A DNA stretch of 64,000 nucleotides from Microcystis wesenbergii NRERC-220 (GTDB taxonomy: Bacteria > Cyanobacteriota > Cyanobacteriia > Cyanobacteriales > Microcystaceae): NCBI RefSeq assembly GCF_032027425.1, contig NZ_JAVSJA010000001.1, positions 1 to 64,000 on the forward strand, written 5' to 3'. Positions 1 to 64,000 of the stretch are shown piece by piece. The translations under genes and the position numbers were made by a program. Each line of letters opens with the position of its first letter. Position 1 is the stretch's first letter. The notes under the pieces were generated by a model. It was given only the letters and a program-made list of their open reading frames with translations, was not told where the DNA came from and ran no database searches.

Positions 1-61
1 ATTATCTTTAAAAGTTTGTTGGTGGGGTTAGGAGATAGGAGTTAGCAGTCAGGAGCCGGTC

Positions 62-178
62 GTCAGGAGACAGGAGATTATTTTATTTATTCTCCCCACA
101 CCCCACACCCCACACCCCACACCCCACACTCCACTTCCCCACTTCCCCACTTCCCCACTTCCCCACACCCCAACCCCT
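62..178. repeat. Low-complexity tandem repeats upstream of cpcF
   Basis: Runs of CCCCACA and CTTCCCCA heptamers and octamers occupy the space before the first gene. The first 60 bases resemble the end of the MITE family E elements described at 32906 and 48217 (AAAAGTTTGTTGGTGGGG). The same units recur at 16494-16556 and, on the other strand, at 37678-37830. They look like short-sequence repeats typical of cyanobacterial intergenic DNA and carry no coding signal. Confidence 0.8.
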
Positions 179-206
179 AACCCCTCATCCCTTCTACTGA
201 TAACCA

Positions 207-830
207 ATGCTTCCCACCGTTGAGACTTTAATTATTGCCGTCGAAAAAGCCGACTCAGCTAATGAGTTACTAACCGCCGTGGAAAACTTAGCCGCCGCCA
301 AAAGTGAAGCGGCAATACCCACCCTTACCGATGTCCTGAGATATAATAACCCCGGTGCCTCCGTGGCAGCCGTGGACGGTTTAATCGCCATCGGCAAAGC
401 GGCGGTTCCCTATTTACTAGCCAACCTAGACGGTTATAATTATGGGGCGAGAGCTTGGGCAACCCGCGCCCTAGCAGGAATTGGCGATGTGCGAGGATTG
501 GACTTATTACTTGAGGCGGCGGTGAGTGATTTTTCCTTTAGCGTGCGGCGAGGGGCGGCTAGAGGCTTAGGAAATATAATTTGGTCTGATTTGGAGGAAA
601 GTCGGGTTTCTGAGGCTCAGAAGGCTGTTTTTGCGGCACTGGAGAAACTTTCGCAAGGGGATCCAGAGTGGGTGGTTAGATATGCGGCGATTGTCGGATT
701 GGAGGGGTTAGGAACTGCGGCGGCGGCATTTCGCGGGGCGATTCGGGAACTTTTAGGACAGATTCGGGAGACGGAAGCGGAAATAGTGGTAAGATTGCGC
801 GCCGATCAAGCTCTGGAACACTTACAATAA
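207..830 (+). CDS. cpcF: Phycocyanobilin lyase subunit CpcF-like (HEAT-repeat protein)
   Basis: A 207-aa all-helical protein built from HEAT-like (PBS lyase) repeats. It has the alanine- and glycine-rich signature around residues 50-100, including YNYGARAW at 77-84 followed by ALAGIGD, and another repeat with SVRRGAARGLG. Length and motifs match CpcF, which acts with CpcE to attach phycocyanobilin to the alpha subunit of phycocyanin in the light-harvesting phycobilisome. No cpcE or cpcBA genes lie in the window, so the operon context that would settle it is missing. Related HEAT proteins (PecF, NblB, IaiH) are alternatives. The start is an ATG with no strong ribosome site visible in the repeat-rich leader. 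Confidence 0.75.
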   Translation: MLPTVETLIIAVEKADSANELLTAVENLAAAKSEAAIPTLTDVLRYNNPGASVAAVDGLIAIGKAAVPYLLANLDGYNYGARAWATRALAGIGDVRGLDLLLEAAVSDFSFSVRRGAARGLGNIIWSDLEESRVSEAQKAVFAALEKLSQGDPEWVVRYAAIVGLEGLGTAAAAFRGAIRELLGQIRETEAEIVVRLRADQALEHLQ

Positions 831-892
831 GCCTAAGTCGAAAGTAGAAAAACTTATTTCTCTACAGGGAGAAACAATTACACTAACATTCT

Positions 893-1666
893 ATGAAATA
901 TTGGCAGGAAATTTTAGCGATCGCTCAACGAATTTTAGTAGAATTAATCCGGCGCGGGCGTAGCTTAATCCTCTGGGGTATTTTCCCGATCCTTGTCCTG
1001 CTCTTAAATGGCTATATTATGGCAGAAAAAGGCAAAATTGAGCTTGCCGAGGCGATGGCTCTGGCTACTCCTCCCACCCTCGTCGGGGCGGCACTTTTCT
1101 TTAGTTGTTTGGGGGGAACCGTGGCGACGGTAGTGGCAGAAAGGGAACAACAAACGATTAAACGGTTATTTTTATCGCCTTTAAGCGGTGTTTCCTATTT
1201 TATCGGCATTTTTCTCGCCCATTGTGCGATTGCCGCCTGTCAGACAGTTTTAGTTTATTCTATTGCTAAACAGTATGGAGCCACTTTTAAAGGCTCAATT
1301 CCTCTAGAATTATTAATTATTTTTCTTAGTATCACCGCCTATGTGGGTTTAGGATTTATCCTCGGTACTCAACTGGCGAAAAGAACAGAAGATGTTAATG
1401 CTTTGGTGGGAACTTTTGGGGTTCCTTTATTAATTTTAGGCGGCGTTTTTCTTCCGACTGCTTTATTCCCCGACAATATTCTATCTCTGGCTAAATATAA
1501 CCCGATCTACCACATGAATGAAGCTTTAATTGCTGTTTGGGCAAAGGGCGAAAATCTGCAAGATATTAGCTCTCATTTTCGCTTTCTCTGTCTTTTTGCT
1601 CTAGCTATGGTAGCAGGTGGTTGGCTTACCTATCGACAAATGTTGAACCTTGAACGGCGACTGTAA
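893..1666 (+). CDS. ABC-2 type exporter permease
   Basis: A 257-aa integral membrane protein with about six hydrophobic segments and the ABC-2 permease pattern: the first helix after a short basic N-terminus, a cytoplasmic stretch with REQQTIKRL (residues about 84-92) before the third helix, and a final helix near the C-terminus. It probably pairs with the ATPase gene that starts 145 bp downstream on the same strand to form a drug-, lipid- or polysaccharide-type exporter. The substrate cannot be told from sequence. Permease and ATPase are separated by ATCAGTT short repeats, so they may or may not share a transcript. Confidence 0.8.
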   Translation: MKYWQEILAIAQRILVELIRRGRSLILWGIFPILVLLLNGYIMAEKGKIELAEAMALATPPTLVGAALFFSCLGGTVATVVAEREQQTIKRLFLSPLSGVSYFIGIFLAHCAIAACQTVLVYSIAKQYGATFKGSIPLELLIIFLSITAYVGLGFILGTQLAKRTEDVNALVGTFGVPLLILGGVFLPTALFPDNILSLAKYNPIYHMNEALIAVWAKGENLQDISSHFRFLCLFALAMVAGGWLTYRQMLNLERRL

Positions 1667-1668
1667 AT

Positions 1669-1703
1669 CAGTTATCAGTTATCAGTTATCAGTTATCAGT
1701 TAT
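1669..1703. repeat. TTATCAG tandem repeat
   Basis: Five or so consecutive copies of a (AGT)TATCAGTT heptamer lie between the ABC permease and ATPase genes. Related AATCAGT/TTATCAGT arrays recur at 15735-15770, 21015-21043, 27290-27322, 40175-40285 and 52630-52650. They are short intergenic repeats with no evident gene. Confidence 0.8.
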
Positions 1704-1811
1704 CAGTTAGAAAAGGCAAGAGTATTCATTAATTTGTCTTCCCATATCTTCCACTCCCTAATCCTGTCCCCTGTCTCCTGACTCCTGACTATCCTTGTTA
1801 CTTTATTAAAA

Positions 1812-2705
1812 ATGCTGACTATCAATAATGTCAAAAAGAATTACGGAAGACGCTTAGTATTAGATCAATTAAACTTTCATATTGAAGCGGGGGAAATTTA
1901 CGGTTTACTCGGTCCCAATGGTGCGGGAAAAACCACCACTATTAACTTAATTTGTAATTTATTAAAACCCTCATCGGGAGAAATTACCTTTAATTATTTG
2001 CCAATTTCCAGAGTTACTAAAGAATTAATTGGGGTTGCCCCGCAAGAAAATTTATTGTACAAATCCCTTACTTGTGAGGAAAATCTCAACTTTTTTGCTC
2101 AGATTTATGGACTTGATCGTCTCCAGCGTCGTCATCGGATTAAAGCCAGTTTATCGGCAGTAAATTTGCTTGATCGCGCCCGTAGTCCGGTGGAAACTTT
2201 AAGCGGTGGAATGCAGCGCCGGATGAATATTGCCGTGGCTATTGTTCATCAGCCAAAATTATTAATTCTCGATGAACCAACTACCGGTTTAGACATCGAA
2301 TCTCGCTATGAAATTTGGGATTTAATCGGAGAATTACGGCGCCAGGGAATGACAATTTTATTAACTACCCATCTCCTCGATGAAGCACAGCGTCTCTGTC
2401 AACGTATCGGGATTTTAAAACAAGGTCGTATTATTGCCGAAGGTAATTTAAATCAGCTGCGTCAGCACATTCCTGCGAAAGAAATTATTATCATGGATAC
2501 CCGGGATCAAGAAGCGGCCATAAATCGAGGTAAACAATTAGGATTTACTCCCAAATTTTACGGTAAAGATTTAGCTTTTTGGTTAGATGAACATCTAGAA
2601 TTAAGCGAGATTATTCGGGCATTCGATGGCATTAATATTGATTCTCTCGCCCGTCAGACAATACAGTTAGAACATATTTATATGGAAATTATGAATCAAT
2701 TTTAA
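1812..2705 (+). CDS. ABC transporter ATP-binding protein
   Basis: A 297-aa nucleotide-binding subunit. The Walker A motif GPNGAGKT is at residues 34-41, the Q-loop Gln at 78, the signature LSGGM at 130-134, and the Walker B LLILDEP near 149-155 with the H-loop TTHLLDEA following. The C-terminal ~80 residues are the extension common in ABC-2 (DrrA/CcmA-like) exporters. It most likely energises the ABC-2 permease encoded immediately upstream. No substrate can be assigned. Confidence 0.9.
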   Translation: MLTINNVKKNYGRRLVLDQLNFHIEAGEIYGLLGPNGAGKTTTINLICNLLKPSSGEITFNYLPISRVTKELIGVAPQENLLYKSLTCEENLNFFAQIYGLDRLQRRHRIKASLSAVNLLDRARSPVETLSGGMQRRMNIAVAIVHQPKLLILDEPTTGLDIESRYEIWDLIGELRRQGMTILLTTHLLDEAQRLCQRIGILKQGRIIAEGNLNQLRQHIPAKEIIIMDTRDQEAAINRGKQLGFTPKFYGKDLAFWLDEHLELSEIIRAFDGINIDSLARQTIQLEHIYMEIMNQF

Positions 2706-2844
2706 CCCCTTTTTTGAAAATTCAGCTTGATGATCGGCATTTTTGCGGTAATTGACCTCAATTAAGCTAAATCGCCGTTTTTTTACCGTCATGATCATCT
2801 ATAATTTTTAGATAGGTTCTATCTATTAATTGGAGACAAAATCA

Positions 2845-3324
2845 ATGATGAAATTAACCTCTATCCCTGGCTTATTGAGTCTATCGGCGGTATTATTAAG
2901 CTCACATCTACCCGCAGCGGCGCAAAATTGTCGGCCACTTTCTTTATTAGGGGGTGAAGGTAGTGAAATTACCAAAACCGTCTCACAACCCACTGTTCCG
3001 GGGCCTTTCGGTGTCACGATAACTCGTAATAATTGGAATACCGATTGGGCAGTTCCAGGGGGTAGAAGTTTTCAGAGGTTTATCGTTACGGTTTCTGTCC
3101 CCCGGGCTGCCTCCTTTGATATCCGGCTGTTTCTCAAGTATAGCGATCAAACTAACGAGGAATTTTTTAATACTAATGGAGTACGAATCGAACCCGATAA
3201 ACCCTTAACAATTACTGCCACAGTCCGGGCAAATGATCAACCTTTTCTAGTCAATCTTTTTGTCAATGGTATTCAGCACATCGGTAATACCTACACCGCT
3301 TCTGTTGTCGGTTGTGAACGATAA
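2845..3324 (+). CDS. Secreted hypothetical protein
   Basis: About 159 aa from the chosen ATG. A TTG codon lies 15 bp further upstream in frame, but a GGAG ribosome site (2832-2835) spaced nine bases ahead of 2845 favours the ATG. The first ~28 residues form a typical signal peptide (basic start, hydrophobic core, cleavage-like AAAQ), so the mature protein should be exported to the periplasm or outside. The remainder is rich in beta-prone residues and contains two cysteines. I do not recognise the family. Confidence 0.7.
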   Translation: MMKLTSIPGLLSLSAVLLSSHLPAAAQNCRPLSLLGGEGSEITKTVSQPTVPGPFGVTITRNNWNTDWAVPGGRSFQRFIVTVSVPRAASFDIRLFLKYSDQTNEEFFNTNGVRIEPDKPLTITATVRANDQPFLVNLFVNGIQHIGNTYTASVVGCER

Positions 3325-3331
3325 AATATAT

Positions 3332-3400
3332 AGGGTGTGCTGAAAAAGTTTTTCGGTGGGGGCAGGGTGTCGGGTGTGGGGTTTTAAGCTAAGAGATGCT
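3332..3400 (+). mobile_element. Fragment of MITE family E
   Basis: The sequence TAGGGTGTGCTGAAAAAG followed by a GGGTGTGGGG array matches the left end of the elements at 32906-33124 and 48217-48457 but lacks their right half. Similar solo left ends occur near 16434, 37870-37912 (reverse) and 43635. Confidence 0.55.
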
Positions 3401-3444
3401 CCCTATAAGTAACAAACTTAATTTTTAACCCATCCCACTTTACC

Positions 3445-3549
3445 TAAGTAGTCGTGCAAAATAAATTTCCTAGTGAAGAAAGGCAAGAGGCAAGAGGCAA
3501 GAGGCAAGGGGGGGTTAGATTTGTGTAATTAATTTTGCTTAGGTACTTA
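3445..3549 (+). mobile_element. MITE family C element, 105 bp
   Basis: This is exactly 105 bp long and bounded by imperfect terminal inverted repeats. The left end reads TAAGTAGTCGTGCAAAAT and the right end, read in reverse complement, TAAGTACCTAAGCAAAAT. The centre holds GAGGCAA heptamers. Copies of the same length sit at 9130-9234, 12617-12721 (both reversed) and 56541-56645. It overlaps the last codons of the TspO-like gene region only at its edge. Confidence 0.8.
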
Positions 3550-3550
3550 T

Positions 3551-4018
3551 CTAGACATCCCGAGGATTGAGATGGATCATTTCCCAAGTCACATAGGTAC
3601 CGATCGGACTCCAGATCAGGTAGGGTAAAAGTAGGATGCCTGCCCAAGAAGAAACAGGGAAAACCAATAGCGCCAGAAGACAACCCAAGAAAAAACCCGT
3701 ACCACCGATAATCGTTCCCGCTTTGAGACTGCGTAGTTTACAGGTGACAGGAGTATAGGCAGTAATAGTCAATTCCACCAACAGATAAAAAGCCATCAAA
3801 AACCACTTATTAGCCGGTTGAGCTTCCCAGACTAAATAAGCAGAAATTGCCCCACAAATATAGATAATTGTCCAGATAAGAGGGATTAATCTTTCAAAGG
3901 TTAACCAATCGGGACGACGCAAGCGCGCAAACCAACGTACATCGCGAGAATTGAGTAATCCCCCAGCTAACGCGACCAAAAATCCGACGACACCGATAAG
4001 CAACCAAGAAGGAATCAT
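3551..4018 (-). CDS. TspO/MBR family tryptophan-rich sensory protein
   Basis: A 155-aa protein with five predicted membrane helices and many Trp, Pro and aromatic residues, including the RPDWL...PLIWTIIY segment (residues about 34-53) typical of TspO/peripheral benzodiazepine receptor proteins. In bacteria these bind tetrapyrroles such as porphyrins and affect pigment and stress regulation in the outer or cytoplasmic membrane. The family call is good but the physiological role is inferred. It lies 9 bp downstream of the SUI1-like gene on the same strand, so the two are probably co-transcribed. Confidence 0.75.
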   Translation of the reverse strand: MIPSWLLIGVVGFLVALAGGLLNSRDVRWFARLRRPDWLTFERLIPLIWTIIYICGAISAYLVWEAQPANKWFLMAFYLLVELTITAYTPVTCKLRSLKAGTIIGGTGFFLGCLLALLVFPVSSWAGILLLPYLIWSPIGTYVTWEMIHLNPRDV

Positions 4019-4027
4019 GATTTTTAA

Positions 4028-4369
4028 CTATCCTCCGCTAATTTTGGCTTTGTAACCCGATTCAATGAGAATTTGTAGGATTTTTTGGCGATGATCTCCT
4101 TGGATCTCAATGGTATTTTCTTTAACTGTACCACCCGTTCCGCAAGCGGTTTTTAACTGTTTTAATAATTTAGTCAGAGTTTCGGTTTGACATTGAAAAC
4201 CTGTAACTATGGTAACGGTCTTTCCCGCCCGACCAGAGCGGGAGGTTTGTACTCGTAAATTCTGCTGATTCGGGGGTAATTCAGGAATGGAACGTTCAAA
4301 AGCTTGAGAATTACTTTGATCTCCCCATTCCTGGTAGGCAATCCGGTTTTTTTCCTGAGATTTACTCAT
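4028..4369 (-). CDS. SUI1/YciH family translation factor-like protein
   Basis: About 113 aa from the ATG at 4369 (MSKSQEK). The open frame extends 14 codons further upstream, but that part looks non-coding. The C-terminal half carries the SUI1 fold pattern: GRAGKTVTIVTGF, then LKTACGTGGTVKENTIEIQGDH, which is the conserved basic loop and GTGGT motif of eIF1/YciH. Bacterial YciH modulates start-codon selection or acts as a stress-time translation inhibitor. The function in cyanobacteria is inferred. It lies just upstream of the TspO-like gene. Confidence 0.85.
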   Translation of the reverse strand: MSKSQEKNRIAYQEWGDQSNSQAFERSIPELPPNQQNLRVQTSRSGRAGKTVTIVTGFQCQTETLTKLLKQLKTACGTGGTVKENTIEIQGDHRQKILQILIESGYKAKISGG

Positions 4370-4399
4370 AAGTAGTTGGACAAAATTAAATTCACACTC

Positions 4400-4700
4400 C
4401 AGCCCTGTCAAGGTGGTTTGACCTCAACTATAACAGTTATCTTCCTGGTCAGGTAGGAAGTCTCTGGTTTTAGGCAACGCCAGAACAGTAGCTACTTAAC
4501 ACCCGTTACAACCGATGGCTATTCTGGTTTTGGCCAGTTGGCCGTCGATTGACGATGCCAAATTAGGTTACACTTCATCTTGGGGAGAAAGGCAGATTCG
4601 ACAAGCTCACTGCAAGCTGTAAAAGTTATCGAAGCAGAAATTCAGCCCTATACCGTAAACACACCGCTAGCCCCTTTTTGACTGTTAACCCCCTTATCTG
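4400..4700. other. Intergenic region with hairpin and short dispersed repeat
   Basis: No gene is seen. A possible hairpin has arms TTTGGC (4529-4534) and GCCAAA (4557-4562). It is followed by a stretch (4551-4592) that is clearly similar to one at 49915-49958. A short dispersed repeat with GATTCGACAAGCTCACTGC follows at 4594-4613; the same word is found inside the Uma2 remnant at 56485-56505. Confidence 0.5.
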
Positions 4701-4707
4701 AGACATT

Positions 4708-4938
4708 ATGGATGCTTTTAGTCCCTTTCCCCCTGACTGGACAGAGAAGGCCGTTCACGCCTACAATTTTTGTTGTCCTTACTGCGGGGCAAAGGCTAAA
4801 GAAGCTCAGTCCGTTTGGATCAATCGCCGCGCTCCCGTTTTAGGAGAAGATTCCCGTCGTAAATGGCAGGAATTCTATCATTGTCAATGCGATCGAGTTT
4901 GGTGGGCTTGGAGTAGTGATCGACCCGCCGAAAAATAA
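4708..4938 (+). CDS. Small zinc-ribbon-like protein
   Basis: A 76-aa protein with a CPYC motif (residues 23-26, preceded by another Cys) and a distal CQC at about 59-61, a pattern that could bind zinc. It is rich in Trp and aromatic residues. It overlaps the next reading frame's upstream extension and ends 25 bp before the phosphoribosyltransferase ATG, so the two likely form one transcript. I do not recognise a named family, and the zinc-binding role is inferred from the cysteines only. Confidence 0.7.
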   Translation: MDAFSPFPPDWTEKAVHAYNFCCPYCGAKAKEAQSVWINRRAPVLGEDSRRKWQEFYHCQCDRVWWAWSSDRPAEK

Positions 4939-4963
4939 AAATTCGGAATCGAGAATCGCAAAT

Positions 4964-5458
4964 ATGGCCGATGTCTATGTTTCTTGGGATGAATACCATC
5001 GTCTGATCGAAAAATTAGCGGTAAAAATCGATCGTTCTGGTTGGCAATTTCATCAGATTGTCTGTTTAGCCAAGGGAGGATTGCGCGTCGGTGACATTCT
5101 CTGTCGTCTTTTTCGTCAACCCCTAGCCATTCTCTACGCCGCTTCCTACGGGGGGCAAAATCAGCAAATTCAGGGAGAATTAACTATTTCCTCGAATTTA
5201 GCCATGATCGAGACCAAATTGGACAGTCCCTTGTTATTAGTGGATGATTTGGTCGATTCGGGCATCACTCTCCAAAAAACCTCGATTTTGTTACAGGAAA
5301 AATACGGGATTACCAATATCAAAACTGCGGTGATCTGGTACAAAGCAGCATCAATAATCAAACCTGACTATTATGTGGAATATTACCCGGATAATCCTTG
5401 GATTCATCAACCCTTCGAGCGTTACCAGCTAATTACACCCAAAGACCTCCTCGTATAG
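4964..5458 (+). CDS. Phosphoribosyltransferase domain protein
   Basis: About 164 aa from the ATG at 4964 (MADVYVSW). A GTG 48 bp upstream in frame would overlap the preceding gene and gives an unlikely N-terminus. The type I phosphoribosyltransferase PRPP loop is clear (LLLVDDLVDSGITL, around residue 86-99), together with the CLAKGGLRVGD segment near residue 34. The family includes hypoxanthine/xanthine phosphoribosyltransferases of purine salvage. The specific base substrate cannot be read from the sequence. Confidence 0.8.
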   Translation: MADVYVSWDEYHRLIEKLAVKIDRSGWQFHQIVCLAKGGLRVGDILCRLFRQPLAILYAASYGGQNQQIQGELTISSNLAMIETKLDSPLLLVDDLVDSGITLQKTSILLQEKYGITNIKTAVIWYKAASIIKPDYYVEYYPDNPWIHQPFERYQLITPKDLLV

Positions 5459-5520
5459 TTTATTGAGCAAGCCCTAACTAATCGTGAATTCTTGACCGCA
5501 ACTATAAAAACTGGCGGTTT

Positions 5521-6555
5521 TTATTCCCCCAACTGCCAGGTTATCTCTTCACCCGCTCGTAACGGAACCAGTCCGGATTCGGGAAATGGCAATTCATCGG
5601 GAATGCGCCAAGGGGTTTTGGTTAATGTGATTTGTTCGGTATTCCGGGGGAGTTGATAAAAATCCGGCCCGTGGCAGCTGGCGAACCCTTCCAGTTGCTC
5701 GATCGCATCAACACTCTCAAAGGCTTCTGCGTACAACTCTAGGGCGTGCAGGGCTGAATAACAACCCGCACAGCCACAGGAACTTTCTTTGCTGTGGCGA
5801 GAATGGGGCGCGCTATCGGTCCCTAGAAAAAACTTGGCATTGCCCGATGTGGCCGCTTGCAAAAGTGCCAAACGATGATCCTCTCGTTTCAAAATCGGCA
5901 GGCAATAAAAATGAGGACGAATGCCACCGGTAAAGAGAATGTTTCGGCTAAATAATAAATGTTGGGGCGTAATTGTGGCGGCGACATTGTTGTTAGCAGA
6001 TAGAACAAACTTGACCGCATCGGCAGTGGTAATGTGTTCAAAGACGACACGCAGTTTCGGAAATCTTGTTATCAGTGGGATTAAGTGCTTCTCAATGAAC
6101 ACTTTCTCTCGATCGAACACATCAATATCACCATCGGTAACTTCTCCGTGCAGTAGTAGCGGCATATCTACCTGCTCCATCGCTGCCAAAACGCCATCGC
6201 ACCGACGAAGGTCCGTCACCCCCAAGTCGGAATTAGTTGTTGCACCGGCCGGGTAGTATTTCACCGCTTTGACAAACTGGGAGGCTTTCGCTGCCACGAT
6301 TTCTTCGGGACGGGTATTATCGGTGAGATAGAGGGTCATCAGTGGCTCGAACTTTTGACCCTCTGGAACTGCTGCCAGAATGCGATCGCGATAGGAGGCA
6401 GCATCAGCCACCGAGCGCACTGGGGGCTTTAAATTCGGCATGATAATGGCACGGGCAAACTGACGCACCGTATGGGGGAGAACCGCTTTCATTGCCGCAC
6501 CATCGCGGAGATGAAGGTGCCAGTCGTCGGGTCGAGTTATTGTGAGTCTTCGCAT
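5521..6555 (-). CDS. pyrC: Dihydroorotase
   Basis: A 344-aa class II (E. coli-type) dihydroorotase, which makes dihydroorotate from carbamoyl-aspartate in pyrimidine synthesis. Metal-binding histidines are in DWHLHLRD (residues 11-18). The Lys that becomes carboxylated is K99 in [13 protein letters not shown]. Further metal-site segments LLLHGEV and FEHITT follow, and the flexible-loop region near GTDSAPHS is intact. Length matches the family. It is a single gene with no pyr neighbours; carA and the pyrF-pyrE fusion lie elsewhere in the window. Confidence 0.95.
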
Positions 6556-6598
6556 TGTTCAATCATACTACGGTTAGGGATGCCATCACCAAACACAA

Positions 6599-6750
6599 TA
6601 AGCTGCCCGCGTATTTAAATTGCTTGTTGAGATGAGGCAAGAGGCAACAGGCAAGAGGCAACACCCCCCCCAACCCCCCCGATGTCGGGGGGGTTGGGGG
6701 GGGAAATTCAGCTAATCTAAGGATAGGCAGTTAAAATGCGTCTTAGCTTA
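6599..6750. mobile_element. MITE family D element
   Basis: A 152-bp element. The left end is TAAGCTGCCCGCGTATTTAAA and the right end in reverse complement is TAAGCTAAGACGCATTTTAA, giving an imperfect inverted repeat. Its centre carries GAGGCAA/CAGGCAA heptamers and a CCCCCC...GATGTCGGGGGG inverted block. A second copy with the same ends is at 27061-27187. Confidence 0.7.
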
Positions 6751-6810
6751 GTTTTAGTTGATTGGAAAGAACCTTTGATTTTAGCGGCGAAATTAATTTG
6801 ACGGTGACGA

Positions 6811-6971
6811 TAATTCCTCTTGACAAAATCCCAGCACTTGACATATACTTATTTATATAATGGGAATCCGTGCCTGCCTGCGACCCCCTCATTTTCAGGC
6901 TAGATAGACTTAGGAAAATTAAATTTTGAGCGCAGGCAGTTCGAGCAACTCACTGACCACGGTGCGCTTCT
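6811..6971 (+). repeat. 161-bp direct repeat, copy A, with promoter-like box
   Basis: This is nearly identical to 7038-7198; I see only a handful of substitutions. A TTGACA box (6820-6825) and TATACT (6844-6849) are spaced 18 bp apart, a good sigma-70 promoter. Downstream, CTGCCTGCG (6874-6882) and CGCAGGCAG (6931-6939) can form a 9-bp stem. No reading frame of note is present. It could be a small RNA gene or the end of a larger mobile element. Confidence 0.6.
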
Positions 6972-6983
6972 TTTTGCATGAGT

Positions 6984-7016
6984 AGAAAACGGGTTTCTCG
7001 GAGAAACCCGTTTTCT
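6984..7016. repeat. 33-bp near-perfect palindrome inside a half MITE (family A)
   Basis: Arms AGAAAACGGGTTTCTC and GAGAAACCCGTTTTCT flank a single central base. The same 33-bp palindrome is at 13762-13794 within a full-length family A MITE. Here 6972-7037 corresponds to about half of that MITE in the opposite orientation. It sits exactly between the two 161-bp direct repeats. Confidence 0.75.
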
Positions 7017-7037
7017 GTGCGTTACTCAACGGATTTA

Positions 7038-7198
7038 TAATTCCTCTTGACAAAATCCCATCACTTGACATATACTTACTTATAGAATGGGAATCCGTGC
7101 CTGCCTGCGACCCCCTCATTTTCAGGCAAGATAGACTTAGGAAAATTAAATTTTGAGCGCAGGCAGTTCGAGCAACTCACTGACCACGATGCGCTTCT
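7038..7198 (+). repeat. 161-bp direct repeat, copy B, with promoter-like box
   Basis: This is the second copy of the 6811 element, again with TTGACA and TATACT spaced by 18 bp and the CTGCCTGCG/CGCAGGCAG pair (7101-7109, 7158-7166). Its distal part (from about 7138) also has a diverged third copy at 10811-10866, upstream of the second methyltransferase. The tail therefore belongs to the duplicated cassette. Confidence 0.6.
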
Positions 7199-7207
7199 AC
7201 TATTGGT

Positions 7208-7223
7208 ACAATAATATTATTGT
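7208..7223. promoter_or_regulatory. 16-bp palindrome upstream of methyltransferase 1
   Basis: ACAATAATATTATTGT is a perfect palindrome about 60 bp ahead of the gene. It is conserved exactly at 10869-10884 ahead of the second methyltransferase, although adjacent sequence has diverged. That makes it a candidate operator or promoter-spanning site for control of these genes. No regulator gene is adjacent, so this is inference. Confidence 0.4.
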
Positions 7224-7275
7224 CGGGAGCGATTGTATTCGTCCTCTTTAAGGGGGAATAATAATACAATTGAGA

Positions 7276-8955
7276 ATGCAGTCAATCCCCCCAATCTCTA
7301 TGGTCAATAAACTATACTACGGTGATAACCTAGAAGTGCTGCGGAAATATATCAAAGATGAATCGATCGATCTTTGTTATATCGATCCACCCTTTAATTC
7401 TAAACGTAATTACAACCAAATTTATAACAACTTAGGTAAGGAAGATCAAGCACAAGCACAAGCGTTTGTGGATACCTGGACATGGGATAATCACGCTAAC
7501 GAAGCTTTAGAAGAAATTCAAAGCAACTATCAGGGTAAATTTACCAGTCAGACTATCGATTTAATTGACGGTTTAACCAAAGTTTTAGGTAAAGGCAGTC
7601 TTCTCGCTTATCTGGTGAGTATGACTCTGAGGATTGTGGAAATCCATCGAGTTTTAAAATCTACCGGTAGCTTTTATCTCCACTGCGATCCTACTGCTAG
7701 TCATTATTTAAAAATAGTTTTAGATGCTATTTTTTGTTCTCAAGGGGGTGATTTTTTCAATGAGATTGTTTGGAAAAGAACTACGGCACACAATGATCCT
7801 CAAAGATATGGAAGAATTCAGGATCGTCTGTTTTTTTACAGCAAAACACAGGCTAAGACATTTAATCATATAGATGCCTATCATTCCCAAGAACAATTAG
7901 CAAGATATAAATACTCAGACTCTAAAGGTTTATACAGAGCAGAAAACTTAACGGCTCCTCATTTTTCCGAATCACGAACTATAGAATGGCGTGGAGTCCA
8001 TCCAGGTAATAATAGACAATGGCGGTTTTCTATAGAAAAACTAGAAGAACTATATAGTCAGGGTTATATTTTGTTACAGAAGGATGGCCGGCCTCGAAAA
8101 GATGGTCTTAAGCAATATTTATCAGAAACTAAAAGCCCTGTAATTCAAGATATATGGACAGATATTATCTTTGCTCCAACTACAAAAGAACGTCTAGGTT
8201 ATCCCACGCAAAAACCGGAGGCATTGTTAGAAAGAATAATCAAAGCAAGTAGTAATAAAGGAGATGTAATTTTAGATGCCTATTGTGGGTGTGGAACGAC
8301 TATCGCTGTAGCAGAGAGATTAGAGAGAAACTGGATTGGAATTGATATAACCTATCAGAGTATTAGCTTAATGTTAAAGCGACTAGAGGACTCCTTTGGT
8401 AAAAATGTTTTAGATAAAATTGAACTGAATGGTATTCCCAAAGATCTAGAATCAGCCAAAGCATTAGCCACTAAACCCGATGATCGTACCCGTAAAGAAT
8501 TTGAGAAATGGGCGGTTTTAACCTATAGTAATAACCGGGCCGTGATTAATGACAAAAAAGGGGCAGATAAAGGAGTCGATGCCATTGCCTATTTTCAGGG
8601 AGATAAAGACAATCGGGAGAAAATTATTTTTCAAGTAAAATCCGGTAATGTCAAATCGGGAGACATCAGAGATCTACAGGGAACCATGACACTACAAGGG
8701 GCAGCCCTGGGTATATTTATCACCTTGAAACCCCCCAGCAAAGATATGATCCAAACAGCCAAATCTGCGGGAATTTATCGCAGTCGTTATAGGAGTCAAA
8801 GTGTCGATAAAATTGAGATTGTGACAGTACAAGAAATCCTTGAACAGAAAAAACGTCTCGATGTTATCCTCACCTTTGAAGTCCTGAAAGCTGCCGAAAA
8901 ACAAAGGGAAACCCAAGGACAACAAATGAGTTTAGATATACCCTTCCCCGAATAA
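7276..8955 (+). CDS. Fused DNA methyltransferase/Mrr-like nuclease, copy 1
   Basis: About 559 aa from the ATG at 7276; ATG 7300 ([10 protein letters not shown]) is an alternative start, and neither has a clear ribosome site. Motif IV DPPF (residues 37-40) precedes motif [10 protein letters not shown] (about residues 334-342), the beta-class order of amino-methyltransferases that modify adenine N6 or cytosine N4. The segment between these motifs is the expected target-recognition region. The C-terminal ~170 residues contain GVDAIAYF followed by IIFQVKSG, the D...QxK pattern of Mrr-type PD-(D/E)XK nucleases. A single chain could thus modify and cut DNA. Whether the nuclease is active is not shown. 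It differs from copy 2 at 10937 only in the middle. Confidence 0.85.
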
Positions 8956-8982
8956 AAATCCTTTGTTTAAGTAGCTAGGTAT

Positions 8983-9087
8983 TAAGTAGCTGGTTATAAT
9001 TAAATTGAAGATAGATTTTGGGTTCGATCCCCCCTACCCTCCTTGATAAGGGGGGTGATTTCACGGTTTTGAACACCTAACTACTTA
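8983..9087. mobile_element. MITE family B element
   Basis: The left end TAAGTAGCTGGTTATAATTA and the right end CACCTAACTACTTA form an imperfect terminal inverted repeat. The interior includes GGTTCGATCCCCCC and TTGATAAGGGGGG. It is repeated identically at 12470-12574 as part of the duplicated cassette; longer relatives are at 47147-47285 and 52785-52926. Together with the family C element that follows, it fills the 325-bp gap between the methyltransferase and Rpn genes. Confidence 0.75.
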
Positions 9088-9129
9088 AAAATTGTCAGAT
9101 GCTCCCCTTAATAAGGGGAGATAGGGTGA

Positions 9130-9234
9130 TAAGTACCTAAGCAAAATTAATTACACATATCTAACCACCTCTTGCCTCTTGCCTCTTGCCTCTTGCCTAT
9201 CTTCACTAGGAAATTAATTTTGCACGACTACTTA
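9130..9234 (-). mobile_element. MITE family C element, 105 bp
   Basis: Reverse-oriented copy of the 3445-3549 element, the same 105-bp length and ends, with four GCCTCTT heptamers inside. It lies 46 bp upstream of the Rpn gene start and may influence its expression. It is duplicated with the cassette at 12617-12721. Confidence 0.8.
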
Positions 9235-9280
9235 ATTTTGTTAAAATATAGGTCAGCCTTAACCTATAATTGAATTAAAA

Positions 9281-10111
9281 ATGTATGATTCTACCTGTAA
9301 ATTTATCGCCCTTGAATATTCGAGAGACTTGGCCACTTGGTTACTGGGTAAACCCTTAGAATTAACAGAAATTAAACCCTCGGAATTATCCCTAGAACCA
9401 ATTAGAGCCGATACTTTAATCTTTTTAGAGTCGGAAGAATTAATCTTACATATCGAGTTCCAAACCGACCCTAAAGAAGATATTCCCTATAGAATGCTAG
9501 ATTATGCCACCAGACTCTATCGACGCTATCCCCATAAACCTATCCATCAAGTGGTTATTTATCTAAGGAAAAGTGACTCCCCCACAGTCCGACAGAATGA
9601 TTATAAACAAGGGAAAACCTCTCATCAATTTGAAGTGATTAGACTCTGGGAACAACCCTCAGAACCCCTATTAAAGGCCCCCGGACTGTTTCCCTTTGCC
9701 ATACTCGCTCAAGCGGAGAAACAAGAAAACTTACTGCGGCAAATTGCCCAAGAAATCGAGCAAATCAGCGATAGTCGAGAACAAAGTAATCTGGCTGCAT
9801 CTACCGCAATTCTAGCCGGGTTAGTATTAAAGAAAGACATCATCCAACGATTATTAAGGAAGGACATCATGAAAGAATCAGTTATCTATCAAGAAATCTG
9901 GTCGGAGGGTTTACAAGAGGGACGACAAGAAGGAGAAGCTAACCTAGTTTTACGTCAATTAAATCGGCGGATAGGGGACATTTCCCCCGAATTATTGCCC
10001 AATATCCGCAGTCTTGACCTAGAACAGTTAGAAAACTTGGGAGAAGCTTTGTTAGATTTTCAATCACCACAAGATTTAGAACAATGGCTGGAAAATTGCC
10101 GAGCCAGTTAG
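9281..10111 (+). CDS. Rpn family PD-(D/E)XK nuclease/putative transposase, DUF4351, copy 1
   Basis: A 276-aa protein. The N-terminal half has the PD-(D/E)XK core: ADTLIFLES then LILHIEFQT and the downstream MLDYATRLYRRY helix, as in Rpn recombination-promoting nucleases. The C-terminal part has the DUF4351-like helical region (EANLVLRQLNRRIGD) after an EGRQ linker. Rpn proteins are nucleases linked to RecA-independent recombination, and many sit in defence or mobile regions. It follows the methyltransferase on the same strand and is duplicated with it. The link to restriction is inferred from context. It has a single EGRQ unit; the copy at 12768 has four. Confidence 0.8.
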   Translation: MYDSTCKFIALEYSRDLATWLLGKPLELTEIKPSELSLEPIRADTLIFLESEELILHIEFQTDPKEDIPYRMLDYATRLYRRYPHKPIHQVVIYLRKSDSPTVRQNDYKQGKTSHQFEVIRLWEQPSEPLLKAPGLFPFAILAQAEKQENLLRQIAQEIEQISDSREQSNLAASTAILAGLVLKKDIIQRLLRKDIMKESVIYQEIWSEGLQEGRQEGEANLVLRQLNRRIGDISPELLPNIRSLDLEQLENLGEALLDFQSPQDLEQWLENCRAS

Positions 10112-10189
10112 TACAAATCAACTAAATGAGGTCGATCCATTCCCATTTGAAGCAGCAAGCTCTCAACTCCCTTGAGAGTAGTTCACATT

Positions 10190-10744
10190 TTAATCTATTC
10201 CCCGGTAGAGATCGGCGATCGCTAAATCTAGGTTAATACTTGACAGGATCACGCGATCGCCTGTCTCGTAAATAGTCGTTTCCCATATCCCCAGAGAATT
10301 ACGGCGACGGCATTCCACGCGCTGGATTTCTTGGGAAATTAATACATATTCTTCTAAAGTTTCTATCTGTTGATAATCTTGGAATTTTTCGCCCTTGTCA
10401 AAAGCCTTCGTGTTGGGGGAAAGCACTTCCGCAATTAGTTTCGGATAGCGTTTCAGATAACGATCTTGGCGATCGCGAGGATCGCAGGTAACAAAAGCAT
10501 CGGGATAGTAATAAAACTGATCTTGATAGTTAACCTTGACATTACCCGAGTGAAACCGACAGTCTGTAGAGTCGCCGAAATGTTCGTCAATGACTTTGAG
10601 AAAATTGAAGGCAATGCGCTCGTGATTATCCGTACCGCCAGCCATCGCATAAACCAAACCACGTCGGTATTCATGGCGGATCTGGCTCTGGCGCTCGATA
10701 GCGAGATATTCTTGGGGACTGATGTAGTTGGGAACCGCAATCAT
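10190..10744 (-). CDS. Uma2 family (DUF820) endonuclease-like protein
   Basis: A 184-aa protein with the Uma2 pattern: an N-terminal SPQEYLAIERQSQIRHEYRRG, then YYYPDAFVTCDPRD and LIAEVLSPNTKAFDKGEKFQDY, which hold the D...ExL core of the PD-(D/E)XK fold. Uma2 genes are hugely multiplied in cyanobacteria and their role is unknown. This one is opposite in strand to the flanking duplicated cassettes and stands between them. Upstream of its start (10745-10810) is unique sequence. Confidence 0.85.
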   Translation of the reverse strand: MIAVPNYISPQEYLAIERQSQIRHEYRRGLVYAMAGGTDNHERIAFNFLKVIDEHFGDSTDCRFHSGNVKVNYQDQFYYYPDAFVTCDPRDRQDRYLKRYPKLIAEVLSPNTKAFDKGEKFQDYQQIETLEEYVLISQEIQRVECRRRNSLGIWETTIYETGDRVILSSINLDLAIADLYRGID

Positions 10745-10868
10745 AATCTTTAGGGGGAAGCCTAATCTTAATTATAGTCGGAAGGTTTACGAGAGGGACT
10801 TCTGCTGACACTAAGTTAAATTTTGGGCGCACACAGTTCGATAAACCTACTGACCACGATGCGCCCCC

Positions 10869-10884
10869 ACAATAATATTATTGT
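10869..10884. promoter_or_regulatory. 16-bp palindrome upstream of methyltransferase 2
   Basis: The same ACAATAATATTATTGT palindrome as at 7208-7223, 52 bp before the ATG. Sequence to the left of it differs between the two units, whereas the palindrome and what follows are conserved. It is a candidate control site. Confidence 0.4.
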
Positions 10885-10936
10885 CGGGAGCGATTGCATT
10901 CGTCCTCTTTAAGGGGGAATAATAATACAATTGAGA

Positions 10937-12442
10937 ATGCAGTCAATCCCCCCAATCTCTATGGTCAATAAACTATACTACGGTGATAACCTAGAAGTGC
11001 TGCGGAAGTATATCAAAGATGAATCGATCGATCTTTGTTATATCGATCCACCCTTTAATTCTAAACGCAATTACAACCAAATTTATAACAACTTAGGTAA
11101 GGAAGATCAAGCACAAGCACAAGCGTTTGTAGATACCTGGACATGGGATAATCACGCTAACGAAGCTTTAGAAGAAATTCAAAGCAATTATCAGGGTAAA
11201 TTTACCAGTCATACTATTGATTTAATTGACGGTTTAACTAAAGTTTTAGGTAAAGGCAGTCTTCTCGCTTATCTGGTGAGTATGACTCTGAGGATTGTGG
11301 AAATCCATCGAGTTTTAAAATCTACTGGTAGCTTTTATCTCCACTGCGATCCTACTGCTAGTCATTATTTAAAAATAGTTTTAGATACTGTTTTTTGCTC
11401 TCAGGGTGGTGATTTTAAAAATGAGATTATTTGGTGTTATGGTTCAGGAGGTGCTAGTAAAAATCATTTTTCTAAAAAACATGACGTAATTTTATACTAT
11501 TCTAAATCAAGTAATAATTTTATTTTTAATGTTGATTTAGTAAGAGAACCTTATTCTTCTCCTGAAAAAGTTGAACATAAAATTATTAAAGGTAAAGCAT
11601 ATCAAAGAAAACATGAATTGGGACGGATTCCTTTTGATTGGTGGACAATACCTATCTTAACTAATACAGCAAAAGAACGGTTAGGATATCCCACACAAAA
11701 ACCAGAGGCATTGTTAGAAAGAATAATCAAAGCAAGTAGTAATAAAGGAGATGTAATTTTAGATGCCTATTGTGGGTGTGGAACGACTATCGCTGTAGCA
11801 GAGAGATTAGAGAGAAACTGGATTGGAATTGATATAAACTATCAAAGTATTAGCTTAATGTTAAAGCGACTAGAGGACTCCTTTGGTAAAAATGTTTTAG
11901 ATAAAATTGAACTGAATGGTATTCCCAAAGATCTAGAATCAGCCAAAGCATTAGCCACTAAACCCGATGATCGTACCCGCAAAGAATTTGAGAAATGGGC
12001 GGTTTTAACCTATAGTAATAACCGGGCCGTGATTAATGACAAAAAAGGGGCAGATAAAGGAGTCGATGCCATTGCCTATTTTCAGGGAGATAAAGACAAT
12101 CGGGAGAAAATTATTTTTCAAGTAAAATCCGGTAATGTCAAATCGGGAGACATCAGAGATCTACAGGGAACCATGACACTACAAGGGGCAGCCCTGGGTA
12201 TATTTATCACCTTGAAACCCCCCAGCAAAGATATGATCCAAACAGCCAAATCTGCGGGAATTTATCGCAGTCGTTATAGGAGTCAAAGTGTCGATAAAAT
12301 TGAGATTGTGACAGTACAAGAAATCCTTGAACAGAAAAAACGTCTCGATGTTATCCTCACCTTTGAAGTCCTGAAAGCTGCCGAAAAACAAAGGGAAACC
12401 CAAGGACAACAAATGAGTTTAGATATACCCTTCCCCGAATAA
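10937..12442 (+). CDS. Fused DNA methyltransferase/Mrr-like nuclease, copy 2
   Basis: About 501 aa. The N-terminal ~155 residues (with DPPF) and everything from [17 protein letters not shown] onward (motif [10 protein letters not shown] and the Mrr-like D...QVKSG domain) match copy 1 almost exactly. The segment between, about residues 158-245, is unrelated and 58 residues shorter. This lies precisely where beta-class enzymes hold their target-recognition domain, so the two copies should recognise different sequences. The start choice carries the same uncertainty as copy 1 (ATG 10961 is the alternative). Confidence 0.85.
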   Translation: MQSIPPISMVNKLYYGDNLEVLRKYIKDESIDLCYIDPPFNSKRNYNQIYNNLGKEDQAQAQAFVDTWTWDNHANEALEEIQSNYQGKFTSHTIDLIDGLTKVLGKGSLLAYLVSMTLRIVEIHRVLKSTGSFYLHCDPTASHYLKIVLDTVFCSQGGDFKNEIIWCYGSGGASKNHFSKKHDVILYYSKSSNNFIFNVDLVREPYSSPEKVEHKIIKGKAYQRKHELGRIPFDWWTIPILTNTAKERLGYPTQKPEALLERIIKASSNKGDVILDAYCGCGTTIAVAERLERNWIGIDINYQSISLMLKRLEDSFGKNVLDKIELNGIPKDLESAKALATKPDDRTRKEFEKWAVLTYSNNRAVINDKKGADKGVDAIAYFQGDKDNREKIIFQVKSGNVKSGDIRDLQGTMTLQGAALGIFITLKPPSKDMIQTAKSAGIYRSRYRSQSVDKIEIVTVQEILEQKKRLDVILTFEVLKAAEKQRETQGQQMSLDIPFPE

Positions 12443-12469
12443 AAATCCTTTGTTTAAGTAGCTAGGTAT

Positions 12470-12574
12470 TAAGTAGCTGGTTATAATTAAATTGAAGATA
12501 GATTTTGGGTTCGATCCCCCCTACCCTCCTTGATAAGGGGGGTGATTTCACGGTTTTGAACACCTAACTACTTA
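12470..12574. mobile_element. MITE family B element (duplicate of 8983)
   Basis: Sequence identical to the 8983-9087 element as far as I can see. It was carried along by the cassette duplication rather than by independent transposition. Confidence 0.75.
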
Positions 12575-12616
12575 AAAATTGTCAGATGCTCCCCTTAATA
12601 AGGGGAGATAGGGTGA

Positions 12617-12721
12617 TAAGTACCTAAGCAAAATTAATTACACATATCTAACCACCTCTTGCCTCTTGCCTCTTGCCTCTTGCCTATCTTCACTAGGAAA
12701 TTAATTTTGCACGACTACTTA
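12617..12721 (-). mobile_element. MITE family C element (duplicate of 9130)
   Basis: A 105-bp element identical to 9130-9234, carried in the duplicated cassette just upstream of the second Rpn gene. Confidence 0.8.
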
Positions 12722-12767
12722 ATTTTGTTAAAATATAGGTCAGCCTTAACCTATAATTGAATTAAAA

Positions 12768-13634
12768 ATGTATGATTCTACCTGTAAATTTATCGCCCTT
12801 GAATATTCGAGAGACTTGGCCACTTGGTTACTGGGTAAACCCTTAGAATTAACAGAAATTAAACCCTCGGAATTATCCCTAGAACCAATTAGAGCCGATA
12901 CTTTAATCTTTTTAGAGTCGGAAGAATTAATCTTACATATCGAGTTCCAAACCGACCCTAAAGAAGATATTCCCTATAGAATGCTAGATTATGCCACCAG
13001 ACTCTATCGACGCTATCCCCATAAACCTATCCATCAAGTGGTTATTTATCTAAGGAAAAGTGACTCCCCCACAGTCCGACAGAATGATTATAAACAAGGG
13101 AAAAGCTCTCATCAATTTGAAGTGATTAGACTCTGGGAACAACCCTCAGAACCCCTATTAAAGGCCCCCGGACTGTTTCCCTTTGCCATACTTGCTCAAG
13201 CTGAGAAACAAGAAAACTTACTGCGGCAAATTGCCCAAGAAATCGAGCAAATCAGCGATAGTCGAGAACAAAGTAATCTGGCTGCATCTACCGCAATTCT
13301 AGCCGGGTTAGTATTAAAGAAAGACATCATCCAACGATTATTAAGGAAGGACATCATGAAAGAATCAGTTATCTATCAAGAAATCTGGTCGGAAGGTTTA
13401 CAAGAGGGACGACAAGAGGGACGACAAGAGGGACGACAAGAGGGACGACAAGAGGGAGAAGCTAACCTAGTTTTACGTCAATTAAATCGGCGTATAGGGG
13501 ACATTTACCCCGAATTATTGCCCAATATTCGCAGTCTTGACCTAGAACAGTTAGAAAACTTGGGAGAAGCTTTGTTAGATTTTCAGTCACTACAGGATTT
13601 AGAACAATGGCTGGAAAATTGCCGAGCCAGTTAG
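12768..13634 (+). CDS. Rpn family PD-(D/E)XK nuclease/putative transposase, DUF4351, copy 2
   Basis: A 288-aa near-identical copy of the gene at 9281, with the same ADTLIFLES...LILHIEFQT nuclease core. It differs by three extra EGRQ units (four in total, encoded by GAGGGACGACAA repeats at about 13404-13454) in the linker before the DUF4351-like helix, plus a few substitutions. In-frame 12-bp repeats can expand or contract by slippage without breaking the gene, so linker length may vary between strains. Confidence 0.8.
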   Translation: MYDSTCKFIALEYSRDLATWLLGKPLELTEIKPSELSLEPIRADTLIFLESEELILHIEFQTDPKEDIPYRMLDYATRLYRRYPHKPIHQVVIYLRKSDSPTVRQNDYKQGKSSHQFEVIRLWEQPSEPLLKAPGLFPFAILAQAEKQENLLRQIAQEIEQISDSREQSNLAASTAILAGLVLKKDIIQRLLRKDIMKESVIYQEIWSEGLQEGRQEGRQEGRQEGRQEGEANLVLRQLNRRIGDIYPELLPNIRSLDLEQLENLGEALLDFQSLQDLEQWLENCRAS

Positions 13635-13737
13635 TACAAATCAACTAAATACAGTCCCTCTATTGGTCACATCTTTCCTAACATAAAATTTGACGAAAAG
13701 AGAAAAGTGTGCAGGATAGCTCAAGGGGGTTCTACAA

Positions 13738-13854
13738 TACTAAATCCGTTGAGTAACGCACAGAAAACGGGTTTCTCCGAGAAACCCGTTTTCTGCTCAT
13801 GCACTCATGCAAAAAGGGGAATAAATAATCAGTCTTTAATAACCAGATTTAGTA
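13738..13854. mobile_element. MITE family A element with palindromic core
   Basis: A 117-bp element with ends TACTAAATCCGTTGAGTA and AATAACCAGATTTAGTA, giving an inverted repeat of about nine bases. The core is the 33-bp AGAAAACGGG...CCCGTTTTCT palindrome (13762-13794). Relatives at 52663-52767 and 61274-61392 keep both ends but have heptamer arrays in place of the palindrome. Confidence 0.75.
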
Positions 13855-13928
13855 TAAGGATTGTATAAACCAGCGCAAGAGGGCAAAATCTTGATAAACT
13901 GAGGGGATAACTATCCCAGACAATCCCC

Positions 13929-14105
13929 ATGACCACTCACTTTATTAGTGCCGAAATCGACCTACAGGAAACCCCGCAACAACTGCAGCAAGAAATCGAA
14001 AAAGAATTAGCCAAACGCGGTGAACCCTTGCGTTGGGCAATCACAGAAGTGGATACCGAGAATAATCAAGTCAAAGTCGAAGCGATTGTCACCACTGCCT
14101 CGTGA
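13929..14105 (+). CDS. Small hypothetical protein, 58 aa
   Basis: An ATG-started frame encoding 58 residues (MTTHFISAEIDLQETPQQLQ at the N-terminus, ending EAIVTTAS). Codon use resembles the neighbouring genes, and its TGA overlaps the GTG start of the DUF3326 gene (GTGA). That is strong evidence of translational coupling and of a real gene. It is acidic with one predicted helix followed by a beta strand pair. Family not recognised. It probably works with, or is regulated together with, the downstream gene. Confidence 0.7.
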   Translation: MTTHFISAEIDLQETPQQLQQEIEKELAKRGEPLRWAITEVDTENNQVKVEAIVTTAS

Positions 14106-15160
14106 ATTCCCGTCCCTATACCGCCGTACTAATTATTCCCACCGGCATCGGGGCTGCGATTGGCGGTTATGCTGGGGATGGCATTCCCGTGGCCAGAGCG
14201 ATCGCCCAAGTTTGCGATCGCCTAATTACCCATCCCAATGTCCTCAACGGCGCACAACTGTACTGGCCCCTAGCCAACACCTACTATGTGGAGGGTTACG
14301 CTTTAGATCGTTTTGCCCGGGGGGATTGGGGATTAAGTCCCGTCCATCAAAATCGCATCGGGTTACTATTCGATCGCGCCATTGAATTTGACCTCTTGCA
14401 AAGACACCTTCAGGCTGCCGATGCTGTCCGGGCTACCCTAGGCTTAGATCTGACCGATTACGTTATCACCGATGCCCCCCTAAATGTGCAGTTGCGAGAG
14501 GCAGCCTCTGGGGCCAGTTGGGGAACAATTGGCAATCCCGACAGCTTGCTGCGGGGAGCAGAAAAACTGATTAACCAGGGACAGGCAGAAGCGATCGCCA
14601 TTGTTGCCCGTTTTCCCGACGATCCCGATAGCATTGCCCTGGCTAATTATCGCCATGGTCAGGGGGTGGATCCCCTTGCCGGGGCCGAAGCGGTAATTTC
14701 CCATCTGGTGGTGCGACAATTCCAAATACCGGCAGCCCACGCCCCCGCTTTAAGTCCGCTGCCCCTCGATCCGCAACTTTCCCCCAAGGCCGCGGCCGAA
14801 GAAATCGGTTATACTTTTTTACCCTGCGTTTTGGTGGGTTTAAGTCGCGCCCCCCAATTGGTCAAGCAGCCCGGTCCCGATGCTATTTGGAGCCGGGAGG
14901 TGGACGCGCTGATCGTTCCCGCCAGTGCCTGCGGCTCTAGCACAGTTTTAAGTTTTTGTCAAGAGAAAACTGTACTGATTGCAGTGCAGGAAAACAGTAC
15001 AAGAATGAAGGTGGCCCCGGAACCCCTAGGGGTGAAAGCAATTAGGGTACACTCATATACAGAGGCGATCGGTGCGATCGTTTGTCAACGGGCAGGGGTT
15101 AACCTAGCATCTCTTCGCCCTAATTTAAACTCTTTACGCTGTTTATCCGAGAATCCGTGA
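14102..15160 (+). CDS. DUF3326 domain protein
   Basis: A 352-aa protein starting at GTG 14102 within the stop of the small upstream gene. Features include an N-terminal LIIPTGIGAAIGGYAGD segment, a conserved PLANTYYVEGYALDRF motif near residue 55-70, and a late VPASACGSSTVLSF segment. These fit the DUF3326 family, found mainly in cyanobacteria and plants and of unknown function. It overlaps the next gene by four bases, so 13929-15738 is a three-gene translationally coupled operon. Confidence 0.8.
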   Translation: MNSRPYTAVLIIPTGIGAAIGGYAGDGIPVARAIAQVCDRLITHPNVLNGAQLYWPLANTYYVEGYALDRFARGDWGLSPVHQNRIGLLFDRAIEFDLLQRHLQAADAVRATLGLDLTDYVITDAPLNVQLREAASGASWGTIGNPDSLLRGAEKLINQGQAEAIAIVARFPDDPDSIALANYRHGQGVDPLAGAEAVISHLVVRQFQIPAAHAPALSPLPLDPQLSPKAAAEEIGYTFLPCVLVGLSRAPQLVKQPGPDAIWSREVDALIVPASACGSSTVLSFCQEKTVLIAVQENSTRMKVAPEPLGVKAIRVHSYTEAIGAIVCQRAGVNLASLRPNLNSLRCLSENP

Positions 15161-15738
15161 CTAATTCCCCTAATTCCGAATTTGATCCCCTGACACGCAC
15201 ACAAGTCCTCACCATTATGGCGGTAACGGCGATTATCTTGCTGGTAGTCGCCAAAGTTTGGCAATATTTCGGTGCGATCGCTATTCCCGCCATTCGCTGG
15301 ACTCTCCCGGATTTCCTGTTCGGATTAGCCTTAGCGGGGGCAATTAGTGGAATTAGTGGGCTTCTATATCGTTTTTGGTCTAGTTATCGCCATAGTGCTA
15401 ACGCTTACTTAGAATTAGTCATTAAACCTTTAGCATGGCCCGATTTAATTTGGATTGGATTGCTGCCGGGGTTAAGTGAAGAATTATTATTTCGCGGGGT
15501 GATTTTGCCAGCTTTGGGCTTAAATATCTTTGGTTTAACCGTTTCTAGTCTGATTTTTGGCATCCTCCATTTTAGCGGTTCCCAACAATGGCCCTATGTT
15601 ATCTGGGCAACTGTTGTCGGTTTTGCCCTCGGTTATACCATCATCATCACCGGTAATTTATTAATCCCGATCCTCGCTCATATTATCACCAATCTCCTCG
15701 CTAGTTTTCTCTGGAAATTACAGCATAGTAATCAGTAA
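15157..15738 (+). CDS. CPBP family intramembrane metalloprotease
   Basis: A 193-aa membrane protein from GTG 15157 (overlapping the previous TGA). It shows the three CPBP (Abi) motifs: EELLFRG at about 108-114, FGILHFSG near 130-137, and HIITNLLASF close to the C-terminus. Together these supply the glutamate and histidine residues of type II CAAX prenyl endopeptidase-like proteases. Four or more membrane helices are evident. Cyanobacterial members are mostly uncharacterised; some act in thylakoid development or bacteriocin immunity. The substrate is unknown. Confidence 0.85.
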   Translation: MTNSPNSEFDPLTRTQVLTIMAVTAIILLVVAKVWQYFGAIAIPAIRWTLPDFLFGLALAGAISGISGLLYRFWSSYRHSANAYLELVIKPLAWPDLIWIGLLPGLSEELLFRGVILPALGLNIFGLTVSSLIFGILHFSGSQQWPYVIWATVVGFALGYTIIITGNLLIPILAHIITNLLASFLWKLQHSNQ

Positions 15739-15975
15739 TCAGTTATCAGTTATCAGTCATCAGTGGGGAAGTTATCAGTAATCAGATTTGAGTTTTAAGT
15801 GAGCAGTATTAAATAGAAGTTTCCTACTGTCTTTTCACTGATTACTGTTTACTGTTCACTGTTCACTGAAAATACTCCCTTCTCCCCAATTCATAATTCA
15901 TAATTCATAATTCATAATTCCCACTTTCCCATCTCCTATCTCCTGTCTCCTATCTCCCGTCTCCTGTCTCCTGTC
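15735..15975. repeat. Intergenic short-repeat cluster
   Basis: Successive ATCAGTTATCAGT, CAGTTCACTGTTCACTG, ATTCATAATTCATA and CTCCTGTCTCCTATCTCC arrays fill the gap between the CPBP gene and the DUF3531 gene. No coding or RNA signal was noticed. Confidence 0.75.
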
Positions 15976-15988
15976 TCCTATAAAAAAT

Positions 15989-16432
15989 ATGGAAGTACAA
16001 TTTCGCGAATTTAATCCTTTTGATGTCTGGTTTTGGCTGGAATTTTCGACGGTTCCCTCGAATATGGAACAGCAATATGTAGAAGAAGTTTTTGCCTCTT
16101 GGTTTTATTTGGGTAAATTAGGGGCTTTCAATGCCGAAAACCTACAGGTACAGGAGGTGGGAGTCGATATTAGTTATATGGAATACGATCCAGATATGGC
16201 CGAAAATGCCTTTATGTCACCGATGCACAATATGACCGATTTTGAATACTTAGGTACTTGGGGACGTTGTTGGTTTGACCTTGGTACTAGCGATCTTATT
16301 GCTTTAGATATTTTAATCAATGCCTTGACCCAATTAAGTAAGGATTTTGTCGATATTAAACGTTTAATTATCGGTGGAGAAAATCAAGATTGGACTGTCA
16401 GCGATCGCAGTAATTATCTCTTTAGCGAATAA
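15989..16432 (+). CDS. DUF3531 family protein
   Basis: A 147-aa soluble protein beginning MEVQFREFNPFDVWFWLEF, with the conserved DYLGTWGRCWFDLGTSD-like segment (here FEYLGTWGRCWFDLG, about residue 91-105). It matches the DUF3531 family, present across cyanobacteria and plastid-bearing plants, function unknown. It is a single gene flanked by repeat-rich DNA on both sides. Confidence 0.7.
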   Translation: MEVQFREFNPFDVWFWLEFSTVPSNMEQQYVEEVFASWFYLGKLGAFNAENLQVQEVGVDISYMEYDPDMAENAFMSPMHNMTDFEYLGTWGRCWFDLGTSDLIALDILINALTQLSKDFVDIKRLIIGGENQDWTVSDRSNYLFSE

Positions 16433-16439
16433 TTAGGGT

Positions 16440-16560
16440 TTACTGAAAAAGTTTCTTGGTGGAGTCAGTATTCTCCGAGTCAGGAGTCAGGAGTTTCCCA
16501 CTTCCCCACTTCCCCACTTCCCCACTTCCCCACTTCCCCACTTCCCCACACCCCACTTAA
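16440..16560. repeat. MITE E end and CTTCCCCA array
   Basis: A degraded left end of the family E element (AGGGTTTACTGAAAAAG) is followed by about six CTTCCCCA units immediately before the GH116 gene. Confidence 0.7.
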
Positions 16561-16568
16561 AAACATCT

Positions 16569-18923
16569 ATGCTTAATCTCGTCTCCCTTCCAGAAATTCC
16601 CGCCGCTGCTTGGAAACGTCCTCTGGGCAAAGGTTGGGAAAAACCCTACAGCGTCCGTTACGCCAGCAATTTAGATGATGGTCCTTGGCATGGGATGCCT
16701 CTGGGGGGATTTGGGGCCGGTTGCATCGGACGTTCCCCCAAAGGTGACTTTAATCTCTGGCATCTGGACGGCGGTGAACACAGTTTTAATAGCCTTCCTG
16801 CCTGTCAATTTAGCATTTTTGAACAAACAGAAGACGGAAGCGCCCAAGCCTACGCTATGGCGACGGAAAGCCCGACGGATGGAACTTTATCGCGCTGGTC
16901 GTGGTATCCAGCCGAAAAGGGAACATATTCTGCCCTTTATCCCCGCAGTTGGTACGAGTACAAAGATGTTTTTCAGACTCAATTAATTTGCGAACAATTC
17001 TCACCGGTTTGGGCGCATAATTATCAAGAAAGTAGTTATCCTATAGCCCTATTTGAATGGACGGCTCATAATCCCACCGATAAACCGATTACTATTAGTA
17101 TTATGCTGACTTGGCAAAATACAATCGGTTGGTTTACTAACGCGATTAAATCCCCAGTGGTTAAGGTGAGAGATGATGGTAGTCCCGTCTATGAATATCA
17201 ATCAAAATGGGGGGAAAGTCAGGGTAATTATAATCAATGGATTGTCGATAATTTCCGCGTTGGCTGTCTAATGCGTCGGGATTACGAAAACCCTGGGGAA
17301 GGGGATGGACAGATGGCGATTGCCAGTATTACTAATCCGAGTCTAGAGGTATTCTATCTGGGTAAATGGAACCCTGCGGGCGATGGGGGCGAAGTTTGGG
17401 ACTATTTCGCCATGAATGGCTCTTTACCGGATATTGAGGACGAAACCCCCGCCGAAAAAGGGGAACAAACGGCCACGGCCATGGCGATTCGTTTTACTAT
17501 TCGTCCGGGGAAAACTCGCAAAATTCCTTTTATTTTAGCTTGGGATTTACCCGTCACGGAATTTGCCCAAGGAATTAACTATTATCGTCGTTATACGGAC
17601 TTTTTCGGTCGCAATGGTCAAAATGCTTGGGCGATGGTACGCACGGCTTTAAAACACGGCGATACATGGCGAGAAAATATTATTAACTGGCAAAAACCGA
17701 TCCTAGAACGCAGCGATCTGGCCGATTGGTTTAAAATGGCTTTATTTAACGAATTATACCTCCTAACTGACGGCGGTACTCTCTGGACGGCCGCCACGGA
17801 ACGGGATCCCATCGGTCAATTTGGGGTCTTAGAATGTATTGATTATCGTTGGTATGAAAGTCTTGATGTGCGTCTCTATGGTTCCTTTGGGTTATTGATG
17901 TTATGGCCGCGCTTAGAAAAGGCCGTGATGGAAGCTTTTGCGAGGGCAATTCCCAGCAGTGACGATACTCCTCGGATTATTGGATATAACCAAGCTAGTG
18001 CCATTCGTAAGGCTAAAAATGCCACTCCCCACGATTTAGGCGCGCCCAATGAACACCCTTGGCAAAAGAGCAATTACACCAGTTATCAAGATTGTAATCT
18101 CTGGAAAGATTTAGGCAGTGATTTTGTTTTATTAGTCTATCGGGATTATTTATTAACGGGGGCTAAAGATGAGGATTTTCTGCGGGAATGTTGGCCATCA
18201 ATTGTCCTGACTTTGCAATATTTAAAAACTTTTGACCTTGATAAGGATGGGATTCCCGAAAATTCCGGCGCGCCAGACCAAACCTTTGATGATTGGCGTT
18301 TACAGGGAATTAGTGCCTATTGCGGTGGTTTGTGGATAGCGGCGCTAGAAGCAACGATTAAAATTGGGGCAATTCTTGGGGAAGATACGGCAATTTTTGC
18401 CTGTTGGTTACAGCAATCTCGCGCTATTTATCATCAGACTCTCTGGAATGGAGAATATTATAATTTAGATAGTGGCAGTGGTTCCGATGTGGTGATGACT
18501 GACCAATTATGCGGTCAATTTTATGCTCGTTTATTGGCTTTACCGGATGTGGTAGAAAATCAATACACGCAATCAGCTTTAAGTAAGATTTATCAGGCTT
18601 GTTTTCTCAAGTTTCATGGGGGAAAATTTGGGGCGGCAAATGGGTTAAAACCCGATGGTACTCCCGAAAATCCCGAAGCAACTCATCCCTTGGAAGTTTG
18701 GGTAGGAATTAATTTTGGGTTGGTGGCTTTTTTACTGCAAATGGGAATGGAAAAGCAAGGATGGCAAATTACGGAGGCGGTGGTGCGACAAATTTATGAA
18801 AATGGCTTACAATTTCGCACCCCGGAAGCAATAACATCGGTGGGAACTTTTCGCGCCTGTCATTATTTGCGCGCCATGGCTATCTGGGCCATCTATGGGG
18901 TTTTGACGGAATTTCAGGGCTAA
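16569..18923 (+). CDS. GH116 family glycosidase (glucosylceramidase-like)
   Basis: A 784-aa protein of the non-lysosomal glucosylceramidase (GBA2, DUF608) family. The N-terminal beta-rich domain has PLGGFGAGCIGRSPKGDF (about residues 45-62). The C-terminal (alpha/alpha)6 domain has FGVLECIDYRWYESLDVR (about 418-435), around the family's nucleophile glutamate, and GAPDQTFDDW (about 566-575), around its acid/base aspartate. No signal peptide is visible, so it is presumably cytoplasmic. It is expected to hydrolyse beta-glucosides or glucosylated lipids; the substrate in a cyanobacterium is not evident. Full length compared with the family. Confidence 0.85.
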   Translation: MLNLVSLPEIPAAAWKRPLGKGWEKPYSVRYASNLDDGPWHGMPLGGFGAGCIGRSPKGDFNLWHLDGGEHSFNSLPACQFSIFEQTEDGSAQAYAMATESPTDGTLSRWSWYPAEKGTYSALYPRSWYEYKDVFQTQLICEQFSPVWAHNYQESSYPIALFEWTAHNPTDKPITISIMLTWQNTIGWFTNAIKSPVVKVRDDGSPVYEYQSKWGESQGNYNQWIVDNFRVGCLMRRDYENPGEGDGQMAIASITNPSLEVFYLGKWNPAGDGGEVWDYFAMNGSLPDIEDETPAEKGEQTATAMAIRFTIRPGKTRKIPFILAWDLPVTEFAQGINYYRRYTDFFGRNGQNAWAMVRTALKHGDTWRENIINWQKPILERSDLADWFKMALFNELYLLTDGGTLWTAATERDPIGQFGVLECIDYRWYESLDVRLYGSFGLLMLWPRLEKAVMEAFARAIPSSDDTPRIIGYNQASAIRKAKNATPHDLGAPNEHPWQKSNYTSYQDCNLWKDLGSDFVLLVYRDYLLTGAKDEDFLRECWPSIVLTLQYLKTFDLDKDGIPENSGAPDQTFDDWRLQGISAYCGGLWIAALEATIKIGAILGEDTAIFACWLQQSRAIYHQTLWNGEYYNLDSGSGSDVVMTDQLCGQFYARLLALPDVVENQYTQSALSKIYQACFLKFHGGKFGAANGLKPDGTPENPEATHPLEVWVGINFGLVAFLLQMGMEKQGWQITEAVVRQIYENGLQFRTPEAITSVGTFRACHYLRAMAIWAIYGVLTEFQG

Positions 18924-19042
18924 GTTTTCTTTTGGACTAACACTAGGTCGCCTTTTGTCAGTGCTAATGTACTAAATTTTCAATATACACAATTCTGGCT
19001 TTAAGTCAATAGCCTTTACAAAACTTCAAAAATTGCTTCACA

Positions 19043-19072
19043 AAAAAAAGTCATCCCTAGGGGCTTTTTTTG
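19043..19072 (+). terminator. Possible Rho-independent terminator after GH116 gene
   Basis: A-rich and T-rich arms (AAAAAAAG ... CTTTTTTT) flank CATCCCTAGGGG, allowing a hairpin followed by T residues about 120 bp after the stop. The rest of 18924-19410 contains no gene that I can see; it is AT-rich and ends with an AGGATTTAGTAT sequence like a MITE family A end. Confidence 0.45.
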
Positions 19073-19410
19073 GGGAATGGTATTAATACAGTCCCCTGAT
19101 TGTCTTGGTTTTGCGTTGATTTGAGACTTAAGGGTTAAACTAAGCCCACAGAATACCACGATTATACCAGATTAAGAAATATAGGCAATCCCGATTTACA
19201 GCCAAATTTTGGCAAATTCTGGGAAAATTAAAATCTTGTAACTTCCTTGTTACATTTAACTAATTAGCTAAAATATTTAAATCTTTTAATTTTTTATTCT
19301 CAAATTATAATTTTTACTTATTTTTATCCCTTCTCTCCACTTGCCACTCTCCACTCTTCCATACCTTTTAAACAGGATTTAGTATCATTAGGATAACGAC
19401 TATAGAAATT

Positions 19411-20469
19411 ATGAGACTAGAAAGAGAAGATTTTGATTGGGCGGTACAACAAAACCTAATTACTGCCAGCCAAGCTGAAAATTTATGGACAGCTTTTTTA
19501 TCCCGTTATCCCCAAGAAGATGAAGTTAATCGCCCTCGCTTTAATTTCGCTAATGTGGCCTATTATTTTGGGGCATTAATTGTTATCTCCGCCCTGGGAT
19601 GGTTTATGAACAAAGCTTGGGAGAGTTTCGGCGGTGCAGGCCTATTTTTTATCGCCCTATTTTATGCAATTTGTTTCATTTTTACGGGGAAAAATCTCTA
19701 TTTTCAGCAAAATCTCAAAATACCAGGCGGCCTTTTATTTACCATGGCAGTAGCCATGACTCCCTTAGCAATCTACGGTTTACAACGCTGGACAGGATAC
19801 TGGCAAGCGGTCGATCCGGGCATCTATCGAGATTTCCATACATGGATTAAAGGCAGTTGGTTTTTAATGGAATTAGGCACGATTATCGCAGGATTAATAA
19901 CTTTGAGATTTGTTAAATTTCCTTTTTTAACTGCACCGATCGCCTTTAGTTTATGGTATATGTCAATGGACTTAACCCCTTTACTATTTGGAGAGAACGA
20001 ATATACATGGAAAGTACGACTGTGGGTATCCTTTTGGTTTGGAATTGCCTGTTTAATAACTGCCTATTTAATTGATGTACGTCAGCGTCGCAGTCGGGGA
20101 GATTTTGCTTTTTGGCTATACCTATTCGGATTAATTATGTTTTGGTTTAGTCTATCTCTCCTAATCGATGATAATGAAGCGCAACGATTTTTGTACTGTC
20201 TAATTAACTTGGGATTGATGTTATTATCCGTCCTGCTAAAAAGAAGATTATTTGTGGTTTTCGGAGGGATCGGAGTATTTGGCTATCTTTCCTATCTCTC
20301 CTATCGTCTCTTTGCCGATTCAATTTTCTTTCCCTTTGCCCTAACCGTCCTAGGACTTGGTATTATCTATATGGGAGTTTTATATCAGCGTCATTACCCA
20401 CCCCTCGCTAGATTTATTGAAAGTTATATTCCTCTCGAATGGCGCAATTTATTACCCAAAGATCGATAA
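19411..20469 (+). CDS. Multi-pass membrane protein, DUF2157-like N-terminus
   Basis: A 352-aa protein with a short soluble N-terminal helical region (about 45 residues, including FDWAVQQNLITASQAENLW, reminiscent of DUF2157 proteins) followed by about nine to ten predicted membrane helices. It lacks charged catalytic or transport motifs that I recognise. It is a standalone gene with repeats on both sides. Function unknown. Confidence 0.65.
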   Translation: MRLEREDFDWAVQQNLITASQAENLWTAFLSRYPQEDEVNRPRFNFANVAYYFGALIVISALGWFMNKAWESFGGAGLFFIALFYAICFIFTGKNLYFQQNLKIPGGLLFTMAVAMTPLAIYGLQRWTGYWQAVDPGIYRDFHTWIKGSWFLMELGTIIAGLITLRFVKFPFLTAPIAFSLWYMSMDLTPLLFGENEYTWKVRLWVSFWFGIACLITAYLIDVRQRRSRGDFAFWLYLFGLIMFWFSLSLLIDDNEAQRFLYCLINLGLMLLSVLLKRRLFVVFGGIGVFGYLSYLSYRLFADSIFFPFALTVLGLGIIYMGVLYQRHYPPLARFIESYIPLEWRNLLPKDR

Positions 20470-20547
20470 TTAGGGTAAATGGTTTTTCAGTGATCAGCAA
20501 ACAGTAATCACTAATCAGCTTCTGAAGACAAGAGGCAAGAGGCAAAA

Positions 20548-20893
20548 GGGTGCATCTTACATTTGCAGAAATATCGACAATCAGCAATTATCAGTGACTC
20601 TTAAATTAGTACAAAAATATGAACAATCGCGTGTAAGCATCTCACAGTTAAGCTAATGCGCGGGGGGTTTGGGGGCGGCACTTCGACACATTTCGACACA
20701 TTTCGACAAGCTCAATGTAAAGGCTCAATGTAAAGGCTCAGTGACCGCGCCACGCCCCCAACGGGGGGTTTGGGGGGTTCTACCCCCCAAAGGCTTGGAT
20801 TGAGTGATAAAATCGGAAGTAATTACCAATTTTAGAAGATAGTTTACCTTTAAAAATCCCAACTCAGCAGATTTACAAAAATGAGATGCACCC
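20548..20893. mobile_element. MITE-like element family F, 346 bp
   Basis: Terminal inverted repeats: GGGTGCATCTTACATTTG at the left and, in reverse complement from the right, GGGTGCATCTCATTTTTG. The interior includes GC-rich inverted blocks (GGGGGGTTTGGGGG near 20660 and 20763) and a repeated TTCGACACA. No frame codes for a transposase. Only one copy is in the window, so the family is inferred from the termini alone. Confidence 0.6.
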
Positions 20894-21054
20894 AGGCAAA
20901 AGAAAGAATCTGGCAATTCTCCTACCTAAAAAGAAGGTTAGCAACTAAGTACATCAAAGCTTTTAGCTTAACCAATTAGGTTTTAGATTCGTCCCTTGTG
21001 AACTGAAAACTCACATCTGATCACTGATCACTGATAACTGATAATCTTCCTTCT

Positions 21055-21735
21055 ATGCGAATACTTTTGGTGGATGATGAAAAAGAATTAACCGAACCCT
21101 TAGAACAAATTCTTGCTCAAGAAGGCTATGAAGTTGATATTGCTGATAATGGTCGGACGGGGTTAGAATTGGCACGAGAGAATAATTATGACCTCTTAAT
21201 TCTCGATTGGATGTTACCCCAGCAATCTGGATTACAAATCTGTCAACATTTACGCAATCAAGGGGACACCACTCCCGTTTTATTTCTAACCGCTAAGGAT
21301 ACCATAGACGATCGAGTGGCGGGATTAGATGCCGGTGCTGATGATTATTTAGTCAAACCCTTTCAACTGCGAGAATTATTAGCGAGAGTCCGTGCTTTAT
21401 TGCGTCGTTCTCCCAATTTTGAAGCTAGTAATAGCAGTAAACTAAAATCTGCTGATTTAGAACTCGATAGCGAAAATCAAGTGGCCTATCGTCACGGTCG
21501 CACGATCAGTTTATCAGCAAAAGAAATACAATTATTAACTTTATTTATGACCCATCCGGGGCAACTTCTCACCCATGAACAAATTTATCAGCATCTCTGG
21601 TCAGAAGGAGAGCAACCTAATAGTAATGTAGTTCCTGCCCTGATGCGCTTGCTGCGTCGTAAAATCGAAGCACCTGGAGAAACACCTCTAATTAATACTG
21701 TCTATGGGAAGGGCTACCGTTTCGGGGAAAATTAG
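21055..21735 (+). CDS. OmpR/PhoB-family response regulator
   Basis: A 226-aa two-domain regulator. The receiver domain has acidic residues D7/D8, phospho-acceptor D51 in ILDWMLP, the conserved T in FLTAKD, and K in LVKPF near residue 105. A winged-helix DNA-binding domain follows from about residue 128 to the end, finishing with the typical INTVYGKGYRF. It most resembles the cyanobacterial RppA/NrsR type of redox or metal response regulators, but no histidine kinase is adjacent, so it is an orphan here and its signal is unknown. The gene is 57 bp upstream of recN on the same strand. Confidence 0.9.
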   Translation: MRILLVDDEKELTEPLEQILAQEGYEVDIADNGRTGLELARENNYDLLILDWMLPQQSGLQICQHLRNQGDTTPVLFLTAKDTIDDRVAGLDAGADDYLVKPFQLRELLARVRALLRRSPNFEASNSSKLKSADLELDSENQVAYRHGRTISLSAKEIQLLTLFMTHPGQLLTHEQIYQHLWSEGEQPNSNVVPALMRLLRRKIEAPGETPLINTVYGKGYRFGEN

Positions 21736-21792
21736 GGAATGCTGAAGGATAATGAGAATACCAACTGATTACCGATTACTGATTACTGATAT

Positions 21793-23547
21793 ATGTTATC
21801 CTGCCTACAAATTGAAAATTTTACCCTCATCGATCGCTTAGAATTAACTTTCGGCAGCGGATTAAATGTACTGACCGGTGAGACGGGGGCAGGAAAATCG
21901 ATTATATTAGATGCGATCGATATTGTTCTCGGTGGTAAAGTCAATCATCGCGTCATCCGTCAGGGAAGCCAACAATCAACCCTAGAAGCGACTTTTTCTC
22001 TGACTCCAGAATTAATTGCTTGGCTAGAAAGTCAGGAAATTGACCCATTAGAAGATAATAGTCTAACAATCAGCCGGGAATTAGTGATTACTAATAATTC
22101 CTTGCGTTCTCGTTCTCGGATTAACGGAGTCGTCGCTAATCGCCAACAAATGGCGCAAATAAGAGATTTTTTGGTAGAAATCACCGCCCAAGGTCAAACA
22201 GTTCAGTTAATGGACGCTAATCGACAGAGGGAATTATTAGATCTCTACGGGGGTGAATCGCTGCTGCGGCAGCGGGAAAAAGTAGCCACAGCCTACGCTA
22301 ACTGGCAAGAAAGCAAGAATAATTTAAATAATAGGTTGCAATCGGAACAAAATCGCCTACAAAGATTAGATTTACTAGAATATCAACTAAAAGAACTAGA
22401 ATCAGCTAATTTAACCGCCGCTGACGAGTTGGAACAGTTGGAACAGGAAAGAAACCGACTCTCCCACGCTGTCGATTTGCAAAATTGCAGCTATCAAGTC
22501 TATCAACTCCTCTACCAAAACGATCGCGATCAACCGGCCGTCGCCGATTTGTTAGGAAAAGCTGAAAATATCTTGACAAATATGATGGTTTATGATACGA
22601 GTTTAGAGCCAATTTTAGAGATGGTGCGATCGGCATTAAATCAGGTGGTAGAAGCGGGACAGGAAATCAACGTTTATGGGGATAGTCTAGAGGCAGATCC
22701 CGAGAGATTGAACGAGATAGAAGAGAGAATTATCCAACTTAAGCGCATTTGTCGCAAGTATGGCCCAAGTTTAGCCGAAGCACTCGATTATTATCAGAAA
22801 TTACAGCAGGAATTAGCGGAGTTGACGGGAGAAGGACAATCGATTGAGGAATTAGAAAAAATTTGTCAGCAACAGGAAAAAATCTATCGAGAAACTAGCA
22901 CCCAGTTGACCTTTTTGCGACAACAAACCGCTAGTCAACTAGAAAAACAATTGGTACAGGAATTAAAACCTTTAGCCATGGAAAAGGTGATTTTTGTCTG
23001 TCGGATTGACCCGGGTAATCCTAGCAGTCTGGGAGTCGATCAAGTGGTATTTTATTTTAGTCCCAATCCCGGGGAAAAAATCCAACCTTTATCCAGTACC
23101 GCTTCCGGAGGAGAAATGAGTCGTTTTCTCCTAGCGTTAAAGTCCTGTTTTTCCCAATCCCAATCGGCAGCGGCAACCCTAATTTTTGACGAAATTGACG
23201 CGGGGGTATCGGGAAAAGTTGCCCAAGCAATTGCCGATAAATTAGATCAATTAGGTCAACAATATCAAGTTTTGTGCGTTACTCATCAACCCTTAGTGGC
23301 TGCTTTAGCTGATCACCATTTTCGAGTTTATAAACAAATGATTGCCGAAGATAATCCCACTAATCTCTCGGAAATTCGCACGGTTGTCCGGGTTACTTCT
23401 CTCGATAATCGTCAGACGAGAAGGGAAGAATTGGCACAATTAACGGGAGGAAATTCGGCAGCGGATGCCCTCGCTTTTGCCGAGTCTTTATTGGAGAAAG
23501 CGGCTGCCAAAAAACAGCAGGATTTAACCTTGAAATTGGCTGATTAA
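21793..23547 (+). CDS. recN: DNA repair protein RecN
   Basis: A 584-aa SMC-like ATPase. The Walker A motif GETGAGKS is at residues 29-36, central coiled-coil segments run from about 150 to 370, and the ABC signature STASGGEMSRFLLAL and Walker B TLIFDEIDAGVSG are in the C-terminal third. RecN acts early in double-strand break repair with RecA. Length and motif order match the family. Its 3' end overlaps the antisense end of a disrupted Uma2 gene by 24 bp. Confidence 0.95.
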   Translation: MLSCLQIENFTLIDRLELTFGSGLNVLTGETGAGKSIILDAIDIVLGGKVNHRVIRQGSQQSTLEATFSLTPELIAWLESQEIDPLEDNSLTISRELVITNNSLRSRSRINGVVANRQQMAQIRDFLVEITAQGQTVQLMDANRQRELLDLYGGESLLRQREKVATAYANWQESKNNLNNRLQSEQNRLQRLDLLEYQLKELESANLTAADELEQLEQERNRLSHAVDLQNCSYQVYQLLYQNDRDQPAVADLLGKAENILTNMMVYDTSLEPILEMVRSALNQVVEAGQEINVYGDSLEADPERLNEIEERIIQLKRICRKYGPSLAEALDYYQKLQQELAELTGEGQSIEELEKICQQQEKIYRETSTQLTFLRQQTASQLEKQLVQELKPLAMEKVIFVCRIDPGNPSSLGVDQVVFYFSPNPGEKIQPLSSTASGGEMSRFLLALKSCFSQSQSAAATLIFDEIDAGVSGKVAQAIADKLDQLGQQYQVLCVTHQPLVAALADHHFRVYKQMIAEDNPTNLSEIRTVVRVTSLDNRQTRREELAQLTGGNSAADALAFAESLLEKAAAKKQQDLTLKLAD

Positions 23548-23631
23548 CCAACGTCCCACCTGACTTTGATCTCTGGTGCGCGCCTGTTGTAAAGCTGACT
23601 CTAAAACCGAGAGTTTTAAATTAGGTAAAAC
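23524..23631 (-). pseudogene. 3' part of an IS-split Uma2 family gene
   Basis: The minus strand from the target duplication to a TAA at 23524 encodes a fragment ending SALQQARTRDQSQVGRWLIS plus a few residues. It is in frame with VLP at the end of the 5' part at 24807-25349 once the IS and one target repeat are removed. The joined sequence (DISKVLP then NLKLSVLESAL) gives a normal Uma2 C-terminus and a protein of 213 aa. The fragment has no start of its own and overlaps recN tail-to-tail. Confidence 0.85.
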
Positions 23632-24806
23632 CAGAAACGTTGAATCCTGTAATAAAACTTTACATTGACAAGCATAATACCCCTATAACATCAAATTTTA
23701 AATTGAATAGACAATCCTCCGGAACCAGTGTACATAGCTAATATGTTGACACATGAAACTCTGTAAATAGCGCAGTTTGTCTAATAAGCTTTTCCCAAAT
23801 CCTTCTTCAATATCTATTAGCTGTAGAATCAGATAAGCGATAATGCAACTATAGATATGTAGGCGGATTCCGTTCTCGTTTTTAGTGATTAGATTATCCA
23901 ACTTTAGATGCATTTTTAAAAATTTCCACAGCAGTTCTATTTGCCATCTTTGGATGTAAATTTCGGCAACTTCTTCATTACTAACTGCTCCTTCTCCTTC
24001 TAGAGGTAAATCTGTCGCCAGCCGAAATTCTGTTTGACTTTCTAGGTCGCAAAAAGCGACTACTCTTACTTCTATTTGTCTTTTATCTTTTCCGAGTTTA
24101 CACTTGCCATTTTCGAGCATCTCTAGGCTAATATTATTTTTCACTCTCAAGACAAAATGCTTGTCACTACTCTCTAATAATTCGGTGATTCTTTGATTAG
24201 ACGCAAATCCTCTATCCATTGCTCCAACTCCATTTACAGGAATTGCTTCTATCGTTTTTCCTCCTTCTTTTGAGTCATGACCTTGACCAAAATGGATGAG
24301 TATTCCGACCACCTCTGTTGTGATACTATTAAGACCAGAGAATAGTTTTACTTGATGCCATCCCTGGGACCATAGTAATTTACTGGTTAAGCTAATTATT
24401 GTTGAGTCAATAGGAAATAAAGCTCGCGCATTCTCTATTCCTTTTTTGGCAACTAAACGCTTATTTAATTCGACAATGACTTTCTCAAATGGACTTGTTT
24501 CTCTAATTTTGCTTGCCTTAGAAAATGTGGATAAATTTACATTAATTCCTTGAAGTACCATTCTACTGCATAAGTCCCTCATACTGACGATGCTTTTATC
24601 TAAAGCAAAACCAATCCAACAGGACAAAAATGTAAAAGTATCTAAAGCGGGGTAGTCATTTTTAGGCAGTGGTTTGAGAAGCTCTTTTATGAGTTTTGAA
24701 AAATTCGTCATCAGGGCAAACTCCCTATTGTGAGGGGAATAAGTTGTCTAGATTCTATCTATAATAGCATTTTTTTTCTGACTTTTCTCAACGTTCAACA
24801 CTTCTG
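23632..24806 (-). mobile_element. IS4-family insertion sequence, 1175 bp, with target duplication
   Basis: Ends are CAGAAACGTTGAA at the left and, in reverse complement at the right, CAGAAGTGTTGAA. The flanking direct repeat AGGTAAAAC occurs at 23623-23631 and 24807-24815 (9 bp; a tenth base is ambiguous). The element holds a single intact transposase gene on the minus strand. Insertion is inside a Uma2 gene. Clean ends and an intact transposase suggest a recent event. Confidence 0.9.
23698..24711 (-). CDS. IS4 family transposase
   Basis: A 337-aa DDE transposase. The catalytic Asp residues are likely those in LFPIDSTII (near 102) and GAMDRGF (near 163). The C-terminal IS4 signature is clear: YIQRWQIELLWKFLK fits the Y-(2)-R-(3)-E-(6)-K pattern, with the glutamate completing the triad. 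It appears complete and uninterrupted, so the element may still be active. It catalyses cut-and-paste movement of the 1175-bp IS that carries it. Confidence 0.93.
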   Translation of the reverse strand: MTNFSKLIKELLKPLPKNDYPALDTFTFLSCWIGFALDKSIVSMRDLCSRMVLQGINVNLSTFSKASKIRETSPFEKVIVELNKRLVAKKGIENARALFPIDSTIISLTSKLLWSQGWHQVKLFSGLNSITTEVVGILIHFGQGHDSKEGGKTIEAIPVNGVGAMDRGFASNQRITELLESSDKHFVLRVKNNISLEMLENGKCKLGKDKRQIEVRVVAFCDLESQTEFRLATDLPLEGEGAVSNEEVAEIYIQRWQIELLWKFLKMHLKLDNLITKNENGIRLHIYSCIIAYLILQLIDIEEGFGKSLLDKLRYLQSFMCQHISYVHWFRRIVYSI

Positions 24807-25349
24807 AGGTAAAACCTTTGATATATCAATCCTTTTGCTACCTCGATCGATTATTTCAAAGGCGAATATTTGAGGATCATCTACCTTAACACTCCAATAT
24901 TCACTAACTCCTAATTCTTCATAAAGTAAGCGTTTATTGCCTAGGTCATCATTGAGGGTAGATTTTGAGATTTCAATGACTAAATCTGGTGGGGGATACT
25001 GATTTAAATCAATAATCGAAGTACCGTAGGGAATCAGATTAGCTTCGTCTGCAAAATAATAAGATATATCCGGTTGGACTTCTCGATAACCAGACCGGCG
25101 AAAACTGCAATTATCTTTGGCATTAAAGGCCAGATTTTTTAGGGTGGCATAGAGACTAACAGCGAAGATCAAAATAGCATGATCGCTGGCATGATCGTTA
25201 CCAATAGGAGTCATTTCTAATCGATAATAGCCATTGTAATAATAACTTTTTCCTTGATTTTCTGGGAAGTTGTTAATTGCTGCTAAGTATTCTTCCCAAG
25301 TGCCTTTAATCCATGAATCAGTTATCCCCCTAGTTTCTAACTGTTGCAT
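24807..25349 (-). pseudogene. 5' part of an IS-split Uma2 family gene
   Basis: From the ATG at 25349 (MQQLETRGIT) the frame runs through Uma2 core motifs (REVQPDISYYFADEA and PPPDLVIEISKSTL, then LLYEELGVSEYW) to VLP at the insertion point. It then reads four codons into the IS (QKC, stop at 24795). The protein made would be about 184 aa instead of 213, lacking the last helix. The core nuclease motifs remain, so a truncated but possibly active product is conceivable. The gene is divergent from the oxidoreductase at 25471. Confidence 0.85.
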
Positions 25350-25470
25350 AGTTATCCGATCCCCCTTTGAACTTTTTCTGTAATTATAGCAATTATTGAT
25401 CAAATCAGAACCAGGGAACTGAGCCAGTATAATGATAGAATAGATTAATCGAGGAAAAATTAGCCCAATT

Positions 25471-26664
25471 ATGACCACAACTTATGATTATATAATTATC
25501 GGTGGTGGTATCACCGGTTCCGCCTTAAGTTATGAACTAGCCAATCTAGGCAGTCGAGTCCTCTTATTAGAAAAAGAAACCCATCCCCTCAACGCCACTT
25601 TCTACAGTTACGGGGGTTTAGCCTATTGGTCGGCCACCACAGAAATCGAGAGAAAATTATATCAAGAAGGTCGAGAAATTCAGCGCAATTTATCCCAGGA
25701 ATTGGGCATAGATAACGAATACCGGGACCTAGAGCTAATTCTCACCGTGAACCCCGAAGATGATCCAGCCACTGTGGCCGAAAAATTTGCTATCTTTGCT
25801 ATTACTCCCGAAATTCTCGATCCGCAAGAAGCGATCGCTTTAGAACCTCTATTAAATCCCGCTGCTATCTCCGGAGTTTTACGACTACCCCACGGTCACA
25901 TTAACGCCGAAAAAACTAATCTTGCCTATCAACAAGCTTTTCTACGTCTGGGAGGCACGATTATTCGGGAAGCCGTCATCGAATTAATTGAAACTGCATC
26001 GAGAATTACCGGCGTAAAAACTCCTAAAAATAATTATTCTGCCGGGGAAACTATCGTCTGTGCGGGGGGATTAACTCGGTCTTTACTGCAAAAATCTGGT
26101 ATTACTGCTTCCGTCTATTTTACCCATGCCCAGGTGATCAAAATTCCCCCCAGCGAGATAAAATTAAACACCCTAGTTATGCCTGCAATTCCTGCCAGAT
26201 TGCTATTAGAGCAAAAAATCACCCAACTAGAAAATCAAGGCATTTGGCAGAGAGAAACCCCAGAAATAATTGCCAGTGTTTTAGAAACGGGGGCGGTACA
26301 ATTCCGGGATCAAAGCCTTTATCTAGGGCAAATTAGCGCCATTATCACCGATCCAGGTGCGATTTTAAACCCTGTGGCGGGAGAAAAAGCAATACGCGCC
26401 GCCGTAGGGACATTACTGCCCGCCTTGGCCTCTCTCCCCGGCAGCTGTCATCATTGCCTAGTGGCCTTTGCCCCCTCGGGACGGCCCCTAGTGGGAGCGA
26501 TCGCCGATAAACTGGGATTGCAGGTATTTTCTGGCTTTACCAGTACGCTTGTATCGGCTCCGCCCCTGGCCCGACGTTTTGCGCGTCATCTGCTGGGGGA
26601 AAATGACGAAATAATTACTAATTTACAAAAGTCAAGAGAGAAATTAACTGATGGTTGCAATTAA
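25471..26664 (+). CDS. FAD-dependent oxidoreductase (DAO family)
   Basis: A 397-aa protein with the dinucleotide-binding motif IIIGGGITGSALSYELA at residues about 8-24 and the second FAD-binding segment SRVLLLEKE. The late GRPLVGAIADKLGLQVFSG segment before the C-terminus matches DAO proteins. These oxidise amino or imino acids such as glycine, sarcosine and D-amino acids. Substrate unknown; no thiO or glycine-cleavage neighbours are present. The promoter region is shared with the divergent disrupted Uma2 gene. Confidence 0.85.
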   Translation: MTTTYDYIIIGGGITGSALSYELANLGSRVLLLEKETHPLNATFYSYGGLAYWSATTEIERKLYQEGREIQRNLSQELGIDNEYRDLELILTVNPEDDPATVAEKFAIFAITPEILDPQEAIALEPLLNPAAISGVLRLPHGHINAEKTNLAYQQAFLRLGGTIIREAVIELIETASRITGVKTPKNNYSAGETIVCAGGLTRSLLQKSGITASVYFTHAQVIKIPPSEIKLNTLVMPAIPARLLLEQKITQLENQGIWQRETPEIIASVLETGAVQFRDQSLYLGQISAIITDPGAILNPVAGEKAIRAAVGTLLPALASLPGSCHHCLVAFAPSGRPLVGAIADKLGLQVFSGFTSTLVSAPPLARRFARHLLGENDEIITNLQKSREKLTDGCN

Positions 26665-26666
26665 TC

Positions 26667-26942
26667 CTAATCGACTTTTTCCAACTGCCAAAGAATTTGG
26701 TTTCCCTCCCGTCTGACCCGGGAGATTACCCAATTTCGCCACGGCCAATGGTCGCCTCGACTGGTAACGGCCCCTGGATTAATATCCATTAAATCCGCCA
26801 CTTCGGCGCTGGTAATCAAATAACCGCGATTGGCCACTTCATCGGCAATGCGTAGGGTTTCGATCAGATGTCTTAGCTGGTCAACTCTTTCTCCCTGGGG
26901 TAATTGGATTTCATCGCCAGCGCTATTAGGTGGTTCATTCAT
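26667..26942 (-). CDS. Small helix-turn-helix-like protein
   Basis: About 91 aa from the ATG at 26942 (MNEPPNSAGD). A further 20 codons are open upstream but lie in a non-coding-looking stretch. The segment ITSAEVADLMDINPGAVTSRG (about residues 42-62) has the spacing of a helix-turn-helix, and the C-terminus WVISRVRREGNQILWQLE resembles a wing. It is conserved-looking but I do not recognise a named family. It ends 3 bp from the convergent oxidoreductase gene. Confidence 0.65.
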   Translation of the reverse strand: MNEPPNSAGDEIQLPQGERVDQLRHLIETLRIADEVANRGYLITSAEVADLMDINPGAVTSRGDHWPWRNWVISRVRREGNQILWQLEKVD

Positions 26943-27060
26943 GGTGATGGTCTGGTCAAAGTTGATTAACAATAAAAATTGTCGGTTAAGGCAAACAAGC
27001 AAGCTTCCCCTATCGTTATTCTATCGATTTCATCAATAATAGTCCTCATCAAAACAGTCC

Positions 27061-27187
27061 TAAGCTGTTCGTAATTTAAATTGCTTGTTGAGACGAGGCA
27101 AGAGGCAAGAGGCAAAAGGCAACAGTAAAGGGATTGGGGGCGGTTCGGCTAATCTAAGAGTAAGCGGTTTAAATGCGTCTTAGCTTA
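27061..27187. mobile_element. MITE family D element
   Basis: A 127-bp element with ends TAAGCTGTTCGTAATTTAAA and, in reverse complement, TAAGCTAAGACGCATTTAAA. It contains GAGGCAA/AAGGCAA heptamers. Same family as 6599-6750. Confidence 0.7.
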
Positions 27188-27235
27188 TCTTCTCGAATCT
27201 TACCGTCACATCTTTACTAAAACCCCAAAAACCCC

Positions 27236-27264
27236 TTGACAAAAAACACAGAATATAGTATGTA
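27236..27264 (+). promoter_or_regulatory. Candidate promoter for cysS
   Basis: TTGACA (27236-27241) and TATGTA (27259-27264) are separated by 17 bp, about 115 bp ahead of the cysS start. Short ATCAGT/AACTGAT repeats follow between this site and the gene. Prediction from sequence only. Confidence 0.35.
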
Positions 27265-27377
27265 AATCAGGGAAAGTGGTTAGCGGTTACTGATAACTGA
27301 TCACTGATAACTGATAACTGAAAATAACTGCTATAAAATTGGACTAGCCTTTTTCCCCAGAAAAAAATTCCCCATCC

Positions 27378-28820
27378 ATGACCTTAATCCTCTACAACAC
27401 CCTCAGTCGTCGCGAAGAACCCTTTACCCCCCTCATCCCCGGCATTGTCTCCATGTATTGCTGCGGCATTACCGTCTATGATTATTGCCATTTGGGTCAT
27501 GCGCGTACCTGTGTGGTTTGGGATGTGGTGCGGCGTTATTTGGAGTATCTCGGCTATAAAGTGCGCTATATTCAGAATTTTACCGATATTGACGATAAAA
27601 TTCTCAATCGGGCTAAAAATGAACATACCACCATGGCAGCCGTGGCCGAGAGATTTATCCAGGCCTACTTTGAGGATATGGCAAAATTAGGAGTCAGACC
27701 GGCGGACGCTTATCCCCGGGCCACTCATACCCTCGACGGTATCAAGCGCCTAGTCTATGAATTAGAACAAAAAGGCTATGCTTACCCCAGCGATGGCGAT
27801 GTTTACTACTCCGTCCGTCGTTTTTCTGATTATGGCAAACTATCGGGGCGAAAACTCGATGATTTGCAAGCCGGGGCCAGCGGCCGGGTAGAAACCGACG
27901 ACCCGGAAGCAATTAAAAAACAAGACCCCTTTGATTTTGCCCTCTGGAAGGGGGCAAAATCGGGGGAACCTAGTTGGGATTCTCCCTGGGGCCAAGGTCG
28001 TCCGGGGTGGCATATTGAATGTTCGGCCATGGTTAAAGAACAATTGGGAGAAACTATCGATATTCATGTGGGGGGAAGTGATCTGATTTTTCCCCACCAC
28101 GAAAACGAAATTGCCCAAAGTGAAGCCGCTACGGGTAAACCTCTGGCCCACTATTGGTTACATAATGGCATGGTTAAGGTGGCTGGGGAAAAAATGTCGA
28201 AATCCCTCGGTAATTTCATCACTATTCGCGAGTTATTGGCAAAATATGACCCCTTAGCCGTGAGATTATTAATTTTAGGCGCCCAATACCGCAAACCGAT
28301 TGATTTTTCCGATGAGGGATTGCAGGCGGCCACTAATGGCTGGCATACTTTACAAGAGGGTTTATCCTTTGGTTATAAGCATCTTCCGCCCGATAATCCC
28401 GGAATTACTGACCAAGAGCTAGAAAATCGCTTTCAAGAGGCGGTAAATCACGATTTTAACTTTGCCGGTGGTTTAGCGGTGTTATTTGAAATCGCTAAGG
28501 AATTACGCAAGGAGGGTAATAATTTAACCCATGCGGGTAAGACAGACAGCAATCTCGCCCAATTAGCGGTAAAATGGCATACTTTGGTGAAATTGTCTAG
28601 GGTTTTGGGCTTAGAAATGGCCGCTGACCAGGGAGAAACCCCTGTTTCTGAGGGAATTAGTGCAGCGGAAATCGAAAATCTGATCCAACAACGGACAGAG
28701 GCGAAAAAAGCGAAAAATTACGCCGAAAGCGATCGCATTCGCGCAGAATTAAAAGCCCAAGGCATTACTTTAATCGACCAACCCGGGGGAGTGACTAAAT
28801 GGTTAAGAGAGGGAGACTAG
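27378..28820 (+). CDS. cysS: Cysteinyl-tRNA synthetase
   Basis: A 480-aa class I synthetase that charges tRNA-Cys. The HIGH-type motif HLGH is at residues 38-41, zinc ligands include Cys 29 and the later GWHIECSAM and HHENE segments, and KMSKS falls near residue 272. The C-terminal helical anticodon-binding domain ends with AKNYAESDRIRAELKAQGITL. Length matches bacterial enzymes. It converges with and overlaps by 18 bp the osmolyte ABC fusion gene. Confidence 0.97.
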   Translation: MTLILYNTLSRREEPFTPLIPGIVSMYCCGITVYDYCHLGHARTCVVWDVVRRYLEYLGYKVRYIQNFTDIDDKILNRAKNEHTTMAAVAERFIQAYFEDMAKLGVRPADAYPRATHTLDGIKRLVYELEQKGYAYPSDGDVYYSVRRFSDYGKLSGRKLDDLQAGASGRVETDDPEAIKKQDPFDFALWKGAKSGEPSWDSPWGQGRPGWHIECSAMVKEQLGETIDIHVGGSDLIFPHHENEIAQSEAATGKPLAHYWLHNGMVKVAGEKMSKSLGNFITIRELLAKYDPLAVRLLILGAQYRKPIDFSDEGLQAATNGWHTLQEGLSFGYKHLPPDNPGITDQELENRFQEAVNHDFNFAGGLAVLFEIAKELRKEGNNLTHAGKTDSNLAQLAVKWHTLVKLSRVLGLEMAADQGETPVSEGISAAEIENLIQQRTEAKKAKNYAESDRIRAELKAQGITLIDQPGGVTKWLREGD

Positions 28821-30332
28821 AAATTCTTTGACCACTTCCTCCACTTTGCGATCGCGTCCATCCACCTGATAGTTTAATTTCTGCATAGCTGTGGAGGTAA
28901 TTTTGCCGGTGAGTTTGTCTAAAACCTGTCGCAATTGCGGATATTTTCGCAAACTATCCCGGTTAAAAATCGGTACCGCTTCGTAGGGAGGAAAATAGCG
29001 TTGATCATCTTCTAGGATGACTAAATCTAGCACGGGAATTAAGCCATCGGTGGAATTTCCCGCCACTAAATCCACCTGTTTTTCGGCTAAAGCGCGGTAC
29101 ATTAACCCTAAATCCATCACTTTCGGGGGTCGGGCAAAAGTTAGGCCGTAGGTCTTGGCTAATCCCTTATAACCGTCTTCCCTTTCCAAGAATTCATAAC
29201 CAAAACCCGCTTGCCAATTGGGAGTATATTTAGCCGCTTGCGAGAGAGTTTTAAGATTGTATTGACTGGCGGTTTCTACCCGGATAACAATGGCGAAAGT
29301 ATTCTCGAATCCTAAACTGGGAAAGACTTCTAGATTAAATTTTTCTGGATAAATCTCTTGCAGCTTTTCAAAGACTAATCGGGCATCGTTAAGGGGTTTT
29401 TCTTGCAAAATTCCCGTGAAAGCCGTGCCAGAATACTCCACATAACCGTCGATTTTACCCGCTTTCACCGCTTCATGACAGATCAGAGTACCACCGAGAT
29501 TAAATTGACGATCAACCCGTAAATTCGTCTCTTTTTCGATCTCCTGTGCCAAAATTTCCCCTAAAATCACCTGTTCAGTAAAATTTTTGGAACCGATCAC
29601 CACTGTGCCGGGGGATGAATGGAAAATTTGAGTCAAGAGGAAAGATAGCAGGGCCAACCCGATTAAACCTAAGCCCCATTGCCATTTAGAGGGCTTTTTC
29701 GGACGTTGCGAAGGGGAAAAGGTCTTTTCTAGCCGACCGAGACTCCAATCGGCAACAAGGGCTAAAAAAGCGGCAGGAATTGCCCCCGCCAAAATTAACT
29801 GATTGTTGACCGTGGCAATACCGCGAAAAATAAACACTCCCAAACCACCGCCACCGATAGCGGCTGCGATCGTGGCCACACCGATAGCAATCACCGTCGC
29901 AATTCTCACTCCTGCCAAAATTGTCGCCCTAGCCAGGGGTAATTCGATATAGCGCAGGATTTGACCGTCGGTCATGCCTAGGGATAACCCGGCTAATTTT
30001 AATTCGGGATCAACTTTTTTGATGCCCAGATAGGTATTTAAAACAATTGGCAGTAAAGTATAGAGAGTTAGGGCAACAATAGCGGGAATTTTGCCGATTC
30101 CTCCCAAAAAAGGCACGGAAATTAAAAAACCAAATAGGGCTAAACTGGGGATAGTCTGTAGGGTGTTAACGATCGCTATAATTGGTTGAGCGAGAATAGC
30201 TTGACGACTAATCAAAATACCTAGAGGAATCCCGATTAAGCTACCCATAGCCATGGCTATTCCCGTCAAGAAAAGATGCTCTCCAGTGCGAAAAGCGATT
30301 TCCCCCGCATAATCTAGCCAAAAACTATCCAT
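28803..30332 (-). CDS. Osmoprotectant ABC transporter permease/substrate-binding fusion
   Basis: A 509-aa fusion. The N-terminal ~215 residues are an OpuCB/ProW-type permease with about six helices and the EAA-like loop GLSLGMTDGQILRYIELPLA. After a further helix (about 222-238) comes an OpuC/ProX-type binding domain starting VVIGSKNFTEQVILGEILAQ, which reaches the C-terminus. Such fusions import glycine betaine, choline or related compatible solutes. No ATP-binding subunit is adjacent, so it must be encoded elsewhere. The quaternary-amine substrate is inferred from family. Confidence 0.88.
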   Translation of the reverse strand: MDSFWLDYAGEIAFRTGEHLFLTGIAMAMGSLIGIPLGILISRQAILAQPIIAIVNTLQTIPSLALFGFLISVPFLGGIGKIPAIVALTLYTLLPIVLNTYLGIKKVDPELKLAGLSLGMTDGQILRYIELPLARATILAGVRIATVIAIGVATIAAAIGGGGLGVFIFRGIATVNNQLILAGAIPAAFLALVADWSLGRLEKTFSPSQRPKKPSKWQWGLGLIGLALLSFLLTQIFHSSPGTVVIGSKNFTEQVILGEILAQEIEKETNLRVDRQFNLGGTLICHEAVKAGKIDGYVEYSGTAFTGILQEKPLNDARLVFEKLQEIYPEKFNLEVFPSLGFENTFAIVIRVETASQYNLKTLSQAAKYTPNWQAGFGYEFLEREDGYKGLAKTYGLTFARPPKVMDLGLMYRALAEKQVDLVAGNSTDGLIPVLDLVILEDDQRYFPPYEAVPIFNRDSLRKYPQLRQVLDKLTGKITSTAMQKLNYQVDGRDRKVEEVVKEFLVSLS

Positions 30333-30450
30333 AAACTTCTCTTAAAGCTGCTGCTTCATCCTATTGTGTAGAATAAATGGGATCTATTAGTTCCAGTCTT
30401 GATTTAAAGATTCTATCATCATCTTGACATTATTTCCTCCCTAAAGACAA

Positions 30451-31455
30451 ATGACTAACAAATTTAATCCTCGGGCTAAAACTGTGGCCGATTGGGCCTA
30501 TATCGGTATTGATAAACATTTTCATAAAGTTCTTAAACATGAAGCTGGGGTTTTACTCGATCAGGATACGGAAGAATTACATCAAATTCGTGTGGGAATG
30601 CGTCGTCTTCGCAGTACCTTAACCGGTTTTGCCCCCGCTTTAACCATGCCGAAATATGCCGATCAAAAACGGGTGGGTAATCTGGGCAGAATTTTAGGAG
30701 AATTGCGGGATTTAGATGTGTTAAAAGAGGCTTTTATCGGTCATTATCAGCCAATTTTACCACCGAAAGAACAGGATTTACTGAAGAAAGTTTTACAAGT
30801 TCTCGAACACCGAAGGGAGAAGGCTTTTACTAAGGTAGAAAAACTCTTAAAGTCCGATAAATTTCTCAATTTTAAGGCAGATTTTGCCAGTTGGTTGGAT
30901 AATCCCACCTATCAACCGATAGGAAAATTAGATATTGCCACGGTTTTACCAGACTTATTATTACCGCAAGCGAGTCGCTTTTTACTGCATGAAGGTTGGT
31001 TAGTTGGGGTAAATTTAGAGGAAGATCAAAAAGTAAGAGAGTTTTCTAGTCAAGAAATTGATGACTTATTGGAAAAGGAAGGATTATTACTGCACGATCT
31101 CCGTAAAGAAGCCAAGCGTTCTCGCTATAATATGGAGTTATTTACTCAGTTTTATGGCGACAAATATCAAGAGTACCTAGAAGATATTAAAAACCTTCAA
31201 GGTATTCTCGGAGAAATGCAGGATTGTTGTGTTCTCTCGGATTTTCTTAGCCAAATTTTCCCCAATTGTCTCGCCAAGGAAATGCCCACATTACTCGAAA
31301 TTTTCCAAAATATCCGTCACCAAAAATGGCAAGAATGGCAACCACTACAAAAGAAATTCCTTGACGCTGACACCAGAAAAAGTCTGCACGAGACAATTTT
31401 ACAGCCTATTTTTCGACCAAATAGTGTAAAATTGGAAACTAATCCAGAATTCTGA
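30451..31455 (+). CDS. CHAD domain protein
   Basis: A 334-aa alpha-helical protein with conserved histidines and basic residues of the CHAD domain: LHQIRVGMRRLRSTLTGF near residues 44-61, LGELRDLDVL near 88-97, and LHDLRKEAKRSRYNMELF in the second half. CHAD proteins bind polyphosphate through these basic faces and are often paired with CYTH triphosphatases. No CYTH gene is adjacent. It is followed after 12 bp by the pyrF-pyrE fusion on the same strand. Confidence 0.9.
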   Translation: MTNKFNPRAKTVADWAYIGIDKHFHKVLKHEAGVLLDQDTEELHQIRVGMRRLRSTLTGFAPALTMPKYADQKRVGNLGRILGELRDLDVLKEAFIGHYQPILPPKEQDLLKKVLQVLEHRREKAFTKVEKLLKSDKFLNFKADFASWLDNPTYQPIGKLDIATVLPDLLLPQASRFLLHEGWLVGVNLEEDQKVREFSSQEIDDLLEKEGLLLHDLRKEAKRSRYNMELFTQFYGDKYQEYLEDIKNLQGILGEMQDCCVLSDFLSQIFPNCLAKEMPTLLEIFQNIRHQKWQEWQPLQKKFLDADTRKSLHETILQPIFRPNSVKLETNPEF

Positions 31456-31467
31456 GATTAGGAACCG

Positions 31468-32901
31468 ATGAATTTTTTTCAAAAGTTAAACCACGCCATT
31501 AGTCAAAACCAGACTCTACTTGTCCTCGGTTTAGATGCTAACCCCGAAATGATGCCCCCCACCCCGGGAGAATTAATCGTTAATTTAGAACAGTGGCTCA
31601 AGTTTATTATCGATGAAACTGCCCCTTTTGTCTGTGCCTACAAACCAACTTTAGGCTTTTATCAAGCTTTGGGAGCGGCAGGGTTAGAATTATTACAGCG
31701 AATTTTAACGGCAATTCCCCCTCATATCCCGGTAATTTTGGATGCTAAACACGGCGATATTAATACTAGCAGTATTTTAGCTGAGACTATCTTTAAAACT
31801 TGGCAGGTGGACGCGGTTACTCTCAATCCCTACTCCGGACAGGATCACGTTGCTCCTTTTTTAGTTTACCCCGAGCATGGCGCTTTTATCCTTTGTCATA
31901 CTTCCAATCAAGGCGCGATTAATCTGCAAGAATTCCCCAGTCGCGACAATCCTTTTTATCTGCAAGTTGTCAAAGAAGCTTGCACCTGGGGAACTCCCGA
32001 ACAGGTGTTTTTAGAAGTGGGAACCACTCAACCGGAGATTTTGAAAAAGATTCGCAATTTTGCCCCCGAAAGATTGATTTTATTACGCAGTATTTGGGAA
32101 GACAAAAGTAAATTCTCCGAGTTAATTACTGTGGGTTTAAATAGTCATGGCGAGGGTTTATTAATTCCTGTACCCCAAGACTTTTTATCTCAACCCGATT
32201 TGGGGGCAAAAGTCAAGGATTTACGCGAGGAAGTCAACAAAATTAAACAAAATCAAAGGCAAGAATCGAGCCAAGATGATACTTGGACTGCTAACGTTTG
32301 TCTTTTAAAACAACATCCTCATCAGGATTTAATTCTACAATTATTTGATATTGGTTGCTTGCTGTTTGGCGATTATGTGCAAGCATCCGGAGAAACTTTT
32401 TCCTATTATATTGATCTGAGAAAAATTATCTCTAATCCTAATATTTTTCAGCAGGTAATTGAAGCCTATGGAGAAATATTAAAAACCTTGACATTTGACC
32501 GCATTGCCGGTATCCCCTACGGTTCTTTACCCACAGCTACGGGTTTATCTTTATTATTAAATCATCCGATGATTTTCCCCCGCAAAGAAGTAAAAGCCCA
32601 CGGCACAAGAAGAGTAATTGAAGGTAATTTTCAAGTGGGGGAAACTGTGGTAGTGGTGGACGATATTTTAATTTCAGGCAAAAGTGCGATCGAGGGGGCA
32701 GCCAAGATTAAATCGGCGGGATTATTAGTTAATGATATCGTGGTTTTTATCGACCATGGTGGCCCTGTTAAAGATAAACTTCGTAGCCATGGTTATCAAC
32801 CTTATTCGGTTTTAACCCTGGCAGAAATTACCGATACTCTCTACGAAGCGGGAAGGCTGACAGAAGCACAATATAGCTGTTTTTTAAATCGATCCCATTG
32901 A
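31468..32901 (+). CDS. pyrFE: Bifunctional orotidine-5'-phosphate decarboxylase/orotate phosphoribosyltransferase
   Basis: A 477-aa fusion catalysing the last two steps of UMP synthesis. The N-terminal ~275 residues form a PyrF subfamily-2 decarboxylase with LGLDANPE and the catalytic LDAKHGDINTS. The C-terminal ~190 residues are a PyrE domain with the PRPP-binding VVVVDDILISGKSAIEG. Domain order is decarboxylase then transferase, the reverse of the animal UMPS order. A TTAGGA ribosome site precedes the ATG. Confidence 0.93.
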   Translation: MNFFQKLNHAISQNQTLLVLGLDANPEMMPPTPGELIVNLEQWLKFIIDETAPFVCAYKPTLGFYQALGAAGLELLQRILTAIPPHIPVILDAKHGDINTSSILAETIFKTWQVDAVTLNPYSGQDHVAPFLVYPEHGAFILCHTSNQGAINLQEFPSRDNPFYLQVVKEACTWGTPEQVFLEVGTTQPEILKKIRNFAPERLILLRSIWEDKSKFSELITVGLNSHGEGLLIPVPQDFLSQPDLGAKVKDLREEVNKIKQNQRQESSQDDTWTANVCLLKQHPHQDLILQLFDIGCLLFGDYVQASGETFSYYIDLRKIISNPNIFQQVIEAYGEILKTLTFDRIAGIPYGSLPTATGLSLLLNHPMIFPRKEVKAHGTRRVIEGNFQVGETVVVVDDILISGKSAIEGAAKIKSAGLLVNDIVVFIDHGGPVKDKLRSHGYQPYSVLTLAEITDTLYEAGRLTEAQYSCFLNRSH

Positions 32902-32905
32902 TATT

Positions 32906-33124
32906 TAGGGTTTGCGGCAAAAAGTTTTTCTTGGGGGCAGGGTGTGGGGTGTGGGGTGTGGGGTGTGGGGTTTTATCGATTTTCAGCTGGTCAACTACCT
33001 AATTTTCAGGGAAAAAGTACCTGAATTTTCCCCCCGATCCCCGCAATGGCTGGCACTTTTTGAGGGGAAAAAAGTCCAAAAGTCTTATCCAACAAGGTTT
33101 TTAGATTTATTCAGCAGACCCTAA
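32906..33124 (+). mobile_element. MITE family E, full-length element
   Basis: About 219 bp. The left end TAGGGTTTGCGGCAAAAAG and the right end, in reverse complement, TAGGGTCTGCTGAATAAATC give an imperfect inverted repeat. The interior carries GGGTGTG heptamers and a CCTAATTTTCAGGGAAAAAG segment. A second full copy in reverse orientation is at 48217-48457, and solo ends are scattered through the window. Confidence 0.75.
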
Positions 33125-33187
33125 GTAGCAGCCTTATGCTGTCTTTTCACTGTTTACTGATTACTGATTACTGATCCCTGAAAATTG

Positions 33188-33472
33188 TTAAGAAGCTTGA
33201 CTGCGTAACACCTTTAGGGGATTCAGGAGCTTGCTTTCTTCTTTTTCCTCAAAAATAGTTAAATCTTTCGGTTTACAACGTTTTATATGCAATTTAATTC
33301 CCTGCGCTCCTTCTGTTTTCAAATCTTCTTCGTAACCGGCTTGAGCGACTTCAGCCTCGTCTTTAGCGAGAAAAGGACCGAAATAATAAGTACATCTGGG
33401 ATAGTCGGTTTTAATCTCGACCCAGTAGGCTAATCCGAACATTTCCAGTAAGCTAATCAAAAATTCTTTCAT
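33188..33472 (-). CDS. DUF1816 domain protein
   Basis: About 94 aa from the second in-frame ATG (33472), preferred because GGGGAACGAG precedes it as a ribosome site. The first ATG is four codons upstream. The central WVEIKTDYPRCTYYFGPF and later Y..DL..EGA pattern matches DUF1816, a small cyanobacterial family related to the CpcD/linker type of phycobilisome domains. Role unknown. Single gene, with rlmB 113 bp upstream on the same strand. Confidence 0.7.
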   Translation of the reverse strand: MKEFLISLLEMFGLAYWVEIKTDYPRCTYYFGPFLAKDEAEVAQAGYEEDLKTEGAQGIKLHIKRCKPKDLTIFEEKEESKLLNPLKVLRSQAS

Positions 33473-33596
33473 CTCGTTCCCCATCTAAATCTACTCTGGT
33501 GGTTTTGTTACGTTTGTTTACATTTCGCAAACTTCCCTCCTATTTTATTTATACTTTCTCCTTTTGGCTATTGGGAGTGTCGAAAAATACAGATTT

Positions 33597-34463
33597 TCAG
33601 TCGGGGGAATTTTGCCAGCGTTGACGGTAAACTTCATAAAGAGCCATAGCCGCCGCCACCGAAGCATTGAGACTGGGGGTTTTGCCTGCCAAGGGGATAG
33701 ATACCAACTCATCGCAGGACTTTTGGGTTAGCAGACTCAAACCCTCTCCCTCCGAACCTACCACCAATCCTATCGCACCCGTTAAATTAATTGTGTGTAA
33801 GGATTTACCAGTTTTTGCCGCCGTGCCGTAGAGCCAAAAACCGGCCGCTTTTAATTCCTCTAAAGCACGATTGAGATTGACCACCCTGGCCACAGGTAAA
33901 TATTCCAGGGCCCCCGCCGCCACTTTCATCACCGTCGATGTCACCCCGGCGGCGCGACGTTGGGGAATAACTACCCCCTGACAACCCATAGCTTCGGCAG
34001 TGCGAATGATTGCCCCAAGGTTATGGGGATCCGTAATACCTTCAGCGATGACGATGACGGGGTGGCGACTTCTGCCCTTAGCTTTTTCGATCAGATCGGC
34101 TAATTCGATATAATCATAGGGGGACATCTGGGCGGCAATCCCCTGATGATTGGCCTTACTGGTAATCTGATCGAGACGCAGATCATCCACCTCATCAATT
34201 ACCGTGCCGTTGGCTTTGGCTTTTTCTAAGAGGGTATGATAACGGGGATCGTAACGGAGTCGATTGACTACCCAAATCCGATTAAGTTGGCGCTCCTCCT
34301 CCATGGCCGTTAAAACCACCCGGCGACCGTAGAGCAGATCATCAGCTTCTTGGTTTTCTGGAGTTACTGCCGGGGATTTAGCCAGAATTGGCCCGGTTTT
34401 GGGCCGCGAGGGCCGGCGAAAATTACTATTATCGGACTTGCTACGAAATGGTCGATCGCTCAT
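33597..34463 (-). CDS. rlmB: 23S rRNA (guanosine-2'-O-)-methyltransferase RlmB/TrmH family
   Basis: A 288-aa SPOUT methyltransferase. The N-terminal SpoU substrate-binding domain ends with [10 protein letters not shown]. The knotted catalytic domain has [31 protein letters not shown] and [15 protein letters not shown], the three SpoU motifs. A ~45-residue basic, disordered N-terminus is present. RlmB methylates G2251 in 23S rRNA, though related TrmH-type targets are possible. The gene lies 46 bp downstream of the Mini-III gene on the same strand, a common arrangement. Confidence 0.92.
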
Positions 34464-34509
34464 GATTGGATGGATTAATAAAAGGGGGGTCGGGAATAAT
34501 ACCTGAGGG

Positions 34510-34926
34510 CTATAATTCTAGTTTTTCTAATAGTTGATGTAATCTTGAGGGGTCTTGTAGATAAAGATAGCCGAACAGGGTTTCTAAACTGCTGGCCTGC
34601 TGATAGACTTGGGCTGTCAGACGACGGCGTTTTCCCGTGACCGCGTTGCGTCCCCGGCGCAGAATTTCTTTTTCTTGGTCTGTCAGATAGGGCTGCAGTT
34701 GTGCTAAATCTAAAGCCTGTTGTTCGGCCCTGACTTTGCCCACCACCTGAGCGTGATAGTCCCCGAGACGCTGGGGCGGCAGTAAATAATAGGTGCGGAT
34801 GTATAATTCATAAACAGCATCCCCCAGATAGGCCAGGGAAGCGGGCGATAATCGGTCAAGACTCTCTAGGATTGGTGAACCCTCGCCATTGACCTGTAAG
34901 CGAATTTTTTCGAGAGGAGATTCCAC
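34510..34926 (-). CDS. mrnC: Mini-ribonuclease 3
   Basis: A 138-aa RNase III catalytic domain without the dsRNA-binding domain. The signature is [17 protein letters not shown] (about residues 29-45) with acidic catalytic residues, followed by the [11 protein letters not shown] segment. In Bacillus and cyanobacteria it matures 23S rRNA. Its neighbour rlmB and the STAS gene 3 bp upstream suggest one transcript. Confidence 0.9.
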
Positions 34927-34929
34927 GAT

Positions 34930-35280
34930 TTACGCTTTTTCTAGATATTCGATCGCCGCTTCTAGGGTGGGTTGCAGGGAAAAAAACTTCTCCAATCGCA
35001 CCAGTTTTACGGTTTGAGTTACCCGGGGATTGGTAACAATTTGTAAACTGCCTCCTTCGGTTTTGGCCTTTTTCACCAATTTTACCAAAGCCCCTAAACC
35101 GGAGCTATCGATAAAATCAATCTGAGCCAGGCTAATAATCACATCCTTAGGACCTTCCTCCACATAGCCTTCGATCACCTTACAAAAAGTCGGTTCGGAA
35201 AAGGCATCTAAAAGACCCGTCAAACGGAAAATTTGGTACTTATCTCTGACCTCACGCGTGCCTCGCAAGCTGACGGTCAA
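34930..35280 (-). CDS. STAS domain anti-sigma factor antagonist
   Basis: A 116-aa STAS domain with the phosphorylation-site loop IDFIDSSGLGALVKLVKKA (around residues 54-72). The serine pair is where a cognate kinase would act. It belongs to the SpoIIAA/RsbV class, which controls sigma factors or, in cyanobacteria, other partners. No kinase or phosphatase is adjacent. It lies 3 bp before the mrnC start on the same strand. Confidence 0.88.
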   Translation of the reverse strand: MTVSLRGTREVRDKYQIFRLTGLLDAFSEPTFCKVIEGYVEEGPKDVIISLAQIDFIDSSGLGALVKLVKKAKTEGGSLQIVTNPRVTQTVKLVRLEKFFSLQPTLEAAIEYLEKA

Positions 35281-35354
35281 GTTAATTGCTTCTGGAATAA
35301 TCCCCTCCTAGCTCTAGAGCCGTAAAAATCAAAACCCTAGTATATCCTAAAAAT

Positions 35355-36509
35355 TTACGACCGATCCTTTTTTGCTTCCCGCATTAAATCAACAAATTTG
35401 CCAAACAGATAATCGGCATCGTGGGGGCCAGGACTGGCTTCGGGGTGGTATTGTACCGAGAAAAAGGGCAGAGACTTGTGTTTTAAACCCGCTACGGTGC
35501 GATCATTGAGGTTGAGATGGGTAATCTCCACTTCCGGGTTTAAAGAGGCTTCCTGCACGGCAAAACCGTGATTCTGACTGGTAATTTCCACCTGTTGCTG
35601 GAGTCCACAGGGTTGATTTAACCCGCGATGACCAAATTTCAGTTTAAAGGTTTCTGCTCCTAGGGATAGCCCTAAAATTTGATGACCCATACAGATGCCA
35701 AAAGTGGGTTTTTCCCCTTGTAAAAGTTCCTTGGCTAGGGCAATACCTTCGGTGACAGCCGCCGGATCTCCCGGTCCGTTAGAAAAGAAAATACCATCGG
35801 GATTATATTCGGCGATTTTTTCCGGGGGAGTGTCAGCGGGAACCACAATCACCCGACAACCGTAGCTGGCTAAACGTCGGAGAATATTGCGTTTGATGCC
35901 AAAATCGATCGCCACCACCGTTAACGGTTCTTGATCACTATCAATTGGCGCAAATTCCCAGGCGGACGGGGTGGGAGTCGTCCATTCGTACACTTCCTTG
36001 GTGGTAACTTCTTTAACGAGATTTAACCCCGCCATACTGGGGGCCGCCTGCACCAGCCGCAGTAAATCATGATAATCGAGTATTTCCGTAGAAATTGCCC
36101 CATTCATCGCCCCAACCGAGCGAATTTTGCGGGTCAGAGACCGGGTATCGATGCCATAGATGCCAATAACATGATGAGCGGCCAGATAATCCGGTAGGGA
36201 TTGGCTAGAACGCCAATTACTGGGCCGGTGGCAGATATTTTTGGCGATCGCTCCTTTCACCTGGGGACGAATTGACTCCTCATCCTCGGGGTTAACCCCC
36301 GTATTTCCCAATTCCGGATAGGTAAAAGTGACGATTTGACCGGCATAACTGGGATCGGTGAGGACTTCCTGATAACCGGTCATCCCCGTGTTAAAGACAA
36401 CTTCGCCGACGGTGGTTCCCTTGGACCCGAAGGAATAACCCTCGTAAACCGTACCATCGGCTAGAACTAATAAGGCTTTTTGACTAGCAGCACTGGATAT
36501 CATTGTCAA
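35355..36509 (-). CDS. carA: Carbamoyl-phosphate synthase small subunit
   Basis: A 384-aa glutamine amidotransferase subunit. The N-terminal domain is typical ([35 protein letters not shown]). The C-terminal class I amidotransferase domain has the nucleophile Cys in [12 protein letters not shown], and His and Glu in [13 protein letters not shown]. It supplies ammonia to CarB for arginine and pyrimidine synthesis. carB is not in the window. Confidence 0.97.
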
Positions 36510-36700
36510 TTTTTTAATCTTGAGTAGTGGTGAGAAACAGAAGTCAAGGATAGACTAGAACAGGGACTAGAAAACGAATTGCTTAGTTTTAATTGGCTAG
36601 AGCGTTTTATGATTAAGAGTACGTCCGCTCAAAGACAACAGCTTCCCCTGACTAGCCATCGGCAAAATCCTATCGCTTAAAAAATAACTATATAAGTAAT

Positions 36701-37591
36701 ATGAGTCCAAGAAAACTGACTGATGCCACGAAAAAAGAAATTCTTAAGCTTTATCGGGAAACGGAGGCCACCACTTCCACGTTAGCCGAGCGTTATGGCG
36801 TGAGTAGTTCTACGGTCAGTCGTTTTCTCAAAAATTCTTTTTCTGGCGAGGAATACGAGCAATTAATCCAGAAAAAACGCTTGGCCCGTAGTCCTCGTGG
36901 CCTCGAGGAGGAGGAAGCAGCAGCGGATTTACCAGAAAAAGCGATCGAGGTGATTAGTTTTCGGGCAGCGCGCATCGCAGCTAAGGATGAGCAGGATTTT
37001 GAGCAACCGATCGCTTCTGTGGAACAATTAAGCCTGTTAATGGATACCTCTTACCCGCCGGAAGGAGATAATTCGGAATATATAGAAATTAATGGCGATA
37101 AACCACTAGAAGACGCTAATTTAACCGAGTTTTTCGTCGAAGCTATCGAGGAAGAGGAGGAGGAAGATGATCTGGACGAGGATTGGGATGAAGAGGAGGA
37201 TAAAGATGAAGAGGAGGATGAGGAGGAGGAGGAGGAACTAGCGGGGAGCTATTTAGGCCCGACTATCGTTAAAACAGCCCAATTACAGATATTACCCCTA
37301 TCGGCGGCGGCTTTTCCCAAAACCTGTTACTTGGTGATTGATCGCGCTGCCGAATTAATCACCCGTCCCCTCAAGGATTTTGCCGAATTGGGTAAGGTTC
37401 CCCCTCAGGAAATCCAGCAGCGCACTCTCCCCATCTTTGAAAGTCATCGCATCGCTCGTCGTTTCTCCAAGCGCAAGGAAAAAGTGATTAAAGTTCCCGA
37501 CGGTCGCCTGATCGAAAAAGCTCACGCTCAACTGGAAGCTAAAGGGATCACCCGTCTGCTCATGGATGGTCGTATCTACGCTTTAGAGTAG
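36701..37591 (+). CDS. Helix-turn-helix protein with long acidic region
   Basis: A 296-aa protein. The N-terminal ~50 residues form a transposase-like HTH (KKEILKLYRETEATTSTLAE, then YGVSSSTVSRFLK). Between about residues 145 and 185 is an extreme Glu/Asp stretch. A C-terminal basic segment (RIARRFSKRKEKVIKVPDGR) and GITRLLMDGRIYAL close the protein. This arrangement suggests a DNA-binding regulator conserved in cyanobacteria. No transposase catalytic domain is present. Function unknown. Confidence 0.7.
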   Translation: MSPRKLTDATKKEILKLYRETEATTSTLAERYGVSSSTVSRFLKNSFSGEEYEQLIQKKRLARSPRGLEEEEAAADLPEKAIEVISFRAARIAAKDEQDFEQPIASVEQLSLLMDTSYPPEGDNSEYIEINGDKPLEDANLTEFFVEAIEEEEEEDDLDEDWDEEEDKDEEEDEEEEEELAGSYLGPTIVKTAQLQILPLSAAAFPKTCYLVIDRAAELITRPLKDFAELGKVPPQEIQQRTLPIFESHRIARRFSKRKEKVIKVPDGRLIEKAHAQLEAKGITRLLMDGRIYALE

Positions 37592-37609
37592 GGAATTAGG
37601 GGATTAGCA

Positions 37610-37912
37610 GGGGTTGGGAAGTGGGGAAATGGGAATTATGAATTATGAATTATGAATTGGGGAAGTAGGGAAGTGGGGTGTGGGGTGTGGGGTGTGGGGT
37701 GTGGGGAGATGGGGAGCAGGGAGATGGGGAGCAGGGAGAATAAATAAAAATAATCCTCCTGACTGGAAAGAGGGTGTAGGGTGTGGGGTGTGGGGTGTAG
37801 GGTGTAGGGTGTGGGAAGAACAAATAAAAATAATCTCCTGACTCCTGACTCCTGACTCCTGAATACTGACTCCTAACCCCACCAACAAACTTTTTGCCGC
37901 AAACCCTAAATA
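37610..37912. repeat. Short tandem repeat cluster and solo MITE E end
   Basis: Arrays of AATTATG, GGGTGTG, GGGAGCAGGGAGAT and CCTGACT units lie between the HTH protein and the pentapeptide gene, ending in a reversed family E end (AACTTTTTGCCGCAAACCCTA). The remaining bases up to 38215 show no gene. Confidence 0.8.
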
Positions 37913-38215
37913 TAATCGAGTTTGAACAATAGATAAGTTTTTTAACAAGAGTAGTTTCAGATACTAATTAGCCGATGGACTGGGGTAGAATTGGGAAAAC
38001 CAGTCAAACTGTTTTAGCCAAGCTATTTAACTATGATTAAAATTAACTTGCTGTTCGGGTTATCTTCTCTTAAAAAATCGATAAAAAACTTTACATAAAC
38101 TCAAAATAGAGGCTCGTAAATTTCTCATCTAAAAGCTGAGTTAGTTATCGGACAGAGTTTTTAGGTGCTTTTGTTGATTACTTCTTAACCACCATCTTAA
38201 AGTAGAAGAAGGGAG

Positions 38216-38995
38216 ATGAAAGTTAATCAGTTACTAAGACTCTACGAACAAGGAGAGCGGGATTTTTTAGCCATTGACTTGATGAGTCTAGATCTACAAC
38301 AAGTAACTCTGATTGCTGTCAATTTTGCGGCGGCCAATTTGCGCGGAACTAATTTGAGTCGCTCTTTTCTGACTAAATCAAATCTGCGGGGAGCGAGTTT
38401 GAATTGGGCGAATTTAACCTATGCCAAATTAAGTCAAGCGCAATTAGTGGAAGCGGACTTAACCAAAGCCAATCTGACCGGGGCCTTTATGGTACAGGCA
38501 AACCTGCGTAACTCGCGATTAAGTGGGGCGGATCTTTCCCATGCTAATCTCCGGGGGGCGAATTTATGCGGGGCGAATTTATGCGGGGCGAATTTATACT
38601 TAGTTAATCTCTTGGAGGCAAACCTAGATAAAGTCAATCTCAATTGGGCTAATTTGCAGGAAGCGCGGTTAAGTGGGGCTAAATGTCGTCAGATTTCCGC
38701 AAGGGAAGCCAATTTTAGCGGCTCTTTTGTTAAAGAGGTGGACTTTCAGGGGGCTAATTTAGAAAGGGCTAATTTTAGCGAGGCACGTCTGACGGGTGGT
38801 GATTTACGCGGGGCTAATCTAGCGGGTGCTAATCTAGCGGGAGCGCGTTTACAAGAGGTAAATCTACAGGGAGCGGACTTGAGAGGTGCTAACTTGACGG
38901 GGACTTGTTTTGAGAGTGTCACCGGTTGGACAGAAACCGCCCAAGAAGATGATATTTTTCCCCTAGACTGGTTTCAGCCCCGTTTTGCCACTTAA
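38216..38995 (+). CDS. Pentapeptide repeat protein
   Basis: A 259-aa protein with some thirty-odd A(N/D)Lxx-type pentapeptide repeats from about residue 35 to 235, such as ANLRG, ADLTK, ANLCG and ANLAG. They are predicted to form a right-handed quadrilateral beta helix. A GGGAG ribosome site directly precedes the ATG. Pentapeptide proteins are abundant in cyanobacteria; some mimic DNA and inhibit gyrase, but most have unknown roles. No signal peptide was noticed. Three identical GCGGGGCGAATTTAT units near 38557 show recent internal duplication. Confidence 0.88.
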   Translation: MKVNQLLRLYEQGERDFLAIDLMSLDLQQVTLIAVNFAAANLRGTNLSRSFLTKSNLRGASLNWANLTYAKLSQAQLVEADLTKANLTGAFMVQANLRNSRLSGADLSHANLRGANLCGANLCGANLYLVNLLEANLDKVNLNWANLQEARLSGAKCRQISAREANFSGSFVKEVDFQGANLERANFSEARLTGGDLRGANLAGANLAGARLQEVNLQGADLRGANLTGTCFESVTGWTETAQEDDIFPLDWFQPRFAT

Positions 38996-39036
38996 AAGTT
39001 AATATATCGGCCGAAAGCCCTTCCTTTTCCTATCAA

Positions 39037-39564
39037 TTAACGATTAGCTGGACTGGTTAATCTTTGGTTAGGAATAGGAATTTGGGGAGCATTATTCGGC
39101 TCATCCTCGAAGGGTAAAGGAGGGGGAGGAGGAGGAGTGGTAGCGGTGGGAGATGGTGCTGGAGATGGACTGGGATTAACGGCAGCGGGGGGACTTTTCG
39201 GGGTGACGACAGGTGCGGGAGAGCTAAAACCGAGGATATCTTTGCCAAAGGGAAAAACATTCGTCCAGCGTTGAATATTAGGGTTGCCAAACCAATCTTG
39301 ACGGGACACCTTTACCGCCAGGAGAGGTGCGATCGCTCCTGATTTTTCGGCCGTTATTAATAAATCAATTTTATTAAGACCCTGTTGTTGATTAAAACGA
39401 CTGATGATAGTTTTCTCGGCTAATTGCGATGCTCTAGTCAATAATCCTTCGTAGGATTCTCCCTGTTTAACTCTGATGGGAAGATTAACAGTGGATTGAG
39501 CTAAAACCACATCAACGGCGATAATTCCCGTCAGCAGCGTTAAAACACTAATAGACTTGTACAT
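39037..39564 (-). CDS. Secreted proline-rich hypothetical protein
   Basis: A 175-aa protein with an N-terminal signal peptide (hydrophobic core, cleavage after VLAQ near residue 23), a ~95-residue folded domain and a C-terminal Pro/Ser/Thr-rich low-complexity tail from about residue 118, including a run of consecutive prolines. It is likely periplasmic or cell-surface located. Family not recognised. It converges with the pentapeptide gene. Confidence 0.65.
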   Translation of the reverse strand: MYKSISVLTLLTGIIAVDVVLAQSTVNLPIRVKQGESYEGLLTRASQLAEKTIISRFNQQQGLNKIDLLITAEKSGAIAPLLAVKVSRQDWFGNPNIQRWTNVFPFGKDILGFSSPAPVVTPKSPPAAVNPSPSPAPSPTATTPPPPPPLPFEDEPNNAPQIPIPNQRLTSPANR

Positions 39565-39762
39565 AGGACAGATGGTTAAACAGACACTCCTTGGCCAGGG
39601 TCGGGAGCTTCCCTGTTAGGGTTCCCCGATCGCCTTCTTAAATTACCACGATCGATCTCTGGCAACAATTAAAATTTTCCAGTAGCCAAATCGTCCTTGG
39701 CTCCTAGCAATAGAATTCCGCCCACGCTAACCTGAGAGTACAGCGTGGGGTTTCTCGACTAT

Positions 39763-40092
39763 TCACCCTAATTTCGGTAAACCCATACTATAGTTCTGTA
39801 CTCTGGCGTTGAGATTATAGCTAATTTCGCCTTTTTGCAGGAGAGAACGGATAAAATGTTCTAGATCTGAACCGATGCGACGGAGATTATATTCGCTCAG
39901 TTCTTCCCCATTGTAGGATTCCACCAATTCATCGAACTTACTATAAACCTTATTGAGAGCCACTTCTTCCCAATTAAATTCATTATCGGGATCCACATCA
40001 AGAGTCAAGACATTGTTGCTCTCGATTAATTGATTATTTTTTACTTCAGCCGTATAAATGCGAATATGACGGGTCGTGGATTTTAACAGCAT
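39763..40092 (-). CDS. ndhM: NAD(P)H-quinone oxidoreductase subunit M
   Basis: A 109-aa protein whose opening (LLKSTTRHIRIYTAEVKNN), LDVDPDNEFNW motif (around residue 29-39) and ending (SYNLNARVQNYSMGLP) match cyanobacterial NdhM. NdhM is an oxygenic-photosynthesis-specific subunit of the thylakoid NDH-1 complex, needed for cyclic electron flow and respiration. Length agrees with the family. It is a single gene, and other ndh genes are not in the window. Confidence 0.92.
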   Translation of the reverse strand: MLLKSTTRHIRIYTAEVKNNQLIESNNVLTLDVDPDNEFNWEEVALNKVYSKFDELVESYNGEELSEYNLRRIGSDLEHFIRSLLQKGEISYNLNARVQNYSMGLPKLG

Positions 40093-40377
40093 GGAATCTT
40101 CAAGGTAAGTTAGACGCTATGTCTAAGATTTTGCCATGATTTGCGGAATTGGGGAATTGGGAAGTTTTTTTTCAGTGATCAGTAAACAGTAAACAGTAAT
40201 CAGTGAAAAGACAACACTGTTACTGTCACCCATATACTGCTCCCTTAACACCCCCACTGATAACTGGTAACTGATCACTGATCACTGAGATGGCTGTCTC
40301 CCGAACACTGTTTACGGATCGACCAGAAACGTGATACTATGATAGGTTGCAGTGTTTAAGCAGATATCACGAGTACT

Positions 40378-40647
40378 ATGGCCTTAACCCAGACCAAAAA
40401 ACAAGAACTAATCAGCCAATATCAGGCCCACGAAACCGATACAGGATCATCGGAGTTACAGGTAGCTTTCTTAACCGAGAGAATCAACCAACTGACCGAA
40501 CACCTGAAAGCTAACCCGAAAGACCATGCTTCCCGCCGGGGATTACTCCAGATGATTGGTCGTCGTCGGGGACTGTTAACCTACATTCAGAAGAAAGATC
40601 AACAACGTTATCAAACCCTGATTGGTCGTCTCGGAATTCGCCGTTAA
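40378..40647 (+). CDS. rpsO: 30S ribosomal protein S15
   Basis: An 89-aa S15 with the full family pattern: [23 protein letters not shown] and [22 protein letters not shown]. It binds the 16S rRNA central domain. Upstream 40143-40290 is filled with CAGTGATCAGTAAACAG-type repeats. The gene is followed 24 bp later by the PAM68-like gene, probably on the same transcript. Confidence 0.97.
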
Positions 40648-40671
40648 GCATACCCCCTTTGCATCCCTACC

Positions 40672-41136
40672 ATGGCCTCTGAATCGAAATCGACGGAGAA
40701 AAAAGAACGTCTCCCCTTTGAGCCGCGCCAAAATAAGCGAAAAACCCCGAAAATTGCCCCTAGTCCCGTGCCACCGCCCCTAAAAAATCGCTCCGAGGAA
40801 ACCAGCTTAAAGGCGATTCCGCAAGTGGTCAGTCAACGGATGGCCAAACGGATGGCGGTATTTTGTGGCCTGCCGACGGCACTGGGGATAACTTCCTTTT
40901 TTGGCTTCTACTGGATTATTAGCCACGATCTTCTCGAAATCCCTTCCTACGTCGCCATGCTCGTCAGTTTAAGCCTATTTGGTCTAGGTTTTATCGGTCT
41001 GAGTTATGGCATCTTCTCCGCTTCTTGGGATGAGGATCGGGTGGGGGATTGGCTAGGATGGCAAGAATTTCAAGCTAATTTTGGCAGAACGATCGCCGCG
41101 TGGCGGTCCGGCAAAAAAGAAGTGGAAGAAAAATAG
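40672..41136 (+). CDS. PAM68 family photosystem II assembly protein
   Basis: A 154-aa protein with a basic, disordered N-terminal ~60 residues, two membrane helices (about 70-90 and 98-118) and a conserved C-terminal SASWDEDRVGDWLGW segment. It matches the PAM68/DUF3464 family, which helps early photosystem II and ribosome-associated assembly in thylakoids. Its link with rpsO upstream is conserved-looking, but operon membership is inferred from spacing. Confidence 0.85.
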   Translation: MASESKSTEKKERLPFEPRQNKRKTPKIAPSPVPPPLKNRSEETSLKAIPQVVSQRMAKRMAVFCGLPTALGITSFFGFYWIISHDLLEIPSYVAMLVSLSLFGLGFIGLSYGIFSASWDEDRVGDWLGWQEFQANFGRTIAAWRSGKKEVEEK

Positions 41137-41194
41137 ATAACCTCTAGAAATCGTCAACAATAGAGATTAAAGAAAAAAATAAAGGGTTAATGCC

Positions 41195-42250
41195 ATGATT
41201 ATTGTCATGAAAGTTGGTTCCCCGGAAATTGAAATCGAGCGCGTCAGTGCCGAATTCGAGGCATGGGGATTAAGTCCTGAAAAAATCGTCGGTAAGCATA
41301 AAGTTGTCATCGGTTTAGTCGGAGAAACCAGGGAATTAGACCCCCTACAAATCCAAGAATTAAGCCCTTGGATCGAAACCGTCCTGCGAGTCGAACAACC
41401 CTTCAAACGCGCCTCTTTAGAATACCGTCACGGGGAATACAGCGAGGTTTTAGTCCCCACTCCTAACGGTGTTATCCCCATCGGCAGAAATCATCCCGTT
41501 AGCATTGTCGCCGGCCCCTGTTCGGTGGAAAATGAGGTCATGATCGTGGAAACTGCCAAACGAGTGGCGGCAGCCGGGGCGCAATTCCTCCGGGGTGGCG
41601 CCTATAAACCCCGCACTTCTCCATACGCTTTCCAAGGTCACGGGGAAAGCGCTTTGGAATTACTAGCGGCGGCTAGAGATGCCAGTGGTTTGGGTATTAT
41701 CACGGAAGTAATGGACGCGGCGGATCTCGATAAGATCGTCGAAATAGCCGACGTGGTGCAAGTAGGGGCGCGCAATATGCAGAATTTTTCCCTCCTGAAA
41801 AAAGTTGGGGCGCAACCGAAACCGGTCCTACTCAAGCGCGGCATGGCGGCCACTATTGAAGATTGGTTGATGGCGGCAGAATATATCCTCGCGGCAGGAA
41901 ATAGCAATGTCATTCTCTGCGAACGCGGTATCCGCACCTTTGACAGTAAATATACTCGCAATACCCTAGATTTATCCTGTATTCCCGTTTTAAGAACTTT
42001 AACTCACCTGCCGATCATGATCGATCCTAGCCACGGTACGGGTAAATGGGAATATGTCCCGACCATGGCCATGGCTTCCCTGGCAGCCGGGGCCGATTCC
42101 TTGATGATCGAGGTACATCCTAACCCGGCGAAGGCCCTATCTGATGGGCCGCAATCCTTGACTCCGGACCGATTCGATCGATTAACTCAGGAGTTAGCGG
42201 TCATTGGTAAGGCGATCGGGCGTTGGCCCCAGGTTCCGGCACTGGTTTAA
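41195..42250 (+). CDS. aroF: 3-deoxy-7-phosphoheptulonate synthase (DAHP synthase)
   Basis: A 351-aa class I beta-type enzyme. It has an N-terminal ferredoxin-like regulatory extension (~1-75) and then the catalytic barrel with VAGPCSVE, FLRGGAYKPRTSPYAFQG and MIDPSHGTGKWEYV. It condenses PEP and erythrose-4-phosphate at the start of aromatic amino acid synthesis. ATG 41195 is used; ATG 41207 is an alternative. A clear terminator follows. Confidence 0.95.
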   Translation: MIIVMKVGSPEIEIERVSAEFEAWGLSPEKIVGKHKVVIGLVGETRELDPLQIQELSPWIETVLRVEQPFKRASLEYRHGEYSEVLVPTPNGVIPIGRNHPVSIVAGPCSVENEVMIVETAKRVAAAGAQFLRGGAYKPRTSPYAFQGHGESALELLAAARDASGLGIITEVMDAADLDKIVEIADVVQVGARNMQNFSLLKKVGAQPKPVLLKRGMAATIEDWLMAAEYILAAGNSNVILCERGIRTFDSKYTRNTLDLSCIPVLRTLTHLPIMIDPSHGTGKWEYVPTMAMASLAAGADSLMIEVHPNPAKALSDGPQSLTPDRFDRLTQELAVIGKAIGRWPQVPALV

Positions 42251-42261
42251 TAAGATAATCA

Positions 42262-42285
42262 GGGGGTGAATCAACCCCCTTTTTT
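42262..42285 (+). terminator. Rho-independent terminator after aroF
   Basis: GGGGGT and ACCCCC arms enclose a six-base loop and are followed by a run of T. It lies 12 bp after the aroF stop and 30 bp before the first tandem Uma2 gene. Confidence 0.85.
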
Positions 42286-42314
42286 GGGCATAAATTTCGC
42301 TTTTCGGGGCAGTT

Positions 42315-42968
42315 ATGGTGACAGTTCCTCTGGAGTTAAATACTGAGCAAATTAGGGGCGAAAAACGGGTAGTTTTTAATCATCTCAGTTGGTTATCCTA
42401 TCGGCAAATTTTACAGGCCCTAGGGGAAAATAATCGCGCCCATTTATTTTATGATCGTGGCACTTTAGAGATTACTATGCCCCTAGAAGAACACGAGTTT
42501 TATCGAGAATTAATTGGACGTTTTATCTATTTTTTGGTGTCCGAATTGGGTTTAAAAATTAAAAGTCTGGGTTCCACAACTCTAGCTAGGGAAGATTTAG
42601 AACGAGGGGCAGAACCGGATAATGCTTACTATATTCAAAATCAAGCCAAAGTGCTGGGAAAAAGGATTAATTTAACTCAAGATCCGCCCCCAGATTTAGT
42701 GGTGGAAGTGGATATAACCCACACGGATATTAATAAATTAGCACTTTATGCCCGTTTGGGAGTGCCAGAATTATGGCGTTTTAATGGACAAATCTGGCGC
42801 ATTTATCGGTTAGAAAAGGGGGTTTATCAGGAAGAAGAATTTAGTCCTACTTTTCCCCTAGTTCCCAAAACTAAACTCTATGAATTTTTAGCCACTGCTC
42901 AAGAGGATGAAGTTAAAGCAGAAAAGAATTTAAGAGCATGGGTTGTCAGTCAACTAGCTGAGAGTTGA
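42315..42968 (+). CDS. Uma2 family protein, tandem copy 1
   Basis: A 217-aa Uma2/DUF820 protein. The N-terminal LSWLSYRQILQALGENNRAH is followed by the PD-(D/E)XK core, with EPDNAYYIQNQ (Asp) and DPPPDLVVEVDITHTDINK (acidic residues and Lys). The C-terminal tail is VKAEKNLRAWVVSQL. It is nearly identical to the gene that begins 8 bp after its stop. Differences cluster around residues 70-80 (GRFIYFLVSELG versus GLFIRILVVELG). Confidence 0.88.
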   Translation: MVTVPLELNTEQIRGEKRVVFNHLSWLSYRQILQALGENNRAHLFYDRGTLEITMPLEEHEFYRELIGRFIYFLVSELGLKIKSLGSTTLAREDLERGAEPDNAYYIQNQAKVLGKRINLTQDPPPDLVVEVDITHTDINKLALYARLGVPELWRFNGQIWRIYRLEKGVYQEEEFSPTFPLVPKTKLYEFLATAQEDEVKAEKNLRAWVVSQLAES

Positions 42969-42975
42969 GGTAATT

Positions 42976-43632
42976 ATGGTGACAGTTCCTCTAGAGTTAA
43001 ATACTGAGCAAATTAGGGGCGAAAAACGGGTAGTTTTTAATCATCTCAGTTGGTTATCCTATCAGCAAATTTTACAGGCAATAGGGGAAAATAATCGCGC
43101 CCATTTATTTTATGATCGTGGTACTTTAGAGATTACTATGCCCCTAGAAGAACACGAGTTTTACCGAGAATTAATCGGATTATTTATTCGGATTTTGGTG
43201 GTAGAATTGGGTTTAAAAATTAAAAGTATGGGTTCCACAACTCTAGCTAGGGAAGATTTAGAGCGAGGAGCAGAACCCGACAATGCTTACTACATTCAAA
43301 ATCAAGCTAAAGTGCTAGGAAAAAGGATTAATTTAACTGAAGATCCGCCCCCAGATTTAGTGGTGGAAGTGGATATAACCCACACGGATATTAATAAATT
43401 AGCACTTTATGCCCGTTTGGGAGTGCCGGAATTATGGCGTTTTAATGGACAAATCTGGCGCATTTATCGGTTAGAAAAGGGGGTTTATCAGGAAGAAGAA
43501 TTTAGTCCTACTTTTCCCCTAGTTCCCAAAACTAAACTCTATGAATTTTTAGCCACTGCTAAAGAGGATGAAGTTAAAGCAGAAAAGAATTTAAGAGCAT
43601 GGGTTGTTAGTCAACTAGCTAAAAATAATTAA
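42976..43632 (+). CDS. Uma2 family protein, tandem copy 2
   Basis: A 218-aa near-duplicate of the preceding gene, even in its leader (ATTATGGTGACAGTTCC). All core residues are kept. The intact pair and low divergence suggest a recent tandem duplication of about 661 bp. A third 3' remnant of the same gene follows the TIR-FGE gene at 45153-45200. Confidence 0.88.
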   Translation: MVTVPLELNTEQIRGEKRVVFNHLSWLSYQQILQAIGENNRAHLFYDRGTLEITMPLEEHEFYRELIGLFIRILVVELGLKIKSMGSTTLAREDLERGAEPDNAYYIQNQAKVLGKRINLTEDPPPDLVVEVDITHTDINKLALYARLGVPELWRFNGQIWRIYRLEKGVYQEEEFSPTFPLVPKTKLYEFLATAKEDEVKAEKNLRAWVVSQLAKNN

Positions 43633-43710
43633 CTAGGGTTTGCTGAAAAAGTTTGTTGGTGGGGTTAGGAGCCGGTCGTCAGGAGTCAGGAGACAGGAGA
43701 ATTAAGAATG
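43633..43710. mobile_element. Solo end of MITE family E plus CAGGAG repeats
   Basis: AGGGTTTGCTGAAAAAG and GTTGGTGGGG match the left end of family E. They are followed by GTCAGGAGTCAGGAGACAGGAG units. No right end is seen before the TIR-FGE gene. Confidence 0.6.
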
Positions 43711-43794
43711 AGTAATAATTAATTAAATGGTTTATTTAGAGATTTTCTGCCAGTTAATCTGGCTCTCCCCTACTTGTGGTCATAAGAAAAAGTT

Positions 43795-45153
43795 ATGAAA
43801 AAGTCAGATATCCAAATTTTCCTAGCTCACGCTAGTGAGGACAAACCAGCAGTTTTGGCACTGCATGAGCGCCTTAAGCAAGCGGGATATAAACCTTGGT
43901 TGGATAAAAAAGACCTGATTCCGGGTCAAATTTGGCGAGATGAAATTCCGAAAGCGATTAAAGCTAGTCAGATTTTTCTCGCCTGTCTGTCAGCGAAATC
44001 AGCTAATAAGCAGGGATACATCCAACGGGAGTTGAGGATTGCACTTGATACCTTGGGAGAGATGCTACCGGGGACAATTTTTTTTATTCCCATGAGGTTA
44101 GAAGAATGCGAAATTCCTGATCTGCGACTTGCAGAAGTTAGCTTGAAGCTGCGAGATATTCACCGGCTTGATTATTGGAAAGAAGACGGATTTGAGCAAC
44201 TAGAAAGAGCAATTACCCATCAGTTCAATCCTGAACCGGAAGAGCCAAAACAACTGTTATCAGTATTTAACTTTGAGGTGGTGGGAGTAAATGCGAAGGG
44301 TGAGCAAATTAGAAAAGAGTCGAAACAGTCCCAATATTTCAGGGAAGATCTGGGCAAAGGCATCACCCTAGAAATGGTCGCCATTCCGGGGGGAACTTTC
44401 CTGATGGGAACAGAAGATGAGGAAATCGAAAGACTGGTTAAAAAATTTAATTGGGAAGGATTTAGAAGGGAAAGACCACAACATGAAGTAACTGTCCCAC
44501 CCTTCTTTATGGGTAAATACCCCATCACCCAGGCCCAGTGGAAAGCGATCGCCTCTCGCACGGATTTAAAAGTTAAACAAGACCTTGATTTCAAGCCAGC
44601 CTATTTTAAAGACCGTCCCGATAGCGATCGCCGTCCCGTGGAACAAGTCAACTGGTACGATGCGATCGAGTTCTGCGCGAGATTATCAAAACTAACGGTT
44701 CGGGAATACCGACTACCCAGTGAAGCGGAATGGGAGTACGCCTGTCGTGCTGGAACCACCACCCCATTTTACTTTGGGGAAACCATTACGGGGGAATTGG
44801 CTAACTACAATGCCAGTAATACCTACGCCGATGAACCGAACGGAGAATATCGAAACGAAACAACTCGCGTGGGACAATTTCCCCCAAACGCCTTTGGACT
44901 GTACGATATGCACGGCAATGTCCGGGAGTGGTGCGCCGATACTTGGCACGATAACTATGACGGTGCGCCGACGGATGGCAGTGTCTGGATAGAAAATGGT
45001 AATGATAATCGTTCTCCTCTGCGGGGCGGTTCCTGGGGCTACAATCCTAATTACTGCCGTTCCGCGATTCGCTACGACTACTACTTCCGCCGCGTCAACC
45101 GCATCAACAATTACGGTTTTCGGGTGGTGTGCGGTGCTGGGAGGACTTTGTAG
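43795..45153 (+). CDS. TIR domain/formylglycine-generating enzyme-like fusion protein
   Basis: A 452-aa protein. Residues ~5-140 form a TIR domain (IQIFLAHASEDKPAVLALHE, then GYIQREL with candidate catalytic Glu at 79). Residues ~185-450 form an FGE-sulfatase/C-type-lectin-like domain (MVAIPGGTFLMGT, YRLPSEAEWEYACRAGTTTPF, GLYDMHGNVREWC, and terminal LRGGSW and GFRVV). TIR domains commonly cleave NAD or signal. In bacteria, FGE-like lectin folds often serve as binding modules rather than true formylglycine generators. The last ~30 residues before GFRVV are unusually rich in Asn and Tyr. The likely role is ligand-triggered signalling or defence, which is inference. Confidence 0.85.
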   Translation: MKKSDIQIFLAHASEDKPAVLALHERLKQAGYKPWLDKKDLIPGQIWRDEIPKAIKASQIFLACLSAKSANKQGYIQRELRIALDTLGEMLPGTIFFIPMRLEECEIPDLRLAEVSLKLRDIHRLDYWKEDGFEQLERAITHQFNPEPEEPKQLLSVFNFEVVGVNAKGEQIRKESKQSQYFREDLGKGITLEMVAIPGGTFLMGTEDEEIERLVKKFNWEGFRRERPQHEVTVPPFFMGKYPITQAQWKAIASRTDLKVKQDLDFKPAYFKDRPDSDRRPVEQVNWYDAIEFCARLSKLTVREYRLPSEAEWEYACRAGTTTPFYFGETITGELANYNASNTYADEPNGEYRNETTRVGQFPPNAFGLYDMHGNVREWCADTWHDNYDGAPTDGSVWIENGNDNRSPLRGGSWGYNPNYCRSAIRYDYYFRRVNRINNYGFRVVCGAGRTL

Positions 45154-45200
45154 CAGAAAAGAATTTAAGAGCATGGTGTCAACAGACTTTTAAAAATTAG
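45153..45200 (+). pseudogene. 3' remnant of a Uma2 gene
   Basis: Immediately after the TIR-FGE stop, and sharing its last base, the DNA encodes AEKNLRAWCQQTFKN then stop. This is nearly the same as the last codons of the tandem Uma2 genes (AEKNLRAWVVSQL). There is no start. It marks a third Uma2 copy whose body was replaced by, or separated by, the TIR-FGE gene. Confidence 0.7.
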
Positions 45201-45221
45201 GTGGGCAATGCCCACCCTAAT
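45196..45221. terminator. Bidirectional terminator-like hairpin
   Basis: Complementary arms ATTAGG(T)GGGC and GCCCACCCTAAT around AAT form a strong stem between the TIR-FGE gene (plus) and aspS (minus), so it can serve both. Confidence 0.65.
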
Positions 45222-45222
45222 C

Positions 45223-47010
45223 TTAGGATGGCGGTTTGTAGGTAGAAGCAACGGATAATTCCTTTAATTGCTTCGCTGCCACTGTCGAAGGTGCAGAAGT
45301 GAGTAAACAACTAGCTTGCTGGGTTTTCGGGAAAGCAATCACATCGCGAATCGATTCTTCCCCCGCTAACAACATCACCAAGCGATCTAAACCGTAGGCG
45401 ATGCCACCGTGGGGAGGGGTTCCGTATTCAAAAGCTTCTAACAAAAAGCCGAATTTATTATAGGCTTCCTCTGGGGATAGACCGATGGTAGCGAAGACTT
45501 TTTCCTGTACTTCCCGTTGATAGATCCGCAAACTGCCGCCACCGATTTCAATACCATTAAAAATCATATCGTAGGCTAGGGCGCGAGCCTGGGCTAGATC
45601 GTCTAAATCTTCGGGATTAGGGGCAGTAAAGGGGTGATGCAATGCTTCTAGGCGTTTTTCCTCGGCGTTGTATTCAAACATCGGGAAATCCGTCACCCAG
45701 AGGAGGTTGATTTTATCAGGATCAATTAATCCCAATTGTTCCCCTAAAACTAAGCGTAGGCGGGATAGGGATTTATTGACTGTATCGGTATCTCCTGCCC
45801 CAAATAACAGCAGATGCCCCGGTTTTGCGCCAGTCTTCTCGATTAAAGCCTGTTTTTGTGCCTCTGTCAGGTTATCTTTAATCGCACCGATGGTATCAAA
45901 ATCGTAGTCTTCGCGCACGCGGATATAGGCAATTCCCTTCGCACCCGCATCGGTGGCTTCTTTGAATAAATCCCCACCCGGTTTGATTCTGACGTTAGAA
46001 ATCGCCTCGTTACCGTTGGGAATCGGTAAAACTTTCACCGTTCCCCCACTAGCGATCGCACCTGAAAACACCTTAAATCCCGAATCGGCAAAAATCTCCG
46101 CCACATTGACCAATTCCAAGCCAAAACGGGTATCAGGGCGATCGACCCCATAGCGATCCATAGCCTCAGCATAGGTTAAACGGGGCAGGGGTAGGCTTAT
46201 AGCGATATTTTTGACTTTTTTGAAGATATGAGCGATTAAAGCCTCATTGAGGGCTAAAATCTCGCTTAAGGAGAGAAAACTCATCTCCATATCCAACTGA
46301 GTAAATTCCGGTTGACGATCAGCGCGCAGATCTTCATCGCGGAAACAGCGAGCGATTTGATAGTAGCGATCCATTCCCGACACCATTAATAATTGCTTAA
46401 ATAGTTGCGGTGATTGGGGTAAAGCGTACCATTGGCCAGGGTTGACCCTGGAAGGAACCAGATAATCCCGCGCCCCTTCGGGAGTCGATCGAGTTAAAAT
46501 TGGTGTTTCCACTTCGATAAAATGCTGTTCATCTTCGAGAAAACGGCGCATTTCTTTGACAACTTGGTGACGTAGTTGTAAATTCTGACTCATACGCTCC
46601 CGGCGTAGGTCTAGATAGCGGTATCGCAAGCGCACATCTTCCCGGACCGATTCACTTTCGGAACTGGAGACGACAAAAGGCAGTTGTTTAGTAACCCCGT
46701 TGAGAATCTCGATGCTAGTGGCGTAAATTTCGATTTCTCCGGTGGCAATGCGCGGGTTAAGGGATTCGGGGGGCCGTTGACTGACTGTTCCCGTCACCTT
46801 GATGACATACTCGTTTCTGACGGTTTCAGCGATGGGATAGGAAGCGGGAGTTCGTTGGGGATCACTGACGATCTGGACAATACCACTGCGATCCCGTAGA
46901 TCAATAAAAATAACGCCACCGTGATCGCGACGGCGATCGACCCAACCGAAGAGGGTGACACTTTTTTCAATTTCGATCGCGCTAAGGTCGCCACAGTAGT
47001 GAGTTCGCAT
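45223..47010 (-). CDS. aspS: Aspartyl-tRNA synthetase
   Basis: A 595-aa class II synthetase of the bacterial type. It has an N-terminal OB-fold anticodon-binding domain ([21 protein letters not shown], about 20-40), motif 2 ([19 protein letters not shown]), the bacterial GAD insertion, and motif 3 ([21 protein letters not shown]) near the C-terminus. Length is normal. It may be discriminating or non-discriminating for Asn. It converges with the TIR-FGE gene. Confidence 0.97.
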
Positions 47011-47146
47011 AGTCTAACTAGAGAATTACTTATATTACGAATGTAGTATAGAAAGGATGTGGCCAGAAAAAAATCAGACGGCCTTGTTCATTATGCCGGT
47101 ATTTTGTCGCTCTTGTCCCTTTGTTTAGAGTATTTTTATGGTCTCC

Positions 47147-47285
47147 TAAGTAGCTGGTTTTAATTAAATTGAAGATAGATTTTGGGTTCGATCCCCCCTG
47201 CCCCCCTTGATAAGGGGGGATCGGCACCCCCTTAATCCCTCCTGAATAAGAGGGCATCTGACAATTTTTAACACCTACCTACTTA
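47147..47285. mobile_element. MITE family B element
   Basis: A 139-bp element with ends TAAGTAGCTGGTTTTAATTA and, in reverse complement, TAAGTAGGTAGGTGTTAAAA. The internal TTCGATCCCCCCTGCCC and TTGATAAGGGGGGAT are shared with 8983 and 52785. It fills much of the gap between aspS and the aldolase gene. No gene is seen in 47011-47146. Confidence 0.75.
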
Positions 47286-47367
47286 GTCCTCAGCTATCGG
47301 CTTTTCGCAGATCGGCTATAATCAACAAGGCTCATCTAGCAGTTACCGATTTTCAACGATTAAAATC

Positions 47368-48150
47368 ATGAATTCCTTAGAAAAAAAAATGGTGCAACTG
47401 TTAAGAGAACTCAGGGAAGATCACCATGTTTCAGGGGTAAAAGCGGAATTCGAGACGGAAGGAACCCGACTGACGGAAGCGATGCGGTTGAAAGAAATTA
47501 GTCTGAAAGCGGGGGTGGATTTTAATCTGAAAATTGCTGGTTGCGAAGCGGTCAGAGATATCTTTGATGCGGTTAATTTAGGAGTTGATCGCTTAATTGC
47601 TCCCATGGTAGAAACAGCCTACGCTTTACAAAAATATCTGCGGGCAGCTAGGAGGGTTTTAGCTGACCAAGGGGTGGAAGATGTGGAGTTATTGGTTAAT
47701 ATCGAAACGATTACTGCCTGTGATAATTTTCAGGAAATGTTGGCGATTCCAGAGATAAAATCTCTCCATGGTATCGTCATCGGACGGATGGATTTAGCCT
47801 GTTCTTTGGGATTAACCCGTCAGGATGTGAATAGCAAGCAAGTTTTGGATCTGGCTTTACCTTTGGCAAAAAAAGCTAAGGCTGCCGGTTTGACTGTTGC
47901 CATTGGGGGTGGGGTGTCACTGCATTCTTTCCCGTTTTTCAAAATGTTCTGCCAAGGACATTTTGACCGCTTCGAGACGCGCAAAGTTATCTTTGATTGT
48001 CCCCAAGCTTTGGATAATTTTGGTTTAGCTTTGCCCAAGGCGATCGAGTTTGAATTACTCTGGCTAGAGAATAAGAAAAATTATTATGGTGCTATTGTCC
48101 GTGAAGATGACCGGCGTTTAGAAATCTTGCATAATTTACTTTTTGGTTAA
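47368..48150 (+). CDS. HpcH/HpaI aldolase/citrate lyase family protein
   Basis: A 260-aa TIM-barrel protein. KIAGCEAVRD, LIAPMVETAYALQKYL, LLVNIETITACDNF and HGIVIGRMDLACSLGL correspond to the barrel segments that bind the divalent metal (the glutamate of VNIET and the aspartate of RMDL) and substrate in this superfamily. It probably cleaves or condenses a 2-keto or 4-hydroxy acid. The substrate is unknown and the gene stands alone. Confidence 0.8.
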   Translation: MNSLEKKMVQLLRELREDHHVSGVKAEFETEGTRLTEAMRLKEISLKAGVDFNLKIAGCEAVRDIFDAVNLGVDRLIAPMVETAYALQKYLRAARRVLADQGVEDVELLVNIETITACDNFQEMLAIPEIKSLHGIVIGRMDLACSLGLTRQDVNSKQVLDLALPLAKKAKAAGLTVAIGGGVSLHSFPFFKMFCQGHFDRFETRKVIFDCPQALDNFGLALPKAIEFELLWLENKKNYYGAIVREDDRRLEILHNLLFG

Positions 48151-48216
48151 AGATACTGGTCCCTTGATTGATCGTGCAAAACCTAGACATATCCAATCAA
48201 TCTGACAAATAAAAGG

Positions 48217-48457
48217 TAGGACTGGCTGAATAAATCTAAAAACCTTGTTGGATCAGATTTTTAGGCTTTTCTGAAATCCAAAAGTGCCAGGGATTGGAGT
48301 GAGCGCGGGGAAAATTCCGGGACTTTTTCCCTGAAAATTAGGTAATTGACCACCTGAAAATGGGTAAAACCCTACACCCCACCTGCCCCCCCGATGTCGG
48401 GGGGGTTGGGGGGGCCACACCCTGCCCCCAGGAAAAACTTTTTCAGCAGACCCTAAC
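48217..48457 (-). mobile_element. MITE family E, full-length element, reversed
   Basis: About 241 bp, ending in TTCAGCAGACCCTA at the right and starting TAGGACTGGCTGAATAAATC at the left. Compared with 32906-33124 it has an extra CCCCCCGATGTCGGGGGG inverted block like that in the MITE at 6599. Interior segments AACCTTGTTGG and GACTTTTTCCCTGAAAAT match the other copy in reverse complement. Confidence 0.75.
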
Positions 48458-48623
48458 TAGGAAGCAATTTAACCCACTTTTGTGGTTTCTTTTTCGGTGG
48501 AATTTGCAGGTTTTTAGTTTGCGCTTGAGTTTTGTGCCTACAAGGCTATAATATTGATAGCACCTACTTTTGTCCTAAAAACCATCGCATTATCCACCAA
48601 TCCCTTGGCGTTTAATCAGAGAA

Positions 48624-48746
48624 ATCATCAATATTGATACAGAAATCTTACCAACAGTTTCGACAAGGCCAGAGTCTCTAAAGCACGAACTTCTGCACTA
48701 TGCCAAGTATCTCATAGAAAACCACTCAAAGGAATATATGGAATGA
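48624..48746 (+). pseudogene. Possible antitoxin remnant
   Basis: An open stretch without a usable start encodes RPESLKHELLHYAKYLIEN followed by HSKEYME and a stop. It is reminiscent of the helical C-terminus of DUF2281-type antitoxin proteins. It is preceded by a TTTCGACAAG word like the dispersed repeat found elsewhere, which may have disrupted it. The remainder of 48458-48812 shows no gene. Low confidence. Confidence 0.25.
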
Positions 48747-48812
48747 ATGCCTTTCTGTCACCATAAACTCCTTTGATAATAGAAAATACCTCAATAGCGG
48801 AGAAATCAATCA

Positions 48813-49388
48813 ATGTTTGCCACCATAGAAGATAAACAAGCTCTTTCCCTCGAAGCATTTCTTGCCCTTCCAGAAACTAAGCCTGCTAGTGAATATTATC
48901 AGGGAATTGTCACTCAAAAACCTATGCCCAAAGGAAAACACAGCATCTTACAATTTGAGTTAGCCTCTGCCATTAATCAACAGACTAAACCTCAAAAATT
49001 AGCTTATGCTCTACCTGAATTACGTTGTACTTTTGCAGAACGTTCAATTGTGCCAGATATTGCGGTGATTCGTTGGCAGAATTTGCCAAGAGATCTAGAT
49101 GGAGAAATGGCTGATCAATTTTTACGTTATCCCGATTGGATTATTGAAATTATGTCTCCCGAACAATCTGTTACCTTAGGGATGGAAAAGATTATTTTCT
49201 GTTTACAACAAGGAACAGAATTAGGTTGGTTGATTGATCCTTCAGCAAAGTCAGTCACCGTTTTTCAAACAGGATTACCGAAAGTACATATTGCAACCGC
49301 AGGAAATAATCAGCCTTTAGCGGTGATTAAAGGATTAGAAAGTTGGCTAATATCAGCAGTGGATATTTTTGCTTGGCTAAAGGTTTAA
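48813..49388 (+). CDS. Uma2 family protein
   Basis: A 191-aa Uma2 protein of a different subtype from the tandem pair. It has LSLEAFLALPETKPASEYYQG at the start, VPDIAVIRW in the core, and DWIIEIMSPEQSV with a following GTELGWLIDPS. Those motifs carry the acidic core of the PD-(D/E)XK fold. The family's function is unknown. The gene stands alone. Confidence 0.88.
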   Translation: MFATIEDKQALSLEAFLALPETKPASEYYQGIVTQKPMPKGKHSILQFELASAINQQTKPQKLAYALPELRCTFAERSIVPDIAVIRWQNLPRDLDGEMADQFLRYPDWIIEIMSPEQSVTLGMEKIIFCLQQGTELGWLIDPSAKSVTVFQTGLPKVHIATAGNNQPLAVIKGLESWLISAVDIFAWLKV

Positions 49389-49891
49389 TTTGTTCTATCA
49401 GCATCGTTTGGTTGATCAGGTTCTTCTCCCCTCTCCCATACAGTCTTAACCAGTAATTTAGATAGTTAACAGCTTACCCGCAGACTTTTCTCGCAGCATA
49501 TCTGGTACATTTTGTCAAAAAAACTTTTTCGTTTTAACATAAGTACACATATTTTTGGCAAAAGATCTTTTTCGTCAAAGGAGCAATTGGCAAGTTTTTC
49601 CTGGTGACTAATTAGTAATCCTAGACGTGGTAAGGGTTTCAAGGTACAAGTTCTAAAAATGCACAGAGTAACCCAATTCTTAGATTTTAGCAGCAGGCTG
49701 TAACTATTGCAATCTCGTTGACAAATAGGAATTTTTCTCAATTATTTTTTAAGAAAAGTAAAGATTAAGGAATGTAAATTTAAATCTTCTCAAGTATATT
49801 GGGATTTTGATAAATTTTGCTTATATAAAGCAGCCCTTAGCATTCAGCTTCTGAGAGCAGTTATCTTATTGGTGAAGTACAAAGTTGTCGT

Positions 49892-49926
49892 TTTGGCAAG
49901 TCTCCGAGCAAGGAGACGATGCCAAA
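49892..49926 (+). other. Imperfect hairpin in a 630-bp gene-free region
   Basis: The arms TTTGGCA and TGCCAAA and the inner pair TCTCC/GGAGA form a plausible hairpin. The sequence that follows (to about 49958) is similar to 4551-4592. The rest of 49389-50019 is AT-rich and shows nothing else that I can support. A minus-strand open frame at 49466-49741 has atypical composition and is not called. Confidence 0.4.
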
Positions 49927-50019
49927 TCCAGTTATAATTCATCTTTAGGAGAAACCCGATATTTTTGAGTGTAATTAGTCAATTTCCTTTTTATTATCAA
50001 TCTAGCCAGGTCCTGACGG

Positions 50020-50847
50020 CTAATAGTTTTCTTTTTCCTCCGTCACCAGAGTAATACCTGTCCATTCTCCCTTCTCGTTATAAGAACGAATTAAGCGCTG
50101 TCTTTGAGTAGGAGAAAGTAACCAACCCACCTCTAAAACAAAAGGATGACCGGCAGTAATTTTCAGAGGTGTATTACAGGAAGAACCATCGGGTAGTAGC
50201 AGAATTTGCACTGGCAGCGGACTATTTTCAAACAACAATCTTTGTCCCTCAATCCGAGCGCTAGAAGTAATTTGATTATCGCCAAAAGTCAAAGTTTGCG
50301 AGAGATAATTATCCCCCTGACGCTCGATCGAGACATGGGTAGAATAGGCAGCAGAATTATAAAAATCCCGTCCCGTTGTCACCGCTTGTCCTCGCCATTG
50401 ACCCAGTAATTGCTCCACCGTTAACATCGGTCTTTCTGGTGACTGAGAATCCACTAACTTTTCCCGAATTAAAGTCAAGCGATCGAACTCACAGCGTTCA
50501 TTAAATAACTGTACCATTCTTAATCGTCTTTCTCCGGAGATTAACCCAAATTCTGCTCCGAATTGTGAGGAAAAACTACTAAAATATAAAGAACCTTGGC
50601 AAAAAGCCCCCGTCTGGCTAAATAGAATACCCTGATTGAGAGAACTATACTCTAAAATTAAATCTTCTGGCACTCGATCGCTGTAGAGACGGCGGACCAA
50701 TTGACGAATCGATCGATTATTATTAATGCCTTGCAAAGATACCAAAGTCGGGGTATCTTCGATCAAATCGCCCTGGGGAGACAGACGGGTAAAAGAACCT
50801 TGCCATTGACCGAGATTTTTTAGTAAACATTCCCACTGGGAGAGCAT
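50020..50847 (-). CDS. DUF3598 family protein
   Basis: About 275 aa from the ATG at 50847 ([19 protein letters not shown]); the longer open frame would overlap the panD gene. The segments [16 protein letters not shown] and [13 protein letters not shown] mark two related beta-rich halves, consistent with a lipocalin-like (calycin) double barrel as in DUF3598. Such cyanobacterial and plastid proteins are uncharacterised; ligand or pigment binding is only a guess from the fold. It is divergent from panD with a 37-bp gap. Confidence 0.7.
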
Positions 50848-50884
50848 AATAATTGAAGTAATTGGGGGAAATAGGACAAAATAC

Positions 50885-51304
50885 ATGGGAACAATTCGAT
50901 TAATGCACGCCAAACTCCATCGAGTGCGCGTCAGCGAGGCTAACGTCGATTATGTCGGCAGTATCACTATCGATCGAGAATTGATCGAGCGGGTCGGTAT
51001 TTTGCCCCTTGAAGAGGTGGATGTGGTCAATCTTAGCAATGGTAAGCGCTTTTCTACCTACGTTTTTCCCGGCCAAACCGGGGAAATTTGCCCCAACGGT
51101 GGGGCGGCTCTGCTCTGTCAACCCGGAGATATTTTGATTATCTATGCCTACGAACAACGTACAAGGCAAGAAGTTCTCGAAAAGGGTCATTTTGCCAAAG
51201 TTCTCGTCGCTGATGCCGAAAATCGCTGTCAGCAATTTTTTGAACAGAGCCTAATTCCCCGGGGTGATGGTCAGGGAGTGGAATTCTATAGCCAAGAATG
51301 CTGA
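50885..51304 (+). CDS. panD: Aspartate 1-decarboxylase
   Basis: A 139-aa PanD, which makes beta-alanine for pantothenate and CoA. The proenzyme self-cleaves at Gly25-Ser26 in YVGSITID, creating the pyruvoyl group. The E. coli site is at 24-25, which supports the chosen ATG. Other conserved parts are [10 protein letters not shown] and [19 protein letters not shown]. The 139-aa length is a little longer than the ~126 aa usual. Confidence 0.93.
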
Positions 51305-51379
51305 TTCTTGTCCTAAAATTTGTTAACTTTCCCGTCATAATAAGAATAAGTAATGTAAATTTTCTTAGAATCAGCCCCC

Positions 51380-52567
51380 ATGCGTGTAATTCTCATGACC
51401 GGTAAAGGAGGCGTGGGTAAAACCTCCGTCGCCGCCGCTACAGGACTCCGCTGCGCCGAACTTGGCTATAAAACCCTAGTTCTCAGCACCGATCCCGCTC
51501 ACTCTCTCGCTGACAGTTTCGATCTCGAATTAGGTCACGATCCTCGTTTGGTACGTCCCCATCTTTGGGGGGCAGAATTAGATGCACTAATGGAATTGGA
51601 AGGCAACTGGGGCGCAGTAAAACGTTACATTACTCAGGTATTGCAAGCTAGGGGTTTGGATGGAGTGCAAGCGGAAGAATTAGCGATTTTACCCGGAATG
51701 GATGAGATTTTCGGCTTAGTTCGCATGAAGCGCCATTACGATGAGGGTACTTATGATGTGTTGATTATCGATTCCGCACCTACGGGGACAGCTTTACGAT
51801 TGCTGAGTTTGCCAGAGGTGGGCGGTTGGTACATGAGAAGATTTTACAAACCTTTACAGGGAATGTCGGTGGCATTGCGACCACTGGTGGAACCTTTTTT
51901 TCGACCGATCGCCGGTTTTTCCCTACCGGACAAGGAGGTTATGGATGCTCCCTACGAGTTTTATGAGCAGATCGAGGCTTTAGAAAAGGTTTTGACCGAT
52001 AATACTCAAACCTCGGTACGTTTGGTGACAAACCCCGAAAAAATGGTGATTAAGGAGTCTTTACGCGCCCATGCCTACCTAAGTCTCTATAATGTTTCCA
52101 CCGATTTGATTATTGCTAATCGGATTATTCCCGACAAAGTAACCGATCCTTTCTTTGCTCGTTGGAAAGAAAATCAACAGGGTTATAAACAGGAAATTTA
52201 CGATAATTTTCATCCCTTACCGGTGAAGGAAGTTCCTCTCTACTCCGAAGAAATGTGTGGTTTACCCGCTTTGGAAAGACTGAAAGAAACTCTTTTTGCT
52301 GGGGAAGATCCGACTAAGGTTTATTACCAAGAAAACACAATTCGGGTAGTTCAACAGGAAAATAACTACAGTCTGGAATTATATTTACCCGGCATACCCA
52401 AGGAACAAATACAGCTAAATAAAACTGGAGACGAGTTAAATATTCGCATCGGTAATCACCGTCGCAATTTAGTCTTACCCCAAGCTTTGGCAGCCCTGAA
52501 ACCTTCCGGAGCAAAAATGGAAGATGATTACCTGAAAATCTCTTTTAGCAACGTGGTGAAAGTGTGA
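51380..52567 (+). CDS. ArsA/Get3-like ATPase with C-terminal Hsp20-like domain
   Basis: A 395-aa protein. The deviant Walker A GKGGVGKT is at residues 8-15, the A-loop/switch [14 protein letters not shown] near 37-50, and the switch II segment [14 protein letters not shown] follows. A single ATPase domain is followed by about 75 residues ([20 protein letters not shown] onward) resembling an alpha-crystallin fold, as in chloroplast and cyanobacterial Get3 homologues. Such proteins bind hydrophobic clients. An arsenite pump role is unlikely because no arsB or arsC is nearby and a CX-C metal site is not evident. Confidence 0.88.
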
Positions 52568-52662
52568 TTTTCCTAGATTGGGTGGGAAGCTTTTCAGTGT
52601 TGCCAAAGGCACGGCGTAGCCGTCCAGTAATCAGTAATCAGTAATCAGTGAACTGAAAATAA

Positions 52663-52767
52663 CACTAAATCCGTTGAGTATAAGCTACATATCAGGACAG
52701 GCAAAAGGCAAGAGGCAAAAGGCAACAGGAGGAATAAATAATCAGTCTTTAATAACCGGATTTGGTA
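52663..52767. mobile_element. MITE family A element with heptamer core
   Basis: A 105-bp element with ends CACTAAATCCGTTGAGTA and AATAACCGGATTTGGTA, matching 13738 and 61274. The interior has GGCAAAAGGCAAGAG heptamers instead of the palindrome. Confidence 0.75.
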
Positions 52768-52784
52768 TAACATCTGATAACTGA

Positions 52785-52926
52785 TAAGTAGGTAGGCGTT
52801 AAAAATTATCAGACACCCCCCTTATCAAGGGTAGGGTTGATTCATGAATCAACCCTACCTTATCAAGGAGGGCAGGGGGGATCGAACCTAAAATCCATTT
52901 TTAATTTAATTATAACCAGCTACTTA
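52785..52926. mobile_element. MITE family B element with 30-bp palindrome
   Basis: A 142-bp element. Its ends TAAGTAGGTAGGCGTTAAAA and, in reverse complement, TAAGTAGCTGGTTATAATTA place it in family B, reversed relative to 8983. A perfect 30-bp palindrome (GGTAGGGTTGATTCA and its mirror) is at 52830-52859 in the centre. The remaining bases to 53067 show no gene. Confidence 0.75.
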
Positions 52927-53067
52927 AGCTGTACTGAATTTAAACTGCGTAGGGAAAATTTTAGTACAAATGCTCAAAAATCCTCTCCCTGCTCCCTGCT
53001 CCGATGCAGTCTTAACGAGTAATTTAGATAGGGTTTACTGATGATTTTCCCAGAAAAATCAAGAGAG

Positions 53068-53814
53068 TCATATTTTTTCTAACCATGCCAGGACACTTTC
53101 AACATCAGCCACTTTTTCTCCTTCAGGTACAGGTGGACGTTGTACCATGACCACAGTTATTCCCAACTCTCTGGCGGCGATAATTTTGGCGTAAGTGGCA
53201 TCACCGCCGCTATTTTTACTCACGATCGCCCCAATCTTATATTCTTGTAAAAGAGAGCGCTCTGACTGTAAGGAAAAAGGCCCCCGTTCCAACAATAATT
53301 TTCCAATCGGTACGATGGCATCCGGTTCCGGAGGGTCGATCATCCGCATCAAAAACCAGATATTTTTTAGATGTGCATAACTGGCCAGTTCTTGCCGACC
53401 AATAGTGAGGAATATCCGCGGCGCTAACCCCGATAAAATATTCGCTGCCGCTTGATTGTTTTCTACTTCAATCCAATTATCTCCAGATACTTTTTCCCAA
53501 GCTGGACGACTTAAGATTAATCGAGGAATATCACAATCCGAGGCGGCTTGAGCGGCATTAAAGGAAATTTGTGCGGCAAAGGGATGGGTGGCATCAATTA
53601 AACAATCAATGCCTTCTTGGCGCAGATAATTGGCTAACCCGGTGGCACCACCAAACCCCCCCCGGCGAGAAGGAGTTGTGAGAGTAATCGGTTCTCTCGT
53701 GCGACCGGCAAAGGAAGCGATGGCATCTATACCCGGAATTGTCGCAATTTTAGCCGCTAATGCCGCCGCTTCCCCCGTTCCCCCTAAAATCAGCACTCTT
53801 TTATTTTTAGTCAT
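53068..53814 (-). CDS. cobK: Precorrin-6A reductase
   Basis: A 248-aa CobK/CbiJ protein that reduces precorrin-6A (or its cobalt form) with NADPH in B12 synthesis. It has the N-terminal RVLILGGTGEAAALAAKI nucleotide-binding segment, DATHPFAAQISFNAAQA, FLTIGRQELASY and the C-terminal SKNSGGDATYAKIIAARELG. It lies in the same orientation as the other corrin genes but is separated from cbiG-cobJ by a plus-strand gene, so it is probably a separate transcript. Confidence 0.93.
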   Translation of the reverse strand: MTKNKRVLILGGTGEAAALAAKIATIPGIDAIASFAGRTREPITLTTPSRRGGFGGATGLANYLRQEGIDCLIDATHPFAAQISFNAAQAASDCDIPRLILSRPAWEKVSGDNWIEVENNQAAANILSGLAPRIFLTIGRQELASYAHLKNIWFLMRMIDPPEPDAIVPIGKLLLERGPFSLQSERSLLQEYKIGAIVSKNSGGDATYAKIIAARELGITVVMVQRPPVPEGEKVADVESVLAWLEKI

Positions 53815-54099
53815 CCAGCAATCGTCAAAAGGTTAACTAATTTTCCATCTTCCTATCTTCCCTTGCAAAGGAAGGAGATTTTGGGGGTTACACAAGAGCT
53901 AGAACCTCTGGAAATGCGTTACAAGGGAGATCCTTGCAACGAGGTAATCTAAACATATTGACTTTCGCTGTATAATCCAAATACAGTCTATCAACTCTCT
54001 ACTTGCGCTTAGAAATTAGTTAAGCGGAAACAGTGATCTTGATCGTAGACGGAAAAAACGAAAATAGCGATGATAAAGCTAACAATTAAGTTTTAGACT

Positions 54100-54771
54100 A
54101 TGTTTAGCCTACAAAATAGACGAGATACGAGAATTCCTGTTAAAATAGAAATAGCAGGGGCGGAATTTAGAAAAAGCATTGGTTGGACAACGGTAGGATA
54201 TACAATGGGATCCCTGTTAGCTGGGCCAATAGGCGGTGTCATTGGGGGATTAACGCAGGGAAACGGACAAAACGTTAAATGTACGGTTTATTTTGAAGAT
54301 GGCAGCGAGAAAACCATCACTTGCAAGGATAAAAACCTACAATTTGAGCTTTTTGTCTGGACTTGGAGAATAGAACATTGCAAGTCAGAACAGGATTATG
54401 TTGATTTTGGACTCGACTTTAACACTCTTGAGCGAGGGAAAATAGTTAAAACTGATAGAGTTGGGGAAGTTTTAAATTTTGACCCCGAAAACAAAAGCTT
54501 AAAAGAGCTTTGGGGTGGTATGCACCTTTATCTGGCACTGCACAAATTATTTAAGTTAGAAATTGAGCGATATTTCTGGGAACAAAGAAAAGAACGGGTA
54601 TTGCTAGAAACCGATACGGGCGGGTTAAAAATACCGCCTAAGTTCGATTTAATAAGTTTTTGTATTTATGGATTTGTTCTCTTTGTTATAGCAAGCGCAA
54701 TTATGCAGAACTGCACAAAACAGCCAGAGAGCCAACCAAACTATCTTCCGACTGAAAGCGAGAGCCGCTAA
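54100..54771 (+). CDS. Hypothetical protein with glycine-zipper and C-terminal membrane helix
   Basis: A 223-aa protein. A glycine-rich hydrophobic stretch GSLLAGPIGGVIGGLTQG lies at residues ~37-54, a soluble middle region has five cysteines in total across the protein, and a single hydrophobic helix (about 187-205) sits near the C-terminus. Base composition is more AT-rich and less codon-biased than neighbours, which may indicate acquisition; it interrupts the cobalamin cluster. Function unknown. Confidence 0.55.
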   Translation: MFSLQNRRDTRIPVKIEIAGAEFRKSIGWTTVGYTMGSLLAGPIGGVIGGLTQGNGQNVKCTVYFEDGSEKTITCKDKNLQFELFVWTWRIEHCKSEQDYVDFGLDFNTLERGKIVKTDRVGEVLNFDPENKSLKELWGGMHLYLALHKLFKLEIERYFWEQRKERVLLETDTGGLKIPPKFDLISFCIYGFVLFVIASAIMQNCTKQPESQPNYLPTESESR

Positions 54772-54927
54772 TGCTTGACGAAATCAACGCCACTTTAAAA
54801 CGGGTAAAAATTTAAGTTAGAGACGATCGCCGATCTTAATGAGACAAGTGAGCGTCTCCCTCCCTTCCCCGATGGGTTACACTGCCTCTTGCCTATCCCA
54901 ACCAAGAAATTAATTTTGTCCTATCAC

Positions 54928-56373
54928 CTAATAGTGACGTGGAGTATAAACCCACTGTTTTGTTTTACCCTGCTCAATCAGGCGAGTTTTACTCGATCCG
55001 ATCAAAATTATAGTCCGCATATCCGCATCGTTAATAGTCATATCCTCTAGGAATTTCACCGTCACTGTTTCCCCTTTTCGCCCTAAATTACGCGCTAATA
55101 CCACAGGAGTTTGCGGCGAGCGCCATTGTAATAAAATCTCTTTTGCCTTCTCCAATTGCCAAGTGCGCTCTTGAGACACAGGATTATAAAATGCGATCGC
55201 TAAATCTGCCCGGGCTGCTAACTCAATGCGCTGAGAAATCACCTGCCAAGACTTGAGAATATCCGATAGGGAAATCGCACAAAAATCATGGCCTAAAGGT
55301 GCGCCAACCCTGGCGGCCGCCGCCTGCATGGCCGAAATCCCCGGACAGACCTGAATGGCGATCTGCTGCCATGCCGGTTTGGCTTTTTTTTCTAATACCT
55401 CAAACACGGCCGCGGCCATGGCATAAATGCCCGGATCTCCGGAAGAAACTAAGACAACCGATCGCCCCTTAGCCGCTAAATCTAGAGCCATTTCCGCGCG
55501 ATCGAGTTCCACCCGATTATCCGATTCATGGCGGACAATTTCTGGTTTTCTCAGGTATTCTACCAAATCCAAATAAGTTTTATAACCCACCCAATCCGTG
55601 GCTTTTTCCAATACTTCTCGAACCTCCGGCGACATCCAATTTAGGGACCCAGGACCGGTTCCAACTATGGCTAATTTACCTTGACTTTCCTGGGCCAAAT
55701 CCCCCGGTAGTAAACCATATTTTTCCTTAATTTGCTGGCTTTCCTCCCACAGATAAACTAAACAGGTATTGCTAGGTTTTGCTAAGTTTAAGTTATTTTT
55801 ATCAATAATCTCAATGCTCAGTTTTGCTGCTGATGAAATCGGTAAATTACTATTTTTTAACCAGTCCGCTTCACCGATTAATTTTACTTTTTCACCTGCC
55901 AATAAATCGGACAGAAACTTCTTAGCATCATCGGGATTAACTAACTGATAACCGGGTGGTGGCGATAATAAAGTAGTTTTAAATCTAATATCACCAGTGG
56001 TGGTAATTGCGGGGGAAATTTGCAAAACCGAGGCAATTTGACGAGCGAGATCGTTAACCCCTTGTAAACCCCCCAACAAAGGCACTACAGCGCTGCCATC
56101 TTCTGCGATCGCTAATACAGGCGGTTCTTGCCATTTATTAGTTAATAAAGGTGCTACAGTGCGAATTAAAATACCCGCCGCACAAATGCCAATAATTGGC
56201 GTTCCCGTCTGGAAAAATTCTCGCACCGTTTCGCCAAAATTACTATAGGTAAAATCCGCCGAATGGGTACGATTTATTAACCCATAAACCACTGCTTCCG
56301 GTAGGGCTATTTGCACTTGACGAGCCACGGGGATACTGGTTTCTCCTAAAATTAGAATAGCTGGAGGTTTCAT
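54928..56373 (-). CDS. cobJ: CbiG-CobJ fusion: precorrin-3B C17-methyltransferase
   Basis: A 481-aa protein. The N-terminal ~225 residues match CbiG (cobalt-precorrin-5A hydrolase-type: GICAAGILIRTVAPLL, AEDGSAVVPLLGG). The C-terminal ~245 residues are a CobJ/CbiH SAM-dependent methyltransferase (AIVGTGPGSLNWMSPEV, VGYKTYLDLV, VLVSSGDPGIYAMAA). The start ATG overlaps the stop of the upstream Uma2 remnant (ATGA). In the minus-strand order it follows cobI. Confidence 0.9.
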   Translation of the reverse strand: MKPPAILILGETSIPVARQVQIALPEAVVYGLINRTHSADFTYSNFGETVREFFQTGTPIIGICAAGILIRTVAPLLTNKWQEPPVLAIAEDGSAVVPLLGGLQGVNDLARQIASVLQISPAITTTGDIRFKTTLLSPPPGYQLVNPDDAKKFLSDLLAGEKVKLIGEADWLKNSNLPISSAAKLSIEIIDKNNLNLAKPSNTCLVYLWEESQQIKEKYGLLPGDLAQESQGKLAIVGTGPGSLNWMSPEVREVLEKATDWVGYKTYLDLVEYLRKPEIVRHESDNRVELDRAEMALDLAAKGRSVVLVSSGDPGIYAMAAAVFEVLEKKAKPAWQQIAIQVCPGISAMQAAAARVGAPLGHDFCAISLSDILKSWQVISQRIELAARADLAIAFYNPVSQERTWQLEKAKEILLQWRSPQTPVVLARNLGRKGETVTVKFLEDMTINDADMRTIILIGSSKTRLIEQGKTKQWVYTPRHY

Positions 56374-56540
56374 TTAGCTTCTCCCGACTGCGCTGCGGTT
56401 AACTTTTGGATAAATTCTTGATGTTCTGCTGAGTTAATTCCAGCCTTTAAGATGTCCAACACCCGTGACATATTGCCGTTGAGCATGGCAGATTCGACAA
56501 GCTCACTGCCAGCTGAAATATCTAACCACAAACCCGGAAA
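56370..56540 (-). pseudogene. C-terminal remnant of a Uma2 gene inside the cobalamin operon
   Basis: The frame encodes FPGLWLDISA, then a short insertion (GSELVESAM) from the GATTCGACAAGCTCACTGC dispersed repeat, and then LNGNMSRVLDILKAGINSAE onward to a stop overlapping cobJ. The two parts resemble the usual end of one Uma2 subtype. Upstream it is cut by the MITE at 56541-56645, and no Uma2 N-terminus is recognisable beyond it. The frame can be read into the MITE (to 56603), but that would be an artificial N-terminus. Confidence 0.6.
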
Positions 56541-56645
56541 TAAGTAGTCGTGCAAAATTAATTTCCTAGTGAAGATAGGCAAAAGGCAAGAGGCAAAAGG
56601 CAAGAGGGGGTTAGATATGTGTAATTAATTTTGCTTAGGTACTTA
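56541..56645 (+). mobile_element. MITE family C element, 105 bp
   Basis: The ends TAAGTAGTCGTGCAAAATTA and TGCTTAGGTACTTA and the 105-bp length are the same as at 3445. It lies in the operon between cobI and cobJ and abuts the Uma2 remnant. On the other side, 56646-56819 holds a short minus-strand frame starting MTSSLAKSLNSQALTY near 56746, whose identity is not clear. Confidence 0.8.
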
Positions 56646-56819
56646 CTAGAGAGCAAATCACCCCTTCTTGGTTGGGTAACGTAGCTTGACGGTGGGAGTA
56701 TGTCAAAGCCTGAGAATTTAGGGATTTAGCCAGAGAAGAAGTCATGGTGGCAGTCTTTGGGAACAAAACAGCATTGATTTCATTATAGATTGATTTAATT
56801 TTTAATTGTCTCTATAGAG

Positions 56820-57524
56820 TTATTGGGGTTTAGTTTTACTAGGAATCAGAATTAATGACCAGTAGGTGACAGCCTCTGGCTCGATTTCGGTAATCGGAAT
56901 AATTTGCTGATTGGGTAAGGTTGCTCGTTCGATGTAGAGGGCGCGTTCTAATAATCCTAATTCATCGAGAATATCGCGAACTTTAGCGAAATGTCTGCCT
57001 AATTTAATAATGGCTGCTGCATCAATAAATGCTAGGCGATCCCGCAATATTTCCGCCTCTAAAGTAGCGGGCATGATACTAAATACGTCATTTCGATAAG
57101 TGATAGGTACACCCAGCATTGCTGCACTTGCCATCACTGAAGAAATACCCGGCACGACTTCAATGGAAAAGCGATCGCACAAGCGATTAAAGATATACAT
57201 AAATGTGCCATACAACATCGGATCGCCCACACATAGCACCGCCACATCTCGACCTAAGTTTAACTGTTCGGCGATATTTTCGGCGGCAATATCATAATGA
57301 GGTTGAGAACTGCGCTCGACACTAAAAGGTAAGGGCATGGGAATTTCTATCTGCTCGGGACGGATAAAATCCGACACAATTGCCCGTGCCAAAACTTTGC
57401 CACTTTCTAAGGTAGGATAGGCAATTACCGGAACAGTTGTGAGAATCCGGTGTGCTTTTAGCGTCAACAATTCGGGATCACCAGGCCCGATTCCTAATCC
57501 ATAAAGTTTGCCTAATTTATTCAT
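56820..57524 (-). CDS. cobI: Precorrin-2 C20-methyltransferase
   Basis: A 234-aa SAM-dependent tetrapyrrole methylase. KLYGLGIGPGDPELLTLKA opens the protein, with VLCVGDPMLYGTFMYI and EVVPGISSVMASAAMLGVPI in the middle. These are CobI/CbiL features; the enzyme methylates precorrin-2 at C20 in the corrin pathway. It overlaps the cobH stop by four bases (ATGA), so the two are translationally coupled. Confidence 0.94.
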   Translation of the reverse strand: MNKLGKLYGLGIGPGDPELLTLKAHRILTTVPVIAYPTLESGKVLARAIVSDFIRPEQIEIPMPLPFSVERSSQPHYDIAAENIAEQLNLGRDVAVLCVGDPMLYGTFMYIFNRLCDRFSIEVVPGISSVMASAAMLGVPITYRNDVFSIMPATLEAEILRDRLAFIDAAAIIKLGRHFAKVRDILDELGLLERALYIERATLPNQQIIPITEIEPEAVTYWSLILIPSKTKPQ

Positions 57525-58147
57525 AATTCGTTCTCTTTTGCTAGGGCATTGACTGCTGCTGCCGCGATTGCGCTGCCTCCCCTACGTCCGTGCAGGGTAA
57601 TAAATGGCACACCACGACTATTAGTTGCTAATTCTATTTTCGACTCTGCCGCTCCCACAAATCCCACGGGAAAGCCTAAAATCAAAGCTGGTTTAGCTAC
57701 ATTTTGATCGAGCAATTCTAGCAGGCGAAAAAGTGCGGTTGGTGCATTACCAATAGCTACCACTGCTCCAGCTAAATGAGGTCGCCAAAGTTCTAAAGCG
57801 GCAGCGGATCGGGTATTATTAATTTGTCGTGCTAACTCGGTCACTTCTGGATGATTGAGGGTACAAATAATCGGATTATCTTTAGGTAAACGGGCTTTGG
57901 TAATGCCATTAGCGACCATTTGAGAATCACAAAGAATTGCTGCACCCCCAGCGAGGGCATTTCGTCCGATTTTAACCGCGTCTGGTGATGCTTCTAAATC
58001 TTTTGTTATGTCTGTCATCCCGCAGGAATGAATTAGACGAACCGCCACAGGAGCTAAATCATCGGGGAGATTTTCCCAGTTAGTTTCAGCCCGAATAATA
58101 GCAAAAGATTTGCGGTAAATTTCCTCACCATTCTTAATGTATTCCAT
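57521..58147 (-). CDS. cobH: Precorrin-8X methylmutase
   Basis: A 208-aa CobH/CbiC that moves a methyl group from C11 to C12, giving hydrogenobyrinate or its cobalt form. It contains RLIHSCGMTDITKDL with the active-site His, AIGNAPTALFRLLEL and GFPVGFVGAAESK. It starts 1 bp after the cobG stop and overlaps cobI. Confidence 0.95.
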   Translation of the reverse strand: MEYIKNGEEIYRKSFAIIRAETNWENLPDDLAPVAVRLIHSCGMTDITKDLEASPDAVKIGRNALAGGAAILCDSQMVANGITKARLPKDNPIICTLNHPEVTELARQINNTRSAAALELWRPHLAGAVVAIGNAPTALFRLLELLDQNVAKPALILGFPVGFVGAAESKIELATNSRGVPFITLHGRRGGSAIAAAAVNALAKENEL

Positions 58148-58148
58148 T

Positions 58149-59573
58149 CTATTTATCTAAATTTTTCGATTTTTGGGAGCTTAAAATTTGGGCTATGAGG
58201 GGGGGAATCTTGGTAAATTCTCCCTCAAATATGGGTGTTTCTAAGAACTTTTGACTATCACCCACATAGACTTGATAAGCTTCTAGTATTTGGCCATTTT
58301 CCTCGATGGTAGTTCCTAAAAGGGTAATTTCGGCCGGACTCGGTTGAGCGCAGCATTTAGCACAACCTGTCAAATGAATATTAACAGGAGAATTGCAGGT
58401 TAAGCGTTCCTTCAAATAATCTGCTAGGAGAGAAGCATGAATTTGAGTTGCAGTGGCCGCCGCCCCACAGCCCGGTTTACCGCTACAGGCAACCATCCCC
58501 GCATCCCATCCAAGAGAAGCGGATAATCCCAAGAATGCCAGTTTTGGCAACAATTCTGACACTTTTTCATCGGGAATATCGGGTAATATAACAGTCTGCC
58601 AAGGGGTTAATCGTAACTGACCACTGCCAAAAGTTTCTGATAGTGCCGCTAATCCCCATAGTTGATTAGCCGTCAATTGTCCTAATCTTAATGATAGACC
58701 AATATAAGATAATCCGGGTTGCTTTTGAGGATGAATTCCCAGATGAAAATAGGGTTGAGTAGAATGGGCAGCTTGCCGGTATTCTTGCCGGTGTATTATT
58801 CCAGTAGAAGTCCGATTTAATTGAGAGTTAACTTGTTCGAGATATTTGGCCAATCCCCAATCTTTGAGCAGGTGTTTCATCCGCGGTTTTTTCCCCTTGA
58901 TATTGGGGGTTTGTTGAACATAATCGACATAAACCTTTACTAAAGCTTTGACCACAGCTAAACAGTTTTCTGGGTCAATTAATAAGTCCGTGTCATAGAA
59001 TTGTTTATCTCCTGCGAGGGCTAATCGAAAGCAAACAATAGAAGTTAAATTTGTCGGATTATTGACGGTAATTGCCGATAGCTGAATCTCATTATAGCGG
59101 TGTTGCCAGGCCATAGTTGAACCAGTGCCAATTCCCACTGCACCACCGCCATCGATCCCGATACTAAATTTAGGACTTAGTTGGGCAATTGATGGATAAT
59201 TTTGGATAAAATTATCTAATTCTTGGACTAATGGACGAGTATCGATCGATTCTTGACAGTCAATTCCAGCCGTGGGACTGGACATGATATTACGCAAATG
59301 ATCGATACTGGGATTATGGGCAGCTAACCCTAATTTTTGCAGGGTTTGAAATTCTTCTAAACTGGGGGATTTTTGCAGTCCGCGAATTTGCAGATTTGCC
59401 CGATTGGTAACTTGTATTGTCGTCTGCCATTGTTCGAGCCAAGTGGCGATCGCTTTTCCCTGTGAAGAATTGAGCCATCCACCGGGGGTGCGGAGACGAA
59501 TTAAAAACCCATCCTGGGCAGCAGTTCCATAAAACAAACCGGGACAAGCATTTGCTTCAACTAACCAATTCAC
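58149..59573 (-). CDS. cobG: Precorrin-3B synthase (CobG-like)
   Basis: A 474-aa member of the nitrite/sulfite reductase-like family. The N-terminal LVEANACPGLFYGTAAQDGF and a half-molecule repeat are present. The C-terminal part has the Cys set for a 4Fe-4S cluster: CSGKPGC (CX5C) and GCAKCC (CX3C). CobG uses oxygen to form precorrin-3B before ring contraction. As the first gene of the minus-strand operon, it lies just below a cobalamin riboswitch. Confidence 0.88.
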   Translation of the reverse strand: MNWLVEANACPGLFYGTAAQDGFLIRLRTPGGWLNSSQGKAIATWLEQWQTTIQVTNRANLQIRGLQKSPSLEEFQTLQKLGLAAHNPSIDHLRNIMSSPTAGIDCQESIDTRPLVQELDNFIQNYPSIAQLSPKFSIGIDGGGAVGIGTGSTMAWQHRYNEIQLSAITVNNPTNLTSIVCFRLALAGDKQFYDTDLLIDPENCLAVVKALVKVYVDYVQQTPNIKGKKPRMKHLLKDWGLAKYLEQVNSQLNRTSTGIIHRQEYRQAAHSTQPYFHLGIHPQKQPGLSYIGLSLRLGQLTANQLWGLAALSETFGSGQLRLTPWQTVILPDIPDEKVSELLPKLAFLGLSASLGWDAGMVACSGKPGCGAAATATQIHASLLADYLKERLTCNSPVNIHLTGCAKCCAQPSPAEITLLGTTIEENGQILEAYQVYVGDSQKFLETPIFEGEFTKIPPLIAQILSSQKSKNLDK

Positions 59574-59644
59574 CTTTGTGTGTTCTCCATGCGACGCAGA
59601 GAAGTAGTTAGAAAATTAGTTGTCTATCTACCGATTAAAAACTT

Positions 59645-59765
59645 GTAATTGGCATTCTGACTCGCAAGGAAAAAGGTAAAATACACTCAAGAGTGTTTTC
59701 TTTTTACTTGATTACAGCTGCGGCACAGTACCAGAATCGCACCGGATTTTCCCAAAGACAAGTTT
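59645..59765 (-). promoter_or_regulatory. Cobalamin riboswitch upstream of cobG
   Basis: On the minus strand, GGGAAAATCCGGTGCGATTC (59753 downward) and then GGTACTGTGCCGCAGCTGTA match the conserved P3-P6 core of B12 riboswitches (GGGAA, GGTG, CC-GC-ACTGTA). Further on, an internal ACACTC/GAGTGT hairpin and GCGAGTCAGAATGCC resemble the distal B12-box region. It lies about 75-190 bp before the cobG ATG. It should repress cobG-cobH-cobI-cobJ when B12 is plentiful. Confidence 0.88.
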
Positions 59766-59797
59766 AAGGATTATACCACAGTTTGAGTTTTTTAGAC

Positions 59798-61030
59798 ATG
59801 GCGGATCGCAATTGTAAGTCGAAATGGCTATCGATCATAGGAATTGGCGAAGATGGCTTAGAAGGGTTAAGTTCGGTGGGGCGAAGTCTGCTTTCTTTAG
59901 CATCAGTTATTGTCGGTGGTGAACGTCATCTGGCAATGTTACCCCCAGAGGATCAACGGCAAAAACTGCTCTGGACTTCTCCCATCCAAGACTCTGTTAA
60001 CGAGATTATCCGCCTTCGTGGTCAATCCGTCTGTGTTTTGGCCAGTGGTGATCCCATGTGCTACGGAATTGGTGTCACCCTCACCCGTCAGATTCCCCTT
60101 GAGGAAATGACGATTATTCCCTCTCCTTCTGCCTTCAGTCTTGCCTGTAGTCGTTTGGGTTGGCCTCTGAGTGAAGTGGAAACTTTGAGTTTGTGCGGTC
60201 GCCCTCCGGCTTGGTTGAATGGGGTGCTTTATCCCGGCGCTAAACTGCTGGTACTGAGTGCCGATGCCCAGACTCCTGCGATCGCTGCTCGGCTGCTCAG
60301 GGAGGGAGGTTTTGGCGAAAGTCGCATCACGGTTTTAGAACATCTAGGGGGAACCCTAGAACGCCACATTCAAGGCATCGCCAACGATTGGGAGTTTACA
60401 GATCTGGCGGATCTAAATGTCATCGCCATTAGCTGCATCTCCTCCCATCCCCCCACCCGGGCGCCGCGCCTTCCAGGACTGCCGGATTCTGCCTACCATC
60501 ATGACGGACAGTTGACAAAAAGAGAAGTTCGTGCTATCACTCTGAGTAGATTGGCTCCTCTACCCGGACAATTGCTCTGGGATGTGGGGGCGGGTTGTGG
60601 TTCCATTGCCATTGAGTGGCTGCGTAGCGATCGCCGTTGCCAGGGGATTGCGATCGAACATCATCCCACCAGATTACAATACATTGCCGATAATGCCGCC
60701 GCCCTGGGAACGCCCCATCTGCAAATCGTCGCCGGAATCGCACCGAGCGCCCTGGAAGATTTACCGCAACCAGACGCTATTTTTATCGGTGGCGGTATCA
60801 CCACACCGCACCTATTGGAAACCTGTTGGTTAGCCCTGCGTCCCGGGGGTCGTCTTGTTGCCAACACTGTTACAATTGAAAGCGAATTAGTCCTCTTGCA
60901 ATGGCATAGTAAATTAGGAGGGGAACTGCTGCGAATTGGCATTGAAAAAGCCGAACCAGTCGGCAAGTTTTTAGGTTGGAAAGCAATGGCCCCCGTAACC
61001 CAGTGGACTGTTCTGAAACCGAGATTGTAA
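59798..61030 (+). CDS. cobL: Precorrin-6Y C5,15-methyltransferase (decarboxylating)
   Basis: About 410 aa from ATG 59798; a TTG five codons upstream is also in frame. The N-terminal CbiE methylase domain (SIIGIGEDGLEGL near residue 12, VCVLASGDPMCYGIG near 80) is joined to a C-terminal CbiT Rossmann methyltransferase (LPGQLLWDVGAGCGSIAIEW near 258). Together they methylate C5 and C15 and decarboxylate the acetate chain. It is divergent from the cobG operon. Confidence 0.94.
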   Translation: MADRNCKSKWLSIIGIGEDGLEGLSSVGRSLLSLASVIVGGERHLAMLPPEDQRQKLLWTSPIQDSVNEIIRLRGQSVCVLASGDPMCYGIGVTLTRQIPLEEMTIIPSPSAFSLACSRLGWPLSEVETLSLCGRPPAWLNGVLYPGAKLLVLSADAQTPAIAARLLREGGFGESRITVLEHLGGTLERHIQGIANDWEFTDLADLNVIAISCISSHPPTRAPRLPGLPDSAYHHDGQLTKREVRAITLSRLAPLPGQLLWDVGAGCGSIAIEWLRSDRRCQGIAIEHHPTRLQYIADNAAALGTPHLQIVAGIAPSALEDLPQPDAIFIGGGITTPHLLETCWLALRPGGRLVANTVTIESELVLLQWHSKLGGELLRIGIEKAEPVGKFLGWKAMAPVTQWTVLKPRL

Positions 61031-61135
61031 ATCCTTGATTTTGTCCTCGATCTCTCTTGTAAAAGTTGTAGATAGAACTTTTTGCTCTAATTCCTCTTCT
61101 TCTGGGCTTTGTCGATAGACTAAACCGCCACTCAT
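60971..61135 (-). CDS. Possible small protein, 54 aa
   Basis: An ATG at 61135 preceded by AGGACAAGAAG begins MSGGLVYRQSPEEEELEQKV and continues through a charged helix. It reads 60 bp into the antisense of the cobL 3' end before stopping. It could be a short antitoxin-like protein or a remnant whose 3' part was lost. The codon pattern in the overlapping tail is not gene-like. Speculative. Confidence 0.35.
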   Translation of the reverse strand: MSGGLVYRQSPEEEELEQKVLSTTFTREIEDKIKDLQSRFQNSPLGYGGHCFPT

Positions 61136-61273
61136 CTTCTTGTCCTAATTCCAGTTGATAGTCTTATTATAATTATAGTTACCAAAATTAGACAAAAATT
61201 TTCTAGGAACCAACGAAATTTTCAATCGTTATCATCAAAAAAATTCAATCTTTATTGTCCAATGCACAAGTTA

Positions 61274-61392
61274 TACTAAATCCGTTGAGTATATGCTACA
61301 TATCAAGACAGGCAAAAGGCAATAGGCAATAGGCAATAGGCAATAGGCAAAAGGGAGAATAAATAATCATTCTTTAATAACCGGATTTAGTA
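61274..61392. mobile_element. MITE family A element with heptamer core
   Basis: A 119-bp element, ends TACTAAATCCGTTGAGTA and AATAACCGGATTTAGTA, interior CAATAGG/CAAAAGG heptamers. It lies between the small minus-strand frame and the last Uma2 gene. Nothing else is evident in 61136-61500. Confidence 0.75.
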
Positions 61393-61500
61393 TTATCTTA
61401 TTTGTCAATATTTTTGTCATAATTGCTACATAATACAAATGCTCGCTATAATAGAATTAAGTTGTTGACATTTTCTAGTTTTCACTTTTTACTTAGTCTC

Positions 61501-62133
61501 ATGGTTTCGCAACTAGATAAAACTAACGTCACTGAAATTATCTACCCCGATAGCGATGGTCAACCCATGGCGGATAATACCCTGCAATTTCGTTGGATTA
61601 CGACAATTAAAACTAATTTAGACTGGCTATTTCGCCAGCAGTCTGATGTCTTTGTTGCGGGTGATTTACTCTGGTATCCTGTGGAAAATGATAATAAACT
61701 GCGTCAAGCACCGGATATCATGGTGGTTTTTGGGAGACCAAAAGGGGAAAGGGGTTCCTATCGACAATGGCTCGAAAATAATATTAGTCCCCAGGTGGTT
61801 TTTGAAATCATCTCTCCGGGTAACACCCTCACGGAAATGGCCAAAAAACAGCTATTTTATCAGCGTTATGGGGTCGAGGAATATTATCTTTATGATCCCC
61901 ATAAAAACGATGCCAGTGCTTGGATAAGAGGCGAAAATCAGCTAGAAATTCTAGAAACTCTCGATAATTGGGTTAGTCCCCGTTTAGGAATACGTTTTCA
62001 GTTAGGAGAACCGGAAATGTTGCTTTTTTATCCCGATGGACAAGCTTTCACTAGCTATAATCAGGAAAAACAACGAGCGGAAAGATTAGCCCATAAACTG
62101 CGGGAATTAGGCCTTAATCCTGACGAAATCTAA
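61501..62133 (+). CDS. Uma2 family protein
   Basis: About 210 aa from the ATG at 61501 (MVSQLDKTNV). Upstream in-frame codons to 61423 belong to the AT-rich leader. The core motifs are RQAPDIMVVFG and NNISPQVVFEIISPGNTLTE with LFYQRYGVEEYYLYDP, the Asp, Glu and Lys/Gln positions of the nuclease fold. The C-terminal helix is EKQRAERLAHKLRELGLNPD, typical of another Uma2 subtype. Confidence 0.88.
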   Translation: MVSQLDKTNVTEIIYPDSDGQPMADNTLQFRWITTIKTNLDWLFRQQSDVFVAGDLLWYPVENDNKLRQAPDIMVVFGRPKGERGSYRQWLENNISPQVVFEIISPGNTLTEMAKKQLFYQRYGVEEYYLYDPHKNDASAWIRGENQLEILETLDNWVSPRLGIRFQLGEPEMLLFYPDGQAFTSYNQEKQRAERLAHKLRELGLNPDEI

Positions 62134-62247
62134 GTTTATCTCTTAATCGCAGTTTACAGTTAATCTTTGTTAAGAGACAAGTAAAAAATAGCCATAGTGG
62201 GCTATATGTATTTTCAGTATGATGAAGTTAGTTGGCTTAGTACAAAA

Positions 62248-62270
62248 AAAGGTGGGCAAGTCCCACCTTT
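62248..62270. terminator. Bidirectional terminator between Uma2 and ppsA
   Basis: AAAGGTGGG and CCCACCTTT flank a CAAGT loop in a perfect nine-base stem, with A/T runs on both sides. It can end transcripts from both directions. Confidence 0.8.
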
Positions 62271-62279
62271 ATCACTAAA

Positions 62280-64000
62280 CTATTGTCCTTGCTCCACTGC
62301 TGCCACCATCAATAAAGTTTTGAGGACAGAATCAGGATTAAGACTGATAGAATCGATGCCTAATTCCACTAAAAATTGAGCAAATTCGGGGTAATCACTG
62401 GGGGCTTGACCACAGATACCGATTTTGCGATTATGGGCTTTAGCGGTTTCAATGGCCATTTTCACCATGCGTTTAACTCCCTCATTCCGTTCATCAAAAA
62501 GATGGGCAACTAGGGCAGAATCCCGATCTAATCCTAAGGTTAATTGGGTCAAATCATTAGAACCGATCGAAAATCCGTCAAACACCTGAGCAAATTGGTC
62601 GGCAAGAATTACATTACTTGGTAACTCACACATCACATAAACTTGCAAACCATTAACCCCGCGTTCGAGACCATTTTTCGCCATTTCTTCGAGGACTCTC
62701 ATCCCTTCTTCGGGGGTACGACAGAAAGGAATCATCGGAATCACATTAGTTAATCCCATTTCTTCCCGTACCATTTTCAGCGCCCGACATTCCAAAGCGA
62801 AAGCCTCGCGATAATTAGGATCAGTATAACGGGAAGCGCCGCGCCAACCGATCATCGGGTTTTCTTCCTTGGGTTCAAAGGGTTTGCCACCCAATAAATT
62901 AGCGTATTCATTGGATTTAAAATCGGACATCCGCACAATTACATCTTTGGGGTAGAATGCGGCTGCAATCATGGCAATTCCCCGGGCCAATTTATCGACG
63001 AAAAATTGGGGTTTATCCTCGTAGTGTTTGGTTAATTCGGCGATTTGGTCTTTTACGTCTCCTTCTTCCAATTCGTGGAATTTCAGCAAGGCGCTGGGGT
63101 GGGCCTGAATATGGTTAGCGATAATGAATTCTAGACGCGCTAAACCGACACCTTGGGCAGGAATATCGGCAAAAGCGAAGGCTTTTTCGGGATTACCGAT
63201 ATTCATGAGGATTTTTGTCCGAGTTTGGGGCAAATTGTCCAGGGGAGTTTCAATAATTTCAAAGGGTAGCAATCCGAGGTAAACTTTCCCTTCATCCCCC
63301 TCCGCACAGCAAACGGTGACTTCCTGACCGGTTTTAATCGTTTCCGTGGCATTATTGCAACCCACGATCGCCGGAATGCCCATTTCTCGCGCGATAATAG
63401 CGGCATGACAAGTACGACCACCCTGATTAGTAACGATCGCGCTTGCTTGTTTCATAATCGGTTCCCAGTCGGGATCCGTGCGATTGGTGACGAGAACTTC
63501 TCCCGGTTTAAAGTTGTTGATTTTATCTACACTGAGGATGACTCTGGCTTTTCCTTGACCGATTGCCGCACCTACACTCCGTCCCACCGCTAAAACTTGA
63601 CTTCTTTCTTTAATTTCGTAGGATTTAAGGATATTAGCTGCTTTTTGCGATTGTACGGTTTCTGGACGCGCCTGAACGATAAAGAGTTCTCCCGTGATCC
63701 CATCTTTTGCCCATTCGATGTCCATGGGGGTGTAGGTTCCGCGCACTTGCGAGTAATGTTCCTCGATTTGGGTCGTCCAACGGGCTAAAGTGAGGATTTC
63801 TTGGTCACTAATGCAGAATTGATCCTGTTCTAGCTTGTTAACTCGGATATTCTTGGTTAGACGCGATCCTCCATCATCGTAGATCATCTTGATGGCTTTA
63901 CTGCCGAGGCGTTTGTCGAGGATGGGTTTGTAACCGTTTTTAAGAGTGGGTTTAAAAACCAGATATTCGTCGGGGTTAACGGCTCCTTGCACGACATTTT
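62280..64000 (-). CDS. ppsA: Phosphoenolpyruvate synthase, C-terminal part (partial)
   Basis: About 573 residues of the 3' part of the gene; the frame is still open at the right edge of the window, so the N-terminal ATP-grasp region lies outside. The swivelling domain with the catalytic His is in GGRTCHAAIIAREMGIPAIVG. The C-terminal PEP-binding barrel includes NPMIGWRGASRYTD and FSIGSNDLTQLTLGLDRDS, ending with GICGQAPSDYPEFAQFLVEL. It converts pyruvate and ATP to PEP. An in-frame ATG-like position is irrelevant because coding clearly continues upstream. Confidence 0.95.
   Translation of the reverse strand, partial: NVVQGAVNPDEYLVFKPTLKNGYKPILDKRLGSKAIKMIYDDGGSRLTKNIRVNKLEQDQFCISDQEILTLARWTTQIEEHYSQVRGTYTPMDIEWAKDGITGELFIVQARPETVQSQKAANILKSYEIKERSQVLAVGRSVGAAIGQGKARVILSVDKINNFKPGEVLVTNRTDPDWEPIMKQASAIVTNQGGRTCHAAIIAREMGIPAIVGCNNATETIKTGQEVTVCCAEGDEGKVYLGLLPFEIIETPLDNLPQTRTKILMNIGNPEKAFAFADIPAQGVGLARLEFIIANHIQAHPSALLKFHELEEGDVKDQIAELTKHYEDKPQFFVDKLARGIAMIAAAFYPKDVIVRMSDFKSNEYANLLGGKPFEPKEENPMIGWRGASRYTDPNYREAFALECRALKMVREEMGLTNVIPMIPFCRTPEEGMRVLEEMAKNGLERGVNGLQVYVMCELPSNVILADQFAQVFDGFSIGSNDLTQLTLGLDRDSALVAHLFDERNEGVKRMVKMAIETAKAHNRKIGICGQAPSDYPEFAQFLVELGIDSISLNPDSVLKTLLMVAAVEQGQ

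Follow-up and report, generated by a model that had tools for sequence, protein, structure and literature searches.

Tandem methyltransferase-Mrr fusion genes with different target-recognition domains in Microcystis wesenbergii

The window analysed here is a 64,000-nt stretch from Microcystis wesenbergii NRERC-220. Its + strand carries two direct units, each encoding a beta-class DNA methyltransferase that continues at its C-terminus into an Mrr-type nuclease domain. We argue that each unit probably encodes a complete one-chain restriction-modification enzyme. The layout would be an N-terminal beta-class amino-methyltransferase with its target-recognition domain (TRD) between motif IV and motif I, with a linker leading to an Mrr-type PD-QxK nuclease at the C-terminus that would rely on the same TRD as the methyltransferase. 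One locus would give the cell two enzymes of different specificities, the array adding to the repertoire. Homologous recombination in the conserved flanks would exchange whole TRDs among strains and species, the units would also recombine with each other, and TRDs would turn over on an evolutionary time scale. The basis for this is sequence: the domains, the conserved catalytic positions, TRD replacement, recombination between units and the recurrence of arrays. From it we infer methylation and cleavage, different motifs, simultaneous expression and a benefit in defence.

Two units with unrelated TRDs

The original prediction held that two near-identical units differ in an unrelated internal segment, and the nucleotide comparison bears this out (Table 1). 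Positions 7208-7725 differ from unit 2 at 9 of 518 sites, 8220-8493 at 3 of 274, and 9618-10127 at 11 of 510 if a 36-nt in-frame indel in the Rpn gene is left out. The TRDs are unrelated in sequence over about the spans given in the table; the predicted coordinates were correct to within about 10 bases. The prediction had also taken the whole interval from motif IV to motif I as unrelated. The TRD does differ, but about 120 residues after DPPF are conserved. The natural TRD junction on the N-terminal side follows NE[IV]xW. Both TRD edges hold a cluster of extra substitutions (7726-7768 and 8193-8217). At the protein level the flanks are 98% identical and the nuclease parts 100%, and between these nearly identical flanks the slot-1 (unit 1) and slot-2 (unit 2) TRDs are unrelated (18% identity). 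Two different TRDs do stand side by side, as predicted. Translation of both genes may begin at codon 9, because the first ATG is absent in the relative from genome G003.

Table 1. Features of the locus, numbered within the window
Feature	Position	Strand	Remarks
162-nt repeat, first copy	6810-6971
TTGACA-18-TATACT site	6820-6849		in first repeat copy
162-nt repeat, second copy	7037-7198	+	upstream of slot 1
TTGACA-18-TATACT site	7047-7076		in second repeat copy
Unit 1	7208-10127	+
Slot-1 methyltransferase-TRD-Mrr fusion gene	7276-8955	+	559 aa plus stop; start may be 7300
DPPF, slot 1	7384-7395	+	residues 37-40; taken to be motif IV
Slot-1 TRD	7756-8182	+	143 aa between conserved columns; residues 163-305
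Presumed motif I, slot 1	8275-8301	+	residues 334-342
Slot-1 Mrr-type nuclease domain	8482-8850	+	D435...Q453-x-K455; Mrr_cat
Identical tract	8494-9617	+	equals 11981-13104 of unit 2; 0 differences in 1124; gene conversion or later exchange between units suggested
Rpn/DUF4351 gene, unit 1	9281-10111	+	DUF4351 2.2e-26
Uma2-family gene between units	10190-10744	-	PF05685 3.2e-34
52-nt stretch of 162-nt repeat	10813-10864		upstream of slot 2
Unit 2	10869-13650	+
Slot-2 methyltransferase-TRD-Mrr fusion gene	10937-12442	+	501 aa plus stop; start may be 10961
Slot-2 TRD	11417-11669	+	85 aa between conserved columns
Slot-2 Mrr-type nuclease domain	11969-12337	+	Mrr_cat 6.4e-09
Rpn/DUF4351 gene, unit 2	12768-13634	+	three more copies of in-frame 12-nt repeat

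Recombination between the units

The identical tract of 1124 sites is the longest run without differences outside the TRD. It was equalled in 2 of 200,000 shuffles, for a segment that had been spotted before its shuffle test was run. Against nine other Microcystis genomes the longest difference-free runs are 136-292. By this comparison units 1 and 2 have recombined with each other. A simple recent tandem duplication does not fit: the N flanks of the units are about as diverged (dS 0.089) as those of different Microcystis genomes (0.06-0.17), yet 1124 bp show no difference.

Exchange between the units would also suit an in-cell switch, in which the cell expresses slot 1, keeps slot 2 as a silent or weak store, and uses gene conversion to swap a TRD into the expressed slot. 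The upstream regions lend this some support. Slot 1 is preceded by two TTGACA-18-TATACT sites, one in each repeat copy, with 11 of 12 matches each. Upstream of slot 2 nothing more of the repeat is found than a 52-nt stretch, and a scan of 10700-10960 gives no + strand promoter site just upstream of the gene. However, these sites are consensus matches, and 3 are found on both strands against 1.3 expected in shuffles. The slot-2 gene shows no sign of decay, contrary to a silent store. The slot-2 gene of G003 is intact even though its upstream sequence resembles that of slot 2 here. The gaps between stop-to-stop frames in the Thiospirillum and Chromatium arrays (19, 9, 899 and -19 nt) fit joint expression. 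We regard the switch as unlikely. Since both genes are intact and constrained, an additive repertoire of two specificities with TRD turnover appears the likelier reading.

TRD exchange among strains and species

The prediction that recombination replaces TRDs between conserved flanks is supported by comparing strains. The strains do not all hold one fixed pair: 7 TRD types sit on near-identical flanks, at the same junctions, in 11 genes from 10 Microcystis genomes. A further genome, G003, has one gene only; it occupies slot 2 and its TRD is different again. On the flanks, genes with the slot-1 TRD form no clade (p-AU 8.8e-5), although such a clade is not rejected at 0.05 on the N flank by itself (p-AU 0.062). 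A clade of G001 and G002, carriers of one TRD, is not rejected (p-AU 0.18). TRD identities have a bimodal distribution. Relatives of the slot-2 TRD are 88% identical in another genus (G048) and 85% in Anabaena (L092), and one gene of the G180 tandem pair has a TRD 83% identical to it. A Thiospirillum copy matches Planktothrix better in the TRD (82%) than in the flanks (76%) or the nuclease (52%). The sequences give good support to the view that the TRD is exchanged as a block between conserved flanks. Outside the family, at E up to 1e-6, the slot-1 TRD matches methyltransferase frames of mostly 436-451 aa and the slot-2 TRD frames of mostly 279-360 aa. The differing frame sizes hint that the two TRDs came from different sources.

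Two neighbouring beta-class enzymes with different TRDs could instead work as a pair on one asymmetric site, with each strand methylated by one of them, like two-methyltransferase Type IIS systems. This is very improbable given how the TRD types are distributed. The slot-1 type is also in G004, G006 and G008, without the slot-2 type. The slot-2 type is in G048 and in Anabaena L092, where the slot-1 type was not found (one locus was read for L092), and in G180 it sits beside a different TRD. Nor does an array of four copies suit a pair.

That array is in Thiospirillum. Tandem arrays with different TRDs are also found in Chromatium okenii (2 copies) and a cyanobacterial MAG (two pairs), and array members are a minority of the family (12 of 122). 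Among non-tandem pairs whose flanks are similar, 665 of 713 have different TRDs too, so the difference within arrays is weak evidence of selection.

The nuclease domain and the family

The predicted one-chain architecture finds support in Pfam matches and conserved catalytic positions. The slot-1 protein matches N6_N4_Mtase (1.5e-41) and Mrr_cat (8e-09), and the two families occur together in both locus proteins and in 50 of the 50 members of alignment A2. Structural neighbours of the methyltransferase part include beta-class enzymes and Mod subunits. The Mrr_cat match is above its cut-off, both proteins have D435, Q453 and K455 (slot-1 numbering), and the predicted order of the PD-(D/E)XK core fits. 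D377 starts one strand in the predicted slot-2 structure and K397 ends the next. A sequence search up to E 1 turned up no relative of the nuclease part with a solved structure. Foldseek and VIA-align matched the methyltransferase part alone and are uninformative on the nuclease fold.

Relatives were found with patterns or queries from the two locus proteins, and repeats from genes fetched twice were removed. This gives 122 non-redundant members. Clustered by single linkage at 70% identity, with pairs more than 30 residues apart in length left uncompared, their TRDs form 74 types. D37, P39, F40, D334, G338, G340, D435 and K455 are invariant in all 122, and P38 is kept in 121. Members had to cover almost the full length of the family profile, which tilts this catalytic census towards intact genes. 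Not counted among the 122 are split or partial copies (L119, L133, L135, L143, L048 and L061), a second, split copy in L136 and a fragment in L137.

The C-terminal domain might be no restriction nuclease at all but an inactive, structural or modification-dependent domain, in which case the genes would be methyltransferases standing alone, with epigenetic roles. NA-iREase1, by its Pfam name an inactive family, matches the Mrr domain as well (47 of 50 members), and position 453 is S in 22 of the 122 members, a group that includes every one of the five annotated phage and plasmid members. We doubt this explanation, because D435 and K455 are retained throughout a family drawn from several phyla, and both locus proteins have Q453, as do 100 of the 122 members.

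Neighbouring genes

The original prediction made the Rpn nuclease a functional partner, and the neighbourhood census does not support this. For 9 of 98 family members the unit-1 Rpn query (E 1e-8) finds a relative no more than 2.5 kb away. A laxer census (E 1e-5, 5 kb), which added a query taken from the Chromatium locus, raises this to 12 of 98, where 39 of the 98 had the full 5 kb on both sides. The locus's own two Rpn genes are excluded from both counts, and 8 of the members with an Rpn relative nearby are Microcystis. We reject Rpn as a conserved partner on this census. Elsewhere in this genome there are 17 further match rows to the Rpn gene. The unit-2 Rpn protein scores 62.4 bits against TIGR01784, above the cut-off of 52.1, and the unit-1 protein is just under it at 50.8 bits. 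No RNA element reaches the gathering threshold within 6000-16000. The locus lies between a pyrC-like gene and the gene at 14102-15160.

The Chromatium array has an Rpn-family gene (TIGR01784, 138 bits) 2.9 kb downstream on the other strand. It was missed by the 2.5-kb census and counts against rejecting the partnership.

Comparison with known systems

Both locus proteins combine, by their domains, a methyltransferase and a nuclease in one chain, as Type IIC/IIG enzymes do in the available text of PMC4081073. Most Type IIC/IIG enzymes described there have an N-terminal nuclease, a gamma-class methyltransferase and a separate or C-terminal specificity part. This family differs in being beta class with an internal TRD. 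The order in slot 1 is motif IV (37-40), TRD (163-305), motif I (334-342) and then the C-terminal nuclease, which is not the usual Type IIG layout. BtgZI, in the same part of that source, shares the N-terminal methyltransferase and C-terminal PD-QXK nuclease but is alpha class. PMC4389544, in its accessible portion, treats a fragment of the N-terminal nuclease typical of Type IIG and not this family.

The order of motif IV, TRD and motif I is that of a Type III Mod. According to the available sections of the sources, modA of Neisseria and Haemophilus has Mod alleles with an exchangeable DNA-recognition domain (PMC3311624), and TRD mobility occurs in H. pylori Type III systems (PMC3983042). There too the methyltransferase has an internal TRD that is swapped whole between conserved flanks, and this happens across species as well. 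Unlike Type III Mod, the locus enzymes have the nuclease fused to the methyltransferase, and several whole enzymes can be in tandem. No Res helicase-nuclease is among the immediate neighbours scanned, which are two Rpn/DUF4351 proteins and one Uma2 protein.

Type ISP enzymes LlaGI and LlaBIII are also single chains with a Mrr-like PD-QXK nuclease, but as described in the accessible part of PMC3874165 they have an N-terminal nuclease, a translocase domain, a gamma methyltransferase and a C-terminal TRD. Neither locus protein has a helicase or translocase match in Pfam at E up to 1. Duplicated hsdS genes of Type I systems likewise keep several specificities per locus with shared sequence that permits recombination. 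As far as the available text of PMC7394358 goes, a specificity subunit is switched there by inversion at inverted repeats, whereas here whole enzymes lie in direct repeats, both units on the + strand.

Implications

TRD mobility is already known for Type I and Type III systems. We found no description of the one-chain beta-methyltransferase-Mrr family or its tandem arrays among the matches listed in the open literature, and within the literature searched both look new; REBASE may list such enzymes. Should the enzymes prove active, they would show that arrays of whole enzymes can also follow the TRD-exchange principle seen in those systems. The family comparison would then amount to many natural specificity swaps in a small one-chain enzyme (about 500-560 aa), so that target recognition could be tested by exchanging one segment between fixed junctions.

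A broader and more tentative idea, which we put forward as a possibility, is that this widespread class is an open plug-in platform. It would draw on an open-ended TRD pool that crosses species and perhaps phyla, and the arrays would be stores of specificities whose units convert one another in the cell. If that is true, a lineage could alter what it restricts without acquiring a new system.

Bloom-forming cyanobacteria are reported, in the available part of PMC8262939, to have unusually many restriction-modification systems. Active enzymes of this kind would offer them a direct route to new specificities, and block exchange of TRDs would give the cell a way to alter or broaden its antiviral defence.

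The two units

Both units lie in direct orientation, and each consists of a methyltransferase-nuclease fusion gene, a spacer of ~325 bp and an Rpn/DUF4351 gene. The fusion proteins P0001 and P0002 match the Pfam models N6_N4_Mtase (1.5e-41 and 9.9e-48) and Mrr_cat (8e-09 and 6.4e-09). The original prediction was of near-identical methyltransferase-Mrr fusions with unrelated target-recognition domains (TRDs), and it holds. The proteins are 98% identical in the methyltransferase flanks and 100% in the linker-nuclease part, and their TRDs are 18% identical. Substitutions between them are mainly synonymous, with 8 synonymous and 3 non-synonymous in the N flank (before the TRD) and 7 and 1 in the C part. 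Both genes look functional. An in-frame 12-nt repeat (QEGR), likely a slippage-prone stretch, has three more copies in the Rpn gene of unit 2 than in that of unit 1.

Features of the locus in the window
Feature	Position	Strand	Remarks
162-nt repeat	6810-6971 and 7037-7198		promoter-like site; 26 more partial matches in the genome
Palindrome-like stretch	6985-7020 and ~13760-13795		around GAAAACGGGTTTCT / AGAAACCCGTTTTC; near both outer locus ends; seen by eye
P0001, slot 1 fusion gene	7276-8955		559 aa
Rpn/DUF4351 gene, unit 1	9281-10111		QEGR repeat at 9912-9925
Uma2-family gene	10190-10744	minus	between the units
Partial match to 162-nt repeat	10813-10864		one of the 26 partial matches; upstream of slot 2
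P0002, slot 2 fusion gene	10937-12442		501 aa
Rpn/DUF4351 gene, unit 2	12768-13634		QEGR repeat at 13400-13460

Differences between the units are unevenly spread: 9 in 518 sites (7208-7725), 3 in 274 (8220-8493), none in 1124 (8494-9617) and 11 in 510 (9618-10127). When the 23 differences were shuffled 200,000 times, a difference-free run of 1124, picked out by inspection before it was tested, was reached twice. Therefore an exchange between the units, or a partial duplication, postdates the split of their 5' flanks. In nine other Microcystis genomes, the longest such runs over aligned sites are 136 to 292.

The locus in other Microcystis

Among 12 Microcystis genomes, the window's and nine others have a full-length family gene, and none was found in G009. 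G011, of the same species as the window, has a remnant of 38 residues close to a contig end. Here (G011:C38, near 50525) the slot-1 gene breaks off after ~38 codons and unrelated sequence follows; the rest was not found anywhere else in the G011 genome.

The surroundings were compared across 10 stretches. Isolates with one unit were among the things sought, and G001, G004 and G005 have a single unit, in slot 1, with the window's neighbours on both sides. The right-hand neighbours are present in G003, G008 and G010, beyond an insertion of ~3.4-3.5 kb in the latter two, and the left-hand ones in G011. No outer neighbour was found within the stretch compared in G002, G006 and G007. In G003 the Rpn gene of slot 1 is truncated, Uma2 is present, and slot 2 holds an intact unit. 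The two-slot layout therefore also exists outside the window's strain.

TRDs and their flanks

The 11 Microcystis genes hold 7 TRD types (70% threshold). The slot-1 type is found in the window, G004, G006 and G008, another is common to G001 and G002, and five, including that of slot 2, occur in a single gene each. Different TRDs meet the flanks at the same junctions, a point that had been put forward as a check: identity drops within ~7710-7770 and is back by ~8217. Genes with the same TRD have 0-4 mismatches per 100 through it.

The joined flanks (1191 sites) reject a clade of the four slot-1-TRD carriers (p-AU 8.8e-5) and place G004 beside G010 (100/99), whose TRD differs. This clade is also rejected by the C flank alone (0.0011); with the N flank alone the value stays above 0.05 (0.062). 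A clade of G001 and G002 is not rejected (0.18). The window's two slots come out as sisters when the flanks are joined (97/96). The N flank alone does not pair them, though it does not reject a sister relation either (0.26). Synonymous divergence between strains is 0.034-0.058 for the slot-1 TRD versus 0.084-0.137 for the flanks. These comparisons give good support for TRDs moving separately from their flanks.

The 122 members of the family hold 74 TRD types. In 713 non-tandem pairs the flanks are at least 84% identical; TRD identity is below 50% in 665 of them, at least 75% in 37 and between these in 11. For the 65 pairs whose flanks are 96% identical or more, the counts are 49, 16 and 0. This pattern indicates that TRDs change as blocks. 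Some TRDs reappear in hosts that are far apart. The slot-2 TRD recurs in G048 (TRD 88%, flank 86% identity) and in Anabaena L092 (85% and 82%). The TRD of a Thiospirillum gene recurs in Planktothrix, with identities of 82% for the TRD, 76% for the flank and 52% for the nuclease.

Tandem arrays and neighbours

Outside the window there are tandem arrays of four copies in Thiospirillum jenense (L128) and two in Chromatium okenii (L098), and two separate pairs (L213, L214) in the cyanobacterial MAG G180. All 10 within-array pairs have TRD identity below 40% with flanks at 88-98%. Selection for difference would fit this but is not proven by it, since TRDs also differ in most non-tandem pairs whose flanks are this similar. 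Gaps between stop-to-stop frames are 19, 9 and 899 nt in Thiospirillum and -19 nt in Chromatium, which suggests joint transcription in these two; the G180 gaps measure 804 and 775 nt. In L137 (1-309), a contig starts with a C-terminal nuclease fragment (Mrr_cat 5e-05) directly before a complete family gene, probably a further array that the contig end has cut.

A neighbourhood census covered the 98 members that have 1500 nt or more of sequence downstream; in 9 of them, 8 from Microcystis plus L073, an Rpn relative lies no more than 2.5 kb away. With laxer settings the count is 12 of 98 and takes in the two Chromatium copies; the other arrays showed none within the stretch examined. The Chromatium Rpn-family gene (L098 12016-13128, minus strand; TIGR01784 138 bits, PDDEXK_2 1.5e-50) is 2.9 kb downstream of the array. 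Several Rpn/DUF4351 relatives also cluster elsewhere in the window's genome (G000:C1 1389165-1392934).

Between the third and fourth Thiospirillum copies (L128 9247-9952) are a nucleotidyltransferase frame, above the NTP_transf_2 cut-off and under that of the MntA antitoxin model (36.4 bits, cut-off 60), and a HEPN frame that passes its own cut-off. They are a probable toxin-antitoxin pair.

At position 453 of the family alignment, in the nuclease part, 22 of the 122 members have S where the rest have Q. The annotated phage and plasmid members, five in number (L166-L170), are all among these 22. Those of phages Dori, OzzyJ and Amgine (L166, L167, L168) are full-length, keep D435 and K455, and have S at 453. 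They are annotated as DNA methyltransferase or methylase, with an integrase gene within ~1.3 kb of each. These are possibly phage-borne one-chain enzymes.

Known systems and proposed working

TRD exchange is established in Type III Mod proteins (PMC3311624; PMC3983042), as are duplicated specificity genes in Type I systems (PMC7394358). Enzymes of one chain are known as Type IIC, and most have an N-terminal nuclease and a gamma methyltransferase (PMC4081073), whereas the window family has a beta-class methyltransferase and a C-terminal Mrr domain. BtgZI has an alpha methyltransferase followed by a C-terminal PD-QXK nuclease (PMC4081073), so it shares the nuclease position but not the methyltransferase class. 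The literature matches listed gave no description of a beta-class methyltransferase that carries an Mrr domain at its C-terminus, or of tandem arrays of such enzymes. We take the family and its arrays as apparently new for this reason, with a reservation for possible REBASE entries.

The locus had been proposed as a specificity-switching module, and switching within the cell is a less likely possibility. Upstream of slot 1 the 162-nt repeat supplies two promoter-like sites; the + strand directly upstream of slot 2 gave none. However, the slot 1 sites are consensus matches, and slot 2 is without decay. We favor a scenario where the two units add two specificities together. Each protein would methylate, and would cleave, DNA as its own TRD directs. 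The conserved flanks would let homologous recombination swap in a TRD from another strain, and would let the two units convert one another.
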